Shown here: one piece after another, positions 1 through 64,000 of the stretch | Layout: the number at the start of each line of letters is the position of its first letter | Position numbering within the stretch: the first letter of the stretch is position 1 | Assembly: GCF_000243115.2 (NCBI RefSeq) | Contig: NZ_CP007035.1 | Location: forward strand, 1,488,001 to 1,552,000 | Direction of reading: 5' to 3' | Length of the DNA: 64,000 nt | Source: Niabella soli DSM 19437 | GTDB lineage: Bacteria; Bacteroidota; Bacteroidia; Chitinophagales; Chitinophagaceae | Program-made: the position numbers and the translations under genes | The notes under the pieces: model-generated | Databases searched by the model: none | Told to the model about the DNA's origin: nothing | Seen by the model: only the letters and a program-made list of their open reading frames with translations

Positions 1-1598
1 TCTGCCGTCTCCATTTCATCACGGACGGCCACATATTTCCCCTCTACTATTGCCACGCCCCTCAGGGCTTTCACCAGCGTTCCTTTATAGATCTCACCAA
101 GATCAACAGTCGCATTAAGGAAGGAGGGCTGCCGCGAGTAGCCGGTTATGGGCGCATATCCTTTTACTAACTGCTGCTGCCCATTTACGGTGAGCGTATT
201 ATGCACCTGGTTAATATAACGGAATACCGTCCATCGCTGTGCATCCTGTGTTCTGCCAAATATCTGCAACCCTTTTGATTCGAGCGATTCATAATCCTGC
301 GCTCCAAAATCCATCGCCCAGCGAACGCCCTGCGCGTCCATAACAAAAGAACCGATGTCCATGTGCGCATGATTAACCGATGCAGAGCCGCCTTTCATCC
401 CTACAAAAATCGCTGAGGTGTCCGTCCAGGACGTTCGCATCAATGCAACGGGCGTTCTACCCCGGCCTACCCATATCAGGTCTTTGGGGGCTGTAATGGC
501 ATTTATTTTAATACCATCATTCCATAACATCACTCCGGGAAGCAATCGCTCGTTCATAAATGCTGCAAAGTCATCTTTAAGCAACCGGTCGCGCGCTACC
601 CACAACAGCGCCGGATCATGCAGCGAGGAAGCAAACCAAAACAAAGCCGGTTGTAAGCTGCCGCCACGCTCACCTGCATCTGAAAAGTTAAATGGTTTTC
701 CTGTTGGGCCGGTCATATTTTCCAGGAAAGATGCCGTCTTTAAAAATCCCTGGCGCTTGCTAAGCCCAAAATCAGTTCCAAAGCATTTATTCAATGCCTG
801 TAAAAAAAGCACATTAAAACTTGTACCATAACCCCAATACCCATATCCTTCAGGATATGCGCCATCCGGAGCATATTCCTCCATGGGCCTTACAATCGAT
901 TTTATCGCACGATTAATAATACCGCGGGAAGAAGCAGGATCGCCTTCATAAACCGCCAGAGCGCCGTAGGTCATGCCGGCGTTACATACCTGGTTCCAGT
1001 TGTGCTCCACCTTTAACCAGCCATTATTTTTAGGATCAAGCGAAGGATTCAGCCCCTTTTCAATGATCGCTGTTTTGATAACTGCCCTTGAGCCTGCCGG
1101 CAACTTTTTATATAACCAGTCGTACCCGATCGATAAGGCCATTGTCATTTCAGCAACATCCAGAAAGTGAGAAGGGTTCCAGTCGCTAAAAGCCGAAATC
1201 GCCAGCATTTCTTTTTCTGCGCGATCCAGATACTTTTTATCCTGTGTCATACGATATGCATAAGACAGGAAAAACAGGCGTCTTAATGCTTCTCTCGATT
1301 TCCCCAATAATCTGCGCCCGATCTTTATGCGTTCAACCGGTGGCACTGGTATCATTTTATCGCACTCCTCCAGAATGGCTTTATGCATACGCTGCCATAC
1401 AGGATCTGCAGCAATATTAGCCCTGATATTCTTTTCCTCATTCTCCCGCAGCAGGAGCCTTGGATGATCACCCACCACCGCAGTTGCCGTTACAGAATCA
1501 GCCTGGGAAAACAATTTACTAACAACGCCGGTCTGTAACAGCATTACAAGAAACAGCGGAAGTGCGGCCCCCCGCCACCATCGTATTAAATGATCCAT
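1..1598 (-). CDS. Heparinase II/III-family polysaccharide lyase (3' end outside window)
   Basis: This frame is open from an ATG at 1598 to the window edge, about 532 codons. It begins with a short basic segment and a hydrophobic stretch (LPLFLVMLLQTGVV) that looks like a signal peptide. The N-terminal half is rich in Trp and helices, with a GYDWLY motif, as in the alpha/alpha toroid of heparinase II/III-like lyases. Further on, SVNHAHMDIGSFVMDAQG matches the His/Asp block at the start of the heparinase II/III C-terminal beta-sheet domain. Such enzymes cleave uronic-acid polysaccharides by beta-elimination; the exact substrate cannot be read from sequence. It is the last visible gene of the polysaccharide utilization operon, 32 bases after the alginate-lyase/beta-helix gene. 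The family call is firm, the substrate open. Confidence 0.85.
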   Translation of the reverse strand, partial: MDHLIRWWRGAALPLFLVMLLQTGVVSKLFSQADSVTATAVVGDHPRLLLRENEEKNIRANIAADPVWQRMHKAILEECDKMIPVPPVERIKIGRRLLGKSREALRRLFFLSYAYRMTQDKKYLDRAEKEMLAISAFSDWNPSHFLDVAEMTMALSIGYDWLYKKLPAGSRAVIKTAIIEKGLNPSLDPKNNGWLKVEHNWNQVCNAGMTYGALAVYEGDPASSRGIINRAIKSIVRPMEEYAPDGAYPEGYGYWGYGTSFNVLFLQALNKCFGTDFGLSKRQGFLKTASFLENMTGPTGKPFNFSDAGERGGSLQPALFWFASSLHDPALLWVARDRLLKDDFAAFMNERLLPGVMLWNDGIKINAITAPKDLIWVGRGRTPVALMRTSWTDTSAIFVGMKGGSASVNHAHMDIGSFVMDAQGVRWAMDFGAQDYESLESKGLQIFGRTQDAQRWTVFRYINQVHNTLTVNGQQQLVKGYAPITGYSRQPSFLNATVDLGEIYKGTLVKALRGVAIVEGKYVAVRDEMETA

Positions 1599-1630
1599 AT
1601 AGCGCTATTTATGATAAATGATACTTTTGA

Positions 1631-3700
1631 TCAATGCATCAGTACGGTTTTCTCATCGGATATTTTTTCCTGCTGTGCCCCCTTTCCATTCCCTTCATAT
1701 ATATTTTTCACATACCTGCTGTTCTTTGCAGCGTAAGATTCTACGCCGTAGCCACCATTGTAATGAATAAGATTGCTATCCATTATCACGCCGTCTGATC
1801 CTTTGTATAAAAAAGCAATCAGCGCCCCGCTACGGTCATTCCCCTCGATAAGATTCTGACGGACAAGAATATCTTTGCTCTCGCTGATCAAGATGCCATA
1901 GTAACCGTTTCTAGCTACTTCACAACGGGCCAGCAAGGCTTGCCTGCAATGCTCCAGGGCAATACCACTTCCATAGGGCGAAGTAACCAACCGCGAGTGC
2001 TCGACTTTTATTTTCCGGCAATGCGTCAATAACAGGTTATGCTGTAACGAAGGCCCGGGAATAACATTGCCGCCATTCTCACTAAGATCACAACCCGATA
2101 CCGTTACCGAATCCGCCCCGCTGATCAACACTCCGTTAAATGTACAGTTCCTTACGGTGATATTTTCAAGCATAATATTGCGCATTCCACCTTCTTTTGA
2201 TGAACGGAATATGATACCCCCTCTGTTGTAACGTCCTTTAAAGGAACGATTAGAGTTGGGATCCGTTCCGGGATCAACACTAACGGAGCCTTCGATCACT
2301 AAATTTTTTATGGCCACGTCGTGCATAGCTTCTTCATTATTCACAATCGCGTCTCTTGCCCCTGACGCCGGATCCAAAAACAGGATCGAAGCGATTCCCT
2401 CTCCAACGATTTGTACCCCCGAGGGTAACCGGAGGGTTGCCGGCAAGGTATGTACCCCTGCTTTTATTAATACCTGTCCACCGGACCCGGCGGCTTTATC
2501 AACCGCCTCCTGTACAGACTGGCCGGGCAACACGGAAATAACAGCCGCCGGGTAAGGCTTTTGCTGTATAGCACCGGCGCCTGCCACGGATTGCAGGGGG
2601 TATTGCCGGTGTGGCTTTGATTGTGTTATTATTTTCCCGTTGAGCTGCCTTACAGCGGTCAACACATTGCGGGCAGCCTTTGGCCTTACCGCGTCTGCCG
2701 CTGTTTTCACAAACGGCAATTCAACACCCATCGCTTTATAATGACGATAAACATATTCATAATTGCCGCCCAGGTTTTTTGCACGTTCTGATATAACACA
2801 ATAGCATTGTTGGGTGTGCCCCAATAAAAAACCCGCAGTATATTCAAAGCCCATGCCTAACCGGTTATTACCAATGGAAAACAGATCGACGCCTTGTGTG
2901 TAGGCCACCTGCGCAGCGCCTGCAAATTCGCCGAGGCCCAATTGCACATGCCCCTGGTCGCGCGGACTTTCCTGGCACTGGCCATTGGGATAAATGTATT
3001 TAAAAACACTACCGTTTACCGGACCATGCAGGAAGTGGTCAACAGCATTCTCAAACATAGGCCGGTTATCTGTAAACACCGCTATAGCCATTATGCTGTG
3101 AATGATCGCCCCGTCCCAATTACCATTTGCTTCGGGGAAATAATACCGTAATAACGGATAATAGGCCGTCATCAGCATATGCTGAAAGGCATCGATATCT
3201 TTGGGCTCCCAACCGGCATTTGTATATTTCAGCAGTTCTGCAGCATTGCAAAGTGCATGCCCCGTCCATGCCGCGAGCAATTTTGCGTCATTGTAATCAA
3301 AATCCCAAAGCACCGGCGACCAGGCATTTAGTATTGCTATCGCCTTGCGGGCATATTTCCTGTCTGAAGTTATATACCATACCAATGCACAGTTATACGC
3401 CATTTCGGCGCTCGCCGACAATTCATTACCTCCTATATTCGGTCGTCCATATGGTCCCCGAAGCACATGAGCGAACGGCTTGGCAACAAAGGGGGCATCC
3501 GTCATTGCTTTAAGCTGATTAAAAGCCGTTTTCCAGGGCTCCTGGCCGCTCAATACCTTATGTTTCATTTCGGCAAGGTCGGCAGCATTTTGATTAATCC
3601 CCGGATGCTGCATCTTTTGTGCATTCAATGATTGGATTAATAGCATAACCGCACACAGGAGTATTACAGATAACCATCTGTTACCTTTTATGTATATCAT
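1631..3700 (-). CDS. Alginate-lyase-family domain fused to a right-handed beta-helix
   Basis: This 689-residue secreted protein has an N-terminal signal sequence (hydrophobic run ending SLNAQ). Residues about 40-340 resemble the alginate lyase family (PF05426-type alpha toroid): NGNWDGAIIHSIMAIAVF and the ESPRDQGHVQLGLGEFAG block hold the conserved Asn, Arg and His of that fold. From about residue 390 a pectate-lyase-like beta-helix begins (VLPGQSVQEAVDKAAGSGG), followed by repeated coils with Asn/Ser/Gly turns to residue about 670. The beta-helix may be a second lyase or epimerase, or a glycan-binding scaffold; no catalytic residues can be assigned. It sits in the SusC/D operon between a lipoprotein and the heparinase-like enzyme, so the target is probably a uronate-containing polysaccharide. 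The two-fold architecture is the unusual point. Confidence 0.85.
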   Translation of the reverse strand: MIYIKGNRWLSVILLCAVMLLIQSLNAQKMQHPGINQNAADLAEMKHKVLSGQEPWKTAFNQLKAMTDAPFVAKPFAHVLRGPYGRPNIGGNELSASAEMAYNCALVWYITSDRKYARKAIAILNAWSPVLWDFDYNDAKLLAAWTGHALCNAAELLKYTNAGWEPKDIDAFQHMLMTAYYPLLRYYFPEANGNWDGAIIHSIMAIAVFTDNRPMFENAVDHFLHGPVNGSVFKYIYPNGQCQESPRDQGHVQLGLGEFAGAAQVAYTQGVDLFSIGNNRLGMGFEYTAGFLLGHTQQCYCVISERAKNLGGNYEYVYRHYKAMGVELPFVKTAADAVRPKAARNVLTAVRQLNGKIITQSKPHRQYPLQSVAGAGAIQQKPYPAAVISVLPGQSVQEAVDKAAGSGGQVLIKAGVHTLPATLRLPSGVQIVGEGIASILFLDPASGARDAIVNNEEAMHDVAIKNLVIEGSVSVDPGTDPNSNRSFKGRYNRGGIIFRSSKEGGMRNIMLENITVRNCTFNGVLISGADSVTVSGCDLSENGGNVIPGPSLQHNLLLTHCRKIKVEHSRLVTSPYGSGIALEHCRQALLARCEVARNGYYGILISESKDILVRQNLIEGNDRSGALIAFLYKGSDGVIMDSNLIHYNGGYGVESYAAKNSRYVKNIYEGNGKGAQQEKISDEKTVLMH

Positions 3701-3769
3701 TTATAATAGGTTTATCTTAAATAAAGGGCTTCTTATGAGAAGACAATCCGGTATGCTCTTTCATCAAAT

Positions 3770-4777
3770 TTACTGAGCGTTCATTGTATACCGTTTCATA
3801 CTGATCACCGCACTTTTGCCAGTATTGTTCACAGAATTAAAATAAATATACGCCCGGTATTTGCCGTCACTGGTTTCTACCCAGGCCCCGGCCTCTGCTT
3901 TCAGATTGATGGCAAAATTGGGAGCATTGGACAGATCGAGCTTTTTAAAATCAAGATCATCGATATAGATACCATACTGGGATTGTGCCAGGTTATAATC
4001 CTGCAGGTTGAACACTTTTTCTATTTTAGTGCTTTTGTTTACACCAGCAGGCAAGGTTACTCCCGGCCGGTATTGTGCATCCGCGGCAGGAGAAACCAGC
4101 GCATGGTTAAAGGCAACTGCCGGATCTGCATAATATACATATACCAGATCTATCTTATCGGGGTTGGCAGCAGCGTCCGTGCTATTATATACTTTCATGT
4201 CAGCAATAGAAATATATGCAGATGCCCCGTTGCTTACATTAAGGTTGCGTACCATGTCCATAGTGGCAACGGTGTAAGGCCCCATTTTATAGGAAACAGT
4301 TTGACCATTACTGCTTTTTGCAGAGAAAGTAAACGAAACCTGCTTGCCACGGGCTTCTTCCGGGATTACATAGTAGTAGCGGAGCGTAGCAGCGGCGGTA
4401 TCTACATTATAGGTAACAGACGTCACATTACCAGAGGTTACCGATGGCGCGCCCACGGTAACGCCCACATCCTGTCCACTTCCGTTAGTGTAAAAAGAAC
4501 GGTTTTCAAGATAGGTGCCGGAGGCACCTGCAATGGACGCTTCTACCTGTGCTGAAGACAATTTACCCTTCTCCGGCAAAATAGCCATTGCATACGCAAA
4601 TTCTATTTGCTGCCCAACAATATTAGGACCAAGGGTTCGCTTAATTACATCATTTTGCAAAACATCCTTTGGAACGGGAAGCGCATATTCCTTTTTTTTA
4701 CACCCGGTAAAAAAAAGCATCATTGCCAGTACAGCTATTGCTGTTTTGCCAAATACTTTTATACAATGTAACATCAT
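3770..4777 (-). CDS. PUL lipoprotein, DUF4466-like
   Basis: This 335-residue protein has a lipoprotein signal (AVLAMMLFFTGCKKKE). The mature part is beta-rich, with motifs such as LGPNIVGQQIEFAYAMA, YYYVIPEEARGKQVSFTF and YKMGPYTV, which I recognise as the surface lipoprotein family DUF4466 of Bacteroidota PULs. The family call is from memory of its motifs and was not searched. The probable role is a cell-surface glycan-binding or handling protein next to SusD. It is in the same operon, 29 bases downstream of the small lipoprotein gene and 69 bases upstream of the lyase gene. Confidence 0.7.
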   Translation of the reverse strand: MMLHCIKVFGKTAIAVLAMMLFFTGCKKKEYALPVPKDVLQNDVIKRTLGPNIVGQQIEFAYAMAILPEKGKLSSAQVEASIAGASGTYLENRSFYTNGSGQDVGVTVGAPSVTSGNVTSVTYNVDTAAATLRYYYVIPEEARGKQVSFTFSAKSSNGQTVSYKMGPYTVATMDMVRNLNVSNGASAYISIADMKVYNSTDAAANPDKIDLVYVYYADPAVAFNHALVSPAADAQYRPGVTLPAGVNKSTKIEKVFNLQDYNLAQSQYGIYIDDLDFKKLDLSNAPNFAINLKAEAGAWVETSDGKYRAYIYFNSVNNTGKSAVISMKRYTMNAQ

Positions 4778-4806
4778 AGTAATTTTTGAATGATTTTGCT
4801 ATTACT

Positions 4807-5214
4807 TTATCTGGACTGCACGGTCAGGTAAACGGTATAAGGTTTTCTTACTTTACGGTCACCCGAAACAACTGTATACACTTTAGGATTGGCAAGATCT
4901 GAAAAATCAACTTTCCCGGTGATCTTCGGATCCAGCTTTGCATCAGTAACCAACGTAAACTGCGGGTAAAGGTTTTTGAGATCGGCACCATACACCACCT
5001 GGGCATTTATGGTTTGTGCTACGGTATCTATTACAGGCGCCTTACTTAACACCGTTACAAAGTCGGTGCCCAGTAATTCAAAATTACTCACATAACACTC
5101 CGCACGGGTAGTGATCAATAAGCCATCTTCATCAACGGGATAATCTTTTTTACAACCTGCAAACGCAATTAAACTAATGACGAGTACCACTATATACGTT
5201 TTCATTATTTTCAT
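4807..5214 (-). CDS. Small PUL lipoprotein, DUF5018-related
   Basis: This 135-residue protein has a lipobox (VISLIAFAGCKKD). The rest is one Ig-like domain: FELLGTDF, then TINAQVVYGADLKNLYPQFTLVTDAKLDP, ending VYTVVSGDRKVRKPYTVYLTV. That pattern is typical of the DUF5018 or PCMD-like beta-sandwich found next to SusD proteins. It probably sits on the cell surface as an accessory of the glycan-binding complex. It follows susD by 19 bases and is cotranscribed. Confidence 0.7.
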   Translation of the reverse strand: MKIMKTYIVVLVISLIAFAGCKKDYPVDEDGLLITTRAECYVSNFELLGTDFVTVLSKAPVIDTVAQTINAQVVYGADLKNLYPQFTLVTDAKLDPKITGKVDFSDLANPKVYTVVSGDRKVRKPYTVYLTVQSR

Positions 5215-5233
5215 CTTTTAGTAATGTTGGGTT

Positions 5234-7084
5234 TTATCTCCAGGGAATATTTTGTGTAAGGTTCGGGTTCTTATCCCGCTCGCTGGGCGGAATTCTGAAT
5301 ATATAGTCCTGCTGGTACTCCCGTGCGGAAGTGTTCTGGAAATAGCGCTGCTGATTGGCGCCCCAGGTATCAATGCGCCAAACCCCCGCACTACCGGGAG
5401 GGCCCCATACCCTTTCCAATGCTCTCCAGCGGCGCAAATCGAACCCCCTCATACCCTCGCCGGCCAATTCGACAATCCGCTCTTGTTCTATAGCGCTAAA
5501 AAAATGCTCCTTAGTATCCGTTTTATCAGCGGTAAGCGGCGGAAGATTACCGCGATGACGAATGCGGTTCACCAGCGCAATGGCATCTGCCTGCGGCCCG
5601 TTCACTTCATTGGTTGCTTCTGCATACATCAGAAACACATCGGCCAGGCGCATCACCGGCCAGGCTAAGTCGCCATCGCTTCTGCCCTGTCCGGCATAAT
5701 CCCGCACAAATTTGCGAAACACATAACCTGAATTGGAACCATCCGTATTATAAGTGGTGTAGGAAACACCATCAATTTTAACCGGCTGTGCCCAGGTTTT
5801 ATAAATGAAGGGCACGAACCCGGTGGACTTAAGAGAAACCATACCCACACTCATCTCGTAATCCCATTCGATCGTGGCTTTCATCCGGTAATCGCGGTTG
5901 GCATAGCTCTGCGGATTTACCGCCGAGTTAAGCGTGGTACGTGCAGCCGTATTGGTAGACGGGTTCATCGGTATCATTGGCGGCGCAAAATCGCCTGTGG
6001 TCAGCAACTGGTAACGATCGGCAATTTCATAGCGGGGCGATACCCAGCATTGTGATCCTTCATGCGAGCGGCCGGCAAAATCACGCATCAGTTCTTCTCC
6101 TTGCCCGGTGCCGGTTCCGCCATGTGTAAACACCATGATCATTTCTGAATTGCCATTCGCCTTTGGAGTAAAAAGATAATAATAGTTAGGCAGCTTATCC
6201 GCTTTTCCCGGCGGAGAAATATCCCCCGGATCGCCGGCCATATACAGATCGAGCTTATAATCATTGATCACTTTTTTAAAATCTTCCGCGGCGGCGGCAT
6301 AGGCCGTTTTTGCTTCCTGGGCGTCCTGCGTAAACCCTTCCAGCTCCGGCCAGCCAAAGTTCTTCCAGGAGGCCCAGTATAATTGCAGCTTTCCTCTAAA
6401 AGCCAGCGCTGCCGGTTTGGACGCCCTGCCCAGTTCACCGGAATTATCCGGCAACTTCTCGTAAGCATAGGTAAAATCAGCCATAATCGAATCCTTTACC
6501 TGGGCTATTGGCATCCGGGATAAACCGGCTACCTCGGAATTATCTTTTATCTCATGCCCGATATAAGGCACATCGCCCCACATGGAGATCAGCTTAAAAT
6601 AGGCCATACCCCGCAACAGGCGGGCTTCTCCCACTACCCGCTCCAGCCCTGCTACAGATGTAGCACTGGCCGTTGTCAGCATGCGGTTTACATTATCAAT
6701 AACATAATTGGTACGATTTACTGCCCCGTAGAGATAGCGAAACATTTTATCAAAGCTGCCGCCATAGCCGGTGGGGTTATAATTGCCGCCATTATAGGCA
6801 TCGCCCAGTGTAAGATTACCACTGGTGGTACTGGTGCCCCGGGCGCGCACGTATTCCGACTGGCCGTCCAGGTAATAATCCCGGTCAAAACAAGGGCGCG
6901 TGGCAGCATACGCTCCCATTAATGCGGTTGTGGCATCCGCCTCCGAGTTCCAGAAACTCGCCGATGCCAGTTCCGTAGTCGGCTCCCTGTTCAGCAAATC
7001 CTTCCTGCAGGAAATTTGCAGCAATAGCAGCAATAACATTGCAGGCACTAATAAAGTATTCTTTTTCAATTTTGTTTTCATCAT
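5234..7084 (-). CDS. RagB/SusD-family glycan-binding outer membrane lipoprotein
   Basis: This 616-residue protein has an SPII signal (LLLLLLQISCRKDLLNREP). It shows the SusD pattern: an N-terminal SFWNSEADATTALMGAYAA block, TPR-like helices (VVGEARLLRGMAYFKLISMWGDVPYI) and the C-terminal VMRLADVFLMYAEATNE plus IRHRGNLPPL motifs ending in an FRIPPSERDKNPNLTQN tail. SusD proteins act as a surface lid on the SusC transporter and bind oligosaccharides. It lies 11 bases downstream of susC, as is standard for these pairs. Confidence 0.95.
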   Translation of the reverse strand: MMKTKLKKNTLLVPAMLLLLLLQISCRKDLLNREPTTELASASFWNSEADATTALMGAYAATRPCFDRDYYLDGQSEYVRARGTSTTSGNLTLGDAYNGGNYNPTGYGGSFDKMFRYLYGAVNRTNYVIDNVNRMLTTASATSVAGLERVVGEARLLRGMAYFKLISMWGDVPYIGHEIKDNSEVAGLSRMPIAQVKDSIMADFTYAYEKLPDNSGELGRASKPAALAFRGKLQLYWASWKNFGWPELEGFTQDAQEAKTAYAAAAEDFKKVINDYKLDLYMAGDPGDISPPGKADKLPNYYYLFTPKANGNSEMIMVFTHGGTGTGQGEELMRDFAGRSHEGSQCWVSPRYEIADRYQLLTTGDFAPPMIPMNPSTNTAARTTLNSAVNPQSYANRDYRMKATIEWDYEMSVGMVSLKSTGFVPFIYKTWAQPVKIDGVSYTTYNTDGSNSGYVFRKFVRDYAGQGRSDGDLAWPVMRLADVFLMYAEATNEVNGPQADAIALVNRIRHRGNLPPLTADKTDTKEHFFSAIEQERIVELAGEGMRGFDLRRWRALERVWGPPGSAGVWRIDTWGANQQRYFQNTSAREYQQDYIFRIPPSERDKNPNLTQNIPWR

Positions 7085-7095
7085 GGCTAAACGTT

Positions 7096-10000
7096 TTAGA
7101 AACCCAGTTGAATAACGAGTGAATAAGATTTTACAATAGGATACATGTTATTATTGTTACCAGCCTTCTCAGGATCCAGCCCCCTGTAAGAAGTAATAGT
7201 AGCAATGTTTTCAGCCGATCCTGCTATGCGTAAACTGGCTACATGTACTCTTTGTAATAAAGACTGAGGAAGCGAATAGCCTATCTGTAAATTTTTTACC
7301 CGCAGGTAGCTCATATCATCGAGCCAGAAAGAAGAGGTGGTGGTATTATTGCCGCTTCCCCCCAGCCTTGGCCATATACCGTCGCGGTTTCCCACCGACC
7401 AGGGGTTGTTCCAGTGATCCCAGGTAGATGCATAGCGGGAGGTATTAAAATTAACATTATTAAACGCGTTCAGCCAGAAGTCCTTCCTGCCGGACGCCCC
7501 TTGCAGCATGCAGGAAAGATCGATCCCTTTCCAGGAAATGTAACCTGTTAATGATCCGTTTAGTGAAGGTATATTCTCGTTGCTCTTGGGATCAGCGATC
7601 TGGTCGTTCCCATCGATCCTTCCATCGCCGTTTACATCCCTGCGCAAAATATCACCGGGCTGTGCACCCTGTGGTGTGGCATTATACACATCCTGCCAGG
7701 TTTGGGCAATGCCAATGGCATCATAATAATACAGGTAGCCATAAGGCATATTTATGAAAGCATTATAACCGCCGCTGGAGGCCCCCCGCGTCAGGAGCTG
7801 GTTCCAGGATTCCAGCCGGTTCCTGTTGTAGCTTGCATTCAGATTAATGCCATAATTAATGTTTTTTCCGATATTATCCTTCCAGGCAATATTCGCTTCC
7901 ACCCCCCTGTTGCGCATATTACCTATATTTCTGCTGGGAGCAGGGCTATAGGCACCCGTAAGAAATATAGACAGATCGGAAGGGCGAAGCATTCCTGTAG
8001 TAAGGCGATCATAATAATCCAGTTCCGCTGTTAACCGGTTGTTCAGGAAACCCAGGTCCAGCCCGATGTTCAGCACATTTGTTTTTTCCCAGGTCAACTC
8101 CTGGTTGGTCATTTTTGAGTTTACAAAGCCCGTCCGGATGCTGTTGGCTATGATGTAGTTCATCGTTGTTAACGTGGGTTGTTGCTGATAGCGGCCGATG
8201 CCGCTGTTGTTGCCTAACCCTCCATAGGACACCCGGAGCTTGCCTTGTGAAAGAAACTTATCCGTAAAATTACTAATAAAGCTTTCCTCCGTAAACTTCC
8301 ATCCCAGCGCCAGGGAAGGGAAAAATCCATAACGGTGGCCCGGTAAAAATTTGGAGGAACCATCTACCCGGAAATTGCCTTCCAGCAAATATTTGTTATA
8401 GGCCGTATAATTTACCCGGCCGATGTAGGAGCGTAATCCTTCGGTGCTTGAGTTACCGCTGGTACCCTGTATATCCGTAAGTGCCGCATCTATCTCATGC
8501 AAAGTAGGATACAGCCGGTCGTTTCTTGAGCTGCCCTGGCTACGGTCGTACCAAAACTCTTCAGCATACACAAACAGGCCGCTGATATCATGATTTTTTG
8601 CAATAACCGTATGATAATTTAACCGCCCGTTCAGGATCGTTTTATATCCCGTGTTGGTATTGTTGGATATTCCTGCGTTCTGTCCTACATATACACGGCT
8701 GCCATAGTTATTCAATTGAAAATTGAAGGCCTGGTTGGGCGTATTGGCAACGTATGAAAACTGGTTGTAATAATTTAATGAATAATCAACCCTTGCCGTT
8801 AATCCCTTAATGGGCGTCCAGTCCCAATACATAGAAGTATACGCCTCCTGCCGGTTACGCCGGTTCAGTTGGTTCTGGTAAAGCGTATAAGGATTATAAG
8901 CCTGCGGATCTTCTCCGTAAGCCATCACCCCTCCGTAATGACCCGATACAGGGTCATAGGGCGTAATACCTGCAATGGCATACTGCATATCGAACCCGGC
9001 GGTATTTGTGGAAGATGGATCCGTGAACCCTTCTGCCAGCGCATAAGTATAATCAGACCAGTTGCCGCTAAAGCGGACCCCCGTGTTCATGTTGGACTTT
9101 AATTTATAATCGAAATTAAACCGCGCGTTATATTGCCGGTAACTATTGTTGATCTGCATTCCCATTTCATCCAGCATTCCTACAGACGAAAAGAAGTTCG
9201 ACTTGTCGTTGCCTCCTGAAGCAGATACATTATAGTTTTGATACGCGCCGTTTTGCAGTATAATATTCCACCAGTCCGTATTAGGATACCGGAGCGGATC
9301 TATCATCCCCAGGGCCATCCATTGGTCAATAGTCCCATTTTTAAAGAGTTGGTTCCCCGGTAATGTATTGGTAGCGGCTCTTACCTGCTCCAGGGTAAGC
9401 GCCCGGGGATAATCTGCCATAAACGCGTAAGCCTTCCTAGGCACTTCAAGCGTCATATTGCTGGAAGCATTAAAGGCTGTTTTATTGTTCCCTTTGCCGG
9501 ATTTTGTGGTGATCAATATAACACCGTTGGCCGCCCGCGATCCATATACCGAAGCGGAAGTGGCATCTTTTAAAACAGAGATGCTTTCAATATCATTAAG
9601 GTTCACCCGGTTAATGTCCACATCCGGCATACCATCCACCACCACCAGTGGCGAGGAGTTGTTGGCCGTGCCCAGGCCACGGATAATGAGCTGTGCTCCG
9701 TTGGCACCGGCCATTCCTGAGTTTTGTACGGCAGACAGGCCGGGAACCAGGCCGGTAAGGGCGGAAGACACATTCGGCAACGCACGACCGGTGGTCTTAT
9801 CATCAATCTTTACCATGGATACCGCCCCAACGAGGTTTACTTTTTTCTGTTTTCCATACCCCACTACCACTACATCGGACAGATCACTGTTGAGCAGCTT
9901 CAGCGTTATATCATAGCTTGTTGCCTTACCCACCACCAAGGTATAGGTTGCATAGCTGACCGAGGAAAAGACCAACCCGGAACCTTGCTCTGCTGCAATA

Positions 10001-10212
10001 CGAAAATGCCCGGAAGCATCTGTTTTAGTACCCGCATTGGTTTTGGAAGCCACTACGGAGACATCCGGCAGCGGGTTGCCAGACTCATCTTTAACCACAC
10101 CCGAAACCGTTTTCAGTTGTGCAAAAGAACAAACGGAGGATAAAAGTAGCGGCAGGACCAGACAAAGAATGCACCAACCATTCTTTATCCGAGGATTTAA
10201 TACCTGAGACAT
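7096..10212 (-). CDS. SusC/RagA-family TonB-linked outer membrane transporter
   Basis: This 1038-residue protein has a signal peptide ending SSVCSFAQ, then a carboxypeptidase-regulatory-like domain (VSGVVKDESGNPLPDVSVV). A TonB plug follows (LIIRGLGTANNSSPLVVVDGMPDVDINRVN, with DIESISVLKDATSASVYGSRAANGVILITTK) and then a long beta-barrel ending in Phe. It imports oligosaccharides across the outer membrane with TonB energy. The reading frame extends to a TTG at 10218, but the ATG at 10212 (MSQVLNPR) gives a normal signal peptide and is preferred. It is the first gene of the PUL operon, directly below two operator-like palindromes. Confidence 0.95.
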   Translation of the reverse strand: MSQVLNPRIKNGWCILCLVLPLLLSSVCSFAQLKTVSGVVKDESGNPLPDVSVVASKTNAGTKTDASGHFRIAAEQGSGLVFSSVSYATYTLVVGKATSYDITLKLLNSDLSDVVVVGYGKQKKVNLVGAVSMVKIDDKTTGRALPNVSSALTGLVPGLSAVQNSGMAGANGAQLIIRGLGTANNSSPLVVVDGMPDVDINRVNLNDIESISVLKDATSASVYGSRAANGVILITTKSGKGNNKTAFNASSNMTLEVPRKAYAFMADYPRALTLEQVRAATNTLPGNQLFKNGTIDQWMALGMIDPLRYPNTDWWNIILQNGAYQNYNVSASGGNDKSNFFSSVGMLDEMGMQINNSYRQYNARFNFDYKLKSNMNTGVRFSGNWSDYTYALAEGFTDPSSTNTAGFDMQYAIAGITPYDPVSGHYGGVMAYGEDPQAYNPYTLYQNQLNRRNRQEAYTSMYWDWTPIKGLTARVDYSLNYYNQFSYVANTPNQAFNFQLNNYGSRVYVGQNAGISNNTNTGYKTILNGRLNYHTVIAKNHDISGLFVYAEEFWYDRSQGSSRNDRLYPTLHEIDAALTDIQGTSGNSSTEGLRSYIGRVNYTAYNKYLLEGNFRVDGSSKFLPGHRYGFFPSLALGWKFTEESFISNFTDKFLSQGKLRVSYGGLGNNSGIGRYQQQPTLTTMNYIIANSIRTGFVNSKMTNQELTWEKTNVLNIGLDLGFLNNRLTAELDYYDRLTTGMLRPSDLSIFLTGAYSPAPSRNIGNMRNRGVEANIAWKDNIGKNINYGINLNASYNRNRLESWNQLLTRGASSGGYNAFINMPYGYLYYYDAIGIAQTWQDVYNATPQGAQPGDILRRDVNGDGRIDGNDQIADPKSNENIPSLNGSLTGYISWKGIDLSCMLQGASGRKDFWLNAFNNVNFNTSRYASTWDHWNNPWSVGNRDGIWPRLGGSGNNTTTSSFWLDDMSYLRVKNLQIGYSLPQSLLQRVHVASLRIAGSAENIATITSYRGLDPEKAGNNNNMYPIVKSYSLVIQLGF

Positions 10213-10260
10213 AGGCAATCAATCGTTTTGATAAAAGTAATCGTTATAGCAGGTAAAAGA

Positions 10261-10309
10261 TATGAAAACACTTTCATAGTCTGGCAAAAAGAAAACGAAA
10301 ACGTTTTCG
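10261..10309. promoter_or_regulatory. Two LacI/cre-like operator palindromes upstream of susC
   Basis: Two inverted repeats lie between the kinase stop codon and the susC start. TATGAAA-ACAC-TTTCATA spans 10261-10278, and the perfect palindrome CGAAAACGTTTTCG spans 10296-10309. Their centres are 33 bases apart, about three helical turns. Both resemble operators of LacI-family regulators (A-rich arm, central CG or CA step, T-rich arm). That a LacI-type protein controls this PUL is inference; no such gene is in the window. Confidence 0.55.
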
Positions 10310-10328
10310 GGCAAAAACCTTACCTGCC

Positions 10329-12263
10329 TTATGCTGCATCCGCGCCGGCCCGTTCTTTTTTTATCCAGAACTGTACTTGCGTACCGCTGCCGTTTGCCGC
10401 TGTTATTTTAATCTCAGCGTTCATGCTCCGGGCTCTTGCCTGCATATTTTTTACCCCGTTACGGGAGGTTAGTTGTTCGGGATCAAAGCCAATACCATTG
10501 TCCCATATTGAAAAAGAGATCACATCCGGTTCATCGTGCGCAGTGATCGTCGCTTCGGTACATTTTGAATATTTGACCAGGTTGTTAACACTTTCCTTGA
10601 TGATCAGGAATATATTCCGGCGCACATCCATCGGTAATGGTATTTCCGAAATGGATTCGGGAAAATCGATAAAAAAACAAATATCCCGCGACTCAAACAT
10701 GGGCACAGAGTATTCCCTGACGTGCTGCCAGAGATTTGCAAATTTATCATTAGACGGCTTCACCAGCCATATAATATCATCCAGTGCATCCAGCGTGTCG
10801 CGCGCATTGGCTTCTATTTTGGTTAGCAGTTCTTCTTTGTTATCTCCCGACTTTCGCAGCAGTTCGCTGAAAATATGAATACTGCTCAATGTTGAGCCCA
10901 TATCATCATGCAGGTCCGTGGCGATCTGGGTACGAATATCCAGTTCCTGCTGTAAACGTTTGTTATGTTCCATCAACCGGTAACGGAGGTAGTAAAGGAT
11001 CCCGGAAGTAAGCACCAGCAGGAACAGCACCAGCATCCCCAGGAAAAAGAAGCGCTGGTTTTTTATTTTCACCAGTTCTGTTTGCCGGTCTGCCTCCAGT
11101 TTATCAACGCGGGCGCGCTCTTTTTCGGTAGCGTATAAAGCTTCCATTTCCCGCACATGACGATTGTTACTTTCGATAACAATACTATCATTATAATTCT
11201 TAAAGAGCTTACTGTATGCCAATGCAGAGTCGGGCCTCCCCGCCCGTTCATTCAGTTTCATCAATCCTTCATAGGCTGTTTTTTGCTGCCCCAATACGCC
11301 AATGGCCTTTGCTATTGCTATGGCATTGAAAAACATCTGCCGGGAACTGTCGAACTGTTTGGATTGCAGGTAGGCGTTGCCCAGGTTATTGTAGGTATCT
11401 GCCTGGTACAACCGGTCCTTTATTGCATCTGTAATTGCTTTTGCTTTTTTAAATAACGTGATGGCTTCCGCCACCCGGCCCTGCTTCCTGCGCACACTTC
11501 CAATGGAGTTATAGTTGATGGCAATCCCTTTAAGGTCCGCTATTTTTTCATCAAAAAGCAACGACTCCTGGTAGTATTTAATGGCAGAGTCAAACTTGCC
11601 GGTAAACTCATATACCTCGCCAATATTATTGTAATTCATGGAAATGCCTAAATAATTATTGGCTTTTTCCGACAACACCAATCCCCTCCGGAAATAAGTG
11701 ATGGCATCCGCATAGTTGCCCAGCACCGTATGAATGTTACCGATGCTGTTTAAGGAAACGCTTGCGCTGAAATCATCCCCGATCTTTTCAGCAAGTCTTA
11801 AGGCTTCAAGATGTTTGGTGAGCGCTTTTGCATTTTCGTCAACCCGGCGATACACCACGCCCAGGTTATTTAAAGCAAAAATTTCCGTTTCGGTATCGTT
11901 ATGCTGCTGCGCCAGTTCCAGGCTTTTGGTGTGGTTGTCCAGCGCTTCTGCATATCGTGAAAAGTCCCGGTTATAAACCCCGTATGCATTTAACAGTCTG
12001 GCTTCACCGGATGTATATTTCAGCTTTGTTATTAAGGCAAATCCCAACTTAAAAAGCGTATCAATCGCCGTGTTTTTTCGGTTCCTTTTTGCAAAAGCAA
12101 TTATCGTGTCCACCTTCGCCTTGCTGTCCGGCATTTTCAGAATATAAGCCACTTCCTGTGGAACGCCGCTCCCCGTCTGCGCTTTCGCCTGTCCGCAATC
12201 GGCAAGCAGCAGTTTCACCAACACCGTGGCAACCAGCACAAAAAAATATACCCAGGCTCTCAT
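10329..12263 (-). CDS. TPR-containing sensor histidine kinase (HisKA_3/HATPase)
   Basis: The protein has 644 residues from the ATG at 12263 (MRAWVYFFVLVATVL). The frame runs further up to a GTG at 12323, but the ATG gives a clean signal sequence ending QAKAQ. Residues about 60-360 are TPR repeats (LNNLGVVYRR, LNSIGNIHTVLGNYADAITYF, YNNIGEVYEFTGKFDSAIKYY, YNNLGNAYLQSKQFDSS). A short coiled coil, one membrane helix (about 406-426) and the dimerization box TDLHDDMGSTLSSIHIF with the phospho-acceptor His near 452 follow. The ATPase motifs are IKESVNNLVKYSK and DNGIGFDPEQL. No response regulator gene adjoins it. It ends 117 bases before susC on the same strand, so it may be linked to the PUL only by position. 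Confidence 0.9.
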   Translation of the reverse strand: MRAWVYFFVLVATVLVKLLLADCGQAKAQTGSGVPQEVAYILKMPDSKAKVDTIIAFAKRNRKNTAIDTLFKLGFALITKLKYTSGEARLLNAYGVYNRDFSRYAEALDNHTKSLELAQQHNDTETEIFALNNLGVVYRRVDENAKALTKHLEALRLAEKIGDDFSASVSLNSIGNIHTVLGNYADAITYFRRGLVLSEKANNYLGISMNYNNIGEVYEFTGKFDSAIKYYQESLLFDEKIADLKGIAINYNSIGSVRRKQGRVAEAITLFKKAKAITDAIKDRLYQADTYNNLGNAYLQSKQFDSSRQMFFNAIAIAKAIGVLGQQKTAYEGLMKLNERAGRPDSALAYSKLFKNYNDSIVIESNNRHVREMEALYATEKERARVDKLEADRQTELVKIKNQRFFFLGMLVLFLLVLTSGILYYLRYRLMEHNKRLQQELDIRTQIATDLHDDMGSTLSSIHIFSELLRKSGDNKEELLTKIEANARDTLDALDDIIWLVKPSNDKFANLWQHVREYSVPMFESRDICFFIDFPESISEIPLPMDVRRNIFLIIKESVNNLVKYSKCTEATITAHDEPDVISFSIWDNGIGFDPEQLTSRNGVKNMQARARSMNAEIKITAANGSGTQVQFWIKKERAGADAA

Positions 12264-12305
12264 GTTTTTGTAAAGCAGAAATTTTCGAATAGCCAATCCG
12301 GTCTT

Positions 12306-12335
12306 AAAAAAACCCGGCAACACTCACCTTGCCGG
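12306..12335 (-). terminator. Possible terminator between the aminotransferase and kinase genes
   Basis: Read on the minus strand, CCGGCAA and TTGCCGG (12329-12335 and 12314-12320) form a 7-bp stem with an 8-base loop, followed by G and seven T. It lies just upstream of the kinase start and would back up the stronger terminator at 12382-12411. Confidence 0.55.
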
Positions 12336-12381
12336 CAACAGACAATCAACCCTCTTCACTTTGTTATCTACCTAAAGTTAC

Positions 12382-12411
12382 AAAAAAAGGATGCTGACTA
12401 AATCAGCATCC
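12382..12411 (-). terminator. Rho-independent terminator of the aminotransferase gene
   Basis: A perfect 9-bp stem, GGATGCTGA with TCAGCATCC around a 5-base loop (12389-12411), is followed on the minus strand by seven T. It lies 35 bases past the aminotransferase stop codon. Confidence 0.9.
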
Positions 12412-12446
12412 ATAAAAAATAAATATTATATAATACGTTTTGCTTT

Positions 12447-13637
12447 TTATTTAAGCGCGGCGAGGGCCTTCTTAATCCGCTCCCAGCCTTGTTCTATCTT
12501 TTCCAGGCTGTTTGCAAAAGAGAAACGCACCCCGTTGGGCTCTCCAAATGCCGCGCCCATTACGGAAGAAACATGTGCTTTGTTCAATAAATACATACAA
12601 AGATCTGCGGAGTTGGCAATCGTAGTTTCCCCATCCGATTTACCGTAATAATAGCTCATATCCGGGAAAATATAAAAAGCGCCATCCGGCTCGGTACAAC
12701 TGATGCCGGGAATGTCTTTTATCAGTTCCATTACGCGCTGCTTTCTCCGGGTGAATTCTTTTGTCATTTCCACAGACGGAGCAAGATCCTGTGTAAGCGC
12801 CGCCACCGTTGCTTTTTGAGCAATGGTATTGGTACCGCTGGTCATTTGCCCCTGCAATTTTTCCATTCCCTTTGCTATTTCAACCGTTGAGGCGGTATAA
12901 CCGATCCGCCAGCCGGTCATCGCAAATCCTTTCGCCAACCCGTTAACAAGGATCACCCGGTCTTTTATTGCATCAAACTGGGCGATACTTTCGTGTTTGC
13001 CTACGTAGTTGATATACTCATAGATCTCGTCAGAAATGATATAAATATTCGGGTGCTTTTTGAATACTTCCACCAGGCCTGCCAGTTCTTCTTTACTGTA
13101 AACGGCCCCGGATGGATTGCAGGGAGAAGAGAACAGGAATGCTTTTGTATTAGGAGTGATCGCTTTTTCCAGCTCATCCGGCGTGATCTTCAATTTATTC
13201 TCGACCGTGCTGCGGATCTCCACCACTTTGCCCCTCGCGATTTTTACCAGTTCGGAATAAGTTACCCAGTAAGGAGTAGGGATAATTACCTCCTCTCCTT
13301 CGTCCACCAGGGCCAGGATCACGTTTGCAAGGCTTTGTTTAGCTCCGGTTGAGATAACGATCTGTTCGGGTTTATAATCCAGGTTATTATCTCTTTTCAG
13401 CTTTGCACAAACCGCTTCACGGGCATCCAGGAATCCCGGTACGGGAGAATAGTGGCTCCAGTTGTCGTTAATTGCTTTTATTGCCGCGTCCTTTATATGT
13501 TGCGGAGTATCAAAGTCCGGTTCGCCAAGACTTAAATCGATCACATCAATACCCTGGGCCCTCAATTCCCGGCCCAGTTTGGCCATTTTTAAGGTTTCTG
13601 GTTCGCTAAAACGTTGTAAAAGAGAAGATAACGCCAT
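12447..13637 (-). CDS. Pyridoxal-phosphate aminotransferase, aspartate type
   Basis: This 396-residue class I/II aminotransferase is of normal length. Conserved features are LSLGEPDFDTP at the N terminus, SPCNPSGAVYSKEEL (the cofactor-binding Asn), ISDEIYEYINY (the Asp contacting the pyridine nitrogen, and a Tyr) and NGLAKGFAMTGWRIGY, whose Lys carries PLP and whose Arg binds phosphate. RFSFANS near the C terminus holds the substrate-carboxylate Arg. It interconverts aspartate and oxaloacetate, or related amino acids, in the cytoplasm. It is monocistronic with a strong terminator. A CAAATTTA at 13722-13729 reads TAAATTTG on the minus strand and could be its -7 element. Confidence 0.92.
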   Translation of the reverse strand: MALSSLLQRFSEPETLKMAKLGRELRAQGIDVIDLSLGEPDFDTPQHIKDAAIKAINDNWSHYSPVPGFLDAREAVCAKLKRDNNLDYKPEQIVISTGAKQSLANVILALVDEGEEVIIPTPYWVTYSELVKIARGKVVEIRSTVENKLKITPDELEKAITPNTKAFLFSSPCNPSGAVYSKEELAGLVEVFKKHPNIYIISDEIYEYINYVGKHESIAQFDAIKDRVILVNGLAKGFAMTGWRIGYTASTVEIAKGMEKLQGQMTSGTNTIAQKATVAALTQDLAPSVEMTKEFTRRKQRVMELIKDIPGISCTEPDGAFYIFPDMSYYYGKSDGETTIANSADLCMYLLNKAHVSSVMGAAFGEPNGVRFSFANSLEKIEQGWERIKKALAALK

Positions 13638-13860
13638 TTTCTTTTTTTAAAGATTTATTTTTTAAAACAATTCCCGCCCGTAAAATGTATCCGGGCAGAC
13701 CCGCCCCATGGATCGGGCAGGCAAATTTACGGTATGCAAAGACAGTTTCGAAATGAAAAGGCGGAAAAATCGAAATATTCTATAAAAACCCGCTATCATT
13801 AGAAATTTATCAGTAGAAAAACCGTGCATAAAACGAAAATCAATTTAACCCTATATACCT

Positions 13861-13868
13861 TATATTTG
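13861..13868 (+). promoter_or_regulatory. Bacteroidota -7 promoter element of secDF
   Basis: TATATTTG matches the Bacteroidota consensus TAnnTTTG, 46 bases before the secDF start. No clear -33 TTG is visible at the usual distance. An AGAGGA lies about 25 bases before the start, too far to be a classical ribosome-binding site. Confidence 0.6.
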
Positions 13869-13913
13869 CAGCCTTTAAAATCCTAGAGGACAAAGATTAA
13901 ATAACAAAAACGT

Positions 13914-16900
13914 ATGCAACTTAAAGGACTGGTTAGATTTTTTACAATCTTACTTATTATCTATTCACTCTACCAGCTATCATTTACATGGTTTGTTCGC
14001 AATCACGAAAAGAAACTGGAGACGATTGCCAACCGGTATGTAAATACCAATTACGCAACTGCTGCCCAAAAGTATCCTTCCAACAAAGATTCGCAGGAAG
14101 TATACCAGGAAAAACTGAACCACATTTATAACGATCGCTTAACCCGCCTGAAGGATAGCACCAAAGACGAAACCATTACCTATGGTATCACCGGTGCTAT
14201 CAGCTATCAGAAAGCAAAGGAAGAAGAACTGAACCTGGGTCTGGATCTGCAGGGGGGTATGAACGTAACACTTGAAGTGGAAATGTCGGGCCTGTTAAAA
14301 ACACTGGCCAATAACTCCAACGATCCTAATTTTCTGAAAGCCCTGGAAAACGCAGACAAGCGCCGGGCCAACAGCAATGCCAACTTTATTAACCTGTTTG
14401 TTGAAGAGTTCAAAAAATTGAGCCCCAGCACCCCATTGGCGGCTGTTTTTGCAACGGCCAATCATGAAAGTATTAAGGTTACGGATAGCGATGATAAAGT
14501 GGTCCGTTTTCTGCAGGAGCAGGCAAGAGCAGCCTTCGACAATACTGCCAAGCTGATCACTACCCGTATCGATAAATTCGGTGTGGCGCAACCCAGCATC
14601 AACCCCGACCCGGTAAAGCAGATCATTAATGTGGAATTACCCGGTGTGCAGGATAAAGAAAGGGTTCGCAAGAACCTGCAGGCTTCCGCCAATCTCCAGT
14701 TCTGGGAAGTGTATAATATTTCAGAATTATGGCCTAACCTGCAAAAAGCCGATGAGCTTTTCTTTGCACAGAATTCCGGCAAAGCGGCAACCGACAGTAC
14801 TGCGAAAACAGATTCCGCTGCCACTCAGCACGCTGGTGCTGATTCAGCAAAAGCTTTGGCAAGTGATACTTCCAAAAAACTGGAAGACCAGTTAAAACAA
14901 TTAGCAACCGCTGATAAGAATGCAAATAAACCGGCAGCAGCAACCACTAACCAGGAAGCCGAAGCCAAGAAACACCTGTGGGGCTGGCTGTTACCGGCAA
15001 TGGACCAACAGGGCCGCCTGGCCGACATGGGGCTGATTGGGCAGGTGAACATTAAAGATACTGCCGCCGTAAGAGAGATCCTCGAAAGCGCGGCATTAAA
15101 AGCCCAATTCCCTTCAGAAGTAGCCTGGATGTACGGTATCCCCGAGCGCGTAGGCACCGGCAATAAAAAAAGTAATATGGTGGCGCTGTATGCCATCAAA
15201 ACTTATGGAAAAGACAAGGCCAAACTGGAAGGCGAGCATGTTACGAACGCCGGGTATGATTTTGACCAGACCGGTAAAACAAATGTTTCCCTGGAAATGG
15301 ACGCCCTCGGTAGCCGTATCTGGGCAGACATGACAAGGGCGAATATCAAAAAACATATTGCCATTGTGGTGGATAACCAGGTGTACTCAGCACCGGTAGT
15401 AAATGATGCCATTGAAGGAGGCCGTTCCAGTATCTCCGGGAATTTCACCCAGGAAGAGGCAAAGGATCTGGCCAATATCCTGAAGATCGGTAAACTGCCC
15501 GCTCCTGCCAAGATCGTTTCCGATGAAACCGTTGGGCCTACATTGGGACAAGCGGCTATTAAGGGCGGACTGATGTCCTTTACCCTTTCATTCATCGTAA
15601 TCTTTATCCTGATGCTGATTTACTATAACACCAGCGGATGGATTGCCAATATTGCGCTGATCCTTAACCTGCTGTTTACCGTTGGAGTACTGGCCGGCTT
15701 GGGGGCCACACTTACTGCACCGGGTATTGCCGGTTTGGTGCTGACCATTGGTATGGCAGTGGATAGTAATGTAATCATCTACGAACGTATTAAAGAAGAG
15801 TTGACAAAAGGCAAAGGATATATTACCGCCATCAATGAGGGGTACAGCCGTTCGCTTGCGCCGGTACTGGATGGGCACGTTACCACGTTAATTACGGCAT
15901 TCATCCTGTATTATTTTGGATTAGGTCCTGTAAAAGGATTTGCAACCACTCAGATCCTGGGTCTGCTGCTCTCCTTGTTCTGTGGAATTTTGGTGAGCCG
16001 CTGGGTGACCGACTGGTTTACTAACAAAAACCATCACCTGAAATACTTCACCAGCCTTAGCCGCAGTATCTTCAAACACAGCGCTTTTAAATTTATCGAG
16101 TTCAGAAAAGTAGCTTATGCCATTTCTGTGGTGATCCTGCTGCTTTCGGTAGGTACCATCTTCCACGGATTTGACTATGGCGTTGAATTTGATGGGGGCC
16201 GCTCCTACCGTGTTGATTTTGGTAAAAAGGTAAACGTAGAACAGTTGCGCGATGACCTGAAGAAAACCTTTGACAATGAGAATCCAAGCATTAAAACGGT
16301 TGGTGATGAAAGTGCCCTGGATATCACCACCTCTTACCTCATCAAAGACCCCAATAGTCAACGGGCCGATTCTATTGTAGTGCAAAAACTATACAACGGG
16401 TTGAAAGCCTATCTACCGGCCGGCACCAGTTTTGCGCAATTCGACAACCAGTATAAATTAAGCTCAAAAATTGTACTGCCCACGATATCCGACGACCTGA
16501 AGAAGGGTGCCGTGCGAGCTACAATTCTTGCGCTGATCGCGATCTTCCTGTACATCTTCCTGCGGTTCCGCGACTGGCGGTATTCCCTTGGAACGATCTT
16601 CTCCCTGTTGCACGATGCGTTGGTGGTATTGATCGTATTCTCCTATTTCAGGGATCATGTACCCTTCCCGCTGGAAATTGACCAGCATTTTATTGCGGCG
16701 ATACTAACGGTGATCGGTTTCTCTATGAACGATACGGTGGTAGTATTTGACCGTATACGGGAAGACGGACGATTGTACCCCGGCCTGGATCAGAAGCAGT
16801 TGGTGAACAAAGCGATCAATGATACGTTAAGCCGAACCATTATGACCTCCCTTACCGTATTCATTACAGTATTGATCCTGTTTATATTCGGGGGCGAAGC

Positions 16901-17057
16901 CGTAAGAGGATTTGCCTTCGCCATGCTGATCGGTGTGGTAACCGGTGTATATTCCTCCATCTTTGTTGCGGCGCCGGTTCTGGTTGACCTGAAAGGCGGC
17001 TTAAAAAGAAACAAGCATAAAGCCGTAACTGCCAAGGTTCGCCCGGAGCATAACTAA
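13914..17057 (+). CDS. secDF: Fused protein translocase subunit SecDF
   Basis: This 1047-residue inner membrane protein carries SecD and SecF in one chain, as usual in Bacteroidota. The SecD half has TM1 (FFTILLIIYSLYQLSF), LGLDLQGGMNVTLEV and a large periplasmic P1 domain with an Ala/Lys/Asp-rich insert (about residues 285-350). TM helices after VSDETVGPTLGQAAIKGG contain GMAVDSNVIIYERIKEEL. The SecF half starts near residue 720 with GFDYGVEFDGGRSYRVDF and contains IGFSMNDTVVVFDRIRED. The two DxN/ND and ERI/DRI motifs are the proton-relay signatures. It pulls preproteins out of the SecYEG channel using the proton-motive force. Confidence 0.97.
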   Translation: MQLKGLVRFFTILLIIYSLYQLSFTWFVRNHEKKLETIANRYVNTNYATAAQKYPSNKDSQEVYQEKLNHIYNDRLTRLKDSTKDETITYGITGAISYQKAKEEELNLGLDLQGGMNVTLEVEMSGLLKTLANNSNDPNFLKALENADKRRANSNANFINLFVEEFKKLSPSTPLAAVFATANHESIKVTDSDDKVVRFLQEQARAAFDNTAKLITTRIDKFGVAQPSINPDPVKQIINVELPGVQDKERVRKNLQASANLQFWEVYNISELWPNLQKADELFFAQNSGKAATDSTAKTDSAATQHAGADSAKALASDTSKKLEDQLKQLATADKNANKPAAATTNQEAEAKKHLWGWLLPAMDQQGRLADMGLIGQVNIKDTAAVREILESAALKAQFPSEVAWMYGIPERVGTGNKKSNMVALYAIKTYGKDKAKLEGEHVTNAGYDFDQTGKTNVSLEMDALGSRIWADMTRANIKKHIAIVVDNQVYSAPVVNDAIEGGRSSISGNFTQEEAKDLANILKIGKLPAPAKIVSDETVGPTLGQAAIKGGLMSFTLSFIVIFILMLIYYNTSGWIANIALILNLLFTVGVLAGLGATLTAPGIAGLVLTIGMAVDSNVIIYERIKEELTKGKGYITAINEGYSRSLAPVLDGHVTTLITAFILYYFGLGPVKGFATTQILGLLLSLFCGILVSRWVTDWFTNKNHHLKYFTSLSRSIFKHSAFKFIEFRKVAYAISVVILLLSVGTIFHGFDYGVEFDGGRSYRVDFGKKVNVEQLRDDLKKTFDNENPSIKTVGDESALDITTSYLIKDPNSQRADSIVVQKLYNGLKAYLPAGTSFAQFDNQYKLSSKIVLPTISDDLKKGAVRATILALIAIFLYIFLRFRDWRYSLGTIFSLLHDALVVLIVFSYFRDHVPFPLEIDQHFIAAILTVIGFSMNDTVVVFDRIREDGRLYPGLDQKQLVNKAINDTLSRTIMTSLTVFITVLILFIFGGEAVRGFAFAMLIGVVTGVYSSIFVAAPVLVDLKGGLKRNKHKAVTAKVRPEHN

Positions 17058-17084
17058 ATATAAATTCTTACATATTTTGCAAAG

Positions 17085-17115
17085 AAAGCTGTCTCTTAAA
17101 AGGCAGCTTTTTTTT
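17085..17115 (+). terminator. Rho-independent terminator after secDF
   Basis: AAAGCTGTC (17085-17093) pairs with GGCAGCTTT (17102-17110), with one G-T wobble, and runs into eight or more T. It lies 28 bases past the secDF stop codon. Confidence 0.85.
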
Positions 17116-17141
17116 ATTGCCCTTTCATAATTATCATATAT

Positions 17142-17149
17142 TATATTTG
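17142..17149 (+). promoter_or_regulatory. Bacteroidota -7 promoter element of the DUF6807 gene
   Basis: TATATTTG matches TAnnTTTG, 28 bases before the ATG at 17177 and just past the secDF terminator. A TTG at 17117-17119 is 22 bases upstream, slightly long for a -33 partner. Confidence 0.55.
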
Positions 17150-17176
17150 CCCAACACGATTGATAAAATCTTTTAT

Positions 17177-18214
17177 ATGAAATATCTTCTTTCAGCACTG
17201 CTCACAATTTTATCGTTTATGGGGAACGCCCAGTCCGGCAAAGGGTTCCGGCTGGTCGCCGAGCCTGCAAAAAAACAGGTGAACGTATTGTACGATGGTA
17301 AACTACTGACGGCTTATTGTTATACTGATAGTATTGCCAAGCCCTTTTTATATCCGGTGAATACACTCAACCATATTACCGTTACCCGGGGCTTTCCGGT
17401 AAAATACATTCCTGGTGAAAGTACCGATCATCCGCACCATGTGGGCATCTGGTTAAATTATGAATCCGTAAACGGCATCGATTTCTGGAATAATTCATCC
17501 GCTATTCCTGCCAGTAAAAAAGACCATTATGGTACGATTATTCACAACCAGATCATCAGCCAGTCTGCCGCACAGAATAAGGCGCAATTACAGGTAACCG
17601 CTACCTGGGTCAATCATTCCGGCGAACAATTTCTTAAGGAAGCCACCACCTATTATTTCGAAGTGCAAAACGGTGTTTTTCTTATCACCCGCTCCACCAC
17701 CTTAACGGCGCTGAATAAGCCCGTTGTTTTTAAAGACGTAAAGGACGGGTTCTTTGCCATCAGGGTAGCCAAGGAGTTGGAAATGCCCGCTACGGAAACC
17801 AAAACATTTACAGACAACCAGGGAAATGTTACCAGGGTTGCGGCCTCCGGGAAGAATGTGGCTACGGGGATGTATTATGCCTCCAATGGATTAAAAGGTG
17901 ATGCAGTATGGAGCAGCCAGGGTACCTGGGCGATGCTGAAAGGCGTTAAAGACGGCTCCCCTATTACCATAGCGCTATTGGATCATCCTTCCAATACCGG
18001 CTACCCCACCTACTGGCATGCCCGCGGTTATGGCCTGTTTGCCCTGAACCCTTTGGGAAGATCTGTTTTCAGCAATGGAAAAGATTCGCTGAACCTGACG
18101 ATGCAGCCGGGGGAAAGCAAAAAATTCATCTATCGGATCCTGATCGCCGGAAAAGATTTAAATGAGACCGAAGTAAAAAAATCAGCCGATGCTTTTGCTA
18201 AAAGCCGCTTTTAA
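17177..18214 (+). CDS. Secreted PmoA-family (DUF6807) protein
   Basis: The protein has 345 residues from the ATG at 17177, which gives a signal peptide (KYLLSALLTILSFMGNAQ). An upstream TTG at 17117 lies ahead of the promoter and is rejected. The conserved family block FLYPVNTLNHITVTRGFP, then STDHPHHVGIWLNYESVNGIDFWNN, identifies the PmoA-like family DUF6807, a beta-rich fold common in Bacteroidota and Planctomycetes. Despite the name it is not related to the PmoA subunit of methane monooxygenase. A role in carbohydrate metabolism is often suggested from gene context, but no reaction is established. It has its own promoter and no operon partner. Confidence 0.85.
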   Translation: MKYLLSALLTILSFMGNAQSGKGFRLVAEPAKKQVNVLYDGKLLTAYCYTDSIAKPFLYPVNTLNHITVTRGFPVKYIPGESTDHPHHVGIWLNYESVNGIDFWNNSSAIPASKKDHYGTIIHNQIISQSAAQNKAQLQVTATWVNHSGEQFLKEATTYYFEVQNGVFLITRSTTLTALNKPVVFKDVKDGFFAIRVAKELEMPATETKTFTDNQGNVTRVAASGKNVATGMYYASNGLKGDAVWSSQGTWAMLKGVKDGSPITIALLDHPSNTGYPTYWHARGYGLFALNPLGRSVFSNGKDSLNLTMQPGESKKFIYRILIAGKDLNETEVKKSADAFAKSRF

Positions 18215-18313
18215 TTCCTGGGATGCTGTTATAGTAATAAATGCTCAACGCCATCGCGATAGAATTATCGGAACACGAATACGCGCCGTTGGCACATTGG
18301 ATTCGTGACTATT

Positions 18314-18358
18314 CCCACAGCTAACGCTGCGGGCTATGTACATTATGCCCTCCGGGCA
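18314..18358. repeat. REP-like double hairpin
   Basis: CCCACAGC-taac-GCTGCGGG (18314-18333, one A/C mismatch) is followed after 12 bases by TGCCC-tcc-GGGCA (18346-18358). Paired GC-rich hairpins of this kind are widespread in Bacteroidota intergenic DNA. Its family and mobility are not determined. Confidence 0.5.
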
Positions 18359-18500
18359 CTTTAGCACCAACTACGGAAAGATCAGTTGTGTCCACACGAT
18401 AGGCCACGGCGGGGAACATAGCTAATGTATTTTTATGGCCCCTTCTATCTATAAAATTCTATGTGCCTATCCGCTGTGCGGGACAAGTTATGGTTAAACA

Positions 18501-18572
18501 TTTCGTTGTATCCTTAAATCATCCTGCAACGCAGAACGATGGAACGGTGCCCGCCTCTGGAGGATTCGTGGC
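18501..18572. repeat. 72-base direct repeat, copy 1
   Basis: This is identical over 72 bases to 19973-20044 and in the same orientation. It begins TTTCGTTGTATCC and ends GGATTCGTGGC. It lies downstream of the orphan lipoprotein gene (18655-19653), with copy 2 on the other side. No reading frame or long hairpin explains it. Confidence 0.9.
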
Positions 18573-18654
18573 AGCTTTTAATCTTATGTGTCTTCACTGT
18601 CTATCCATTAAGGAAGACCGTTAATTTTACATTCAGTTTTCAACATTTATTATT

Positions 18655-19653
18655 TCACTTCGTTTTCTTGGCTTTGGAAACAATTTGTTCGGATTGCGGT
18701 TCTTTCTTTTTCTCTTTCTTTTTTGGGTAGGTTCCATTGAAAGAGCACTGCAGCGCGCCCATTCTTGAGCCACAGCCCTCTACTTCCTGGAGCGACACAT
18801 TATTATCCTCAAAAATAAATTTCAAAACACAGGGATCGCCGCCCTGCCGGTATTCTGCTGTTGTAGGACTGGTGAAGCGAGCTTCCCCTTTTAACTCCCC
18901 AATACATTCCTTGTTATTCTTTTCAAGATGGATAAAGAAATAAAAGCGGCCCTCCCTTTTACTGTCCCGTATCGCAATCAGGTTCATTTTTCCTTCTCCG
19001 TAATCACCGGAATATTTTTCCTTTCGCGCCAGCGTGTCAATCGGGTTCATAAGATCGGTAGCGCCATCACCCAGGCTGTCTGTCATGATCAGTATAAATT
19101 TCCTGGCAGCCTTATTAAACACATAAACATCATTGCCTGTAATTTCAATACCATTGGGTAATTGCTGGCGCACACTTTTACTGATATTCAAACGCGGGTC
19201 AATCGTCACCGTAATGGACACATCTGTATTTTTGGTGATCCTCATTACCGGCAATCCGGCTATAAATTTCTTTTCTTTATCATAGGCTGTAAGCAGCAGG
19301 CTTTTTTGTGTATTGGTGATACCGCGCGACAGCAGGTAAAAATCACCGTTGCCCGCTTCGATCGTTCCCACAGGATAAAATTTAGGGCGGCCGTTTTTGC
19401 CAAATACTTCCGTTGTCAGTGAGTCCGGCACAAACTGGCTGAAAACCACCGGGGCGATCAGCAGCGAATCATTTTCTTTTCCAGGAAACGAAGAGTCCGA
19501 ATAAGAAAACGGCAGCGTCAGTTTGGGATAAGCAGCCATAAACTCTTCCATATTCACCTTATCATCCCCTGCCATACTTTTCTTCTTTTTCCCACCGCAC
19601 GCCAATGTAAACAAGATTGTAATCAGCAACACGCCATATAAAGGTCTGTTCAT
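18655..19653 (-). CDS. Lipoprotein of unknown function
   Basis: The protein has 332 residues from the ATG at 19653 (MNRPLYGVLLITILFTLACGGKKKK). The frame extends to a TTG at 19662, but the ATG is better placed for the signal. The lipobox LFTLACG predicts lipidation after a short hydrophobic run. The mature protein is beta-rich with a segment FYFFIHLEKNNKECIGELKGEARF and ends in a Lys-rich tail (KKKEKKKEPQ). A C-terminal CVLKFIFEDNNVSLQEVEGCG with two Cys may form a disulfide. I do not recognise a family. It stands alone between two copies of a 72-base repeat. Confidence 0.8.
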   Translation of the reverse strand: MNRPLYGVLLITILFTLACGGKKKKSMAGDDKVNMEEFMAAYPKLTLPFSYSDSSFPGKENDSLLIAPVVFSQFVPDSLTTEVFGKNGRPKFYPVGTIEAGNGDFYLLSRGITNTQKSLLLTAYDKEKKFIAGLPVMRITKNTDVSITVTIDPRLNISKSVRQQLPNGIEITGNDVYVFNKAARKFILIMTDSLGDGATDLMNPIDTLARKEKYSGDYGEGKMNLIAIRDSKREGRFYFFIHLEKNNKECIGELKGEARFTSPTTAEYRQGGDPCVLKFIFEDNNVSLQEVEGCGSRMGALQCSFNGTYPKKKEKKKEPQSEQIVSKAKKTK

Positions 19654-19972
19654 ATCCAACAATTATATAACAAAATAACTAAAATCCCCGATCATCGCCG
19701 TAAAAATACAGGGACGGACGCATAAATTTAAAAGATTGCCACAAATACCCGCCTGAACGGACGAGCAGGCCCAAATGAATCAACTGTTGTCCCTGAATAG
19801 ATTAATCATTTTGTTCGTGTACTCTGTACAACAAAACCGTTGAAATTAATTTTTTTGGCCCGCAGATTACGCATCCCGATAAATCGGGAGCCAACGGCGC
19901 GGCGCGGATTACCCTTCATTCTTCGGCGATATTCTGCGGGAGACCTTTGACCCGCTGATCTGCAGGGATCAT

Positions 19973-20044
19973 TTTCGTTGTATCCTTAAATCATCCTGCA
20001 ACGCAGAACGATGGAACGGTGCCCGCCTCTGGAGGATTCGTGGC
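19973..20044. repeat. 72-base direct repeat, copy 2
   Basis: Exact copy of 18501-18572. The two copies are 1472 bases apart, start to start. The flanks differ immediately outside: ACA versus CAT before, and AGC versus TTA after. Confidence 0.9.
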
Positions 20045-20102
20045 TTAGCCAACTTATTCGCTCGCCCTGCGTAAAATAAGTTTTCACAGATGATCATAAT
20101 TA

Positions 20103-20118
20103 TTTAGATTTGTCTAAA
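20103..20118 (+). promoter_or_regulatory. DtxR/MntR-type operator overlapping the promoter
   Basis: TTTAGA-TTTG-TCTAAA is a perfect inverted repeat 12 bases before the regulator's ATG. The TAGATTTG inside it (20105-20112) also fits the Bacteroidota -7 consensus TAnnTTTG. A further half site ATTTAGA touches the start codon at 20124-20130. This geometry predicts metal-dependent autorepression of the whole mntR-mntH unit. Confidence 0.75.
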
Positions 20119-20129
20119 TTTTTATTTAG

Positions 20130-20798
20130 ATGACATTAAATATAACCTCCACGGAGCAAAACTATATAAAAGCCATCTACCACCTGGAGCGGAACGGGCG
20201 GCCTGTAAATACCAATGACCTTGCTACGCAACTCGCCACTACCCCCGCTTCCGTCACCGACATGATCAAAAAGTTAAAACAAAAAAAGCTGATCAACTAC
20301 AAAGCCTATTATGGTTGTACCCTAACGGAAAGCGGCCGGAAACAATCGCTGCTCATCATCAGAAGGCACCGGCTATGGGAATATTTCCTTTCAAAAAAAT
20401 TGGGATTTAACTGGGACGCCATCCATGAAATTGCGGAGGAACTGGAGCATGTGAGCAATACCGAGCTCATCAATAAGCTGGACGCCTTCCTGGGCTATCC
20501 CGAAGTGGACCCGCACGGCGACCCCATCCCCGATGCAAACGGGAACATCGCAACAACGGAGCACACTGTCCTGGGCGGCGGCAGTTTAGGCAAGCGTTAT
20601 GTGGTGGCGCAAATCGGGAGCCAGTTACCCGCAGTACTGGAACTATTAGACCAGAAGCACATCAAAATAGGGACGGTTATAGAAATAAAAAAACGTTTCG
20701 ATTTCGACCAGTCGCTTGAAATAAAAACAGGCAACAAGCAACTCACACAGATCTCAAAAGAATTAGCGCAACATATTTTAGTAAAAGAACATGAATAA
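20130..20798 (+). CDS. DtxR-family metal-dependent transcriptional repressor
   Basis: This 222-residue protein has an N-terminal winged helix (EQNYIKAIYHLERNGRPVNTNDLATQLATTPASVTDMIKKL), the dimerization and metal-binding helices (RRHRLWEYFLSKKLGFNWDAIHEIAEELEHV, with the usual Glu and His ligands) and a C-terminal FeoA/SH3-like domain (about 145-215). It probably senses Mn2+ or Fe2+. It overlaps the next gene, an Nramp transporter, by 8 bases, which supports MntR-like control of metal import. The DPHGDPIPDANG sequence is typical of the Bacteroidota subfamily. Confidence 0.93.
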   Translation: MTLNITSTEQNYIKAIYHLERNGRPVNTNDLATQLATTPASVTDMIKKLKQKKLINYKAYYGCTLTESGRKQSLLIIRRHRLWEYFLSKKLGFNWDAIHEIAEELEHVSNTELINKLDAFLGYPEVDPHGDPIPDANGNIATTEHTVLGGGSLGKRYVVAQIGSQLPAVLELLDQKHIKIGTVIEIKKRFDFDQSLEIKTGNKQLTQISKELAQHILVKEHE

Positions 20799-22686
20799 GC
20801 AGCATTCCGACCTCTCATTGAGTGAAGTACACGAATCAGTTGACACCACCGGCAAACCGCGGTGGCGGCGCATCCTGGCCTTCTTTGGCCCGGCCTACCT
20901 GGTAAGCGTGGGCTACATGGATCCGGGCAACTGGGCCACCGACCTGGCCGGGGGCAGCCAGTTTGGTTACAGTCTTTTGTGGGTGTTACTTTTAAGTAAC
21001 CTTATGGCCCTGCTCTTGCAAAACCTGTCGTCCAGGTTGGGCATCGTGCGTCATAAAGACCTGGCCCAGGCCAACAGGGAGGCCTATCCAAAGGGTGTTA
21101 ATTTTATTTTATACCTGCTGGCAGAGATCGCCATAGCGGCAACGGACCTGGCAGAAGTAATAGGCATGGCCATCGGCTTGCAATTATTATTTGAGCTGCC
21201 GCTGATGTACGGCGTGCTGGTAACTGTATTGGATACGTTCCTTTTGATGTTCCTGCAGCGCTTTGGTATGCGCAAACTGGAAGCCTTCGTAATCGGGCTG
21301 ATCTTTATCATTGCCGTATCTTTTCTCATACAACTGCTCGTTGCCCAGCCGGATCTTAAAGAAGTCGCTTCCGGCTTTGTACCGCGGCTGCAGAACGATA
21401 CCGCGCTTTATATTGCCATTGGCATTATCGGCGCCACGGTAATGCCACATAACCTGTACCTGCATTCAGCATTAGTACAAACAAGGAAATTCAAAAACAC
21501 GGAAGATGGTATCAAAAAAGCGTTAAAATACAATTTATGGGATAGCACAGTGGCATTGAATATGGCCTTCCTCGTTAACGCTGCTATTCTTGTTTTAGCC
21601 GCAACGGTCTTTTTTAAAACGGGCCGCACCGATGTTGCCGAAATTAAACAGGCTTATGAATTATTACCCAGTCACCTGGGCAGCACTGTGGCATCAAAAC
21701 TTTTTGCAATTGCCCTGATCGCCGCCGGGCAAAGCAGTACGGTAACCGGCACGCTGGCGGGGCAAATCATTATGGAAGGCTACCTGAAATTGCGCATCAA
21801 CCCATTGGTACGCCGCCTGCTGACGCGCCTGATCGCTATTGTACCCGCTGTTTTAGTGCTGGCGCTTTATGGAGAAGAGGAAGTGAACCAGTTGCTCATT
21901 TTCAGCCAGGTAGTGCTGAGCCTGCAACTGGGCTTTGCCATTATTCCGCTGATCCACTTTGTAAGTGATAAAAAAACCATGGGAACCTTCGCCATCCGCA
22001 CCTTTACCAAAGTCATTGCCTGGCTGATCACGGTTACATTAATCTATCTAAACGGCCGGATGGTAGTAGAACAGCTTCGCAGTTTCTTTGCCTCCTCCTC
22101 ATCGTTAGGGTGGAAAGCAGGCATTATTCTGGGTGTTTCAGGTGTTGTATTTTTATTGGTATACACTATAGTTTATCCTTTCACCAAAACAGCCAAAAGG
22201 GCCAGCTCTTCGCCCGTGCACCCGGAACCGGCGCCGCTGGAGCTCCCCGGCAACCTGCAATCATTTCCCATAATTGCCGTGGCGGTCGATTTCGGGAAAA
22301 ACGACAGCCGCCTTATCGGACAGGCGCTTAAACAAGGAACTACCGATACAAAATTTGTTTTAATACATGTAGTGGAAAGTGTTGCAGCCCGGTTTATCAA
22401 TAAAGAAATAAAAGATGAAGAATCCAAAACAGATAAAATATATCTTGATAACTATGCCCGGCAGATGAAGCAAAAGGGATTTAAAGTAGCCTGGGAACTG
22501 GGCTATGGCATTCCATCAAGAGAGATCCCCCGGATCGTAAAAAGCCAGGAAGCGGACCTCCTGGTTATGGGCGCCCATGGCCACAAAGGATTAAAAGATT
22601 TTATTTATGGCAGCACCATCAATAATGTGCGGCATAATGTGCAGATCCCGATACTGATCGTTAATAATGACCAGAACGTTTTTTAA
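20791..22686 (+). CDS. mntH: Nramp divalent metal transporter fused to a universal stress domain
   Basis: This 631-residue protein is longer than the 410-450 usual for MntH. Residues about 30-460 are the Nramp transporter, with the TM1 motif DPGN at 44-47 and the TM6 motif MPH at 218-220, both of which bind the metal. After a short Pro-rich linker (PVHPEPAPLELPG) a UspA-type domain runs from about 488 to 628 and contains the ATP-binding pattern G-x2-G-x9-G-S (GAHGHKGLKDFIYGST). The transporter should import Mn2+/Fe2+ with protons, and the cytoplasmic Usp domain may add nucleotide-dependent control (inference). It is translationally coupled to the DtxR gene. Confidence 0.93.
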   Translation: MNKQHSDLSLSEVHESVDTTGKPRWRRILAFFGPAYLVSVGYMDPGNWATDLAGGSQFGYSLLWVLLLSNLMALLLQNLSSRLGIVRHKDLAQANREAYPKGVNFILYLLAEIAIAATDLAEVIGMAIGLQLLFELPLMYGVLVTVLDTFLLMFLQRFGMRKLEAFVIGLIFIIAVSFLIQLLVAQPDLKEVASGFVPRLQNDTALYIAIGIIGATVMPHNLYLHSALVQTRKFKNTEDGIKKALKYNLWDSTVALNMAFLVNAAILVLAATVFFKTGRTDVAEIKQAYELLPSHLGSTVASKLFAIALIAAGQSSTVTGTLAGQIIMEGYLKLRINPLVRRLLTRLIAIVPAVLVLALYGEEEVNQLLIFSQVVLSLQLGFAIIPLIHFVSDKKTMGTFAIRTFTKVIAWLITVTLIYLNGRMVVEQLRSFFASSSSLGWKAGIILGVSGVVFLLVYTIVYPFTKTAKRASSSPVHPEPAPLELPGNLQSFPIIAVAVDFGKNDSRLIGQALKQGTTDTKFVLIHVVESVAARFINKEIKDEESKTDKIYLDNYARQMKQKGFKVAWELGYGIPSREIPRIVKSQEADLLVMGAHGHKGLKDFIYGSTINNVRHNVQIPILIVNNDQNVF

Positions 22687-23025
22687 AAAATCATTCCCGT
22701 AAAAAATAAGCGCAGTGAGAACTGTCCAACAATCAGAAAACAGTGTTCTCAACTTTTCTCTTCGTTTAGGCTTTGAGGCCGCTTTTCCACTTGAGTTTTC
22801 ATGTGCGTGGCCGGTCAAACGGCCGGAGGCGTTCGTTTGACCCTGACCTTTTTGCTCTGCTTTTGGTCCCGAATGCTTTCGGGAAAAAAGCAGAAAAATA
22901 TAAAAAAGAATATTTTTGTATCCACACGGTAAGGCAACCATCGGAATGACAGTACTCCGGAAACATTCCGGATGGTCGCTTGCGGACATTCAGCCGATAT
23001 TACAAAAACGGAGATTGGAGCAATA
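22687..23025. other. Intergenic region with long hairpins
   Basis: I see no gene in these 339 bases between two convergent genes. They contain GGTCAAACG/CGTTTGACC (9-bp stem, about 22815-22844). They also hold a long imperfect hairpin at about 22858-22893, with CTGCTTTT and TCCCGAA pairing with TTCGGGA and AAAAGCAG. The T or A runs flanking the stem could allow bidirectional termination. Confidence 0.5.
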
Positions 23026-23439
23026 TCAGTGCGACACTTTTATATACCCCCAGCCTTCCCGCTGTTTTGATATAATTTCATAAATGCCATCCGGTACCAT
23101 TTGCACGCCGGAAATTAATGAGGAACCCTCCATGTTGTTTCTCTTTAATGTTTGCTGGCAAACTTTAAACGATATACCTTTTTCATTTGCCAGTTCACCG
23201 ACTTCTGTTTCCTGTTGTGATTTTCCCTTAACCACCAGATCCAGCCCCTGGCCATAGATCACAACTTCTAATTGCGCAGCCGGGTTTGCTTTTTTGATCA
23301 GGGCAAGTTCACGAATGATTGCCCGTTGATTAATGGTATCCTTATTTGAAAAGTCGAATACCACATTATAGTTTTTATATTGTGCCTGCATTGATCCGGA
23401 GAGCATCAATAGCGACATGAGTAAAAGTGCTGCTTTCAT
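23026..23439 (-). CDS. Secreted DsrE-family protein
   Basis: This 137-residue protein has a signal peptide (KAALLLMSLLMLSGSMQAQ). The DsrE-like Rossmann-type fold is seen in YNVVFDFSN, AQLEVVIYGQGLDLVV and the conserved Cys segment KVCQQTLKR (Cys94), ending VQMVPDGIYEIISKQREGWGYIKV. DsrE/F proteins carry sulfur as a persulfide on this Cys; this one would act in the periplasm. It is the last gene of a three-gene operon, 12 bases after the di-heme cytochrome gene. Confidence 0.87.
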   Translation of the reverse strand: MKAALLLMSLLMLSGSMQAQYKNYNVVFDFSNKDTINQRAIIRELALIKKANPAAQLEVVIYGQGLDLVVKGKSQQETEVGELANEKGISFKVCQQTLKRNNMEGSSLISGVQMVPDGIYEIISKQREGWGYIKVSH

Positions 23440-23451
23440 TGTAACTCTTTT

Positions 23452-24441
23452 TTAGATGAATGATTTCTTTTTCCGCGTCAATTGAATAGGGCCAAAGGGT
23501 CCGTATTTATGTTGTTGTTCCGAAAAGCTGTCAGCGTAGGGCCCAAAAGGATAGTCAACAGGTTTACCGGCAATATCGGGCCAGTCTTCTTTAAATACTT
23601 TTACGGGGCGGGGCTGTGCATTAATGAATGCCGCTACATCCCAGGCCTCTTCATCCGTAAGCCGGCGAATGGTGGCAGACGCATCGAAGGGCATATTTTC
23701 CCGCACATATCCCGCAAGCCTCGTAAGCCGGTATAATCCGGCAGCAGTAGTGTAACTGTGTTTTCCCCATAGCGGCGGATAGAGATACCCGCTGCCATCT
23801 GCATTGCTAACACCTTCCCCTTCCGGACCGTGGCAGCGCCGGCAATGCTGTGCATATATGTTTTCGCCCCTTCCAGGATCAGCGGCTCTTTGCATAAAAG
23901 CAGGGGTTTTTATGCCGGAACCTTTGGGTACAACTCCCTTCGGCACTTCTTTTCCCACCCAATTAATATAAGCAACGATGGCTTGCATTTCATGACTATC
24001 AGTGTCCAACGCAAATCCGTTCAGGCTGCGCTGAAAGCAGTCATTTACACGCTTGTAACTATTCTCTTCAGTTCCGCTTCTTTCACGAAATTTTGGATAG
24101 GTTGAAGCTACTGCACTGTAATTATTTCCCCATTGCTTTGTGCCTGCATTTAAATGACAGTTTTGGCAATTCATCCCATTCGTAACAGCGGCTATTTTCC
24201 CTTTCGGCCCCAGGTATAAGGAGGTGTGCGCAATCAAATCTTTTCCGTAGCGGACCAACGCATCTTTTTCGCTAAACGAAAGCTGCATCGTATCCGGCGG
24301 TTGCCAGGTAAATTCCTTCTTGTTGTTGCTCCGCCCCCCCGCCCCGCCTTGTTTCTTATATGGGACGATCCGGATCGCCATTATGACGGCAATGACCAGT
24401 ACAACGGCACCTGGCCCCTTCATTTTTTTAAACGGGAACAT
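23452..24441 (-). CDS. Di-heme c-type cytochrome, thiosulfate dehydrogenase (TsdA)-like
   Basis: This 329-residue protein has an N-terminal membrane anchor (about 11-25) and two heme c sites, CQNCH at 92-96 and CRRCH at 200-204. Between them RVNDCFQRSLNG (Cys135) matches the segment that supplies the axial Cys heme ligand in TsdA and SoxA proteins. Met250 in ENMPFDA is a candidate ligand of the second heme. TsdA joins two thiosulfates into tetrathionate, or runs in reverse, in the periplasm. Substrate here is inferred from family and from the DsrE-like neighbours on both sides. It lies 18 bases after the Tat-exported protein gene. Confidence 0.87.
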   Translation of the reverse strand: MFPFKKMKGPGAVVLVIAVIMAIRIVPYKKQGGAGGRSNNKKEFTWQPPDTMQLSFSEKDALVRYGKDLIAHTSLYLGPKGKIAAVTNGMNCQNCHLNAGTKQWGNNYSAVASTYPKFRERSGTEENSYKRVNDCFQRSLNGFALDTDSHEMQAIVAYINWVGKEVPKGVVPKGSGIKTPAFMQRAADPGRGENIYAQHCRRCHGPEGEGVSNADGSGYLYPPLWGKHSYTTAAGLYRLTRLAGYVRENMPFDASATIRRLTDEEAWDVAAFINAQPRPVKVFKEDWPDIAGKPVDYPFGPYADSFSEQQHKYGPFGPIQLTRKKKSFI

Positions 24442-24459
24442 GGTTTCTATACAGCGTCA

Positions 24460-25155
24460 TTACCCGGCAAAGCAATATGCACAACCGTGCTCCTGTGCGC
24501 GACCAACGGCCCACACTCCTGACGGAACGAGTTGCACCTCAGGCAGCAAGCCGCTTTTCCAATCGTTCAACACCTCCTCGGCATTTAGCTTCATGGCATC
24601 TGCAACTCCCGCGCTGAAAACCGTCATAGCAGCCTGGCAAACACAAAACAGCACGCCCTCGCTTTGCAACTGATCAATACCAATTTCCACTTCACCAAAC
24701 CCCGGAACTTTATAAGCGCCTTTGGCGGGTTTCCAGAACGGATTCCGGACAGATGGCTTACCTGTAGCGGGGTCATCGGCCTTGAACACTTCACCTAGCT
24801 TGTACTTGCTCCACAACCTGTCTTCAAAAGCATAGCCAATACCGGTATGACGCAGGATAACCACCACGCCATTGTCCTTAGCAGGTGTTCCTGTGGCGTC
24901 ATTAGTTAATAAAAAAACTTTGGGCCATGCGAAAGGGAAAATTTCGTGCGGCTGCGTCACGTCAAATACAATGCGGTGTTTCCCTTTGATATTGTTAAAC
25001 CATTGATCCGGATCGGGACCGTCAGAAAATACCGGATTTGCTTTAAGTTGTTGTAGAGGAGCTGCAAGGCCGGCCATGCTCAAGGTTGCCATACCAGTTG
25101 TTATGGTTCCCAAAAATGACCGCCGATTCGTTGTTAATTGCGACGACCTTTCCAT
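24460..25155 (-). CDS. Tat-exported DsrE-like protein
   Basis: This 231-residue protein has a twin-arginine signal (NRRSFLGTITTG, Arg11-Arg12). The mature part resembles a DsrE-like domain: RIVFDVTQPHE, then VVVILRHTGIGYAF, then GVLFCVCQAAM and a C-terminal EVQLVPSGVWAVGRAQEHG. Cysteines at 171 and 173 fall where DsrE proteins carry the active Cys, and Cys225 and Cys228 form a CxxC near the C terminus. Tat export implies folding, perhaps with a cofactor, before transport. It starts the operon with the TsdA-like cytochrome and the small DsrE protein. Function is not established. Confidence 0.8.
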   Translation of the reverse strand: MERSSQLTTNRRSFLGTITTGMATLSMAGLAAPLQQLKANPVFSDGPDPDQWFNNIKGKHRIVFDVTQPHEIFPFAWPKVFLLTNDATGTPAKDNGVVVILRHTGIGYAFEDRLWSKYKLGEVFKADDPATGKPSVRNPFWKPAKGAYKVPGFGEVEIGIDQLQSEGVLFCVCQAAMTVFSAGVADAMKLNAEEVLNDWKSGLLPEVQLVPSGVWAVGRAQEHGCAYCFAG

Positions 25156-25231
25156 AAAAAAAATTTACCTAAAAGTAAAGTAGATTAACCGGGCAAGACA
25201 ATCCCTTATTTGAGGTATTTTTTTCAGAAAA

Positions 25232-25870
25232 TTAATGTCTTATTTGTTGAACAAAATTATCAAATACATTAAGCTGCCCCTTAAGGCTTACAAATACGAT
25301 CACAAATACGATCCCGAAAATCGCGCCCCATAAGTGGGCGCCGTGATTAATACGCCCGCCGCCCTGACGGTTGAGATAGGCCGATATCAAAAGATAGATA
25401 CCCCCAAACATCCATCCCGGGATATCGATAGGAATAAAAAAGAAACGCAGCGGCATCGTTGGGTACAGAATGATACTTGCAAAAATAACAGAGGATACGG
25501 CCCCTGAAGCCCCCAGGCTGCGGAACTGGTAGTCATCGCGGTGCTTATAATAATCCGGTATGCTGGATATCAGCAGGCCCCCCACATATAAAACAATATA
25601 ATAGATCGCTCCGTCTGCACCAAAGACCACAGGGCTGGAAAAGAACATTTCGAGCAGGCCGCCAAAAGAATAGAAGGTGAGCATATTAAAGGCCAGGTGC
25701 ATCAGATCTGCATGGATCAGCCCGTGCGTAATAAACCGGTAGTACTGGTGGTTCTTTGAAATGGCCGGACCAAAGAAGATCAGTTCATCAATAACTTTGG
25801 CGCTGCTGAACCCCCATACGGAAACCGCCACGGTAATAACAGTAATAATTAAAGTAATGCTTAATTCCAT
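25232..25870 (-). CDS. Rhomboid-family intramembrane serine protease
   Basis: This 212-residue protein has six hydrophobic segments. HGLIHADLMHLAFNMLTF in the second is the rhomboid His/Asn helix. GASG at 120-123 gives the nucleophile Ser122, and the catalytic His lies in INHGAHLWG (176 or 179). It cleaves membrane-anchored substrates inside the bilayer; the substrate is unknown. It is monocistronic, 76 bases past the Tat-signal gene start. Confidence 0.92.
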   Translation of the reverse strand: MELSITLIITVITVAVSVWGFSSAKVIDELIFFGPAISKNHQYYRFITHGLIHADLMHLAFNMLTFYSFGGLLEMFFSSPVVFGADGAIYYIVLYVGGLLISSIPDYYKHRDDYQFRSLGASGAVSSVIFASIILYPTMPLRFFFIPIDIPGWMFGGIYLLISAYLNRQGGGRINHGAHLWGAIFGIVFVIVFVSLKGQLNVFDNFVQQIRH

Positions 25871-25947
25871 CGGCTAAAAATAATTACAATTCGCGATTTT
25901 TTCATGCTCATTTTCCATTCAATGCGCTGCATTCAATATTTTACTTT

Positions 25948-26421
25948 TCACTGGTGATGGTATTTTTCATTTTTCATAATGGTACAGGCCCGGTACACCT
26001 GCTCCGCTAAAATAAGCCGTACCAGTTGATGCGGGAAAACCAGTTGTGAAAGGCTCCAGGTAGTATTCGCCCTTTTTTGCACGCTTTCATCCAAGCCGAA
26101 AGCGCCGCCAATTAAAAATATGATCCTTCGGGTGCCGGCGTTAGCGCGGCTCTGTAAAAAGCCTGCCAGTCCTTCTGAGGTCATTTGCCGCCCCCGCTCG
26201 TCCAGCGCTACCAGGTAATCTTCTTTTGCTATTTTTGGCAGAATAAGTTCCGCCTCCTTTTTCTTCAATTCTTTCGGAGCCAGGTGCGCTGCTTCTTTGG
26301 GCACAGGGATCAGCTCCCATTCCAGCTTAAAATAATTCACGATCCTCCCCGAAAATTCCGCCACGCCCTCTTTCACGTACTCATCGTGCCCCTTGCCTAC
26401 CGCCCAGAATGCAATTTTCAT
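25948..26421 (-). CDS. rlmH: 23S rRNA (pseudouridine1915-N3)-methyltransferase RlmH
   Basis: This 157-residue SPOUT methyltransferase has normal length. IIFLIGGAFGLDESV and SLSQLVFPHQLVRLILAEQVYRA form the trefoil-knot SAM site, and the C terminus ends NEKYHHQ, near the usual YHR/YHH end. It methylates pseudouridine 1915 in helix 69 of 23S rRNA. It diverges from the tRNA-Arg promoter. Confidence 0.96.
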   Translation of the reverse strand: MKIAFWAVGKGHDEYVKEGVAEFSGRIVNYFKLEWELIPVPKEAAHLAPKELKKKEAELILPKIAKEDYLVALDERGRQMTSEGLAGFLQSRANAGTRRIIFLIGGAFGLDESVQKRANTTWSLSQLVFPHQLVRLILAEQVYRACTIMKNEKYHHQ

Positions 26422-26485
26422 TTTCTTGGAAATTTCTGTAAAACTAGGGGGCAGCGGGAATTAATGACTGGTTTTTTTTGATGGA

Positions 26486-26517
26486 TTTTGAAAAACCAAA
26501 GAAAACCCGTATGTTTG
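26486..26517 (+). promoter_or_regulatory. Promoter of tRNA-Arg
   Basis: TTTTG (26486-26490), a 19-base spacer and TATGTTTG (26510-26517) match the Bacteroidota -33/-7 pattern, 11 bases before the tRNA. Confidence 0.8.
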
Positions 26518-26528
26518 CTGCCCCAAAA

Positions 26529-26602
26529 GGCCCCGTAGCTCAATTGAATAGAGCATCTGACTACGGATCAGAAGGTTTCAGGTTTGAATCCTGACGGGGT
26601 CA
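26529..26602 (+). tRNA. tRNA-Arg (anticodon ACG)
   Basis: 74 bases. The acceptor GGCCCCG pairs with CGGGGTC (one G-T). The anticodon loop is CTACGGA, with ACG at 34-36, read as ICG after A-to-I editing, so it decodes CGU/CGC/CGA. The T loop is TTTGAAT. The CCA end is not encoded. Confidence 0.97.
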
Positions 26603-26603
26603 C

Positions 26604-26635
26604 AAAGCCCCCCGCGTAAGCGGAGGGCTTTTTTA
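26604..26635 (+). terminator. Rho-independent terminator after tRNA-Arg
   Basis: AAGCCC and CCGC pair with GCGG and GGGCTT around a GTAA loop, with one C/A mismatch, followed by six T. It begins directly after the tRNA. Confidence 0.9.
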
Positions 26636-26750
26636 TTTGAAAGCGTTTAAAACCCCGTTTTCAAAAGCGGTCAAATAAAAAAAGGAATTAATCTTTAAAC
26701 TGCAATCAGATTTTATGCAGCACAATAATGAACTTAGAGAGGGAAGTCCA

Positions 26751-26969
26751 TCAATCCAAATGAACTAAATCAGAAAGCGGAATTTCCAATGCTTTGGCTA
26801 CCCTGAAAAGGGTACCAAATTTTGGATTAACATTTCCTGCTTCCAACCGGGAAACATTTGATTTCTCCATATTAATTTCCAAACCAAATGCATTCTGTGA
26901 CCAGCCTTTCTCAGTCCTTAGCTGCTTGATCTTCAAGCCTAATTTCTTTAAAAGCTGCTTTTCTGTCAC
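26751..26969 (-). CDS. Small XRE-family helix-turn-helix regulator
   Basis: This 72-residue protein is one HTH_3 domain: LGLKIKQLRTEKGWSQNAFGLEINMEKSNVSRLEAGNVNPKFGTLFRVAKALEIPL. It lacks any partner domain. Directly upstream is the palindrome GTTATC-gtttgt-GATAAC (26972-26989), likely its own operator. It opens an AT-rich stretch of orphan genes. Such proteins often control small accessory or toxin-antitoxin units, but no toxin gene is evident beside it. Confidence 0.85.
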   Translation of the reverse strand: MTEKQLLKKLGLKIKQLRTEKGWSQNAFGLEINMEKSNVSRLEAGNVNPKFGTLFRVAKALEIPLSDLVHLD

Positions 26970-26971
26970 CT

Positions 26972-27024
26972 GTTATCGTTTGTGATAACAAATTTCAAAA
27001 CAAGTCATATCTTTGAGGTTATCA
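26972..27024 (-). promoter_or_regulatory. Operator-like GTTATC palindrome upstream of the XRE gene
   Basis: GTTATC-gtttgt-GATAAC (26972-26989) lies 3 bases from the start codon. A further GTTATCA half site lies at 27018-27024. The position suggests autoregulation; binding is inferred. Confidence 0.5.
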
Positions 27025-27277
27025 TAAACAACATCAATCTGGCATCCGATAAAAGAATGCTATATGACGGCCATTCGGAAAATAGAAAAAAGATCATCAG
27101 GTCAACGTCCGGTTCTGCCATATTTGTTTTTGCCAAAACAGTGTAATATGACTGCGCCGGCTGTTGATTCCTTTTACGTTGACCAGGATTCTTTGTTTTA
27201 CCCACCTTAAATTTTTCGGCAACCCCAATTAATGAACCGAAGGGGAAATAAAGTATAACCAAAAAACAAAAACCAAT

Positions 27278-27637
27278 ATGAGAATAATTTTAGCGTTGGT
27301 GATTGTCGCAACAATTAGCTTAGCCGCTTGCCGTAAGAGAACATCGAACAGCAATACAAATGCAAACAGAGACAAATATTATGTTCAATATGTAGTAACG
27401 GTAAACTATGCAGATACTGTAAACATAAAAAATGAAAGTAATCAGTTTATACATCTACCTCTTCCTAATGGGTATTATTACGCATCCTCAACAATAATTG
27501 GAACTGTACTCAAAGAATTTGTGGCTAAACTAACTATTAACCATAAATATTATTTTGAAGATGCTCCTTCCGGTGATGAAGTAATAATACTTGTTAGTAA
27601 GAATAATAGTCCCTTTGTGCAAAAGCACATGGTATAG
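27278..27637 (+). CDS. Small lipoprotein of unknown function
   Basis: This 119-residue protein has a lipobox (VATISLAACRKRT), then an Asn/Ser/Thr-rich linker and a beta-rich domain (YYVQYVVTVNYADTVNIKNESNQFIHLPLPNGYYYASSTIIG). Codon use is AT-rich compared with the flanking core genes. No family recognised; an orphan of the accessory patch. Confidence 0.7.
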   Translation: MRIILALVIVATISLAACRKRTSNSNTNANRDKYYVQYVVTVNYADTVNIKNESNQFIHLPLPNGYYYASSTIIGTVLKEFVAKLTINHKYYFEDAPSGDEVIILVSKNNSPFVQKHMV

Positions 27638-27731
27638 AGGATATAATTAATTGTATTACTTATTTTTTGGAATACAAAATAAATTACTAAATAATCAGCG
27701 GCTTTCTTCGTAATCTATAAACAAAAAATTA

Positions 27732-27962
27732 ATGAGAGAAACATTACTCGTTTTGTACTATGTAATAATATTCGGGCTTTTTCTATTAGGGGTATTCCTT
27801 ATAATAAGAGGGATAAAGAAAGACAGACCCCTTTTTACCGCTATTGGTGTAACAAGTATATTAGTCAGTTTATACTTAATTCGTGCAGAGTTGATAGCTT
27901 ACAACGCTCAGGACTTTATGGATGAAATTCACGAAAGGATAAAGGGCTCTACGCCCGATTAA
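27732..27962 (+). CDS. Small two-helix membrane protein
   Basis: This 76-residue protein has two hydrophobic segments (LLVLYYVIIFGLFLLGVFLII and LFTAIGVTSILVSLYLI) joined by a basic turn (RGIKKDR), then an acidic tail. AT-rich and without a recognisable family. It lies 94 bases after the preceding orphan lipoprotein gene. Confidence 0.6.
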   Translation: MRETLLVLYYVIIFGLFLLGVFLIIRGIKKDRPLFTAIGVTSILVSLYLIRAELIAYNAQDFMDEIHERIKGSTPD

Positions 27963-28092
27963 CAAATTTAAAATGCTACTGCCTGAAAAATAAATGCAAA
28001 AATCATAAGACTAAACTGTTTCCGCCCGAAGCCTCATAACCTGGGTTTGCACATAGCGGACTTTATACCAGATAAAATTAAATCTGACAAAA

Positions 28093-28461
28093 ATGATTAA
28101 ATCAACTAAACTAAATCTGCTCGGAGTGATTCTATTTTTTATTTCTTGCGCTCCAATGCCCCCTGCCAAAGTAAATACAACACTACCTGCTTTAACAAAA
28201 TCAAGATTCATTTCTCTGTCACAAGCAGAAGAAATGACAAAAACAGGTAAATGTAAATATCTGGTTAAGAATAGAAATTATGCTGCTCCGATGGCACTTT
28301 CTGCAAAAGGCGATTTAAAACAATGCGCCAAAGGTATTGATGAATGGGTAAAACTGGATGGAGGTAATGCTTATGTACTAAAAAACTATAAATGGGTTTC
28401 AGTAGATGGTTATGGCTCGGCTCAACTCCATCTTGAATTTGACACTATGCTTTGTGAATAA
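28093..28461 (+). CDS. Small lipoprotein of unknown function
   Basis: This 122-residue protein has a lipobox (GVILFFISCAPMPPAKVN). The mature part contains three further Cys (GKCKYLVKNRNY, LKQCAKGIDEW, TMLCE) and Ser/Thr-rich helices. No family recognised. It ends the AT-rich patch, and no convincing promoter is seen. Confidence 0.65.
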   Translation: MIKSTKLNLLGVILFFISCAPMPPAKVNTTLPALTKSRFISLSQAEEMTKTGKCKYLVKNRNYAAPMALSAKGDLKQCAKGIDEWVKLDGGNAYVLKNYKWVSVDGYGSAQLHLEFDTMLCE

Positions 28462-28510
28462 TAATCCCGAAAACCAATAATATAGAACTTGTAAAACCAT
28501 TGACCAAAAC

Positions 28511-28533
28511 AAAAAAACCACCGTTTCCGGTGG
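28511..28533 (-). terminator. Rho-independent terminator of the DUF1080 gene
   Basis: On the minus strand CCACCG-gaaa-CGGTGG is followed by seven T. It lies 34 bases past the stop codon at 28567. Confidence 0.9.
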
Positions 28534-28566
28534 CTGTATTGTTACTTCAGATGCTTTGTTGTTGAT

Positions 28567-29925
28567 CTACTTCAGCTCCTTAATCTTAATACTCCTGAAA
28601 GAAACCCTGTTGCCATGATCCTGCAATAAAATATGCCCCTGCGGTGCCATGCCAAAATCCGGCCAGTTCTTATATTTACTCTTTGCAACAAGCGCTTTAT
28701 ATTCAGCGGACCCCCGCTTATATTCCAGCATCTTCCAGCCATTGAGCCAATGCTGCACCGTATTATCCGGATAAACAATAACCATTCCTTTATTCCACTG
28801 GCCGATGGGTTTGCGTGCTCTTTTTTCACGGTTAGAAGTGATCAGATCATACAGGGACGCCAGGGTCCGGTCTCCGTTCACGCCCATCTTTGCATCAGGG
28901 TGCCGCTCGTCATCCAATACCTGGTATTCCAGCCCGATGGCAGAGCCGGGCGTTTGTTCTTTTTCAGTTACAAAATACTTTACCCCGCTGTTGGCCCCTT
29001 CTGTCAGTTTAAAATCAAATTCGAGTATGAAAGCGCTGTATTGTTTATCCGTAACAATATCACCGCCGTTTTGCGCCTCTCTTCCTCCCGAAGCCAGCAC
29101 GGTCAGGTCGCCATCTTTAATTTCCCAACCCTTTGAAGGAAACGCATCCTTATGCGCCCCCCTCCAGCCCTTGCTGGTCTGTCCGTCAAACAACAATTTA
29201 AAGCCGTTCCTTTTTTCCGCTTCCGATAAATTATTGGGGATCATATTCACCACAAAAGTGCCGTCAAGCGGCGCCGGCTTCAGGTTGGTTGTTTTAATAC
29301 GTATATTTCTCCACCGGATCTGCCTTCCCTCCTCTTTCCGATCCCGGATACCATGCACCTGCAGGGCAATAAATCCCTTCGGGGTCATATCATCCACCAG
29401 GTACGCGCAGGGAATGCCATTCACCCAGGTACGCATCGTATTACCCATACATTCCAGGCGGATCTTATTCCATTGCCCCTGTTTAAACGCCTTCTGTGCG
29501 GAGGGGTTCAGATCGAGCGGGTACAACCAATCCCTCCGGGCCTCATCATAAATGCCACCCGTCCAGGCCCTTGATGAAGGATCAATTTCAAACTGGTACC
29601 CATGTACCCTGCCGTTGTTATAGTCCGGCTTGCTTTCGCTCCGGAACTGTATGCCGGAATTCATCGTGCTGTCTACTTTAAATTCCAACTCCAGAATAAA
29701 ATCGCCGTAATCCTGATCGGTTACCATAAACGAGTTGGGTTGACCATATACAGTAGTTCCAACAATCTCTCCTTTCTCAACAGTATATTTTGCTTTACCA
29801 TTCAACTGTTTCCAGCCCGTAAAATCTTTGCCGTTAAAAAGATTTCTCCAACCGGGGGATTGGGTATAACCCGTTACAAAACTCAACAGGCAAAAGGCAA
29901 GTATCCATCTTTGTTTCATATGCAT
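28567..29925 (-). CDS. Secreted protein with two DUF1080 (3-keto-disaccharide hydrolase-like) domains
   Basis: This 452-residue protein has a signal peptide ([17 protein letters not shown]). It holds two tandem concanavalin-like DUF1080 domains. The first starts [19 protein letters not shown], the second [18 protein letters not shown], and each has NSGIQFR/NSGVKYF and a closing IKIKEL or IRIK strand. Some members act on 3-keto-glycosides; this protein's substrate is unknown. The next gene upstream, divergent, is a Tat-exported Gfo/Idh/MocA oxidoreductase, a common partner in keto-sugar metabolism. ATG at 29925 or 29919 are both possible. Confidence 0.88.
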
Positions 29926-29999
29926 ATTAATTTAAATTACTTTTATGGCAATAGGGTCCGTTGTTTTTTAGCTGATGCAAACAAAGAACACCTGCTAAA

Positions 30000-30080
30000 T
30001 TAAACGCTTTGCGATAAATGCAACGATCTAACTATTCAAACGTTTTCGTAAAAAGGATTTTGCTTTAAAAAAGCGTTTAA
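30000..30080. promoter_or_regulatory. Operator-like inverted repeats in a divergent promoter region
   Basis: TTAAACGCTTT (30000-30010) and its reverse complement AAAGCGTTTAA (30070-30080) lie 70 bases apart, with CAAACGTTTTCG (30037-30048) between. All have the A-rich/CG/T-rich form of LacI-type sites. The middle one shares ACGTTTTCG with the perfect palindrome upstream of susC. They sit between the DUF1080 and Gfo/Idh/MocA genes and could control both. Confidence 0.45.
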
Positions 30081-30125
30081 ATTAATTGCTTATATTCGTC
30101 AATCATACATTTAATTATTGCCATT

Positions 30126-31445
30126 ATGAGTACGAATAGAAGGATCTTTATTAAAAATACAGGACTGGCTGCTGTTGCAGCAGGCTTAGGCACTGCGCTT
30201 CCCCTGGAGTTGTTAGCAAGTATAAAAAAAACCGTTTCGCCCAATGATAAGATCGGCATTGGGCTTATTGGTATGAAAGGCATGGGTTGGTCGGACCTGT
30301 CCTCAATGCTGCGCGTACCCGAAACCCAGTGCGTTGCAGTATGCGATATAGACGATACCATTATACAACAGCGCCTCGCTGATCTGGCAAAGATATCACC
30401 GCTGAAACCCGCCATATACAAGGATTACCGGAAATTATTGCAGAATAAAGACGTGGATGTGGTAATTGTAGGCACCCCGGACCATTGGCATTGCTTGCAA
30501 ATGACCGATGCCTGTGCGGCCGGAAAAGATGTGTATTGCGAAAAGCCGCTGGCTAACTCTATTTTTGAAGTACAGCAAATGGTAAAAGCGGCCGCCAAAT
30601 ACAACCGCATGGTACAGGCCGGACAATGGCAGCGCAGCCAGCAGCATTTTAAGGATGCCATCGCGTTTGTGCAATCGGGCAAACTGGGACGGATATCTTC
30701 TACCAAAACCTGGATGTACCGGGGCGGCTCTACACCGTTACCCGTTGTACCTGATTCCCCTGTTCCCGCAGGCGTGGATTATACGATGTGGTTGGGACCT
30801 GCCAAAAAACGCCCGTTTAATAAGAACCGCTTTCATTATGAATTCCGTTGGTTCTGGGACTATGCCGGCGGCCTGATGACCGACTGGGGCGTGCACCTGA
30901 TTGACATTGTGCTGATGGGAATGAAAGCCGATGCTCCAAAATCCGTAATGGCTACCGGTGGCAAATTTGTATTCCCTGATGATGCACGCGAAACCCCCGA
31001 CCTGCAAACCACCCTGTACGACTTTGGCAACTTCCAGATGAGCTGGGAACATAACCTGGCAACAGGTGTAGGCTTATATAACATGCAGCACGGGATTGCT
31101 TTTATTGGTGAAAACGGCACACTGCTGTTAAACAGGGCCGGCTGGGAAGTGCGCCCTGAAAAGAAAAAAATTGAAGCGGTGGAATGGAAAAAATCTGTTG
31201 ACAATGGATTAGATCTTCATACAACTAATTTTATAGGCGTTGTAAAATCAAGAAAAAAAGAAGACCTCCATTGCCCGGTGGAAGCGGCTGCCAAAGTGGC
31301 TATCGCCAGTCATATGGGTAATATTGCTGAACGCACCGGGCAAAAAATATCCTGGGATAAAACAAAAAACCAGTTTGATGTGGCCGCAGCAACCCAACTG
31401 GTAAAGCCCGTTTATCAGAACGGCTGGAAATTACCGGTTTTTTAA
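30126..31445 (+). CDS. Tat-exported Gfo/Idh/MocA-family oxidoreductase
   Basis: This 439-residue protein has a twin-arginine signal (STNRRIFIKNTGLAAVAAGLG). The NAD-binding Rossmann part begins KIGIGLIGMKGMGWSDL, with CEKPLANS holding the conserved catalytic Lys. The C-terminal domain includes WDYAGGLMTDWGVHLIDIVLMGM, whose Asp and His are likely active-site residues. Such enzymes oxidise or epimerise sugars and inositols with a tightly bound NAD. Its divergent partner is the DUF1080 gene. Confidence 0.92.
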   Translation: MSTNRRIFIKNTGLAAVAAGLGTALPLELLASIKKTVSPNDKIGIGLIGMKGMGWSDLSSMLRVPETQCVAVCDIDDTIIQQRLADLAKISPLKPAIYKDYRKLLQNKDVDVVIVGTPDHWHCLQMTDACAAGKDVYCEKPLANSIFEVQQMVKAAAKYNRMVQAGQWQRSQQHFKDAIAFVQSGKLGRISSTKTWMYRGGSTPLPVVPDSPVPAGVDYTMWLGPAKKRPFNKNRFHYEFRWFWDYAGGLMTDWGVHLIDIVLMGMKADAPKSVMATGGKFVFPDDARETPDLQTTLYDFGNFQMSWEHNLATGVGLYNMQHGIAFIGENGTLLLNRAGWEVRPEKKKIEAVEWKKSVDNGLDLHTTNFIGVVKSRKKEDLHCPVEAAAKVAIASHMGNIAERTGQKISWDKTKNQFDVAAATQLVKPVYQNGWKLPVF

Positions 31446-31471
31446 AAGCCGTACCTTTATAAAAAGGTATA

Positions 31472-31888
31472 GTGAAGCGGAAAGTTTTTTACATAGCAAT
31501 AGTTTTTGTTGCGCTGGCAGGTTGTGCCCAAAAATGGGCAAGCGGCCGACCGGCAGCCTATAATCTTGCGAAAGGCACAAGCGCTTCTTTTAATGGGATC
31601 ATTATTACTATAACCGACATTAAAGAAAGCCGCTGCCCTATGAATGCAAGGTGCATCCGGGCAGGGGAAGCTATCGCGCAATTCACCATTCACCATAAGC
31701 AACAAACACAGACATTTGCTTTATGTACCGGCGCCGACTGTAAACAGACACAAGGAGGCCCAAAAACTATTATTAGTTTTAATGGCACTCAATATGAATT
31801 TGACCTAAAAGACATAACCCCCAACCCCACCCGCACGCTGATACAACAGGAACAAAGAGTGACATTCAGCATAAAAAAAGCCGGTTAG
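31472..31888 (+). CDS. Small lipoprotein with a paired-Cys motif
   Basis: This 138-residue protein starts at GTG (MKRKVFYIAIVFVALAGCAQ), since no ATG gives a signal sequence. The lipobox LAGC is clear. The segment ITDIKESRCPMNARCIRAGEAIAQFTI is a motif I recognise from uncharacterised Bacteroidota proteins with two Cys probably joined by a disulfide. A second pair occurs in ALCTGADCKQT. No function known. It is 2 bases upstream of the DCC thiol protein gene, so the two may be coexpressed. Confidence 0.78.
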   Translation: MKRKVFYIAIVFVALAGCAQKWASGRPAAYNLAKGTSASFNGIIITITDIKESRCPMNARCIRAGEAIAQFTIHHKQQTQTFALCTGADCKQTQGGPKTIISFNGTQYEFDLKDITPNPTRTLIQQEQRVTFSIKKAG

Positions 31889-31890
31889 TT

Positions 31891-32286
31891 ATGCAGCAAC
31901 ACCCGATAATATTATTTGATGGGGTATGTAATCTTTGCAATGGCGCGGTACAATTTATTATAAAAAGGGATAAACGCGCTCTTTTTAAATTTGCTTCATT
32001 GCAGTCTGAAACCGGTAAAAAATTACTGGCGGAATATCATATTCCTGAAAAGTACGATTCCCTGGTATTGATTGAAGATAATAAGGCCTGGTTAAGATCA
32101 ACGGCCGCATTGCGGCTCTCGCGCAAGTTACCCGGTGGCTGGCCCTTACTATATTTATTTTTAATTATTCCCCGTTTCCTCCGTGATCCTGTTTACGGTT
32201 TCATAGCGCGCAACCGTTACAAATGGTTTGGAAAGCGGGAAGAATGCTTGGTGCCCACCGCACAATTAAAAGAGCGATTTATTTAA
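31891..32286 (+). CDS. DCC-family thiol-disulfide oxidoreductase
   Basis: This 131-residue protein starts with IILFDGVCNLCNGAVQFIIKRDK, the DxxCxxC signature (Cys14, Cys17) of the DCC family (DUF393). The rest matches with FASLQSETGKKLL, SLVLIEDNKAWLRSTAALRLSRKL and IPRFLRDPVYGFIARNRYKWFGK. It probably acts in cytoplasmic thiol-redox chemistry; partners are unknown. Only 12 bases separate it from the downstream transposase gene. Confidence 0.92.
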   Translation: MQQHPIILFDGVCNLCNGAVQFIIKRDKRALFKFASLQSETGKKLLAEYHIPEKYDSLVLIEDNKAWLRSTAALRLSRKLPGGWPLLYLFLIIPRFLRDPVYGFIARNRYKWFGKREECLVPTAQLKERFI

Positions 32287-32298
32287 CCATGAAAACAT

Positions 32299-32739
32299 AT
32301 GCTAATGCCATTTGTAAAAGTATATCTCCATTTTGTGTGGAGCACCAAGAACCGTTATCCTTTTTTAAATTCAAAAGACCTGCGGATTAAGGTTTGGGAT
32401 CACATCCGTGAAAATGCAAAAAGCAAAGGAATCTTTATTGATACTATTAACGGGCATACGGATCACTGCCATTGTTTAGTTTCTCTGGGAGCAGACCAAA
32501 CGATTCAAAAGACAATGCAATTAATTAAGGGAGAATCATCCTTCTGGATCAACAAAAGCGAATTAACGCCGGAGAAATTTGAATGGCAGGATGAATATTT
32601 TGTAGTCTCAGTGTCCGAATCAATAGTAGACAAAGTCAGAGCCTATATTAAAAACCAGGAAGACCATCACAAGAAAAAAACATTTCAGAATGAGTATGAA
32701 GATTTTATCGACAAATATGGATTTGAAAAATATGGCTAG
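32299..32739 (+). CDS. REP-associated tyrosine transposase (RAYT, Y1/HUH type)
   Basis: This 146-residue protein belongs to the IS200/IS605 transposase family (Y1_Tnp). HTDHCHCLVSL holds the HUH motif (His56, His58), and Tyr116 in VRAYIKNQEDHH is the predicted nucleophile. Sequence FVKVYLHFVWSTKNRYPFL is the usual N terminus. Single-copy relatives are called RAYTs and act on REP hairpins. Three hairpins follow the gene at 32782-32883. The ATG at 32299 or 32305 could serve. No terminal repeats of a classic IS are visible. Confidence 0.9.
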   Translation: MLMPFVKVYLHFVWSTKNRYPFLNSKDLRIKVWDHIRENAKSKGIFIDTINGHTDHCHCLVSLGADQTIQKTMQLIKGESSFWINKSELTPEKFEWQDEYFVVSVSESIVDKVRAYIKNQEDHHKKKTFQNEYEDFIDKYGFEKYG

Positions 32740-32781
32740 ACAATTTGGCTGAAGTCAAAAATAAAATTGACTTTTTTTATA

Positions 32782-32883
32782 CCTCCTGCTAAAGCAGGAG
32801 GCAATGTTGAAAAGGAGAGATCAATAGGAATGTGGCTTTAGCCCATTCCATATAAAGGATGCTCTACAATTGGCTTTAGCCAA
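32782..32883. repeat. REP-like hairpin cluster beside the RAYT gene
   Basis: Three hairpins with closely similar cores lie 42-144 bases after the transposase stop. CCTCCTGC-TAAA-GCAGGAGG is at 32782-32801, GGAATGTGGC-TTTA-GCCCATTCC (one bulge) at 32827-32849 and TTGGC-TTTA-GCCAA at 32870-32883. The first has TAAA and the other two TTTA in the loop, so their strands are opposite, as in a BIME. Confidence 0.75.
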
Positions 32884-32885
32884 AT

Positions 32886-33263
32886 TTATTTCATTGAAGT
32901 TAACCACCACACATTGCCGAAAGGGTCGCGCACACCCGCACTCAGGCCATAATCTCTTTGCGCCAGCTCGTCTATCACTACACAACCATTATCTACTGCT
33001 TTGCGCAAAGTCTCGGCCGCGTCTTCTACATAAATAAAAAGATTGGCCGGGGCAGCATCATATCCTTCTGTAACATCGGCAAATAAAATATTGCAGCCGT
33101 TGATCTGTACCTCTGCATGCATTATTTCCCTGCTATTTGCATCGCGGTAACTTTTGAACACTTCACGCGCGCCAAACACGCGTTGCGTAAACCCTATAAA
33201 ATCATTTGCTTTTACAAGGATCAGGTAAGGCATCAGGGGTTGGTGACCGTTTGCTATTTTCAT
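32886..33263 (-). CDS. VOC-family (glyoxalase/PhnB-like) protein
   Basis: This 125-residue protein is a single VOC domain: PYLILVKANDFIGFTQRVFGAREVFK, then AEVQINGCNILFADV, ANLFIYVEDAAETLRKAVDNGC and DYGLSAGVRDPFGNVWWLTS. The DPFGNVW closing motif is characteristic. The activity is not predictable; members bind metal and act on small substrates, or bind antibiotics. It stands alone. Confidence 0.88.
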   Translation of the reverse strand: MKIANGHQPLMPYLILVKANDFIGFTQRVFGAREVFKSYRDANSREIMHAEVQINGCNILFADVTEGYDAAPANLFIYVEDAAETLRKAVDNGCVVIDELAQRDYGLSAGVRDPFGNVWWLTSMK

Positions 33264-33364
33264 AGAAATATAGAATATTAAATGTAAAATAATAAAAGTA
33301 AAACCGGTCGCCCGCTTTACGCATTAAGCGTTGCCTATTCACCGTTCACGTTTCACGGCTCGCA

Positions 33365-33787
33365 CTACTTAATAATATCGGTAAAATACGGCTCCAGGCG
33401 TTCCCGCAATTGTCCCGGCATTACAGCCCGTTTCATCGTATGCGCCTCCATAAAATAAAGCACCACATGCCCTTTAGCCAGCACGGCTCCTTTTTCATTA
33501 AAAGCTTCCTGGTAAAAAGTGATGCGGTGCCCTTCGGGAAGTTCATGCAGGTTGGCTGTTACGGTAATCAGGTCATCGTAAGTAGCCGGACGAAGATATT
33601 TGCAATGTACTTCAATAACGGGCATTATGATACCCATGCTTTCCATTGCAGCATAAGTAAACCCAAGGTCGCGGATCGACTCCGTACGTGCCACTTCAAA
33701 ATAGTTAATGTAGTTGCTATGATACACCACTCCCATTTTATCGGTATCTGCGTATCGTACCCTGATTTGTGTAGATGAAGTAAACAT
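33365..33787 (-). CDS. Acyl-CoA thioesterase, YbgC/4HBT type
   Basis: This 140-residue hotdog-fold protein has IRVRYADTDKMGVVYHSNYINYFEVARTESIRDLG, the YbgC signature with active-site Asp (DTD) and the Tyr-His strand. It hydrolyses small acyl-CoA thioesters. It starts 4 bases after the stop codon of the DoxX gene on the same strand, so the two are probably one transcription unit. Confidence 0.9.
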   Translation of the reverse strand: MFTSSTQIRVRYADTDKMGVVYHSNYINYFEVARTESIRDLGFTYAAMESMGIIMPVIEVHCKYLRPATYDDLITVTANLHELPEGHRITFYQEAFNEKGAVLAKGHVVLYFMEAHTMKRAVMPGQLRERLEPYFTDIIK

Positions 33788-33791
33788 AAAC

Positions 33792-34202
33792 TTATTTTCC
33801 GATTGCCTTGTCCATACTATATTTTCCTGGTCCGATAATTAAGAGGGTCAGGAAAATGGCCAGGTAAACCCCCGGAAGCTCTCCCTGCCCGAAAAAATCA
33901 CCTCCATGTGCATGGAAAAGCGCAACCGACATGGCAATGATCAGGGGAATTGCTGCCAGGCGCGTCAATAATCCCGCAATCAATAACAAAGCGCAGAAGA
34001 GTTCCGCAAATAATGTAAGGCCCAGTGATAGTTTTACGCCAATATGAAAAGGATCGGCAAAACCTTTGGAGGCTATCTGGTTAAATCCTGTAAGCTTTTT
34101 TATCCCGTGATTCATCACCATAGCTGCTCCCGAGGTTACGCGCAGTAACAGCAATGCCACCGATACATTCACCTCTTTATATTTTGAACTTAACAATTTC
34201 AT
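33792..34202 (-). CDS. DoxX-family membrane protein
   Basis: This 136-residue protein has four hydrophobic helices. VALLLLRVTSGAAMVMNHGIKKL and GLTLFAELFCALLLIAGLLTRLAAIPLIIAMSVALFHAHGGDF match the DoxX family. The His in NHGIKK and HAHGGD are conserved. The role in the envelope is unclear; homologs join respiratory or redox complexes. It precedes the thioesterase gene. Confidence 0.88.
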   Translation of the reverse strand: MKLLSSKYKEVNVSVALLLLRVTSGAAMVMNHGIKKLTGFNQIASKGFADPFHIGVKLSLGLTLFAELFCALLLIAGLLTRLAAIPLIIAMSVALFHAHGGDFFGQGELPGVYLAIFLTLLIIGPGKYSMDKAIGK

Positions 34203-34254
34203 TTATACAATTTTAACAACAAACATAACATTAATTACCGGATGCCGGATATTT

Positions 34255-34288
34255 GATACCCGATACCGGATACCGGATATCGGGTATC
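34255..34288. repeat. GATACC-type hairpin repeat
   Basis: GATACCCGATA (34255-34265) pairs with TATCGGGTATC (34278-34288) in a perfect 11-bp stem. Around it GATACCGG words repeat. Words CAGTATCAA and CAAGAATC recur near 40070-40090, pointing to a dispersed intergenic repeat. Confidence 0.6.
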
Positions 34289-34402
34289 AAGCAACCAGTA
34301 TCAAGAATCAAGCATCATCCATCCCTTAAAAATACTTTTAACGAATTTTAACCTGATATAAATTGAGGAATTGTATATTCGTTTCCTGTAAAATAAGTAC
34401 CC

Positions 34403-35035
34403 ATGTTTTCGATATTAACCACCTATCTCTATCAGCATAAAAAACTGGCGTTGCCCGGAATTGGAAATTTTGAGTTGCAGCCCCAGTCCGCTTCAACAAG
34501 TTTTGATACGGTGGCAGCCCCAGGGTGGAATATCGTTTTTTCGGAAAACAAATCAGCTACTGCTGCGGATAATCCGGATAGCTTTTATGACCTGCTGGGG
34601 TTAAAAGAATCGTTATCCAGGGCAAACGCTCAACAACAGTTTGAGGAATTTGCGAGAAACATGGTGGTAAAGCTTAACGATAACGAAACCATCGACTGGG
34701 AAGACGTGGGCCTGCTCCAAAAACCAGATCACCACATCAGCTTTACACCAAAAGCACCAACAACTTCCCTTTTCAGTAATGTGGCCGCCCAAAGAGTGAT
34801 CCGGGAACACGCCGACCATCAGTTGCTGGTAGGTGAAAAGGAAACTACCAAAAATGCGGCGCTGGAAGAAATGCTATGGGAAGAACGCTCCAATCGAAGA
34901 AAAACAATTACCTGGGTAATAGTAGCTGCCGTTGCGGTTATTGCGGCCCTCTTTTTCTTAAAAAATGGATGTGCTTCGGGTAATCAGCAGCAGGTTACTA
35001 TACAAAAACCAGCGAGCACCTACAACTTAAAATGA
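34403..35035 (+). CDS. HU-CCDC81-like N-terminal protein with one membrane helix
   Basis: This 210-residue protein begins with MFSILTTYLYQHKKLALPGIGNFEL, as in the HU-like CCDC81-type domain of Bacteroidota, and carries LLGLKESLSRANAQQQFEEFARNMVVKL, resembling the second such domain. One transmembrane helix follows (KTITWVIVAAVAVIAALFFL, about 173-192) and then a short tail. Relatives often end in a SPOR domain, which is missing here. It may be a membrane-tethered DNA or septum factor; this is inference. ATG at 34403. Confidence 0.72.
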   Translation: MFSILTTYLYQHKKLALPGIGNFELQPQSASTSFDTVAAPGWNIVFSENKSATAADNPDSFYDLLGLKESLSRANAQQQFEEFARNMVVKLNDNETIDWEDVGLLQKPDHHISFTPKAPTTSLFSNVAAQRVIREHADHQLLVGEKETTKNAALEEMLWEERSNRRKTITWVIVAAVAVIAALFFLKNGCASGNQQQVTIQKPASTYNLK

Positions 35036-35036
35036 T

Positions 35037-35809
35037 TTAAAAGCGGCGGCCCAGGCCTATACTCACACCATATAACAGGGCTGGCTGGTAGCTATAATGA
35101 TTAGCGGCTAATACTTTGTTCTGATTTTTAGCATTGACAACACTTCCTATATTGAACCGAAGCATGAGGCTCCATGCAGGTGTAAGATTACCGATCAGTT
35201 TCCCCGAAAACGAAATAGCCGAAGTTTTCAGGTAGCCGCTATCCAATTTGCGCGCGTCAAATTCGTACTCCGGGCCAAAACCAAATTGCCATTTATAAGA
35301 ACGGGTGCTATAAAATCTGGGAGCAACAACCAGCCCCATAGCCTTCCGGTTTATCCCGATATTGGGCCCCACCTCAAGACCAAACCGCTTGTTGACAAAA
35401 AATGTTCATATGAGAAAAGAACGGCGAAAACAGGTTCAAAATCTTTGGCATTTACCACATATGTTTTTAGAAAAGGATCCCGTTCCAGTTTATACCTTCC
35501 CAGGCCGGCCCAAACAATATTATCTTTCCAATCAGTATAGGATTCCCTCTTCTCAGGCTCCGAACCTGCCCGTCGTCTGGTAAAATATTCCGTTGTGCCG
35601 TTCTCATAAATAATTGAATCTATCAGGCGTTTATCGGTTATACCGTTTTTTGCTGCATCCGGGTAGCGGCGATACCAGAGGTATAAGGCATTTTTTCTTT
35701 CTACTGTTGCCCTTACGGGCGATGAGCTTCCTTTAAAATAAAGCATATCCTGCGCATACGACTGACTTACAATAAACCACAAAACAGCAAGCAAGGTGAT
35801 CTTATTCAT
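35037..35809 (-). pseudogene. Outer membrane barrel protein split by a frameshift
   Basis: The N-terminal part (35351-35809, 152 codons) has a signal peptide (NKITLLAVLWFIVSQSYAQ) and ends soon after FSYEHFL in out-of-frame sequence. The other frame continues VNKRFGLEVGPNIGINRKAMGLVV to a C-terminal Phe at 35037, like a porin-type barrel (GVSIGLGRRF). The switch coincides with a run of six A (35397-35402, TTTTTT on the minus strand). One extra T would give EHFFVNKRFGLEVGPNIGI without interruption. It could be a real frameshift, slippery phase variation or a sequencing error. Family is not further identified. Confidence 0.75.
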
Positions 35810-35921
35810 TTCACAGATAATTAAAGGTTCAGTTACTCTTATACGTAGCGGATATTATAAACGCAACAAATAGTTGCGGGCCATTTTGTCAAACAGGAGG
35901 TTCCAGCTATATAACCAGTCC

Positions 35922-36116
35922 TTATCTGTTACCCGGACCCGCTTTTTTAATGAGGAAATAAATCCCGACAGGGATTATATTAAAAATAAGCACTGCAATT
36001 ATTGCCAGTACTTTCAAATGCGGCGGCAGTAAATTGTCACGAACAATCATCCTTATTCCAAACACCACAATCCCCACATATAAAAGCGCTGCCAGAAAAA
36101 TGATGAAGGGACTCAT
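35922..36116 (-). CDS. Small two-helix membrane protein
   Basis: This 64-residue protein has two hydrophobic segments, FIIFLAALLYVGIVVFGIRMIV and VLAIIAVLIFNIIPVGIYFLI, and a basic end (KKAGPGNR). The spacing recalls the PLDc_N short domain of Bacteroidota, but the match is weak. It lies beside tRNA-Leu. Function unknown. Confidence 0.65.
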   Translation of the reverse strand: MSPFIIFLAALLYVGIVVFGIRMIVRDNLLPPHLKVLAIIAVLIFNIIPVGIYFLIKKAGPGNR

Positions 36117-36179
36117 GATACTGCTTGTTTACTGTTTTTGTTTGACCAATGTACACGCTCCGTAATGAATTTCTAAAAA

Positions 36180-36209
36180 TAAAAAACCGTCTCACAAATA
36201 AATGAGACG
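36180..36209 (-). terminator. Rho-independent terminator of tRNA-Leu
   Basis: CCGTCTCA (36186-36193) pairs perfectly with TGAGACGG (36202-36209). On the minus strand the stem is followed by six T. Confidence 0.92.
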
Positions 36210-36217
36210 GTTTATTT

Positions 36218-36305
36218 TTGGTGCCCGGGACTGGATTCGAACCAGCACATCCTTGCGAACGCTGCCACCTGAAGACAGTGCGTCTACCAATTTCGCCACC
36301 CGGGC
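36218..36305 (-). tRNA. tRNA-Leu (anticodon CAG)
   Basis: 88 bases with an encoded CCA. The acceptor GCCCGGG pairs with CCCGGGC. The anticodon stem is CTGTC/GGCAG with loop TTCAGGT, so anticodon CAG, decoding CUG. The long variable arm marks a class II tRNA. Confidence 0.97.
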
Positions 36306-36312
36306 GGGAGCG

Positions 36313-36342
36313 CAAATATAGAGTAAAAATTGAAAACTCAAA
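36313..36342 (-). promoter_or_regulatory. Promoter of tRNA-Leu
   Basis: On the minus strand TTTG (36339-36342), an 18-base spacer and TATATTTG (36313-36320) fit the Bacteroidota -33/-7 consensus, 7 bases before the tRNA. Confidence 0.85.
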
Positions 36343-36415
36343 CAAATTGTTTTATAGCCCTGATATAATTGACAACATCCCTCAAAGGTTAAAAAATAAT
36401 TGCCTGGGCGGGTAA

Positions 36416-36448
36416 TAAAAAAGCCGCGCTGAAGCAAATCAACGCGGC
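36416..36448 (-). terminator. Rho-independent terminator after the 51-residue protein gene
   Basis: GCCGCGTTGA and TCAGCGCGGC (minus strand) form a 10-bp stem with one G-T wobble, followed by six T. It lies 22 bases past the stop at 36470. Confidence 0.88.
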
Positions 36449-36469
36449 CTTTTACTATCGTTAAAAAAC

Positions 36470-36625
36470 TCAAATAATATCCATCGCTTTCACAAAGAAA
36501 GTTGTCACGAACGGTAAAATAAGGGTCAACCAGGGCCAGTGTGTAAAAATAGCAATCAAAAGCGCCGCAGCAGAGATAAAAAACAGTATCCACATTAAAC
36601 CTTTATTCTTTGTACCTTCTGACAT
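36470..36625 (-). CDS. 51-residue membrane protein
   Basis: A short gene from ATG at 36625 to TGA at 36470. The protein starts MSEGTKNKGLMWILFFISA and has two hydrophobic segments (MWILFFISAAALLIAIFTHW and LTLILPFVTTFFVKA) joined by a Pro-Trp turn. It has its own terminator immediately downstream, which supports its being a real gene. No family recognised. Confidence 0.65.
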   Translation of the reverse strand: MSEGTKNKGLMWILFFISAAALLIAIFTHWPWLTLILPFVTTFFVKAMDII

Positions 36626-36820
36626 TGTTAAATAATTTTCAGCAAAAATAAGGGAACCTGCTTATAATAAAAAGATTCCGCTTCGGTTTTTTAGCTGCGA
36701 AAAATTTTAAAGAAAGTTGTCTTTTTTTTTGAACGTGTATTAAACACACATTATCTTTATACCAAATAGTAACGATTTGGCCGAACCAGTTTCCCGCCGT
36801 ACATTGGAAAACAGAAATTC

Positions 36821-39505
36821 ATGAAAATTCAGTTTAATATCCGTTTTCATACAAGATATGGAGAAAGCTTATGGATCAGCGGAAACTGCAAATCACTCGG
36901 GGCAAACTGCCCGGTGCCCATGCTGTTGATGAAATATGCTACTTACGATTATTGGAGCATTGAAGTAGACCTCGACGAATCCTGCCTGGAACGGCCGCTC
37001 TCCTATGGGTACATTTTTAAAAATGGCGCCGGCGAAACTATTTACGAACAAAAAGACTGCCGGCAGTTGTTCCTGCCAAAACAATCGGGCTCAACCCTTA
37101 CCGTATACGACACCTGGATGGCAACAAGCGCCATTGAAAATACTTTTTATACCGCCCCCTTTAAAGAAGTGCTGCTGCCTGAATACTGCAACAATCAGGC
37201 ACCTTCTATAGCGGACGAAGCTTCCCATACATTTATTATCAAAGCGCCTTTATTAAAGGAAAATGAAGTCGTTTGTTTATTAGGAAGTGCGGAAGAGCTG
37301 CACCATTGGAAAACAGATGCGCCGGTCTTAATGGAAAAACAGGGCGACAGTTGGGTAACTACTGTGGCACTAACCAAAAACCTTTTGAGTTTTCAATACA
37401 AATACGGTGTTTTTAATACGGATAAAAAACGGTTCATTGGTTTTGAAGAACAGGAGAACCGGTTGCTTCCTCATCCCTCCCTGCAGGACAGCAAAATAAT
37501 TTTACAGGATGGATTTATCCGTTTGCCAAACAATGACTGGCGCGGTGCAGGAGTGTCTATTCCGGTGTTTAGCCTCAGGAGCGAAAACGGGTTGGGCATT
37601 GGCGAGTTTAATGATCTGAAACCATTGGCGGATTGGGCGCGCGAAACGGGGTTGAAACTGATCCAGATCCTTCCCGTAAACGATACCACTGCTACTTTTA
37701 CCTGGCGCGACTCCTACCCTTATGCAGCCATTTCTGCGTTTGCCCTGCACCCCATCTATCTGAACATAGAATCAGTTGCCGGCAACGCCGACCCTGCGCT
37801 TGCCGCAGAACTGGACATTGAAAAAAAGCGATTAAACACCCTGGCCGCTATTGATTATGAAGCAGTATTAAAGGCTAAAATTACGCTGTTAAAAAAGATC
37901 TTTGATTCCGCGGGAAAAGAGCAATTAAAGACACCCGGCTATACCGCTTTCTTTAAAATCAACCAGCATTGGCTGCAACCTTACGCGGTATTTTCTTACC
38001 TCAGGGATAAATACAAAACGGTAGATTATTCAAAATGGGAAGATCATGCTGTTTACACGGAAGCGGCTGTAGCAGCTCTTTTTAAGAATAATCCGGTTGT
38101 TGCATTTTATTGCTTCCTCCAATATCACCTCCACTTACAGTTAAAAGATGCTGTTGCCTACGCACATAAAAAGGGAATCGTGATCAAAGGAGACATTCCC
38201 ATCGGTGTTTTCCGGTACGGAAGCGATACCTGGACGGCGCCAGAGCTCTACCATATGGAGTTACAGGCAGGCGCCCCGCCGGATGACTTTGCCGTAAACG
38301 GGCAGAATTGGGGTTTTCCTACCTATAACTGGCAACGTATGCAGGACGATCAGTTTGCCTGGTGGAGCAGCCGGTTTAAACAAATGAGCCACTATTTTGA
38401 CGCGTTCCGTATTGACCATATCCTGGGCTTTTTTAGGATATGGAGCATTCCGATAACAGCCGTCCAGGGAATTATGGGCTATTTTGATCGGGCCATTGGC
38501 ATTACCGCCGATGAATTTTATGAACGGGGGATCCAGTTCAGCGAGGACCGTTTTTGTAATCCTTTTATGAACAACATTGTGCTGGGGCAGTTATTCGGGG
38601 ACAACGCCGCGGATATAAAAAGCCGGTTCTTTCACACCGAAAATGGATTCGACTATGTTTTCCTCCCTGAATTTGATACGCAGCGAAAAATAGAGACCTG
38701 GTTCACCCATCACCCCGCTGTTCACGGGGAGCCCAACTTAAAGGAATCGCTATTTCAATTACTATCGAATGTATTACTGTTAAAACAGTCATCCGGAGAC
38801 GGTGTTTTTTATCATCCCCGTTTTGATCTGCAGAAAACAGCCAGTTTTCAGGCGCTGCCTTATGAGCAGCAGCAAAAGCTTACCGAATTGTATAATGATT
38901 ATTTTTTCCGGAGACAGGATGCCTTCTGGAGAAAAGAATCGCTGAAAAAACTGCCCCAATTAAAAGCCGCAACCAATATGCTGGTTTGTGGAGAAGACCT
39001 GGGCCTGGTGCCTTCCAGTGTGCCGGAAGTAATGAAAGAACTGGGTATTTTAAGCCTCGAGATCCAGCGTATGCCCAAACAACCGGGGATCCGCTTCTTT
39101 GATCCGGCAAAAGCGCCTTACTTGTCTGTTGTATCGCCCTCTACCCATGACATGAGCACTATTCGCGGTTGGTGGGAAGAAGATAGCGCTGTAACCCAGG
39201 ACTTTTACACCCACACGCTGCACTTGCAGGGAGAAGCGCCCGTTTCCTGTGAAGGCTGGATTAACCGGGAAATTGTGAAGCAGCACCTGTCGTCTCCCGC
39301 CATGTGGAGTATTTTCCAGTTACAGGACCTCCTGGGCATGGATGAACAGTTCCGCAGGGAGCACCCCGCGGAAGAACGGATCAATATTCCCGCTAACCCG
39401 CAACATTACTGGCGTTACCGTATGCACCTGCCGTTAAGCGCGCTCCTCGCCAACACTTCTTTTACCGCCCTTTTAAAAGAAATGATTATGAACAGCGGGC
39501 GATAA
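36821..39505 (+). CDS. malQ: 4-alpha-glucanotransferase with N-terminal CBM20 modules
   Basis: This 894-residue enzyme has two starch-binding CBM20-like modules (about 1-115 and 130-235; SYGYIFKNG and LLSFQYKYGVFN). A GH77 catalytic domain follows from GVSIPVFSLRSENGLGIGEF. FDAFRIDHILGFFRIW holds the nucleophile Asp, CGEDLGLVP the acid/base region and SPSTHDMSTIRGWWEED the third conserved Asp. It transfers malto-oligosaccharide chains in glycogen or maltose metabolism. The length and modules match the DPE2/Bacteroidota type. It appears monocistronic. Confidence 0.95.
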   Translation: MKIQFNIRFHTRYGESLWISGNCKSLGANCPVPMLLMKYATYDYWSIEVDLDESCLERPLSYGYIFKNGAGETIYEQKDCRQLFLPKQSGSTLTVYDTWMATSAIENTFYTAPFKEVLLPEYCNNQAPSIADEASHTFIIKAPLLKENEVVCLLGSAEELHHWKTDAPVLMEKQGDSWVTTVALTKNLLSFQYKYGVFNTDKKRFIGFEEQENRLLPHPSLQDSKIILQDGFIRLPNNDWRGAGVSIPVFSLRSENGLGIGEFNDLKPLADWARETGLKLIQILPVNDTTATFTWRDSYPYAAISAFALHPIYLNIESVAGNADPALAAELDIEKKRLNTLAAIDYEAVLKAKITLLKKIFDSAGKEQLKTPGYTAFFKINQHWLQPYAVFSYLRDKYKTVDYSKWEDHAVYTEAAVAALFKNNPVVAFYCFLQYHLHLQLKDAVAYAHKKGIVIKGDIPIGVFRYGSDTWTAPELYHMELQAGAPPDDFAVNGQNWGFPTYNWQRMQDDQFAWWSSRFKQMSHYFDAFRIDHILGFFRIWSIPITAVQGIMGYFDRAIGITADEFYERGIQFSEDRFCNPFMNNIVLGQLFGDNAADIKSRFFHTENGFDYVFLPEFDTQRKIETWFTHHPAVHGEPNLKESLFQLLSNVLLLKQSSGDGVFYHPRFDLQKTASFQALPYEQQQKLTELYNDYFFRRQDAFWRKESLKKLPQLKAATNMLVCGEDLGLVPSSVPEVMKELGILSLEIQRMPKQPGIRFFDPAKAPYLSVVSPSTHDMSTIRGWWEEDSAVTQDFYTHTLHLQGEAPVSCEGWINREIVKQHLSSPAMWSIFQLQDLLGMDEQFRREHPAEERINIPANPQHYWRYRMHLPLSALLANTSFTALLKEMIMNSGR

Positions 39506-39533
39506 TTTCAATTACTGCAACTATTTTTGCTGG

Positions 39534-40019
39534 GTGAATAATGTATTGATCAGACCCGTCGAAGCAACCGATAATGCTTCCCTGGCAAAAATAATCCGGA
39601 GTGCTTTTTTTGATTTTGGAGCTCCTACAAAAGGTACCGTTTTTGAAGATCCCACAACCGATGATCTCTTTGGGCTTTTCGCTGGTGCCGGTGCTGTTTT
39701 ATGGGTGGCGGCAACGCCCGAAACGCTATTAGGTTGCTGTGGAATTTACCCTACAAAAGGGCTTCCGGAAGGATATGTTGAGGTTGTTAAGTTTTATCTT
39801 TCCGCTACGGCCCGGGGAAGAGGCATCGGCAGGCTTTTGCTGGCTAAGAGCCTGGAATCCGCAGCAGCACTACATTACAGGGGCGTGTACCTGGAAAGTT
39901 TACCGCAATTTGACACAGCGGTAGGTATGTATGAAAGGCTCGGCTTCAAAAGACTGGAACACCCCCTGGGTTGCTCCGGGCATACGGGTTGTACGATCTG
40001 GATGGCAAAAGAGCTTTGA
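39534..40019 (+). CDS. GNAT-family N-acetyltransferase
   Basis: This 161-residue protein starts at GTG (39534). ATDNASLAKIIRSAF is motif C, and VVKFYLSATARGRGIGRLLLAKSLESA holds motif A (R/Q-x-x-G-x-G/A), which binds acetyl-CoA. VGMYERLGFKRLEHPLG is motif B. The acceptor is unknown. It begins 28 bases after malQ but may be cotranscribed with it. Confidence 0.87.
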   Translation: MNNVLIRPVEATDNASLAKIIRSAFFDFGAPTKGTVFEDPTTDDLFGLFAGAGAVLWVAATPETLLGCCGIYPTKGLPEGYVEVVKFYLSATARGRGIGRLLLAKSLESAAALHYRGVYLESLPQFDTAVGMYERLGFKRLEHPLGCSGHTGCTIWMAKEL

Positions 40020-40158
40020 GGAAAGGGTGCTGGATGCTCGATGCTGGACTCGATACAGGATATCGAAAATCAAGAATCCAGTATCAACAATCAAACAACG
40101 GGTATATACACGTTTTAAACAATGTTAAGAAACCGCTGTATCCGGCGGCAATAACGCG
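40020..40158. repeat. Degenerate intergenic repeat
   Basis: GGATGCTCGATGCTGGA and GATACAGGATATCG words recur, and CAAGAATCCAGTATCAACAATC resembles the segment at 34290-34310. It is a dispersed simple-word repeat with no gene or clear terminator. Confidence 0.45.
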
Positions 40159-40827
40159 TTAATACCCCTCCGCCCCTCTTTCACCCTTTACGATGGCCAC
40201 GCCGGCGCTGCAACCCAGCCGGGTAGCCCCCGCCTCTACCAGTTCCTTTGCAAAAGCATAGTCACGAATGCCGCCACTGGCTTTTATTTGCACTTGTTGC
40301 GGTAAATGTTTTTTGAACAGCTCCACCGCATGCACACTGGCGCCCTTTTCAGCATAGCCGGTTGAGGTTTTCAAGTAGTCGATGCCCGCAGCGCCATATA
40401 GTTCACAACATTTGATGATCTCTTCATCCGTTAAAATGCCGCTTTCAATAATGATCTTTATCACCTTCCCTTTTTCTTTTATAACCGGCATCAGGTGATT
40501 GATTTCATTGGCCAGGTATTGCCAGTCGTCATTTTTTAATGCAATCAGGTTAATGACGATATCCAGTTCATCTGCCCCATCTACCAATGCCAGCACCACT
40601 TCCGCCAGCTTGGCTTCAATAGCGGAATAGCCAAAAGGGAACCCGATAACCGTAGCCGTTTTTACACCGGAGCCCGCCAGTAATTCTTTGGCTTTTTTTA
40701 CAAAAGGCGGGGGAATGCAAACCGCAGCAAAGCCATATTCTTTCGCTTCATTGCAAACTTTTTCAACATCGCTTATCAGTGTAGTGGGTTTCAGGATCGT
40801 GTGATCAATATATTTAGCAATATCCAT
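40159..40827 (-). CDS. deoC: Deoxyribose-phosphate aldolase
   Basis: This 222-residue class I aldolase starts MDIAKYIDHTILKPTT. Conserved are VIGFPFGYSAIEAKLAE, VKIIIESGILTDEEI (one Lys of the pair) and YLKTSTGYAEKGA, whose Lys forms the Schiff base. GGIRDYAFAKEL closes the barrel. It splits 2-deoxyribose 5-phosphate into acetaldehyde and glyceraldehyde 3-phosphate in deoxynucleoside catabolism. No nucleoside genes adjoin it. Confidence 0.95.
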   Translation of the reverse strand: MDIAKYIDHTILKPTTLISDVEKVCNEAKEYGFAAVCIPPPFVKKAKELLAGSGVKTATVIGFPFGYSAIEAKLAEVVLALVDGADELDIVINLIALKNDDWQYLANEINHLMPVIKEKGKVIKIIIESGILTDEEIIKCCELYGAAGIDYLKTSTGYAEKGASVHAVELFKKHLPQQVQIKASGGIRDYAFAKELVEAGATRLGCSAGVAIVKGERGAEGY

Positions 40828-40884
40828 AAACGGTCTTTTAGGCGCAAACCTAAAGAATTAAACAGTGATGATTGTAAATTAAAA

Positions 40885-41124
40885 TCATTTATTTCCGAGA
40901 CCCGCACTGCCGCAGCAGGGCTGTTCCGTTTGAACCGGCGGGCATTTCACCGTTCCGTAACTGCAAAAAACACAGCAATCGCCCGGCTGGGGCCTCAACC
41001 GCCGCTCACACCCTTCGCATACATAAAAATACTGGCAGGCATCCAGGGGCATCAGCTCTTCTTTCGAAAATCCGCAATGAGGACAGGTGATAACCGATTT
41101 TTGTGTAATGGTAGTTTCAGACAT
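40885..41124 (-). CDS. GDCCVxC-domain protein, Cys-rich
   Basis: The protein has 79 residues from the ATG at 41124 (MSETTITQKSVITCPHCGFSKEE). An upstream TTG at 41145 adds MIEQIT and is not preferred. Four Cys-rich units follow: CPHC, CEGCERR, GDCCVFCSYG and PCCG. The GDCCVxC motif defines a Bacteroidota-wide family whose members often carry selenocysteine in place of a Cys; here it is Cys. It probably binds metal or acts in redox chemistry. Function unproven. Confidence 0.85.
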   Translation of the reverse strand: MSETTITQKSVITCPHCGFSKEELMPLDACQYFYVCEGCERRLRPQPGDCCVFCSYGTVKCPPVQTEQPCCGSAGLGNK

Positions 41125-41308
41125 GGTTGTAATTTGTTCAATCAAAAATAGTCATTATTTCATGACCCCCTGTCCGCTTATTATCCTCCGGCGCAGGCAG
41201 TAACCCGGGCTGGAGAAGCGATCAGTGCAGGGCGTTTCCCTTTCCTTTCTTTATCCGTTCCCGCTGTTTTTCAATCGCATTTCTTCCCTATATCCTGCCT
41301 GCAACCCT

Positions 41309-41316
41309 TATCTTTG
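41309..41316 (+). promoter_or_regulatory. -7 promoter element of aspS
   Basis: TATCTTTG fits TAnnTTTG and ends 15 bases before the ATG at 41332, giving a very short leader. No -33 TTG is evident at the usual distance. Confidence 0.5.
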
Positions 41317-41331
41317 CCGAAATTTTTAAGC

Positions 41332-43161
41332 ATGTTTCGTACACATACCTGTGGTGAATTAAGAACCGCAGCTATAAATAAAGAAGTAACCCTGGCTGGC
41401 TGGGTGCAAACCGTTCGCAAATTTGGAAGCATTACGTTTATTGACCTGAGGGATCGCTACGGCATTACCCAGCTATTGTTTTCGGAAGCGTTAAATGCCA
41501 AATTAGATGCCAATCCCATTGGCCGCGAATATGTGCTGCAGGTGAAAGGGAAAGTGAACGAACGCAGCAATAAAAATAAAAATATTCCTACCGGCGATAT
41601 TGAAATACTGGTGGAAGATTTTACGACCTTAAATAAAAGCATTACCCCACCCTTTACCATCCAGGATGATACAGATGGCGGCGAGGACCTGCGGATGAAA
41701 TATCGTTTCCTGGACCTGCGGCGTAATGCGGTGAAGAAAAACCTGGAGCTACGATACGCGGTGAACCGAGCAACACGGGATTACCTGCATCAGAACGGTT
41801 TCATGGATATTGAAACACCGTTTTTGATTAAATCCACTCCCGAAGGCGCGCGGGATTTTGTAGTGCCCTCCCGCATGAACCCTGGCGAGTTTTATGCCCT
41901 GCCTCAGTCGCCGCAAACCTTTAAGCAACTGCTGATGGTAAGCGGGTACGACCGGTATTACCAGATCGTAAAATGCTTTCGCGATGAAGACCTGCGGGCC
42001 GACCGCCAGCCGGAATTTACCCAGATCGACTGTGAAATGGCCTTTGTAGAACAGGAAGACATTTTAACCATGTTTGAAAGTCTGATCAAATATATTTTTA
42101 AAGCCGTTAAAAACATCGATTATACAGAAAGCGTGCAGCGCATGAGCTGGGAAGAAGCGATGTGGCAATATGGGAACGACAAACCCGACATCCGGTTTGG
42201 CATGCAACTGCTGAATCTTAAATTCCCGCAGCACTTTTTTACGCAGAAGGAAAGCAACGCTCATTTAATTGATGGAGCAGGCTTTGGTGTTTTTGATGAC
42301 GCAGAAACCGTTGTTGCCCTTGCCGTTCCGGGCTGCAGCGACTATACCCGCAAACAAACAGACGAGCTGACGGAATGGGTGAAACGCCCGCAGATCGGTA
42401 TGAAAGGGCTGGTGTTTATCAAATACAACACGGATGGCACCTTTAAAAGCAGCGTTGATAAATTCTACACTGAAGAAAAATTGAAGGCCATCGCAGCGGC
42501 GGCCGGTGCCAATCCCGGCGATCTTATTTTAATATTGGCAGGGCCGGAAGAGCGTACCCGCAAAGCGGCGAGCGAGCTGCGTCTCGAAATGGGCAAACGC
42601 CTGGGACTGCGCAAAGAAGATGAGTTTAAACTGCTGTGGGTGCTTGACTTCCCCCTGTTTGAATATGCTGAAGAAGAAAATCGCTGGGTGGCGCGCCATC
42701 ATCCGTTTACCGCTCCCAAGCCGGGCGATATCCAAACGATGATCGGCAATGATCCGAAAATTGAAAACGCGGCAGACTATCTGAAACATCCTTATGCCTC
42801 CATTAAAGCCAATGCCTATGATATGGTATTGAATGGCAATGAGATTGGCGGCGGCAGCATTCGGATCTATCAAAAAGCCTTACAGCAAAAAATGTTTGAG
42901 GCCTTAGGGATGGACGAAGAAGAGCAACTACATAAATTCGGGTTCCTCCTGGGCGCCTTCGAATATGGTGCCCCACCGCACGGCGGTATTGCCTTCGGCT
43001 TCGACCGGCTGTGCTCGATCCTGGGCGGCAGCGAAAGCATCCGCGATTTTATCGCCTTCCCTAAAAACAACTCGGGAAGGGATGTAATGCTCGATGCCCC
43101 GGCTTCCATCGATGCCAAACAATTGAAAGAACTGCAGATCCGGCTCGATCCACAAGGCTGA
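41332..43161 (+). CDS. aspS: Aspartyl-tRNA synthetase
   Basis: The protein has 609 residues from the ATG at 41332 ([11 protein letters not shown]). A TTG at 41314 overlaps the promoter and is rejected. The OB-fold anticodon domain is at 1-110 ([26 protein letters not shown]). Class II motifs follow: [23 protein letters not shown] (motif 2) and [18 protein letters not shown] (motif 3). The GAD insertion of the bacterial type lies in between. It charges tRNA-Asp. Intact and of normal length. Confidence 0.96.
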
Positions 43162-43650
43162 TCATTACAGAACGGCTGTCTTTTATATCTTTTTGTCATT
43201 GAAGCACAGAACCCCTGAGGGGTCGCGGATCACCTGACAAGACGGGGCGGTTTTAGCTCCGTCAGGAGCATCGCGTTTATAGAGTGATTGTCGTTGAAGG
43301 GTGCGGCTCCGTCAGGCAGCCGCGTAAACACGAGGCTCCCATGGAGCCCATATCTCCTGCGCCCGACATGCTATAAACACGGTACTCCGCTTTGCTGTGC
43401 AAAAAATGCTTTTAACCAACTCCCACCTTTCAGGCAGACCGGGGTAGCGCAACCTCTTTCTTGTCCCACAAGTCACCCGGTTGGGGCCTGTAGGACCAGG
43501 GCAACAAGTCCCAACCTCTTATTTTTTTAATGCAAAAATTCATGGGACAATAATCAAAAAAACTTTTTCTACCAACCCTGTTGCGTTTTTGCTATTCCCG
43601 GCGTTACTACTATCAGAACAAAAATAATAGTGCTCAAAATTTATAATAAG
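43162..43650. other. Intergenic region with palindromic repeats
   Basis: These roughly 490 bases hold no supported gene. Short hairpins cluster between 43211 and 43348. The last part (43540-43650) is AT-rich and should contain the promoter of the DUF4397 gene. Confidence 0.6.
43211..43348. repeat. Cluster of GCTCC/GGAGC palindromes
   Basis: ACCCC-tga-GGGGT lies at 43211-43223, GCTCC-gtca-GGAGC at 43256-43269, GCGGCT...AGCCGC at 43303-43323 and GGCTCC-cat-GGAGCC at 43334-43348. The 11-mer GCTCCGTCAGG occurs twice, which shows a shared origin. Short GCTCC/GGAGC repeats are common in Bacteroidota intergenic DNA. Confidence 0.65.
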
Positions 43651-44358
43651 ATGAAAAAAGATACGTTGGTCGGTAGTTCCTTCCTGTTACTGATAGTTAT
43701 TTCCCTTAGTTCCTGTTTAAAAAATCATGACAATTATTGGAATAATCCTGATATTCAAAATACGTCGCTGGTAAGTGTGATAAATGGCGCGCCCCTTTCC
43801 ATGCCGTTAGACATTCAGTTCAACGGAACACAGCGCTGGTACCTGAACGATTTTAACTATACGTACCGTACCTCCTATACCCCGGCCTACTCCGGTGACC
43901 GGAAATTTTATGTTTTTAACCGGGGGAAATCCGACACACTGGTTGCTAAAGCCATCACCCTGGGGGAACTTAAACGCTACTCCATTTTCATAGTGGATAC
44001 CTTAAGTAAAATGGATGCGGTACTGGTAAGGGACAGTGTAATGACACCCGGTGCAGATTCCGTACTGGTGCGCTTTGCGAATATGAGTCCGGACGCCGGG
44101 GCTATTGATCTTTATATTCAGGGGCAATCCGGGCCGGTTGCCAGAGGTATCAGCTATAAAAATGTTAGTACATTTTCAGGGTTAAAATCGGCAGGCAATG
44201 TCGTTTTTGAAGCAAGGGCTGCAGGTACCGGCACGGTGCTGGCTACCTCCGACGCAAAAAACTTGTACAGCGGATATCAATATACTATTTGGACAACAGG
44301 ATTTAAATCAATGAATACTACCAACGGAAAACTTATTGTGGAGGCGATCCGGCATTAG
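43651..44358 (+). CDS. DUF4397-domain lipoprotein
   Basis: The protein has 235 residues from the ATG at 43651 (MKKDTLVGSSFLLLIVISLSSCLK); a GTG at 43630 is upstream. The lipobox SLSSC is good. The mature protein has two Ig-like repeats, the second typical of DUF4397: VLVRFANMSPDAGAIDLYIQG and VSTFSGLKSAGNVVFEARAAGTGTVLATSDAKNL. Probably a surface adhesive or structural lipoprotein. It is the gene before the ECF sigma factor, with unclear relation. Confidence 0.85.
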   Translation: MKKDTLVGSSFLLLIVISLSSCLKNHDNYWNNPDIQNTSLVSVINGAPLSMPLDIQFNGTQRWYLNDFNYTYRTSYTPAYSGDRKFYVFNRGKSDTLVAKAITLGELKRYSIFIVDTLSKMDAVLVRDSVMTPGADSVLVRFANMSPDAGAIDLYIQGQSGPVARGISYKNVSTFSGLKSAGNVVFEARAAGTGTVLATSDAKNLYSGYQYTIWTTGFKSMNTTNGKLIVEAIRH

Positions 44359-44409
44359 CAGATCCTATAATCCCGTCAGCCAATTACCCTTCCGGTAGCT
44401 GGCTGATTT

Positions 44410-45009
44410 TTGCTATATTTAAAAAAGGTAAAAAAACAAAAAGAAAATTTGGGAATACAGGACGCCGGGCTTGAAGAGATACTGAAAGCATGGGAACAGG
44501 ATTCAGTATTGCATAAAAAAGCGCTCTATAAAGGCTACTATGGCTTTTTAAGAGGCGTAATAAGGCGTTATGTAAATGATTATCATGCAACGGAAGAACT
44601 TATTAACGACTCTTTTATAAAGATCTTTAGTAACCTGCATACCTTCAGGGGGCCTGGGTATTCAACCAATCTCCAGCAATCCTTTAAAAGCTGGGTGGCC
44701 AAAATAGCTTCCAGAACGGCTATTGATTTCCTGAGGAAAAAGAAGATGGATTTTCTGCAGGAGGAACCTTCGGAAAACCATTTTCCGGACCAGCACCCCG
44801 CGGGGGTTTACACCAGTGAGGTGAAAGATATTATGGCGCTGCTGGATCAGTTGCCGGAAACTCAAAAAACGGTTTTTAATTTATACGAGATAGAAGGATT
44901 CAGTCATGAGGAGATCTCAAGGCTGCTAAACATATCTGAAAATGTTTGCAGGGTATATCTCTCCCGGGCAAAGAATAAATTAAAAGCACTTTATATAAAA
45001 CATTTTTAA
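44410..45009 (+). CDS. ECF-type RNA polymerase sigma factor
   Basis: Up to 199 residues. No ATG is available, so translation begins at a TTG, at 44410 or more likely 44449 (LGIQDAGLEEIL). Sigma-70 region 2 runs from GYYGFLRGVIRRYVNDYHATEELINDSFIKIFSNL, and region 4 is DQLPETQKTVFNLYEIEGFSHEEISRLLNISENVCRVYLSRAKNKLK. It lies 9 bases upstream of the membrane-anchored partner gene. The lack of an ATG and the near-absence of a ribosome-binding site suggest low translation. Confidence 0.9.
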   Translation: MLYLKKVKKQKENLGIQDAGLEEILKAWEQDSVLHKKALYKGYYGFLRGVIRRYVNDYHATEELINDSFIKIFSNLHTFRGPGYSTNLQQSFKSWVAKIASRTAIDFLRKKKMDFLQEEPSENHFPDQHPAGVYTSEVKDIMALLDQLPETQKTVFNLYEIEGFSHEEISRLLNISENVCRVYLSRAKNKLKALYIKHF

Positions 45010-45018
45010 TGAAAGATC

Positions 45019-46341
45019 ATGGAAGAACCTAAAGATGATTTTTTTGAACATATAAAACAGGTCCTTCGCAACCACGAGGAAGACTACCGGGAGGGAGCCT
45101 GGGAGCAATTCTCCGGTGCACACCTGTCGGCTCCCGTAAAAAAGATCAGAGCCTGGAAATGGGTGGCTGCGGCTGCCGTTATCGCCGGCCTCCTGTTGGC
45201 GGCTCCCTATTTATTCACTAAACACGATACGGCTCCATCAACTGAGACCGTTACCACAACTGAACCTAAAAACAATACAATAACGGCTCCGGACAGCAAT
45301 ACCCTACTACTGCCGGCCACCCCTGCACAGCAACTGGTAAAGAATGCTCAAAAGCAAACAGAACGATCAACAGGAACATCCGCTGCTGCCAACCATCCGG
45401 TTGCTAAAGATATGATCGCAAAGGCACCCTTAGTGGCTGCGCCTGCACCCGAAATTAACCCACCCAACACGATGGCCGTTGCACCCAAACAAAACACCAC
45501 TATAGCGCCTGAACAACCGGTAAAAGACAAACCGGCGCCCAATTTCTGGCAGCCCCATACCGTGCCCGACCGGGAAAGCAACCTTTCCCCGGAAAGCAAC
45601 AATAGCCCCCAGGTATTGGCCCATAACACACCCCCGGAAGAAGCAACAAAAGAACGGAACCGGTCAAGACGGTGGATCCCCAGCCTATACGTATCGCCCA
45701 TGTTTGCCGAAAGCGGTGTTAATATGGGCTATGGTGTTGCGCTGGCTTACGCCGTCAATGACCGGATAAAAGTCAGCGCCGGTATTGCGCATAATAAAAT
45801 AAGCACTTCAAAAAATTATGATGTCGCTGCCGGCAATGCAGCCTTAAATACCCCTACCACCTTTTCACTAGCTTCCAAACGCATGGCCCTTGCTGCGCCT
45901 GCCCCGGCACCCGCGCTGAAGAGCGTACAAGGCATCTTGTCCGGGTTCGATATCCCTGTAGATATCAGCTATGCACTTTCAAAAAAATTGTACGCCACTG
46001 CAGGAGTTTCCGGGCTGGTAGTGGTCAATGATAATACAAATTATACCCTGGTTACCAGCACCAATACACAGATATCGGTAGTCAACAGCCAGGGGGTATT
46101 GCAAGAGGACAAGCGTATTGTAAACAGCTCCTACGCTTTTTCAACGGCACTTCCCGGAGAACTGAACCACGACAAAACTACTTTCCTCGGTTTTTACAAT
46201 CTTTCCTTGGGATATAAACAAAAGATCACTCCCAAAAACAACGTTTCTATTGAGCCTTTTTTAAAAGTTCCGGTGAAAACAGTTACCAACCAGGGGCTGA
46301 ATTATAAAGGCATGGGCATTCGGTTAAAATTTGATTTTTAA
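45019..46341 (+). CDS. Membrane-bridging protein: cytoplasmic head, TM helix and C-terminal outer membrane barrel
   Basis: In this 440-residue protein residues 1-42 form a short acidic cytoplasmic head (DDFFEHIKQVLRNHEEDYREGAWEQF). A TM helix follows (about 46-66, WKWVAAAAVIAGLLLAAPYLF). Residues about 67-210 are a low-complexity Pro/Ala/Thr/Asn linker. From about 213 a beta-barrel begins (SRRWIPSLYVSPMFAESGVNMGYG) and ends in Phe (GMGIRLKFDF). It directly follows the ECF sigma factor gene, the usual place of an anti-sigma factor. A head that binds sigma and a barrel in the outer membrane would link outer membrane state to transcription. This is an inference from layout. Confidence 0.82.
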   Translation: MEEPKDDFFEHIKQVLRNHEEDYREGAWEQFSGAHLSAPVKKIRAWKWVAAAAVIAGLLLAAPYLFTKHDTAPSTETVTTTEPKNNTITAPDSNTLLLPATPAQQLVKNAQKQTERSTGTSAAANHPVAKDMIAKAPLVAAPAPEINPPNTMAVAPKQNTTIAPEQPVKDKPAPNFWQPHTVPDRESNLSPESNNSPQVLAHNTPPEEATKERNRSRRWIPSLYVSPMFAESGVNMGYGVALAYAVNDRIKVSAGIAHNKISTSKNYDVAAGNAALNTPTTFSLASKRMALAAPAPAPALKSVQGILSGFDIPVDISYALSKKLYATAGVSGLVVVNDNTNYTLVTSTNTQISVVNSQGVLQEDKRIVNSSYAFSTALPGELNHDKTTFLGFYNLSLGYKQKITPKNNVSIEPFLKVPVKTVTNQGLNYKGMGIRLKFDF

Positions 46342-46568
46342 GCCCCGCTGATTTAATCAATCACTTTTGGGGGTTCCTGAGCAATAAGTCTCCCGCAGAT
46401 TTACACTGATACTTTTCGCTGATTAATTTCATTCCGCGCTATATCCGCACCAATCTGCGGAATAAGATCTGCGCCGGTCTGCGGGCCAAAATCACTCCCC
46501 GTCTTCGCACCTTCCCGGCCTGTTTTCTTTGAAGAGATTGATTGGTATTCATTATCTTTAAAAGAAGA

Positions 46569-48068
46569 ATGAAACTACTCAACGCCGAACAAATACGACA
46601 ATGGGACGCTTTCACCATCAAAAATGAGCCCCTGTCCTCTTTAGAATTGATGGAGCGTGCAGCTAATGCCTGTGCGCGCTGGATCGTTCAAAATACGCTT
46701 GCCGAATCTTATTATATTTTTTGTGGTAAAGGAAACAATGGCGGCGACGGATTGGCTATCGCCCGCCTGCTATACAACGCCAACAAGAAAGTAGCCGTTT
46801 ATATTTTGGAATCGGATGCAAAAGGCTCAGACGATTATATCTCCAACTTCAATATCCTGCATCACCTCTCCGCTATCCCTATTTTTATGATCCGCGGGGA
46901 GCGGGACTTGCCGGAGCTCCCCTTCAATTGTATTATTATCGATGCACTTTTTGGCACCGGTCTCAATCGCCCGTTAACCGGTCTTGCGGCTAAAATGGTT
47001 GATCATATCAACAATAGCATTGCCCCCGCCATTGCAATTGATATCCCCAGCGGTCTGTTCGGCGATCATTCATCGGCGCATAATACTATTGTGAAGGCAA
47101 GACACACCCTTTCTTTCCAGGTTTTAAAAACCGCATTTCTTGTTGCAGAAAATGAGCCCTGGATCGGGCATGTGCATATTATGGACATCAACCTGCACCC
47201 CGCATTCCCGGATGAAGTAAGCACCCCTTTTTCCATTATCAATAAATCGCTGGCTTCCCGTGAATACCGGCCGCGCAATGCTTTTGCGCATAAAGGCAAT
47301 TTTGGCCATGCATTGCTTATTGCCGGCAGTTGGGGCAAAGCAGGCGCCGCAGTTTTATGCAGCAGGGCCTGTCTTAGAACGGGTGCCGGTTTGGTAACCG
47401 CACATGTACCGCAATCGGGTGTCACTGTTTTGCAAACCGCAGTGCCCGAAGCAATGGTATTTCCGGATAAAGAAGCGGAACAGGTTTCTGGCTTGAATTA
47501 CGATCTGAACCATTTCACCGCCGTGGGCATCGGGCCGGGTATTGGAACGGGTGTTAAACAGCAATTGCTGCTGAAGGAGCTGCTGGAACATATTCAACGC
47601 CCCCTGGTGCTGGATGCAGATGCATTAAATATTCTCTCGGAAAATAAGGCGCTGCTCAACCTGCTTAAACCGGATACCATACTAACGCCGCATCCAAAAG
47701 AGTTTGCGAGATTGTTTGGCGAAGCCGCCGATGATTTTAAAAGAATTGAACTGGCGCAGACCAAAGCCATGGAATTAAGTATTTTTATTGTACTTAAAGG
47801 GCATCACAGTTTTGTGGCCTGCCCGGACGGAACCGGGTATTTTAACATCACGGGGAATGCCGGTATGGCCAAGGGCGGCAGCGGCGATGCCCTCACCGGC
47901 ATGGTTACCAGTTTACTGGCACAAGGGTACCTGCCCAAAGAAGCCGCCCTGCTTGGTGTGTTCCTTCATGGCCTGGCAGGGGACCTTGCAGCAGCATCCG
48001 GCGGCATGGAGGCCCTGCTGGCGTCTGACCTGATTGACCATATCGGAAATGCTTTTAAACAATTATAA
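46569..48068 (+). CDS. nnr: Bifunctional NAD(P)H-hydrate epimerase/dehydratase
   Basis: The protein has 499 residues from the ATG at 46569 (MKLLNAEQIRQWDAFTIKNEP); a TTG at 46542 is upstream. The N-terminal YjeF-N epimerase contains CGKGNNGGDGLAIARLL and IIIDALFGTGLNRPL. The C-terminal ribokinase-like dehydratase contains GIGPGIGTG, LDADALNIL, TPHPKEFARLFG and the ADP-site GNAGMAKGGSGDALTGM. It repairs hydrated NADH/NADPH. The region before it (46342-46568) has no gene but shows ATCTGCGG-type repeats. Confidence 0.95.
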   Translation: MKLLNAEQIRQWDAFTIKNEPLSSLELMERAANACARWIVQNTLAESYYIFCGKGNNGGDGLAIARLLYNANKKVAVYILESDAKGSDDYISNFNILHHLSAIPIFMIRGERDLPELPFNCIIIDALFGTGLNRPLTGLAAKMVDHINNSIAPAIAIDIPSGLFGDHSSAHNTIVKARHTLSFQVLKTAFLVAENEPWIGHVHIMDINLHPAFPDEVSTPFSIINKSLASREYRPRNAFAHKGNFGHALLIAGSWGKAGAAVLCSRACLRTGAGLVTAHVPQSGVTVLQTAVPEAMVFPDKEAEQVSGLNYDLNHFTAVGIGPGIGTGVKQQLLLKELLEHIQRPLVLDADALNILSENKALLNLLKPDTILTPHPKEFARLFGEAADDFKRIELAQTKAMELSIFIVLKGHHSFVACPDGTGYFNITGNAGMAKGGSGDALTGMVTSLLAQGYLPKEAALLGVFLHGLAGDLAAASGGMEALLASDLIDHIGNAFKQL

Positions 48069-48143
48069 AACACCGCCATTTCTGCAATCCGTTTTTTAAA
48101 TATTTCGCATTTTTACTCCCTTTTTTTAGAAGAAATAACATTT

Positions 48144-48171
48144 TTGGTTTTAAAAGCAACACTTATATTTG
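48144..48171 (+). promoter_or_regulatory. Promoter of the pyrophosphatase gene
   Basis: TTG (48144-48146, in TTTTTG), a 17-base spacer and TATATTTG (48164-48171) give a near-ideal Bacteroidota promoter, 50 bases before the ATG. Confidence 0.85.
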
Positions 48172-48221
48172 CAGCCATTGCTTATGGCATGGTCACATTT
48201 TAATTATTTGTCAAATTTTAT

Positions 48222-50462
48222 ATGCAACATCTCATTTATTTAGTGCCTCTTATGGCGATTATTGGCCTTATTTACACCTTGCTAAAATACCGGTGGGTTG
48301 TTAACCAGGATGCAGGCACACCAAGGATGCAGGAGATAAGCAGGCACATCAGTGAAGGCGCCATGGCTTTTCTTAAAGCGGAATGGAAGATCCTTGCTTA
48401 TTTCGTTATCATTGTAGCCATCCTGCTGGGCCTGCTGGCCAATGCCAACCCGCATTCTAACTGGATGATCGCTATTTCATTTATCATCGGATCCGTATTG
48501 AGCGCCACAGCGGGTTATATAGGCATGAAAGCCGCCACGCTTGCCAATGTACGTACCGCTAATGCAGCCCGCAGCAGTTTAGCCAGGGCCTTAAACGTAT
48601 CCTTCGGCGGAGGCGCCGTAATGGGCGTTGGCGTTGCCGGACTGGCGGTTTTGGGCCTGGGCGGATTATACATTGTACTGAAACATTATTTCGCTCCCGA
48701 TGCTGCCCTGAATTCTGTAGAAATGCTTAAGACCATTGAAGTACTGACCGGGTTCTCGCTGGGGGCAGAATCCATTGCCTTGTTTGCGCGCGTGGGGGGA
48801 GGTATTTATACAAAAGCGGCCGATGTTGGCGCCGACCTGGTGGGAAAAGTAGAGGCAGGTATTCCGGAAGATGATCCCCGTAACCCCGCAACTATTGCGG
48901 ATAACGTGGGCGACAACGTAGGCGATGTAGCCGGGATGGGCGCCGATCTCTTTGGATCTTATGTGGCCACGGTTTTGGCAACGATCGTACTGGGACAGCA
49001 GATCAATGTTCCCGAGGGTGCTGATTTCCTGGGCGGCTACTCCCCAGTAGTGTTGCCGATGCTGATCGCGGGCGTGGGCATACTGTTCTCGATCATTGGA
49101 ACCTTCTTTGTAAAAATCAGCGAAAACGCCGGCATCAATACTAAAACAGTTCAGAAAGCGCTGAACATGGGTAACTGGGGCTCTATTATTCTGACGGCCG
49201 TTGCTTCTGCGGGGCTGGTGTACTGGATCCTTCCCAACCAAATGGAATTACGCGGTTTTACCTTTACCAAAACCGGGGTATTAGGCGCCATCATTGTTGG
49301 ACTGCTGGTAGGCGCGCTCATGACGATCATTACAGAATATTATACGGCCATGGACAAACGGCCGGTAAACTCGATCATAAAAAAATCTTCTACCGGGCAT
49401 GCTACCAACGTGATCGGCGGGCTGGCCATTGGTATGGAATCTACCTTCCTTCCTATCTTGGTGCTGGCAGCCGGTATTGTGGCCTCTTATAAATGTGCCG
49501 GTCTGTATGGTGTTGCCATTGCAGCGGCAGCGATGATGGCCACTACTGCCATGCAACTGGCTATTGATGCCTTTGGCCCTATTGCGGATAACGCCGGCGG
49601 GATCGCAGAAATGAGCGAGCTGCCCAAAGAAGTGCGCGAGAAAACAGACGTGCTGGATGCCGTTGGAAATACTACCGCCGCAACCGGCAAGGGCTTTGCC
49701 ATTGCTTCAGCAGCATTAACGGCCCTGGCGCTTTTTGCCGCTTTTGTGGGTATTGCCATGCCGGACAACCAGCATATTGATATTTACAAAGCGAACGTAC
49801 TCGCCAGTCTTTTCTTAGGAGCCATGATCCCGTTCATTTTCTCCTCTCTTGCAATACGTGCCGTTGGGGAGGCCGCTATGGCGATGGTGGAAGAAGTAAG
49901 ACGGCAGTTCCGTACCATCCCCGGGATCATGGAAGGTACCGGCACGCCTGAATATGATAAATGCGTGGCGATCTCTACAGAAGCCTCTATTAAAAAAATG
50001 ATCATTCCTGGAGCGATCGCGATCGTATCCCCGATTATCATTGGTTTTCTTCCTGGTTTTGGGGCGGAGGCCCTGGGGGGCTTCCTGGCCGGCGCTACCG
50101 TTTCGGGCGTGTTACTGGGTATGTTCCAGAATAACTCCGGAGGCGCCTGGGACAATGCAAAAAAATCTTTTGAAAAAGGCGTGGAAATAAACGGCGAGAT
50201 CTTTCATAAAAAATCCGATCCGCATAAAGCTTCTGTTACCGGTGATACCGTGGGAGATCCGTTTAAAGATACTTCCGGCCCGTCTATGAATATCCTCATC
50301 AAACTGATGTCGATCGTTTCGTTGGTGATCGCTCCCACACTTGCCCAGATCGGGGGCAGCACGGCAAAGCAAAATCCCGTGCCTGTTAAACAGGACACTA
50401 CAAAAACAACCGTTCACAAAACAGGAAGCGCCGCCTTGGTTAAGGCTGTGTCTTATAAGTAA
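48222..50462 (+). CDS. hppA: Membrane-bound K+-dependent ion-pumping pyrophosphatase
   Basis: This 746-residue protein has about 16 transmembrane helices. The catalytic loop is [44 protein letters not shown], with the Mg-pyrophosphate Asp and Lys residues, and DNAGGIAEM is also conserved. [14 protein letters not shown] has Ala where K+-independent enzymes have Lys, so this is the K+-dependent class. Such Bacteroidota members commonly pump Na+, some also H+; which applies cannot be settled here. It couples pyrophosphate hydrolysis to ion export. The C terminus has an extra helix and a Lys/Thr-rich tail. Confidence 0.95.
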
Positions 50463-50484
50463 GAACTGTACAATACTTTTAAAA

Positions 50485-50515
50485 AAGCCGGGAAATTCAA
50501 TCCCGGCTTTTTTTT
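50485..50515 (+). terminator. Rho-independent terminator after hppA
   Basis: GCCGGGA (50487-50493) pairs with TCCCGGC (50501-50507), extended by A-T pairs, and is followed by eight T. Confidence 0.93.
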
Positions 50516-50834
50516 ATGTAGCTGCTTTATAAAGAAAGATAATGTTGATGCCGGAGCTCCATCCTTATGGGGGCCGGCTGCATGTTCTTTTACCGGTAAC
50601 GCAAATGAAGGATCCGGAAAGACCGAAGGTTTTGTTTTCAATCGCTACCTTACCGCTTCACCGACTTACCGGCAAAAAATACTTTTAGCCCACCCCGTAG
50701 GTTACGACGGCATTTATGAAAAAACGGAATATCAGGCAGGATATTCGCCGGCCAATCACTTTTGAACAAACAGAGGATCAGACTTAGCGCTCTAAATTCC
50801 TAACCATTTATACTTTTTTGTACAAATAAACTCG

Positions 50835-50842
50835 TATTTTTG
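50835..50842 (+). promoter_or_regulatory. Possible -7 promoter element of the suf operon
   Basis: TATTTTTG fits TAnnTTTG but ends only 4 bases before the first ATG of sufB (50847). A TTG lies 14 bases upstream, short for a -33. If active, transcription would begin at or inside the first ATG, favouring the ATG at 50853 or a leaderless start. Confidence 0.5.
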
Positions 50843-50846
50843 TGCA

Positions 50847-52328
50847 ATGAGTATGGAAACTGATCAATTATTACACAGCAATCTAGCCACAGAACCAGAT
50901 GTTATTGAAAATCACGTAAATAGCGAGTATAAGTATGGTTTTGTTACAGATATTGAAATGGAAGCAGCCCCCAAAGGGCTGAATGAAGATACCATTCGTT
51001 TTATCTCTGGAAAGAAAAATGAACCCGAATGGATGCTGGAATGGCGCTTAAAAGCTTTTGCCCAATGGCAAAAAATGAACCCACCGCATTGGGCCAACCT
51101 TACCTACCCCACCATCGATTTTCAGGACATTATTTATTATGCGGCGCCCAAACAAAAAATAAAGCCCAAAAGCCTGGATGAAGTAGATCCGGAACTGATC
51201 AAAACTTTTGAAAAACTGGGCATCTCCCTGGATGAACAAAAACGCCTTAGCGGCGTTGCGGTGGATGCAGTGATCGATAGCGTATCCATTGGTACTTCCT
51301 TTAAAGACCAACTGGGCGAACTGGGCATCATTTTCTGTTCCATCAGCGAAGCCATCCAGGAGCACCCGGAGCTGGTGCGCAAATACCTGGCTTCTGTAGT
51401 GCCGGTGACTGATAATTTTTATGCCGCCCTGAACTCAGCAGTGTTTAGCGACGGTTCCTTCTGTTATATTCCCAAAGGCGTTCGCTGCCCCATGGAGCTT
51501 TCGACCTATTTCCGCATCAACGCCGAAAATACCGGCCAGTTTGAACGAACCCTGATCGTGGCCGACGAAGGCGCTTATGTAAGTTACCTGGAAGGCTGTA
51601 CCGCTCCCATGCGGGATGAGAACCAGCTCCATGCAGCAATTGTAGAGATCGTTGCCATGGACAATGCAGAAGTAAAATATTCAACGGTGCAAAACTGGTA
51701 CCCCGGCGATAAAGAAGGCAAAGGCGGTATTTACAATTTTGTAACCAAGCGCGGTATTTGTAAAGGGATCAATTCAAAAATATCCTGGACGCAGGTAGAA
51801 ACCGGCTCCGCCATCACCTGGAAATACCCCAGCGTAATTTTACAGGGCGATAACTCCACCGGCGAATTCTATTCCGTAGCCGTTACCAATAATTTTCAGC
51901 AGGCGGATACCGGTACCAAAATGTTGCACATCGGCAAAAACACAAAAAGCCGTATTGTATCAAAAGGGATCTCTGCCGGTAAAAGCCAGAACAGCTACCG
52001 CGGCCTGGTGCGGGTGGGCAAGAACGCGTCCAACGCGCGCAACTTCTCGCAGTGCGACTCCTTGTTATTGGGCGACAAATGCGGGGCCCATACCTTCCCA
52101 TACATCGAAGTAAAAAATAATACAGGGGTGGTAGAGCACGAGGCCACTACTTCCAAGATCGGGGAAGACCAGATCTTCTATTGTAACCAACGGGGCATTG
52201 ATACGGAAAAAGCCGTAGCGCTCATCATCAACGGGTTTGCAAAAGAAGTGATGAACCAGTTGCCGATGGAGTTTGCGGTGGAAGCACAAAAGCTGCTGGC
52301 GATCAGCCTTGAGGGGTCAGTTGGATAG
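50847..52328 (+). CDS. sufB: Fe-S cluster assembly scaffold SufB
   Basis: This 493-residue protein has the SufB N-terminal helical part ([17 protein letters not shown]) and a beta-helix core with [41 protein letters not shown], the [20 protein letters not shown] block and the conserved C-terminal [22 protein letters not shown] with the cluster-ligand Cys. It forms the SufBC2D scaffold on which Fe-S clusters are built. Alternative start ATG at 50853. It is the first gene of the operon, followed by a foreign four-helix-bundle gene. Confidence 0.97.
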
Positions 52329-52331
52329 GAT

Positions 52332-52348
52332 GTTCAAAGTTCAAGGTT
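52332..52348. repeat. Inverted repeat left of the four-helix-bundle gene
   Basis: GTTCAAAGTTCAAGGTT, 4 bases after the sufB stop codon, is perfectly complementary to 52814-52830. Together they bracket the four-helix-bundle gene. Confidence 0.9.
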
Positions 52349-52416
52349 CAAAACCTCACCTGGAACTAAAATCATTTGAATAAAAGCAAATACAGAAAAT
52401 AGCTTAACCTGGAAAA

Positions 52417-52821
52417 ATGGCCGCAATAAAAAGATTCGAAGATCTGGACATATGGCTGGAGGCACGTGAGTTGTGTAAACAGATACACCTCATCGTAACA
52501 AACACCGGTCTCAAAAGCGACTATAAGTTGCGTGATCAGATCAAAGGATCATCAGGTTCTATAATGGATAATATAGCTGAAGGTTTTGAGCGAAATGGCA
52601 ATAATGAATTCCGGCAATTTCTTTCTATTGCCAAAGGGTCTGCAGGAGAAACCCGCTCACAGCTTTATCGTGTTCTGGATTGTGAATACATTGATGAACA
52701 ACAATTCACAATTCTAAAAAGCAAAGCGGAAGGGCTTAGTGGTAAAATAAGCAACTTTATAACATATCTAAATAATAATAATTTTAAAGGCTCAAAATTC
52801 CAAACGGGTACCAAACCTTGA
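52417..52821 (+). CDS. S23-type four-helix-bundle protein inserted in the suf operon
   Basis: This 134-residue protein starts FEDLDIWLEARELCKQIHLI and contains LRDQIKGSSGSIMDNIAEGFERNGNNEFRQFLSIAKGSAGETRSQLYRVLD, the signature of the S23/IVS-type four-helix-bundle family (TIGR02436-like). Relatives are encoded in 23S rRNA intervening sequences and, as Avd-like proteins, near diversity-generating retroelements. No reverse transcriptase is nearby. It lies between sufB and sufC in the same direction, and its stop codon lies inside the right-hand 17-base inverted repeat. It has no known role in Fe-S assembly; it is probably mobile or passenger. Confidence 0.9.
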   Translation: MAAIKRFEDLDIWLEARELCKQIHLIVTNTGLKSDYKLRDQIKGSSGSIMDNIAEGFERNGNNEFRQFLSIAKGSAGETRSQLYRVLDCEYIDEQQFTILKSKAEGLSGKISNFITYLNNNNFKGSKFQTGTKP

Positions 52822-52830
52822 ACTTTGAAC
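52814..52830. repeat. Inverted repeat right of the four-helix-bundle gene
   Basis: AACCTTGAACTTTGAAC is the exact reverse complement of 52332-52348. It overlaps the last codons and stop (52819-52821) of the gene. Further TTGAAC words follow to 52840. Confidence 0.9.
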
Positions 52831-52860
52831 CTTGAACTTTAAAACCGTTGAACAATTAAC

Positions 52861-53610
52861 ATGTTAAGTATTAAAAACCTGCGTGCAGGTATTGAAGGCA
52901 GAGAAATTTTAAAAGGTATTAATTTAAATGTGAAGGCGGGTGAAGTGCACGCCATCATGGGACCCAATGGTTCGGGCAAAAGCACGCTGGCCTCTGTATT
53001 AGCGGGCAAACAGGATTACGAAGTAACCGGCGGTTCTGTAACCTTTGAAGGCAAAGACCTTTTAGAACTGGCTCCGGAACAACGTGCCGGTGAAGGCATC
53101 TTCCTGAGCTTTCAATACCCCGTAGAGATCCCGGGTTTAAGCACGACCAATTTTATGAAGACCGCGGTGAACGAGGTCCGCAAATACCGTGGGCAGGACG
53201 AGCTGGATGCTGTTTCTTTCCTCAAAAAGATGAAAGAAAAAATGGCCCTGGTAGAGATCGATCAATCCATGCTAAGCCGTTCTTTAAACGAAGGGTTCTC
53301 CGGTGGGGAAAAGAAACGGAATGAGATCTTCCAGATGGCGATGCTGGAACCCCGGCTGGCGATCCTGGATGAAACGGATTCCGGTCTGGATATAGACGCC
53401 ATCCGCATTGTGGCAAACGGAGTGAACAAATTACGTACGCCTGAAAATGGTATATTGGTCATTACCCACTATCAACGCCTGCTGGATTATATCGTTCCGG
53501 ATTTTGTGCATGTATTGTATAACGGACGTATCGTAAAATCCGGCACTAAAGAACTGGCTTACGAGCTGGAAGAAAGGGGATATGATTTTATAAAAAGCGA
53601 AGTAGCGTAA
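52861..53610 (+). CDS. sufC: Fe-S assembly ATPase SufC
   Basis: This 249-residue ABC ATPase has Walker A GPNGSGKST (near residue 40), the signature LNEGFSGGEKKRNEIFQMAML and Walker B LAILDETDSGLDIDAI. ITHYQRLLDYI has the switch His. It binds SufB and SufD and drives cluster assembly. It follows the four-helix-bundle gene by 39 bases. Confidence 0.97.
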   Translation: MLSIKNLRAGIEGREILKGINLNVKAGEVHAIMGPNGSGKSTLASVLAGKQDYEVTGGSVTFEGKDLLELAPEQRAGEGIFLSFQYPVEIPGLSTTNFMKTAVNEVRKYRGQDELDAVSFLKKMKEKMALVEIDQSMLSRSLNEGFSGGEKKRNEIFQMAMLEPRLAILDETDSGLDIDAIRIVANGVNKLRTPENGILVITHYQRLLDYIVPDFVHVLYNGRIVKSGTKELAYELEERGYDFIKSEVA

Positions 53611-53743
53611 ACAAATGTGGAAATGTGGAAATATGAGAATGAGGAAATGGGGCTGGCTTGTAACATTGTAACACATTTAAAAACCGGAGTACTAATTTTC
53701 ACATTTACACATTTTCACACTTACACATTTCTTAAATTAATCA
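53611..53743. repeat. Simple-word inverted repeats between sufC and sufD
   Basis: AAATGTGGAAATGTGGAAAT near 53614 mirrors the downstream words ACACATTT, CACATTTACACATTTTC and ACACTTACACATTTC (53671-53729). The spacer is 133 bases, long for an operon. No gene or terminator seen. Confidence 0.6.
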
Positions 53744-55048
53744 ATGGATACAATAACATATTTTAAAGAGCGTTTTGAAAAATTGCAGGGAAATCAGTTG
53801 GATTCCAGCCTGAAAACCTTGCGCGACGGTGCGTTCAATGCGTTTGAACAAACCGGCATCCCCACCATAAAGCACGAAGAGTGGAAATATACCCGGATCA
53901 ATGATTTCTTTAACAAAGATTATCATTTTACAACCGATATAAAAGAAAAACAATTCCAGGCAGCGGAATTAAAACCTTTTTTGTTGCCCGGGCATGAAGA
54001 AGCCAATGTAATTGTTTTTATAAACGGCCATTACCATCCCGAGCACTCTGTGCTACGCTCAGAAGAGCTCGAGATCATTTCTTTGTCGGAAGCTGCGCAG
54101 AACCAGTATGCCGCCATTGTGGAACAACATCTGGGGCATAGCGCCGATTATCATAAAGACGGCATCAACGCGTTAAATACGGCTTTTATACAGGAAGGAG
54201 TATTTGTGCATATTCAGAAAGGAAAAACGGTGAACCATCCCGTTTATATTTATAATGTTACTGACGCCCGCAGCGGCAATATTTTTGCACAGCCCCGGGC
54301 CCTGGTGCATGTAGGTGAAAATGCACAGGTAGAAATGCTGGAAACCTTTGCTACCGTAGGCGCCGATGAAAGCTTTACCAACCAGGTTTTTGAGATCGTT
54401 GTTGAAGAAGGTGCGGTATTGAACCTGTGCAAGATCCAGAACGACGCGCCCAATTCCACTATTGTGAGCACTACCCATGTGCACCAGGTGGGAAAGAGTG
54501 TGGCAAATGTGGTAACCATTTCTTTAAGTGGCGGGCTGGTGCGCAACAACCTCAACATGGTGATGTCGGCTCCCCGGTGCGAAGCCAATCTTACCGGCCT
54601 GTACCTGCAAAACGGGCATACCCATGTAGACAATCATACCGTGGTGGATAACCGCCAGCCCAATTGCCTGAGCAATGAACTGTATAAAGGCATTATGGAC
54701 GGGCACTCCACCGGCGTATTTAATGGTAAAATTTTCGTACGCCAGATTGCGCAAAAAACCAATGCCTACCAAACCAATAAAAACATTTTACTCTCAGAAA
54801 ACGCATCGGTTAATACCAAACCTCAATTAGAGATTTTTGCAGATGATGTAAAATGCTCACATGGTTGCACCGTAGGCCAGTTGGATGACGAGGCGTTGTT
54901 TTACCTGAAGTCGCGCGGTATTTCGGAAGCAACCGCCAGGGCGTTACTGTTGCGCGGCTTTGCATTGGACGTATTGGAAAAAATACAATCGGATGATGTG
55001 CGCGCTTATGTAGATGTGCTGGTGAATAAAAGCCTGAACATTCGCTAA
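53744..55048 (+). CDS. sufD: Fe-S cluster assembly protein SufD
   Basis: This 434-residue protein is the SufB paralogue. Conserved are EEWKYTRINDFFNKDYHF, RALVHVGENAQVEMLETF, GHSTGVFNGKIFVRQIAQKTNAYQTNKNILLSENA and the C-terminal CSHGCTVGQLDDEALFYLKSRGIS with its Cys/His pair. It completes the SufBC2D scaffold. ATG at 53744. Confidence 0.96.
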   Translation: MDTITYFKERFEKLQGNQLDSSLKTLRDGAFNAFEQTGIPTIKHEEWKYTRINDFFNKDYHFTTDIKEKQFQAAELKPFLLPGHEEANVIVFINGHYHPEHSVLRSEELEIISLSEAAQNQYAAIVEQHLGHSADYHKDGINALNTAFIQEGVFVHIQKGKTVNHPVYIYNVTDARSGNIFAQPRALVHVGENAQVEMLETFATVGADESFTNQVFEIVVEEGAVLNLCKIQNDAPNSTIVSTTHVHQVGKSVANVVTISLSGGLVRNNLNMVMSAPRCEANLTGLYLQNGHTHVDNHTVVDNRQPNCLSNELYKGIMDGHSTGVFNGKIFVRQIAQKTNAYQTNKNILLSENASVNTKPQLEIFADDVKCSHGCTVGQLDDEALFYLKSRGISEATARALLLRGFALDVLEKIQSDDVRAYVDVLVNKSLNIR

Positions 55049-55206
55049 GCCGTTCGCGTTTTTAATTAATTGTGCTGACGTTATGTTAATTATAAAATAA
55101 AGTAACAGTTGTGTTGTGAGAAGCAAGGCGATCATTACGAGTTCTTCTCATTCACTTTTGACCTTTCACAATTGACTTCCTGCCAGCAATCGATCAAACG
55201 AATAAT

Positions 55207-56451
55207 ATGATCACAGCAGTTGAAACAAATACCGTATTGGATATTGCGGCCATCCGCAACGGTTTCCCCATTCTGAACAGAAAGATAAAGGGGCATCCGT
55301 TGGTGTACCTCGACAATGCAGCCACTTCTCAAAAACCGCAGGTAGTGATTGACGCGTTGGTACATTACTATACCCAATTGAACGCCAATGTGCATCGCGG
55401 CATTCATACCCTTGCAGAGGAAGCCACTGCTGCATTTGAAGCCACAAGGGATGCCTTGCAGCAATTCATCAACGCTAAATACCGGGAAGAGATCATTTAT
55501 ACCAGAGGCACTACTGAAGGTATAAACCTGGTGGCCTATACCTGGGGACGTAGCAATTTGAATGAGGGCGATGAAGTGATCATTTCCGGCATGGAGCACC
55601 ACTCTAATATTGTTCCCTGGCAGATCGTATGTGAAGAAAAAAAAGCGGTATTGAAAGTTATCCCGGTTACCGAATCGGGAGAACTGGAGATGGAAACCTT
55701 TTATCAATTGCTTTCCGGCAGAACAAAGATCGTATCCGTAGTGCAGGTGTCCAACGCTTTGGGCACTATCAACCCCGTTAAAGAGATCATTGACGCGGCC
55801 CATCAAAAAGGCGCGGTTGTTTTAGTGGATGGCGCGCAGTCTTCCCTCCATTTGGATATTGATGTGCAGGCGCTCGACTGCGATTTTTTTGCACTTTCCG
55901 CGCATAAAATGCTGGGGCCAACCGGCGCGGGTGCGCTGTATGGCAAGAAACAGCTGCTGGAAGCCATGCCCGTCTTTAACGGGGGTGGTGAAATGATCAA
56001 GGAAGTTACTTTTGAGAGAACAACTTATAATGAACTTCCTTATAAATTTGAAGCAGGCACGCCCAATATTGCCGACTTCGTGGCATTCAAACCGGCGATC
56101 GAATACATCAATACACTGGGCAAAAAAAATATGCGGGTGCATGAAGATGCCCTACTCCGCTATGCTACAGACAAAATAAAAGAAATTGATGGCATCCGGA
56201 TTATTGGCGAAGCGAAAGAAAAAGCCAGTGTACTTTCCTTTGTGATCGATAGGGTGCATCCGCAGGATATAGGTATTTTACTGGACAACAAAGGTATTGC
56301 GGTACGCACCGGGCATCATTGCGCGGAGCCGCTGATGAACCGTTTTTGCATCCCCGGAACCATCCGTGCTTCCTTTGCAGTTTATAACACCATGGAAGAA
56401 ATCGATCAGTTGGCGGAAGGATTAAAAAAGGCGATCGGACTATTAAGGTAA
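55207..56451 (+). CDS. sufS: Cysteine desulfurase SufS
   Basis: This 414-residue PLP enzyme has YLDNAATSQKPQ, GTTEGINLVAYTWG, EHHSNIVPWQ and SAHKMLGPTGAGALYG, whose Lys carries PLP. The active Cys is in RTGHHCAEPLMNRF, the group II (SufS) form. It takes sulfur from cysteine as a persulfide for SufE. The 158-base spacer before it is unusually long. Confidence 0.96.
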   Translation: MITAVETNTVLDIAAIRNGFPILNRKIKGHPLVYLDNAATSQKPQVVIDALVHYYTQLNANVHRGIHTLAEEATAAFEATRDALQQFINAKYREEIIYTRGTTEGINLVAYTWGRSNLNEGDEVIISGMEHHSNIVPWQIVCEEKKAVLKVIPVTESGELEMETFYQLLSGRTKIVSVVQVSNALGTINPVKEIIDAAHQKGAVVLVDGAQSSLHLDIDVQALDCDFFALSAHKMLGPTGAGALYGKKQLLEAMPVFNGGGEMIKEVTFERTTYNELPYKFEAGTPNIADFVAFKPAIEYINTLGKKNMRVHEDALLRYATDKIKEIDGIRIIGEAKEKASVLSFVIDRVHPQDIGILLDNKGIAVRTGHHCAEPLMNRFCIPGTIRASFAVYNTMEEIDQLAEGLKKAIGLLR

Positions 56452-56477
56452 AATCGCCAAAGGCGATAGAATAAAGA

Positions 56478-56498
56478 TGCGAGGCGAAACGCCTCGCA
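56478..56498. repeat. Perfect hairpin between sufS and sufE
   Basis: TGCGAGGCG-aaa-CGCCTCGCA is a perfect 9-bp stem with a 3-base loop, preceded by a smaller TCGCC-aaa-GGCGA. No T run follows, so it is more likely an mRNA-processing or stabilising element or a repeat than a terminator. Confidence 0.6.
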
Positions 56499-56541
56499 CA
56501 GCATCAAAAGGCGGATGCAGTACCGTATTAAACAAGTATAA

Positions 56542-56982
56542 ATGAGCGACGTCAAATCCATACCGGAAATAGAAGCAGAAATAGTAGAGGAGTTCTCGTT
56601 ATTCGACTCCTGGGATGACAAATATGAGTATATTATCGACCTGGGAAAGAAACTGCCGCCGCTGGATGACGCGTACAAAAAGGAGGAGTATAAAGTAAAA
56701 GGATGTCAATCTACCGTATGGCTGGCAGCCGATTACCAGGATGGTAAAGTCTCTTATAAAGCGGAAAGCGATGCCATTATCGTAAAAGGGCTCATTAGCA
56801 TGCTGATCCGTGTATTATCGAACCACACCCCTGATGAGATCCTGGCAGCAGACATGGACTTTATCAATAAGATCGGCATGACCAGTCACCTGGCCCAAAC
56901 CCGGTCGAATGGATTAAGGGCAATGGTGAAGCAGATGAAACATTATGCCCTCGCATTTAAAAGTTTGAAATTTGACGCTTGA
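56542..56982 (+). CDS. sufE: Sulfur-acceptor protein SufE
   Basis: This 146-residue protein has IVEEFSLFDSWDDKYEYIIDLGKKLP and KVKGCQSTVWL, with the persulfide-accepting Cys55. IVKGLISMLIRVLSNHTPDEIL closes the fold. It relays sulfur from SufS to the SufBCD scaffold. A second SufE-family gene starts at 63639. Confidence 0.96.
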   Translation: MSDVKSIPEIEAEIVEEFSLFDSWDDKYEYIIDLGKKLPPLDDAYKKEEYKVKGCQSTVWLAADYQDGKVSYKAESDAIIVKGLISMLIRVLSNHTPDEILAADMDFINKIGMTSHLAQTRSNGLRAMVKQMKHYALAFKSLKFDA

Positions 56983-57104
56983 TTTTGGATGCATAATGCT
57001 GAACGCATAACGCTCAATGCGGTAATAGGTAATAGTCAATGGTTCATTGTTCATAGCGAAAGATTGAACCATGAACTAAAAACTAATAACTAAAAATTTA
57101 CACA

Positions 57105-57416
57105 ATGGAACCCGATACAATTGAAGAAAAAGTAATTAAGGAGCTACAAACGGTGTTTGATCCGGAGCTGCCTGTAAATATTTATGAGCTGGGACTGATC
57201 TATAAAGTAGAAGTGCTGAACGATAATTATGTAAAAATATTAATGACACTTACGGCTCCCTCCTGCCCCGCGGCGCAGTCGCTCCCCGTGGAAGTAGATC
57301 AGAAGATCCGCGCCATTGAAGGGGTAAGCGATGTGGACGTGACCATAACCTGGGATCCCGCATGGAACAAGAGCATGATGAGTGAGGCAGCCCAGTTGGA
57401 GCTTGGATTCTTATAG
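57105..57416 (+). CDS. SufT-like MIP18-family (DUF59) Fe-S assembly protein
   Basis: This 103-residue protein is a single DUF59 domain: KVIKELQTVFDPELPVNIYELGLIYKV, then MTLTAPSCPAAQSLPVEVDQKI (the DPELP and SCP motifs) and VTITWDPAWNKSMMSEAAQLELGFL. Such proteins assist Fe-S cluster maturation or transfer in SUF operons. The 122-base spacer before it contains repeated TTCATTG/GAACCAT words. Confidence 0.93.
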   Translation: MEPDTIEEKVIKELQTVFDPELPVNIYELGLIYKVEVLNDNYVKILMTLTAPSCPAAQSLPVEVDQKIRAIEGVSDVDVTITWDPAWNKSMMSEAAQLELGFL

Positions 57417-57467
57417 TTTTTCATTGCTGTCCTCATACGTAAACGTTAAACGACAAACCTCAAAAAA

Positions 57468-57935
57468 ATGAAGATTACCGCACAGGAAGAATATGGTTTA
57501 CGAATGCTTATCCGCATCGCGTCCTGCAAAGAGGAAGACGGATTAAGTATTCCGCAATTGAGCGAAGCAGAAGGGCTTTCTACCCATTATGTGGCCAAGA
57601 TCGCCCGGGTGCTTAGAATGGCCCGTTTTATCCGCAGCACTCCCGGCAATAAAGGTGGCTATATCCTGGCACGCCTGCCGGAAGAAATCGTAATTAAAGA
57701 AGTGCTGGATATCCTGGGAGGAGTACTGTTTGATACCAGTTTTTGCGGCGCCCATAAGGGAAATATGCGGTTTTGCACCAATTCCGTCGACTGTTCCGCC
57801 CGCTCTTTATGGCAAATCCTCCAACTAACCATAGATAAGTTATTGGTACAGATCACTTTAAAAGACCTGATCGGCCGCGAAGAAGAATCTTCTCAAAAGT
57901 TTAATATGCTGGTGCGGCAAAACCCCGTCTTATAA
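57468..57935 (+). CDS. Rrf2-family regulator with three conserved Cys
   Basis: This 155-residue protein has a winged helix (EEYGLRMLIRIASC, LSTHYVAKIARVLRMARFI, NKGGYILARL) and then Cys93, Cys103 and Cys109 in a C-x9-C-x5-C pattern (SFCGAHKGNMRFC, SVDC). IscR and SufR-type members hold an Fe-S cluster at such Cys. It ends the suf operon, so feedback control of suf by cluster supply is likely (inference). The first spacing (9) differs from the C-x5-C of IscR. Confidence 0.9.
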   Translation: MKITAQEEYGLRMLIRIASCKEEDGLSIPQLSEAEGLSTHYVAKIARVLRMARFIRSTPGNKGGYILARLPEEIVIKEVLDILGGVLFDTSFCGAHKGNMRFCTNSVDCSARSLWQILQLTIDKLLVQITLKDLIGREEESSQKFNMLVRQNPVL

Positions 57936-58082
57936 TCTTTTTTCTGATTTTTTATACTTTAATTTATAGTTATTTGATTGACAAGGTTTTAATTTTATAA
58001 TTTTTTTTATCGGTCCGGGTTACCTTTTGTTCATTGCCGTATTAATATCAAATTATAATTTTAAAATTTTAAAAAACAAACA

Positions 58083-58295
58083 ATGAAAAAATTATTTGCA
58101 ATTGCATTGATCGCGGTTTCTTTCGCAGCTTGTAACAGTGGTGAAAACAAAACAGAAACTACTACTGCAGATTCTTCTGCTACTACAACTACAGCAGCTC
58201 CTGAAACTACACCAGCTCCTGCAGTAGATTCTACTAAGAAAGATTCTACAACTACAGCTCCTGCTGCTGCTGATACTACTAAAAAAGCAAAGTAA
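58083..58295 (+). CDS. Small low-complexity lipoprotein
   Basis: This 70-residue protein has a clear SPII signal (MKKLFAIALIAVSFAACNSGE). The mature part is almost entirely Thr, Ala, Pro, Ser, Asp and Lys, so it should be extended and flexible. It resembles the short spacer lipoproteins of Bacteroidota. A strong terminator follows, so the gene is likely expressed alone. No function known. Confidence 0.8.
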   Translation: MKKLFAIALIAVSFAACNSGENKTETTTADSSATTTTAAPETTPAPAVDSTKKDSTTTAPAAADTTKKAK

Positions 58296-58330
58296 TTTAG
58301 TTAGAAGCTTATAGCAAAAAGTTTAAATGA

Positions 58331-58358
58331 CCGGCTGAAATTATTCAGCCGGTTTTAT
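58331..58358 (+). terminator. Rho-independent terminator after the small lipoprotein gene
   Basis: CCGGCTGAA-atta-TTCAGCCGG forms a perfect 9-bp stem (58331-58352), followed by TTTTATTTT. Confidence 0.88.
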
Positions 58359-58447
58359 TTTATCTCCCAATTACCGAAACCACATAAGGTTTTTTGAGTA
58401 CCTTTAGTTAAAGCCACAAACTTTAATCTATTCTGTAACCGGGCCTT

Positions 58448-60442
58448 ATGCGCAAACACATTCTAACGTTAATTGGTGCCTGTTTTTTTTATTGCGTCTT
58501 ACCGGCGCAATCGGTTATGTTTCCCGGCAGGTATTCAGACAGCCTGCAACGTTTAGCCCTGTTTTCAAAAAATGACAGCATCCGTGCCGTCAACTACTTT
58601 CTCCTTTCAGAATATTTCAGCTATTCGGACACCGCCCGTTCTAAATGGTATTTACGGGAAGGAGAACGGTTTGCAAAGAATAACCCTTACCTGCAGGCAC
58701 TTAATGATTATTATACAGGCTTTTTTCTTTATGATATCGACCGGCAGGCAGCCGCAGCAAAATTCCTGCAAGCGGAACGGGAATTTGAAAAACTACCCAA
58801 TAGGGAATCCATAAAATTTGCAGCAAAATCCTGGAGAAGCTATGGTACCTTGTTGCAATATAAAGATAATGACCTGGGAATGCTGGATGCGCTGCTGAAC
58901 AAAGCCTTACCCCTCGCCCAAAAAGCAAATGATACCACGTTTATAGGCTCGCTTTATCATGACATTGGAATGATCTTTATGAATCAGAAAATGTACAAAA
59001 AAGCTGAAGAGTTCTATGCCAGGGCGATGGAACGCCTGGAGCTTAAGCAGGATAACCTGGAAGTGCTGATTTACGCATTAGACAACCGGGGGTTGAATTA
59101 CTGCTATATGGACAGCCTGAATAAAGCGTCTTTGATTGTAAAAAGAGTAGAGTCGATCCTAAAAAACTATGCCCGTTCGGAATATAACCTGGATTTTCTT
59201 TTTACAAAAGGCGTTTACCTCCGAAGTGCAGGAAGATACCGTGAATCTATCCAGGCACTTCAACACGGAATAAACCTGGCCGATTCATTGCATACTATAC
59301 CGCAAAAATTTAATCTGCTGATGGAGCTTCAGAACACCTATATGGCCATAAAGGACTATCAGGCTTCCCTGCAGATATTACAAAATGCTGTAAAAACAGA
59401 TCAATACCATTATCTGGACGACCGGGTGGAGCTCGCCAAAAAAATGATGGAAACCTATGAACAGCTCCATAATATTCCAAACGCCTATAAATGGATGAAG
59501 ACCTATGTAAAACTACAGGACTCCGTTCATGCGCGGGATCTGAAGAACAGCATGTTTAGCCTGGAAACACGGTTCCGGGTATCCGAAAAAGAAAAACAGA
59601 TCGCTTTATTACAGGCTGCAAACAAGGAAACCGCGCTGAAAGCCAAGAACTCAAGACTGAGCAACATCGTCCTTATGATTTTGTGTATGGTTATTTTGCT
59701 CATTTTTATGTTCTTTATCATCACCTACCGCACCGGGCGAAAGCTGGCCTTACAAAAGGAAATGAATTTTCAGCAACAATTGAAAGAAATGGAACAACGG
59801 CAGCAGATTGTTGTAACAGAAGCATTATTGGAAGGGGAAGAAAGGGAAAGAAGGCGTATTGCAAGAGACCTGCACGATGGCCTGGGAGGAATGCTTGCAG
59901 GCATTAAAATAAAACTATCCAGCTATTCCAGGCAACGGGTTGCCGCTACGCCTAAAGAGCAAACAGAACTGGAACATATCACCGGGCAACTGGACAATTC
60001 CGTTACAGAACTGCGGCGCATTGCCCGGAACATGATGCCCGAAAGCCTGATCCGCTTTGGCCTGCAGACTGCATTAAAAGAATTATGTGAATCGATGCTA
60101 TCGCGTGATATTGGGATCAATTTCATCGCTCTTGACATAAACGATCAGATGGATCTTTCCAAGCAGGTAGTCATTTACCGCATCATACAGGAAGCGCTGG
60201 CGAATGCCATCCGCCACTCCAAAGCGCGGCATATAATGGTGCAGTGCAGCCAAAACAACGACCGGTTTTATATTACCATAGAAGATGATGGTGTTGGGTT
60301 CGACAAAACCACGCTGCCCGGCAAAGGAAACGGATTAACCAATATTGAAAACAGGGTAAAGTATCTCAACGGGACAATGGATGTAATTTCCGGTCCTAAT
60401 GAGGGAACCACCATAAACATGGAACTGAATGTTGCCGCATAA
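58448..60442 (+). CDS. TPR-containing sensor histidine kinase (HisKA_3)
   Basis: This 664-residue protein has a signal peptide (KHILTLIGACFFYCVLPAQ) and TPR-like repeats (about 70-350; GSLYHDIGMIFMNQKMYKKAEEFYARAMER). One TM helix follows (about 406-426), then a coiled coil and RRIARDLHDGLGGMLAGIKIKLSSY with phospho-acceptor His476. The HATPase part has RIIQEALANAIRHSKARH and EDDGVGFDKTTLPGKGNGLTNIENR. Its gene overlaps the response regulator gene by 14 bases, so they are a translationally coupled two-component pair. The signal sensed is unknown. Confidence 0.94.
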   Translation: MRKHILTLIGACFFYCVLPAQSVMFPGRYSDSLQRLALFSKNDSIRAVNYFLLSEYFSYSDTARSKWYLREGERFAKNNPYLQALNDYYTGFFLYDIDRQAAAAKFLQAEREFEKLPNRESIKFAAKSWRSYGTLLQYKDNDLGMLDALLNKALPLAQKANDTTFIGSLYHDIGMIFMNQKMYKKAEEFYARAMERLELKQDNLEVLIYALDNRGLNYCYMDSLNKASLIVKRVESILKNYARSEYNLDFLFTKGVYLRSAGRYRESIQALQHGINLADSLHTIPQKFNLLMELQNTYMAIKDYQASLQILQNAVKTDQYHYLDDRVELAKKMMETYEQLHNIPNAYKWMKTYVKLQDSVHARDLKNSMFSLETRFRVSEKEKQIALLQAANKETALKAKNSRLSNIVLMILCMVILLIFMFFIITYRTGRKLALQKEMNFQQQLKEMEQRQQIVVTEALLEGEERERRRIARDLHDGLGGMLAGIKIKLSSYSRQRVAATPKEQTELEHITGQLDNSVTELRRIARNMMPESLIRFGLQTALKELCESMLSRDIGINFIALDINDQMDLSKQVVIYRIIQEALANAIRHSKARHIMVQCSQNNDRFYITIEDDGVGFDKTTLPGKGNGLTNIENRVKYLNGTMDVISGPNEGTTINMELNVAA

Positions 60443-61067
60443 CAGACAACTGACGCTCGCCATTGTGGATGACCATCCCATCGTGATTGAAGGGTTGAAA
60501 AACCTGCTGGTTTCAGAAGAGCATTTTACGATCATGAGTTTCACAACCGGAAAGGAGGTGCTTGCCTACCTGAAAACAGATGTTGTGGCCATTTTACTAT
60601 TGGACATTGCCCTTCCGGACATGAGCGGCCTGGAGCTCTGCAAAGAGATAAAAAAGAAAAACCCCGATACGGTAGTGCTTGCGATAAGTAACCAGGCAGA
60701 ACGAAGCATTATCATACAAATGCTTCAAAATGGCGCCAGTGGCTATTTATTAAAAAACGCATCGGCAGATGAGTTGCTCGATTGTATAGATAGAGGAATG
60801 AAAGGCGAGCAGGCGCTAAGCAGCGAAGTTAAAAAGATCCTGGCGCAGCCTTCGCCCAACCACTGGGAGGGTATTCCCTCTTTAACAAAAAGAGAAAAAG
60901 AAATCCTGCGGTTAATTGCCGAAGGATTTTCCAGTACCGATATTGCCGATAAATTATTTCTTAGTCAACTCACGGTGGAAACCCATCGCCGGAATATTAT
61001 CCAGAAATTTCAAACCACCAATATGTTCTCTGTTATTAAGCTGGCTATGGAACACAGGATAATTTAA
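60429..61067 (+). CDS. LuxR/NarL-family response regulator
   Basis: This 212-residue protein has a receiver domain (AIVDDHPIVIEGLKNLL) with phospho-acceptor Asp59 in LLLDIALPDMSGLEL. A LuxR HTH (LTKREKEILRLIAEGFSSTDIADKLFLSQLTVETHRRNIIQKF) follows. The receiver pairs with the upstream kinase. Its stop codon overlaps that of the convergent epimerase gene. Confidence 0.95.
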   Translation: MLPHNRQLTLAIVDDHPIVIEGLKNLLVSEEHFTIMSFTTGKEVLAYLKTDVVAILLLDIALPDMSGLELCKEIKKKNPDTVVLAISNQAERSIIIQMLQNGASGYLLKNASADELLDCIDRGMKGEQALSSEVKKILAQPSPNHWEGIPSLTKREKEILRLIAEGFSSTDIADKLFLSQLTVETHRRNIIQKFQTTNMFSVIKLAMEHRII

Positions 61068-61996
61068 GCGGGAACTAAAGTATCCGCCAGCACCTGATCA
61101 ATTCCCGCTGCGTAAGAGGTTGGCGTAAATGAAAAAGCGCGATTGAATTTGGAACTGTCAAAAAAATAATCGCGGTCATTTTGATATTGCATCTCTCCCA
61201 ACTCTTTTATCTGCTTCGAGAACAGGCCTGCCAGCGCCAGCAAAAAGGGCGTCAATATAAAATAGCGCGGCTTTACGTGCATTTTTGTTGCAACCAATGC
61301 AATAAATTGTTTCCCGGTCAGGCGTTCTGCCAATGTGGGCAGGTGCCATACCTGGCCGTAAGCGCTGTCCGTATTGCCCAATAACGCAGTGGCTTTTGCG
61401 GCATCCGGTGTAAACGTAAAAGAGTGGATCTTATCAATGCGGGACTGCCAGTTGGCCCTTTTTCCTTTCCTGTAATTATCAATAAGCAGCAGATTCAAAA
61501 AGCCGTTCTTCGCCCCCGGCCCATAAAAATCGGCACTGCGTGCGATCAGCGCTTTTAATCCTTTTGTCTGCATCGCCTCCCGGATCAGCTCTATCAAATG
61601 CGCTCTTATCCTCCCCTTTTTTGAAGGCGGGGCTATGGCACTTTCTTCCGTCATATGCGAAATGGCATCTTTTGAATACAGATATACGTTATCGAAAAAT
61701 ACCAGCTTGCAGTTTTGCTGGATGCAGGCATTAATCGTGTTTTCCATAATCACCGGCCATTGCTTTTTCCAAACAGCACGGTCATAAGGCAACCCCATCA
61801 CAAGATAGGCCACCCCGGCGTTACGCACCGCATTGCTGACGGCACCCGCATCCATCAGGTTGGCTGAAAAGAGCTCGTCATCCGGATTCACCGGCTGTGG
61901 GTTACGCGCAACAAGCCGTATCTTATCTGTGTAATTTTTCAGATCCCTGGCCAACAGCCTGCCGATATCTCCGCCTGCTCCAAGAATTACATGCAT
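61064..61996 (-). CDS. NAD(P)-dependent epimerase/dehydratase-like protein
   Basis: This 310-residue protein has the Rossmann motif HVILGAGGDIGRLLARDL and follows the atypical short-chain dehydrogenase pattern (YLVMGLPYD, LVFFDNVYLYS, ARSADFYGPG). The catalytic YxxxK is not plainly seen, so activity is uncertain. It runs 3' end to 3' end with the response regulator and lies 6 bases past the serC stop on the same strand. Confidence 0.85.
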   Translation of the reverse strand: MHVILGAGGDIGRLLARDLKNYTDKIRLVARNPQPVNPDDELFSANLMDAGAVSNAVRNAGVAYLVMGLPYDRAVWKKQWPVIMENTINACIQQNCKLVFFDNVYLYSKDAISHMTEESAIAPPSKKGRIRAHLIELIREAMQTKGLKALIARSADFYGPGAKNGFLNLLLIDNYRKGKRANWQSRIDKIHSFTFTPDAAKATALLGNTDSAYGQVWHLPTLAERLTGKQFIALVATKMHVKPRYFILTPFLLALAGLFSKQIKELGEMQYQNDRDYFFDSSKFNRAFSFTPTSYAAGIDQVLADTLVPA

Positions 61997-62002
61997 GTTT
62001 TT

Positions 62003-63085
62003 TTATTTATTTGCCTGTTCAAACTGCTTCATAAAATCGACCAGCTTTTGCACGGTTAACAAAGGCATGGCATTGTAGATACTGGCACGCATCCCCCCGG
62101 TTGTTCTATGTCCTTTAAGATTCACAAAACCCTTAGCCGCTGCTTCCTTTAAAAATTGATCATCCAGTTGGTGGCCCTTTGTGATGAAAGGTACATTCAT
62201 AATAGAACGATCTTCTTTGGCCGCGGTGCCACTAAATAATTCAGAATTATCTAAATACTCATATAAGGCATTGGCTTTATCAATATTCACTTTAGCAATA
62301 GCTTCCACCCCGCCCTGTTCTTTCAACCACTCATACACCAGCTTGCACAGGTAAATACCATAAGTGGGTGGTGTATTAAACATAGAACCATTATCTGCAT
62401 GGTTTTTATAGTTCATCATAGCCGGAGTAAAATCAATCGCATTACCCAACAGTTCTTCTTTTACGATCACCACACATACGCCTGCCGGCCCCATATTTTT
62501 TTGTGCCCCCGCATAGATCAAGCCGAAATTTGTTACATCATAATACTTAGATAAAATATCCGAAGACATATCGCCCACCAGGGGTACCTTACCGGTATTA
62601 GGCAGTTCATTAAAGCGGGTACCGTAAATGGTGTTATTAGTGGTGATATGAAAATAGTCCGCTCCCAGATCAAATTTTGATTGATCCAGTTTGGGAATAT
62701 AGCTAAAGGTTTTGTCGGCAGAACTGGCCACCACATTCACTTTCCCATACCGCCCTGCTTCTTTAATTGCCTTTGTTGACCATACGCCGGTATCAACATA
62801 ATCAGCTTTATTATTCCGGTTCATCAGGTTAAGCGGCACCATTGCAAACTGGCTGGTGGCGCCTCCCTGCAGGAACAATACTTTATAGTTATCGGGTACC
62901 TGCATCAGTTCCCGTAATAATTGTTCAGCAGATTCAATAATGGCCATATAATCTTTTGATCGATGGCTCATTTCCATTACCGACATCCCGGTGTTATCGT
63001 AATTGAGCAACTCTTTTTGTGCTTTTGCTAATACTGCTTCAGGTAACGCGCCCGGTCCGGCTGAAAAATTATACACTCTTTCCAT
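62003..63085 (-). CDS. serC: Phosphoserine aminotransferase SerC
   Basis: This 360-residue PLP enzyme starts VYNFSAGPGALPEAVLAKAQ. LFLQGGATSQFAMVPLNLM, VGDMSSDILSKYYDV and YAGAQKNMGPAGVCVV are conserved, with the PLP Lys in the last. GHRTTGGMRASIYNAMPL binds the substrate phosphate. It makes phosphoserine from 3-phosphohydroxypyruvate in serine biosynthesis. serA is not adjacent in the window; the next gene downstream, 6 bases away, is an epimerase-like gene. Confidence 0.96.
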   Translation of the reverse strand: MERVYNFSAGPGALPEAVLAKAQKELLNYDNTGMSVMEMSHRSKDYMAIIESAEQLLRELMQVPDNYKVLFLQGGATSQFAMVPLNLMNRNNKADYVDTGVWSTKAIKEAGRYGKVNVVASSADKTFSYIPKLDQSKFDLGADYFHITTNNTIYGTRFNELPNTGKVPLVGDMSSDILSKYYDVTNFGLIYAGAQKNMGPAGVCVVIVKEELLGNAIDFTPAMMNYKNHADNGSMFNTPPTYGIYLCKLVYEWLKEQGGVEAIAKVNIDKANALYEYLDNSELFSGTAAKEDRSIMNVPFITKGHQLDDQFLKEAAAKGFVNLKGHRTTGGMRASIYNAMPLLTVQKLVDFMKQFEQANK

Positions 63086-63213
63086 TCCAAAACTGATTTA
63101 AATGAGGTGCAAAATTACTAAGAACCCGGCACCTGCGGGAATGGTTTTATCAATTTCTAATATCAGCACATTCTATTGAAAATTATTCAATAAAGACCTT
63201 GTTTCTTCTATTT

Positions 63214-63459
63214 TTAACAGGAACAATCCGTTTTAAAGACCCCGTTTACGGCCACGATCTTTGCCACATTGATGGGGGCACCTTCATCCAATACCAGGTA
63301 GTTTCCCCCATTACTGTTTACTATTTCCGAAATAATGCCTTCGGCCCGCTCCCATCCGTTATCATCTATAATTATGGATACTTTTTGCTGCCGCTCTTTT
63401 TCCGCTTTTAATAGCTCCAGAAAACTGTCTGAAGCATCTATAGTACATTTATAATCCAT
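63214..63459 (-). CDS. Small conserved-looking protein of unknown function
   Basis: This 81-residue protein, starting at ATG 63459, has an alpha-beta pattern (MDYKCTIDASDSFLELLKAEKERQQKVSIIIDDNGWERAEGIISEIV) and a C-terminal Cys cluster (KTDCSC). It resembles the Rof-like small beta folds only loosely. No function assigned. It is monocistronic between serC and the second SufE-family gene. Confidence 0.65.
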   Translation of the reverse strand: MDYKCTIDASDSFLELLKAEKERQQKVSIIIDDNGWERAEGIISEIVNSNGGNYLVLDEGAPINVAKIVAVNGVFKTDCSC

Positions 63460-63638
63460 TGTTTATTTATTTTACTGCAAAGTTATTACAAATAAAAAAT
63501 AATCCATATTCATCAAGGGGCCAGTAATGCACATCAGGGTGTCAATAAAATTGTCTGCACCGGTATACTATTTTACGGGTATTCAGCGTTTTTAGTGTAT
63601 CTATTTACATTTCACTCACACTTTTAAATCGTACTACC

Positions 63639-64000
63639 ATGGATGTTAATAAGATACAAGACAAAATAATTGCCGAATTTGAGCACATGGCCGAAGCTGC
63701 CAGCAAATTCTCCTACTTCAGGCATATACGAAAGCTTTCGAATGACCCTTCTGAACTGGACCCTGCAGAAAAAAACGACCAGAACCTGGTGGCCGGCTGC
63801 CGGAAAAAGGTATGGGTAACGGCAAAGATCGACAACGGGAGGATTTATTTCAAAGCTGACAGCGACAATATCATCACCCGGGGAATGGTAAACCTCATAT
63901 TGAAAGTTTATTCCGGGCAAACCGTTTCCGAGATCACTAATACCGACCTGTATTTTCTGCATGAGATCCGCCTGTTTAATTACCTGTCTGCCGCCTGGCT
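63639..64000 (+). CDS. Second SufE-family protein (3' end outside window)
   Basis: An ATG at 63639 opens a frame to the window end, 120 codons. QNLVAGCRKKVWVTAKIDNGRIYFKADSDNIITRGMVNLILKVYSGQT matches SufE, with Cys54 in the persulfide position. The N terminus (IIAEFEHMAEAASKFSYFRHIRKLSNDPSELDPAEK) also fits. It is a distinct paralogue of the operon SufE (Cys55, KVKGCQSTVW) and may serve another desulfurase. The complete length is not visible. Confidence 0.85.
   Translation, partial: MDVNKIQDKIIAEFEHMAEAASKFSYFRHIRKLSNDPSELDPAEKNDQNLVAGCRKKVWVTAKIDNGRIYFKADSDNIITRGMVNLILKVYSGQTVSEITNTDLYFLHEIRLFNYLSAAW

Follow-up and report, generated by a model that had tools for sequence, protein, structure and literature searches.

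What is a gene of the S23 family doing inside an Fe-S operon of Niabella soli DSM 19437, framed by inverted repeats, and what sort of unit do the gene and its repeats make up? We consider this for the window, meaning the whole 64,000-nt stretch analysed (all coordinates below are counted from its first letter), for the complete N. soli genome (4.70 Mb, single contig; G000), and for S23 genes of relatives and of other phyla.

The S23 unit between sufB and sufC

The gene (52417..52821, + strand) encodes a protein of 134 amino acids that matches PF05635 (E=3e-32) and TIGR02436 (E=1.1e-28) in profile searches. Its AF2 model (pLDDT 91.5) has four long helices, and Foldseek matches the model to 2gsc and 2rld, both entered as uncharacterised, and to Avd (4dwl, 8ube). 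Profile scores above cut-off and the four-helix fold place it in the S23 / 23S_rRNA_IVP family; no nuclease domain was recognised in the profile searches. The flanking genes, which we take to be sufB upstream (50847..52328; named from operon conservation) and sufC downstream (52861..53610), with sufD presumably following, lie like S23 on the + strand, so the earlier note was right that an S23-family gene sits in the Fe-S operon in the operon's own direction. The site is thus a protein-gene spacer and not a 23S rRNA gene. S23 is the only coding content of the unit, with no Y1 transposase gene inside.

Both arms of the unit are tandem arrays of heptads. The left array (52332..52352, + strand; GTTCAAA, GTTCAAG, GTTCAAA) begins 3 bp past the sufB stop codon, and the inverted right array (52814..52843, - strand) includes the S23 stop codon. 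The perfect 17-base inverted repeats previously described here, the right one with the stop codon, are exactly as claimed (52332-52348 and 52814-52830, 100% complementary); a second, overlapping inverted pair of 20 bp is 95% complementary, and the build of both arms from 7-nt units (GTTCAAA/GTTCAAG) is a feature absent from that description. We scored arms by aligning 250 bp of upstream sequence to the reverse complement of an equal length downstream: this locus scores 17.5, and the 99th percentile of 333 ordinary ORFs is 16.4.

The exact end GTTCAAAGTTCAAGG has three copies in the genome. Two are at this locus and the third is not at another S23 gene, so the expectation that other S23 genes would carry GTTCAAAGTTCAAGG ends fails for this genome, most loci having units of their own; what most other S23 genes examined have in common with this one is the design of inverted arrays, not an exact sequence. 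The third copy is part of a long run of several heptad families (L015, ~1200-1800). Terminal inverted repeats common to other copies, as IS elements and MITEs have, were not found for the window locus, and no pair of empty and occupied suf sites had edges clean enough to read a target-site duplication.

Heptad arrays at S23 genes in many phyla

PF05635 has 12 matches in the N. soli genome, one under the curated cut-off. Matched inverted arms are detected at nine of these loci, the exceptions being L004, L009 and L012; the detection level of 12.5 is the 95% level for swapped partners in a set of 106 loci (these 12 and 94 from relatives, 5 of them suf-site and 89 taken mostly by E-value among the matches listed). 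Units at the N. soli loci include TTATCAG, AGTTCAT, GCTTAAT, GTTTATT, GATACTG, GGTTACA and TGTGAGAA. L004, L006 and L012 occupy spacers, and the genes adjoining them appear by eye to be hisF, uvrB and dihydrofolate reductase.

Across the 106 loci the median inverted score was 15.0, against 9.0 for direct alignment and 9.0 for swapped partners; 78 loci reached the 95% swap level and 21 the 99% level, in a set whose swap tail is raised by same-site relatives. A second set came from the best 80 of 568 matches to a query alignment led by suf-site S23. Among the 77 of these with >120 bp on both sides, 65 scored at least 12.5, and by the set's own swap levels 66 passed at 95% and 50 at 99%. By record title, loci at or above 12.5 come from at least ten phyla. 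A third sample was taken from the phylum of a Gastranaerophilales genome, which we take to be cyanobacterial, and where 74 of 146 genomes have PF05635; here 32 of 35 loci reached 12.5 and 30 of 35 their own 95% swap level, counting the multiple copies of one genome, G158, as one. Only 11 of the 333 ordinary ORFs, sampled from N. soli, reached 12.5, and the pooled S23 loci score far above controls. It is well supported that the S23 genes examined, from many phyla, are mostly framed by matched inverted heptad arrays. A search of 16 loci for a possible rRNA location of array-poor S23 genes found no rRNA family match.

Flank autocorrelation in the 106 loci peaks at lags 7, 14 and 21 (0.33-0.38, against mostly 0.26-0.30 elsewhere), and lag 7 with 14 and 21 stands out in the other two sets too. 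Lag 8 is also detected, at 18 of 106 loci per side. Counting only arms that exceed 99% of shuffles (55-64 per side), median array length is 34-35.5 nt, or about 5 units (range 2 to 19). Some other S23 loci have period-8 arrays beside them, e.g., L010, and the arms of L158 have a period of 9 rather than 7 nt (GTTCAAATC).

The unit sequence is mostly private to its locus, around a loose common core. In 147 arms (score at least 14, length at least 21 nt) we counted 124 distinct consensus units, and high-copy exact repeat families were not seen for two unit patterns searched, which gave at most 3 matches per genome. Phase alignment yields the core NNNAGTT (A 0.60, G 0.74, T 0.54, T 0.54) with 1.53 bits, compared with a maximum of 1.20 when unit positions were permuted per arm; the 31 arms of the cyanobacterial-type set show it only weakly (0.91 bits). 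The arms of L061 contain TCAGTTA, the complement of TAACTGA.

Such a core, giving one AG per 7 nt, together with a left arm poor in C (7-11%), is what might be expected if the arrays were regulatory and not mobile: S23 would bind its own arrays as operators and control its own or the host operon, the gene being an occasional operon member. TRAP, which binds spaced AG triplets, offers an analogy. The arms are inverted, however, and their mismatches show no preference for an RNA strand, which speaks against this reading; we return to it below with the suf sites.

The lack of strand preference also bears on another idea, an RNA intervening sequence outside rRNA: base-pairing between the arms in the suf mRNA would let RNase III remove the S23 segment, in the manner of 23S rRNA. 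The gene family is that of the rRNA intervening sequences (IVSs), the flanks are inverted, and PMC4990558 describes for the Coxiella IVS an excision by RNase III, with heptads (GACAGAT) in tandem upstream of the S23 start, two or three of them according to strain. Pairing of the sense RNA predicts more G.U than A.C mismatches. At the 160 of 218 loci with detectable arms the counts were 142 G.U and 171 A.C (p=0.11), opposite to expectation, and at L001 S23 appears by eye to be antisense to its neighbours. We rejected this reading on the missing G.U excess and consider it most improbable.

Could a transposase carry the unit? A DDE, Y1 or other enzyme acting in trans might move S23-heptad units as it would MITEs, and one genome looks just like this. 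G158 (L344-L352, L354, L355, L314) has 12 closely similar copies of S23 with heptads, most in a MITE with ends AACTGACGTTACGCA and TGCGTAACATCAGTT; both outer ends are present in 9 of 10 inspected copies and a matching duplication of ~3 bp in 7 of those 9 (by eye). Y1 genes occur in 33 of 39 genomes, N. soli included, where they lie away from the S23 unit and are without heptads. Outside G158, however, the 124 units in 147 arms provide no common end for one enzyme to use, and G026, with six S23 genes among the matches listed, has no Y1 match. Nor does the period of the arrays point to RAYT: 21 RAYT loci gave no lag-7 signal (0.257), and many carry CCCCGTAGGGGC-type (GTAG-like) palindromes instead. 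We therefore dropped RAYT as a mover, and consider transport by any transposase in trans unlikely. Reverse transcriptase in trans was likewise rejected: PF00078 had no matches at E<=0.001 in N. soli, and none were found in G001, which has at least 20 S23 matches; the enzyme is present in 17 of the 39 genomes.

Several related observations may be recorded here. A transposase gene of Y1/RAYT type lies at 32317-32658 of the window, and after it come palindromes whose cores resemble GGCTAAAGCC (by eye), a classical RAYT-REP arrangement unlike the heptads. In many G158 copies a second insert, rich in arrays and with CCGAACTGAGG at its ends, appears by eye to interrupt the S23 gene, and L346 and L352 have flanks in common.

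Turnover of gene, arms and site

SufB was found in 33 of the 39 genomes, and 29 sufB-sufC junctions were read, that of N. soli and 28 from relatives. Six have an open S23 frame (G000, G005, G007, G014, G015, G031), five have S23 pieces and/or arrays (G004, G006, G009, G010, G016), one has a gene-less inverted heptad pair (G020), and 17 have only a short spacer of 23-131 bp. The empty sites predicted for relatives thus exist. The wider proposal of a small mobile or domesticated unit lacking its own transposase stands in so far as the unit is inserted, dispensable and free of transposase; fixed ends of the IS kind are not supported. The sufB stop codon is TAG at 9 of the 11 occupied or remnant junctions (exceptions G004 and G007), often running directly into the array, and TAA at 16 of the 17 short ones (exception G033). 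In G014 the suf-site S23 frame (L018) is open, with ATA where G015 has ATG (by eye); loss of the start may therefore be under way in this copy.

In the S23 tree the suf-site genes of G000, G005, G014 and G015 group together (100/96), while much else is unresolved. That of G007 (L026) groups with L101 from another site (99/82), apart from this clade, and a single ancestral suf insertion was rejected on this basis. The suf-site units in G007 and G031 are unrelated.

Flavobacterium shows the gene at either of two junctions. L210 carries S23 between sufB and sufC, and its sufC-sufD junction holds a gene-less pair with the unit GTTTAAA. In L209, L217 and L233 the positions are exchanged: S23 lies at sufC-sufD, and sufB-sufC has gene-less arms together with what appears by eye to be an S23 3′ remnant. 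Either way, the unit at the junction without S23 is identical or similar to that at the gene. Eight of the best 80 of 568 scan loci are in suf operons, a share inflated because the scan alignment was led by suf-site S23.

The presence of S23 in suf operons of several Bacteroidota groups (found with this suf-biased query) and its persistence at shared sites would suit the regulatory reading introduced above. Against it, the gene has been lost and is decaying at suf, and arrays with no gene to serve outnumber S23 loci about tenfold in N. soli, if a 464-kb sample is extrapolated. All told, control by S23 of its own expression or the operon's strikes us as rather unlikely, although less so than carriage by a transposase.

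In that sample we counted 13 arrays of period 7, including one at S23. Some form hairpin pairs, others stand alone. Gene-less examples in the window are arrays of 7/8-nt units paired in inverted orientation between sufC and sufD (53613..53731; AATGTGG.. / ..CACATTT), a partly palindromic GATACCG array of period 7 (34248..34291), and composite heptad arrays at 56990..57096 (57065-57093 by scan, the rest by eye). By eye, several congeners have similar gene-less pairs with other units at sufC-sufD, while G001 has a spacer of 18 bp there and G007 one of 23 bp. The two arms of such a pair change unit jointly (by eye), and an S23 gene in cis is therefore not required. Further samples gave 30 period-7 arrays in 400 kb of G020 and 9 in 240 kb of G004. 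Compared with arms taken from other phyla, those of resident S23 genes are the better match for gene-less arrays, with p=0.045 for G000 and p=0.004 for G020; for G004 the difference is not significant (p=0.25). The preference is only moderate, and G000 gene-less arrays match G004 S23 arms (13.0) as well as their own (12.6).

That gene-less arrays are common, and that gene-less pairs also have matched arms, might mean that no protein is involved at all, slippage and template switching making the arrays and hairpins, and S23 being merely tolerated between them. This would leave unexplained why S23 genes of at least ten phyla are so flanked and RAYT genes and ordinary ORFs are not, and why units track S23 similarity across sites; we judge it very unlikely.

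The relation between arms and protein is clearest where the site is held constant. Flank comparison gave 19 same-site groups, with 67 pairs in which both arms were detectable. For the 16 pairs with S23 identity <56% the within-element score was 16.75 and the cross-element score 9.1, in the same direction in 16 of 16; for the 16 pairs with identity of at least 80% the values were 17.1 and 17.75. At the same site, then, diverged S23 genes go with unrelated units, yet the two arms of each element agree.

Arms also follow the protein between sites. In the phyla set (best 80 of 568; 45 flank-similar pairs dropped), arms were common to both loci (score at least 14) in 4 of 26 different-site pairs with at least 60% identity vs 23 of 1640 below that, with an overall correlation of rho 0.157 (0 of 500 permutations). 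Among relatives they were common in 44% of 32 such pairs and in 0-5% of pairs in lower identity bins (rho 0.071, 25 of 500 permutations). G002 has two S23 copies, L058 and L079, 80% identical and at different sites, with one unit; because the spacing between gene and arms differs between them, the comparison gave no single precise edge for the element. Nor are the arms of broken S23 genes clearly worse: they were detected at 5 of 10 such genes vs 73 of 96 others (p=0.12; rank test p=0.60).

A proposed one-gene element, and its relation to known systems

The reading we prefer, if with rather less than even confidence, is of a one-gene element lacking a transposase, whose S23 ring reads the element's own arrays and which moves by host recombination. 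Recognition of its own arrays by an S23 ring seems the most economical account of the matched arms, and we favor movement over regulation as the use to which it would be put. The element would consist of the S23 gene and an inverted pair of tandem heptad arrays with a unit mostly its own; the ring would contact the arrays, perhaps with one heptad per protomer, and protein and unit would co-evolve. Host replication and recombination may homogenise the arms, through strand annealing or template switching between arrays. Arrays bound at both ends might also allow the unit to be copied or moved by the same host processes without a transposase; of these two steps we are least sure. Gene-less heptad arrays would be relics and possible landing sites.

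Movement of this kind must be rare, since many sites are common within a genus or beyond (the 19 same-site groups above). In the loci examined we saw neither excision nor target duplication of the arrays themselves, and in G158, the sole recently multiplied case examined, the copies end not at the heptads but beyond them, at the terminal repeats of a surrounding MITE. Most broadly, all S23 genes of bacteria, those of ribosomal IVSs included, could form one selfish class that does without a transposase: a ring protein with no enzymatic activity would recognise, at either end of its element, a seven-letter word private to it. Relics and landing sites of this class could then account for the heptamer repeats of Cyanobacteria, Bacteroidota and perhaps Xanthomonas. 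We think this generalization doubtful.

S23 proteins are described in the consulted portion of PMC4990558 as widespread and structurally solved, with no known function, and the Xanthomonas structure there is a homopentamer. In the part seen of a CRISPR-mining paper (PMC10910872) the domain is named in a legend and nothing more. Like the IVSs of 23S rRNA that encode S23 (Coxiella, Leptospira), the window unit has its S23 gene within complementary flanks. It differs in its location in a protein-gene spacer, in having arrays on both sides with mostly private units, and in showing no sign of RNA pairing.

Intergenic heptamer repeats share with S23 arms their tandem 7-nt units and mostly intergenic location. 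According to the sections consulted, TAACTGA repeats (MacGregor, 2015; PMC4679880) are 7-nt tandem repeats, mostly intergenic, of Cyanobacteria and Bacteroidetes, and the GGGAATC and GGGGA(C/T)T heptamers (Rehm, 2015; PMC4692102) form convergent inverted pairs in Xanthomonas, in 70 and 75 cases, and are generally not associated with mobile elements. The window arms are tandem 7-nt intergenic units of the TAACTGA type, although the S23 stop codon falls inside the right array. The term "s23" has no matches in the main texts of these two papers.

Avd of the diversity-generating retroelements has the same fold as S23 (4dwl, 8ube); the S23 unit differs in that its genome has no reverse transcriptase match. 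A parallel in layout is RAYT-REP/REPIN, where as in the S23 unit a gene lies between inverted repeats and the repeats also occur in gene-less copies, as REPINs do. RAYT, however, belongs to the Y1 transposases and its REP sequence is conserved, while S23 has no recognised nuclease domain.

Within the full-text literature searched, which mostly excludes subscription papers, we recognised no paper that links S23 genes to heptad arrays outside rRNA. The S23/IVS kind and the heptamer repeats are each known, then; the link between them outside rRNA appears to be new, and a new class of element is a bold and as yet unproven reading of it. The link supplies the heptamer repeats with a candidate owner and the orphan S23 family with a direct test. 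If the S23 ring does bind its own heptads, it would define a mobile-like class of element without a nuclease of its own, and more than 100 natural pairs of protein and word in which to follow the evolution of nucleic-acid recognition.
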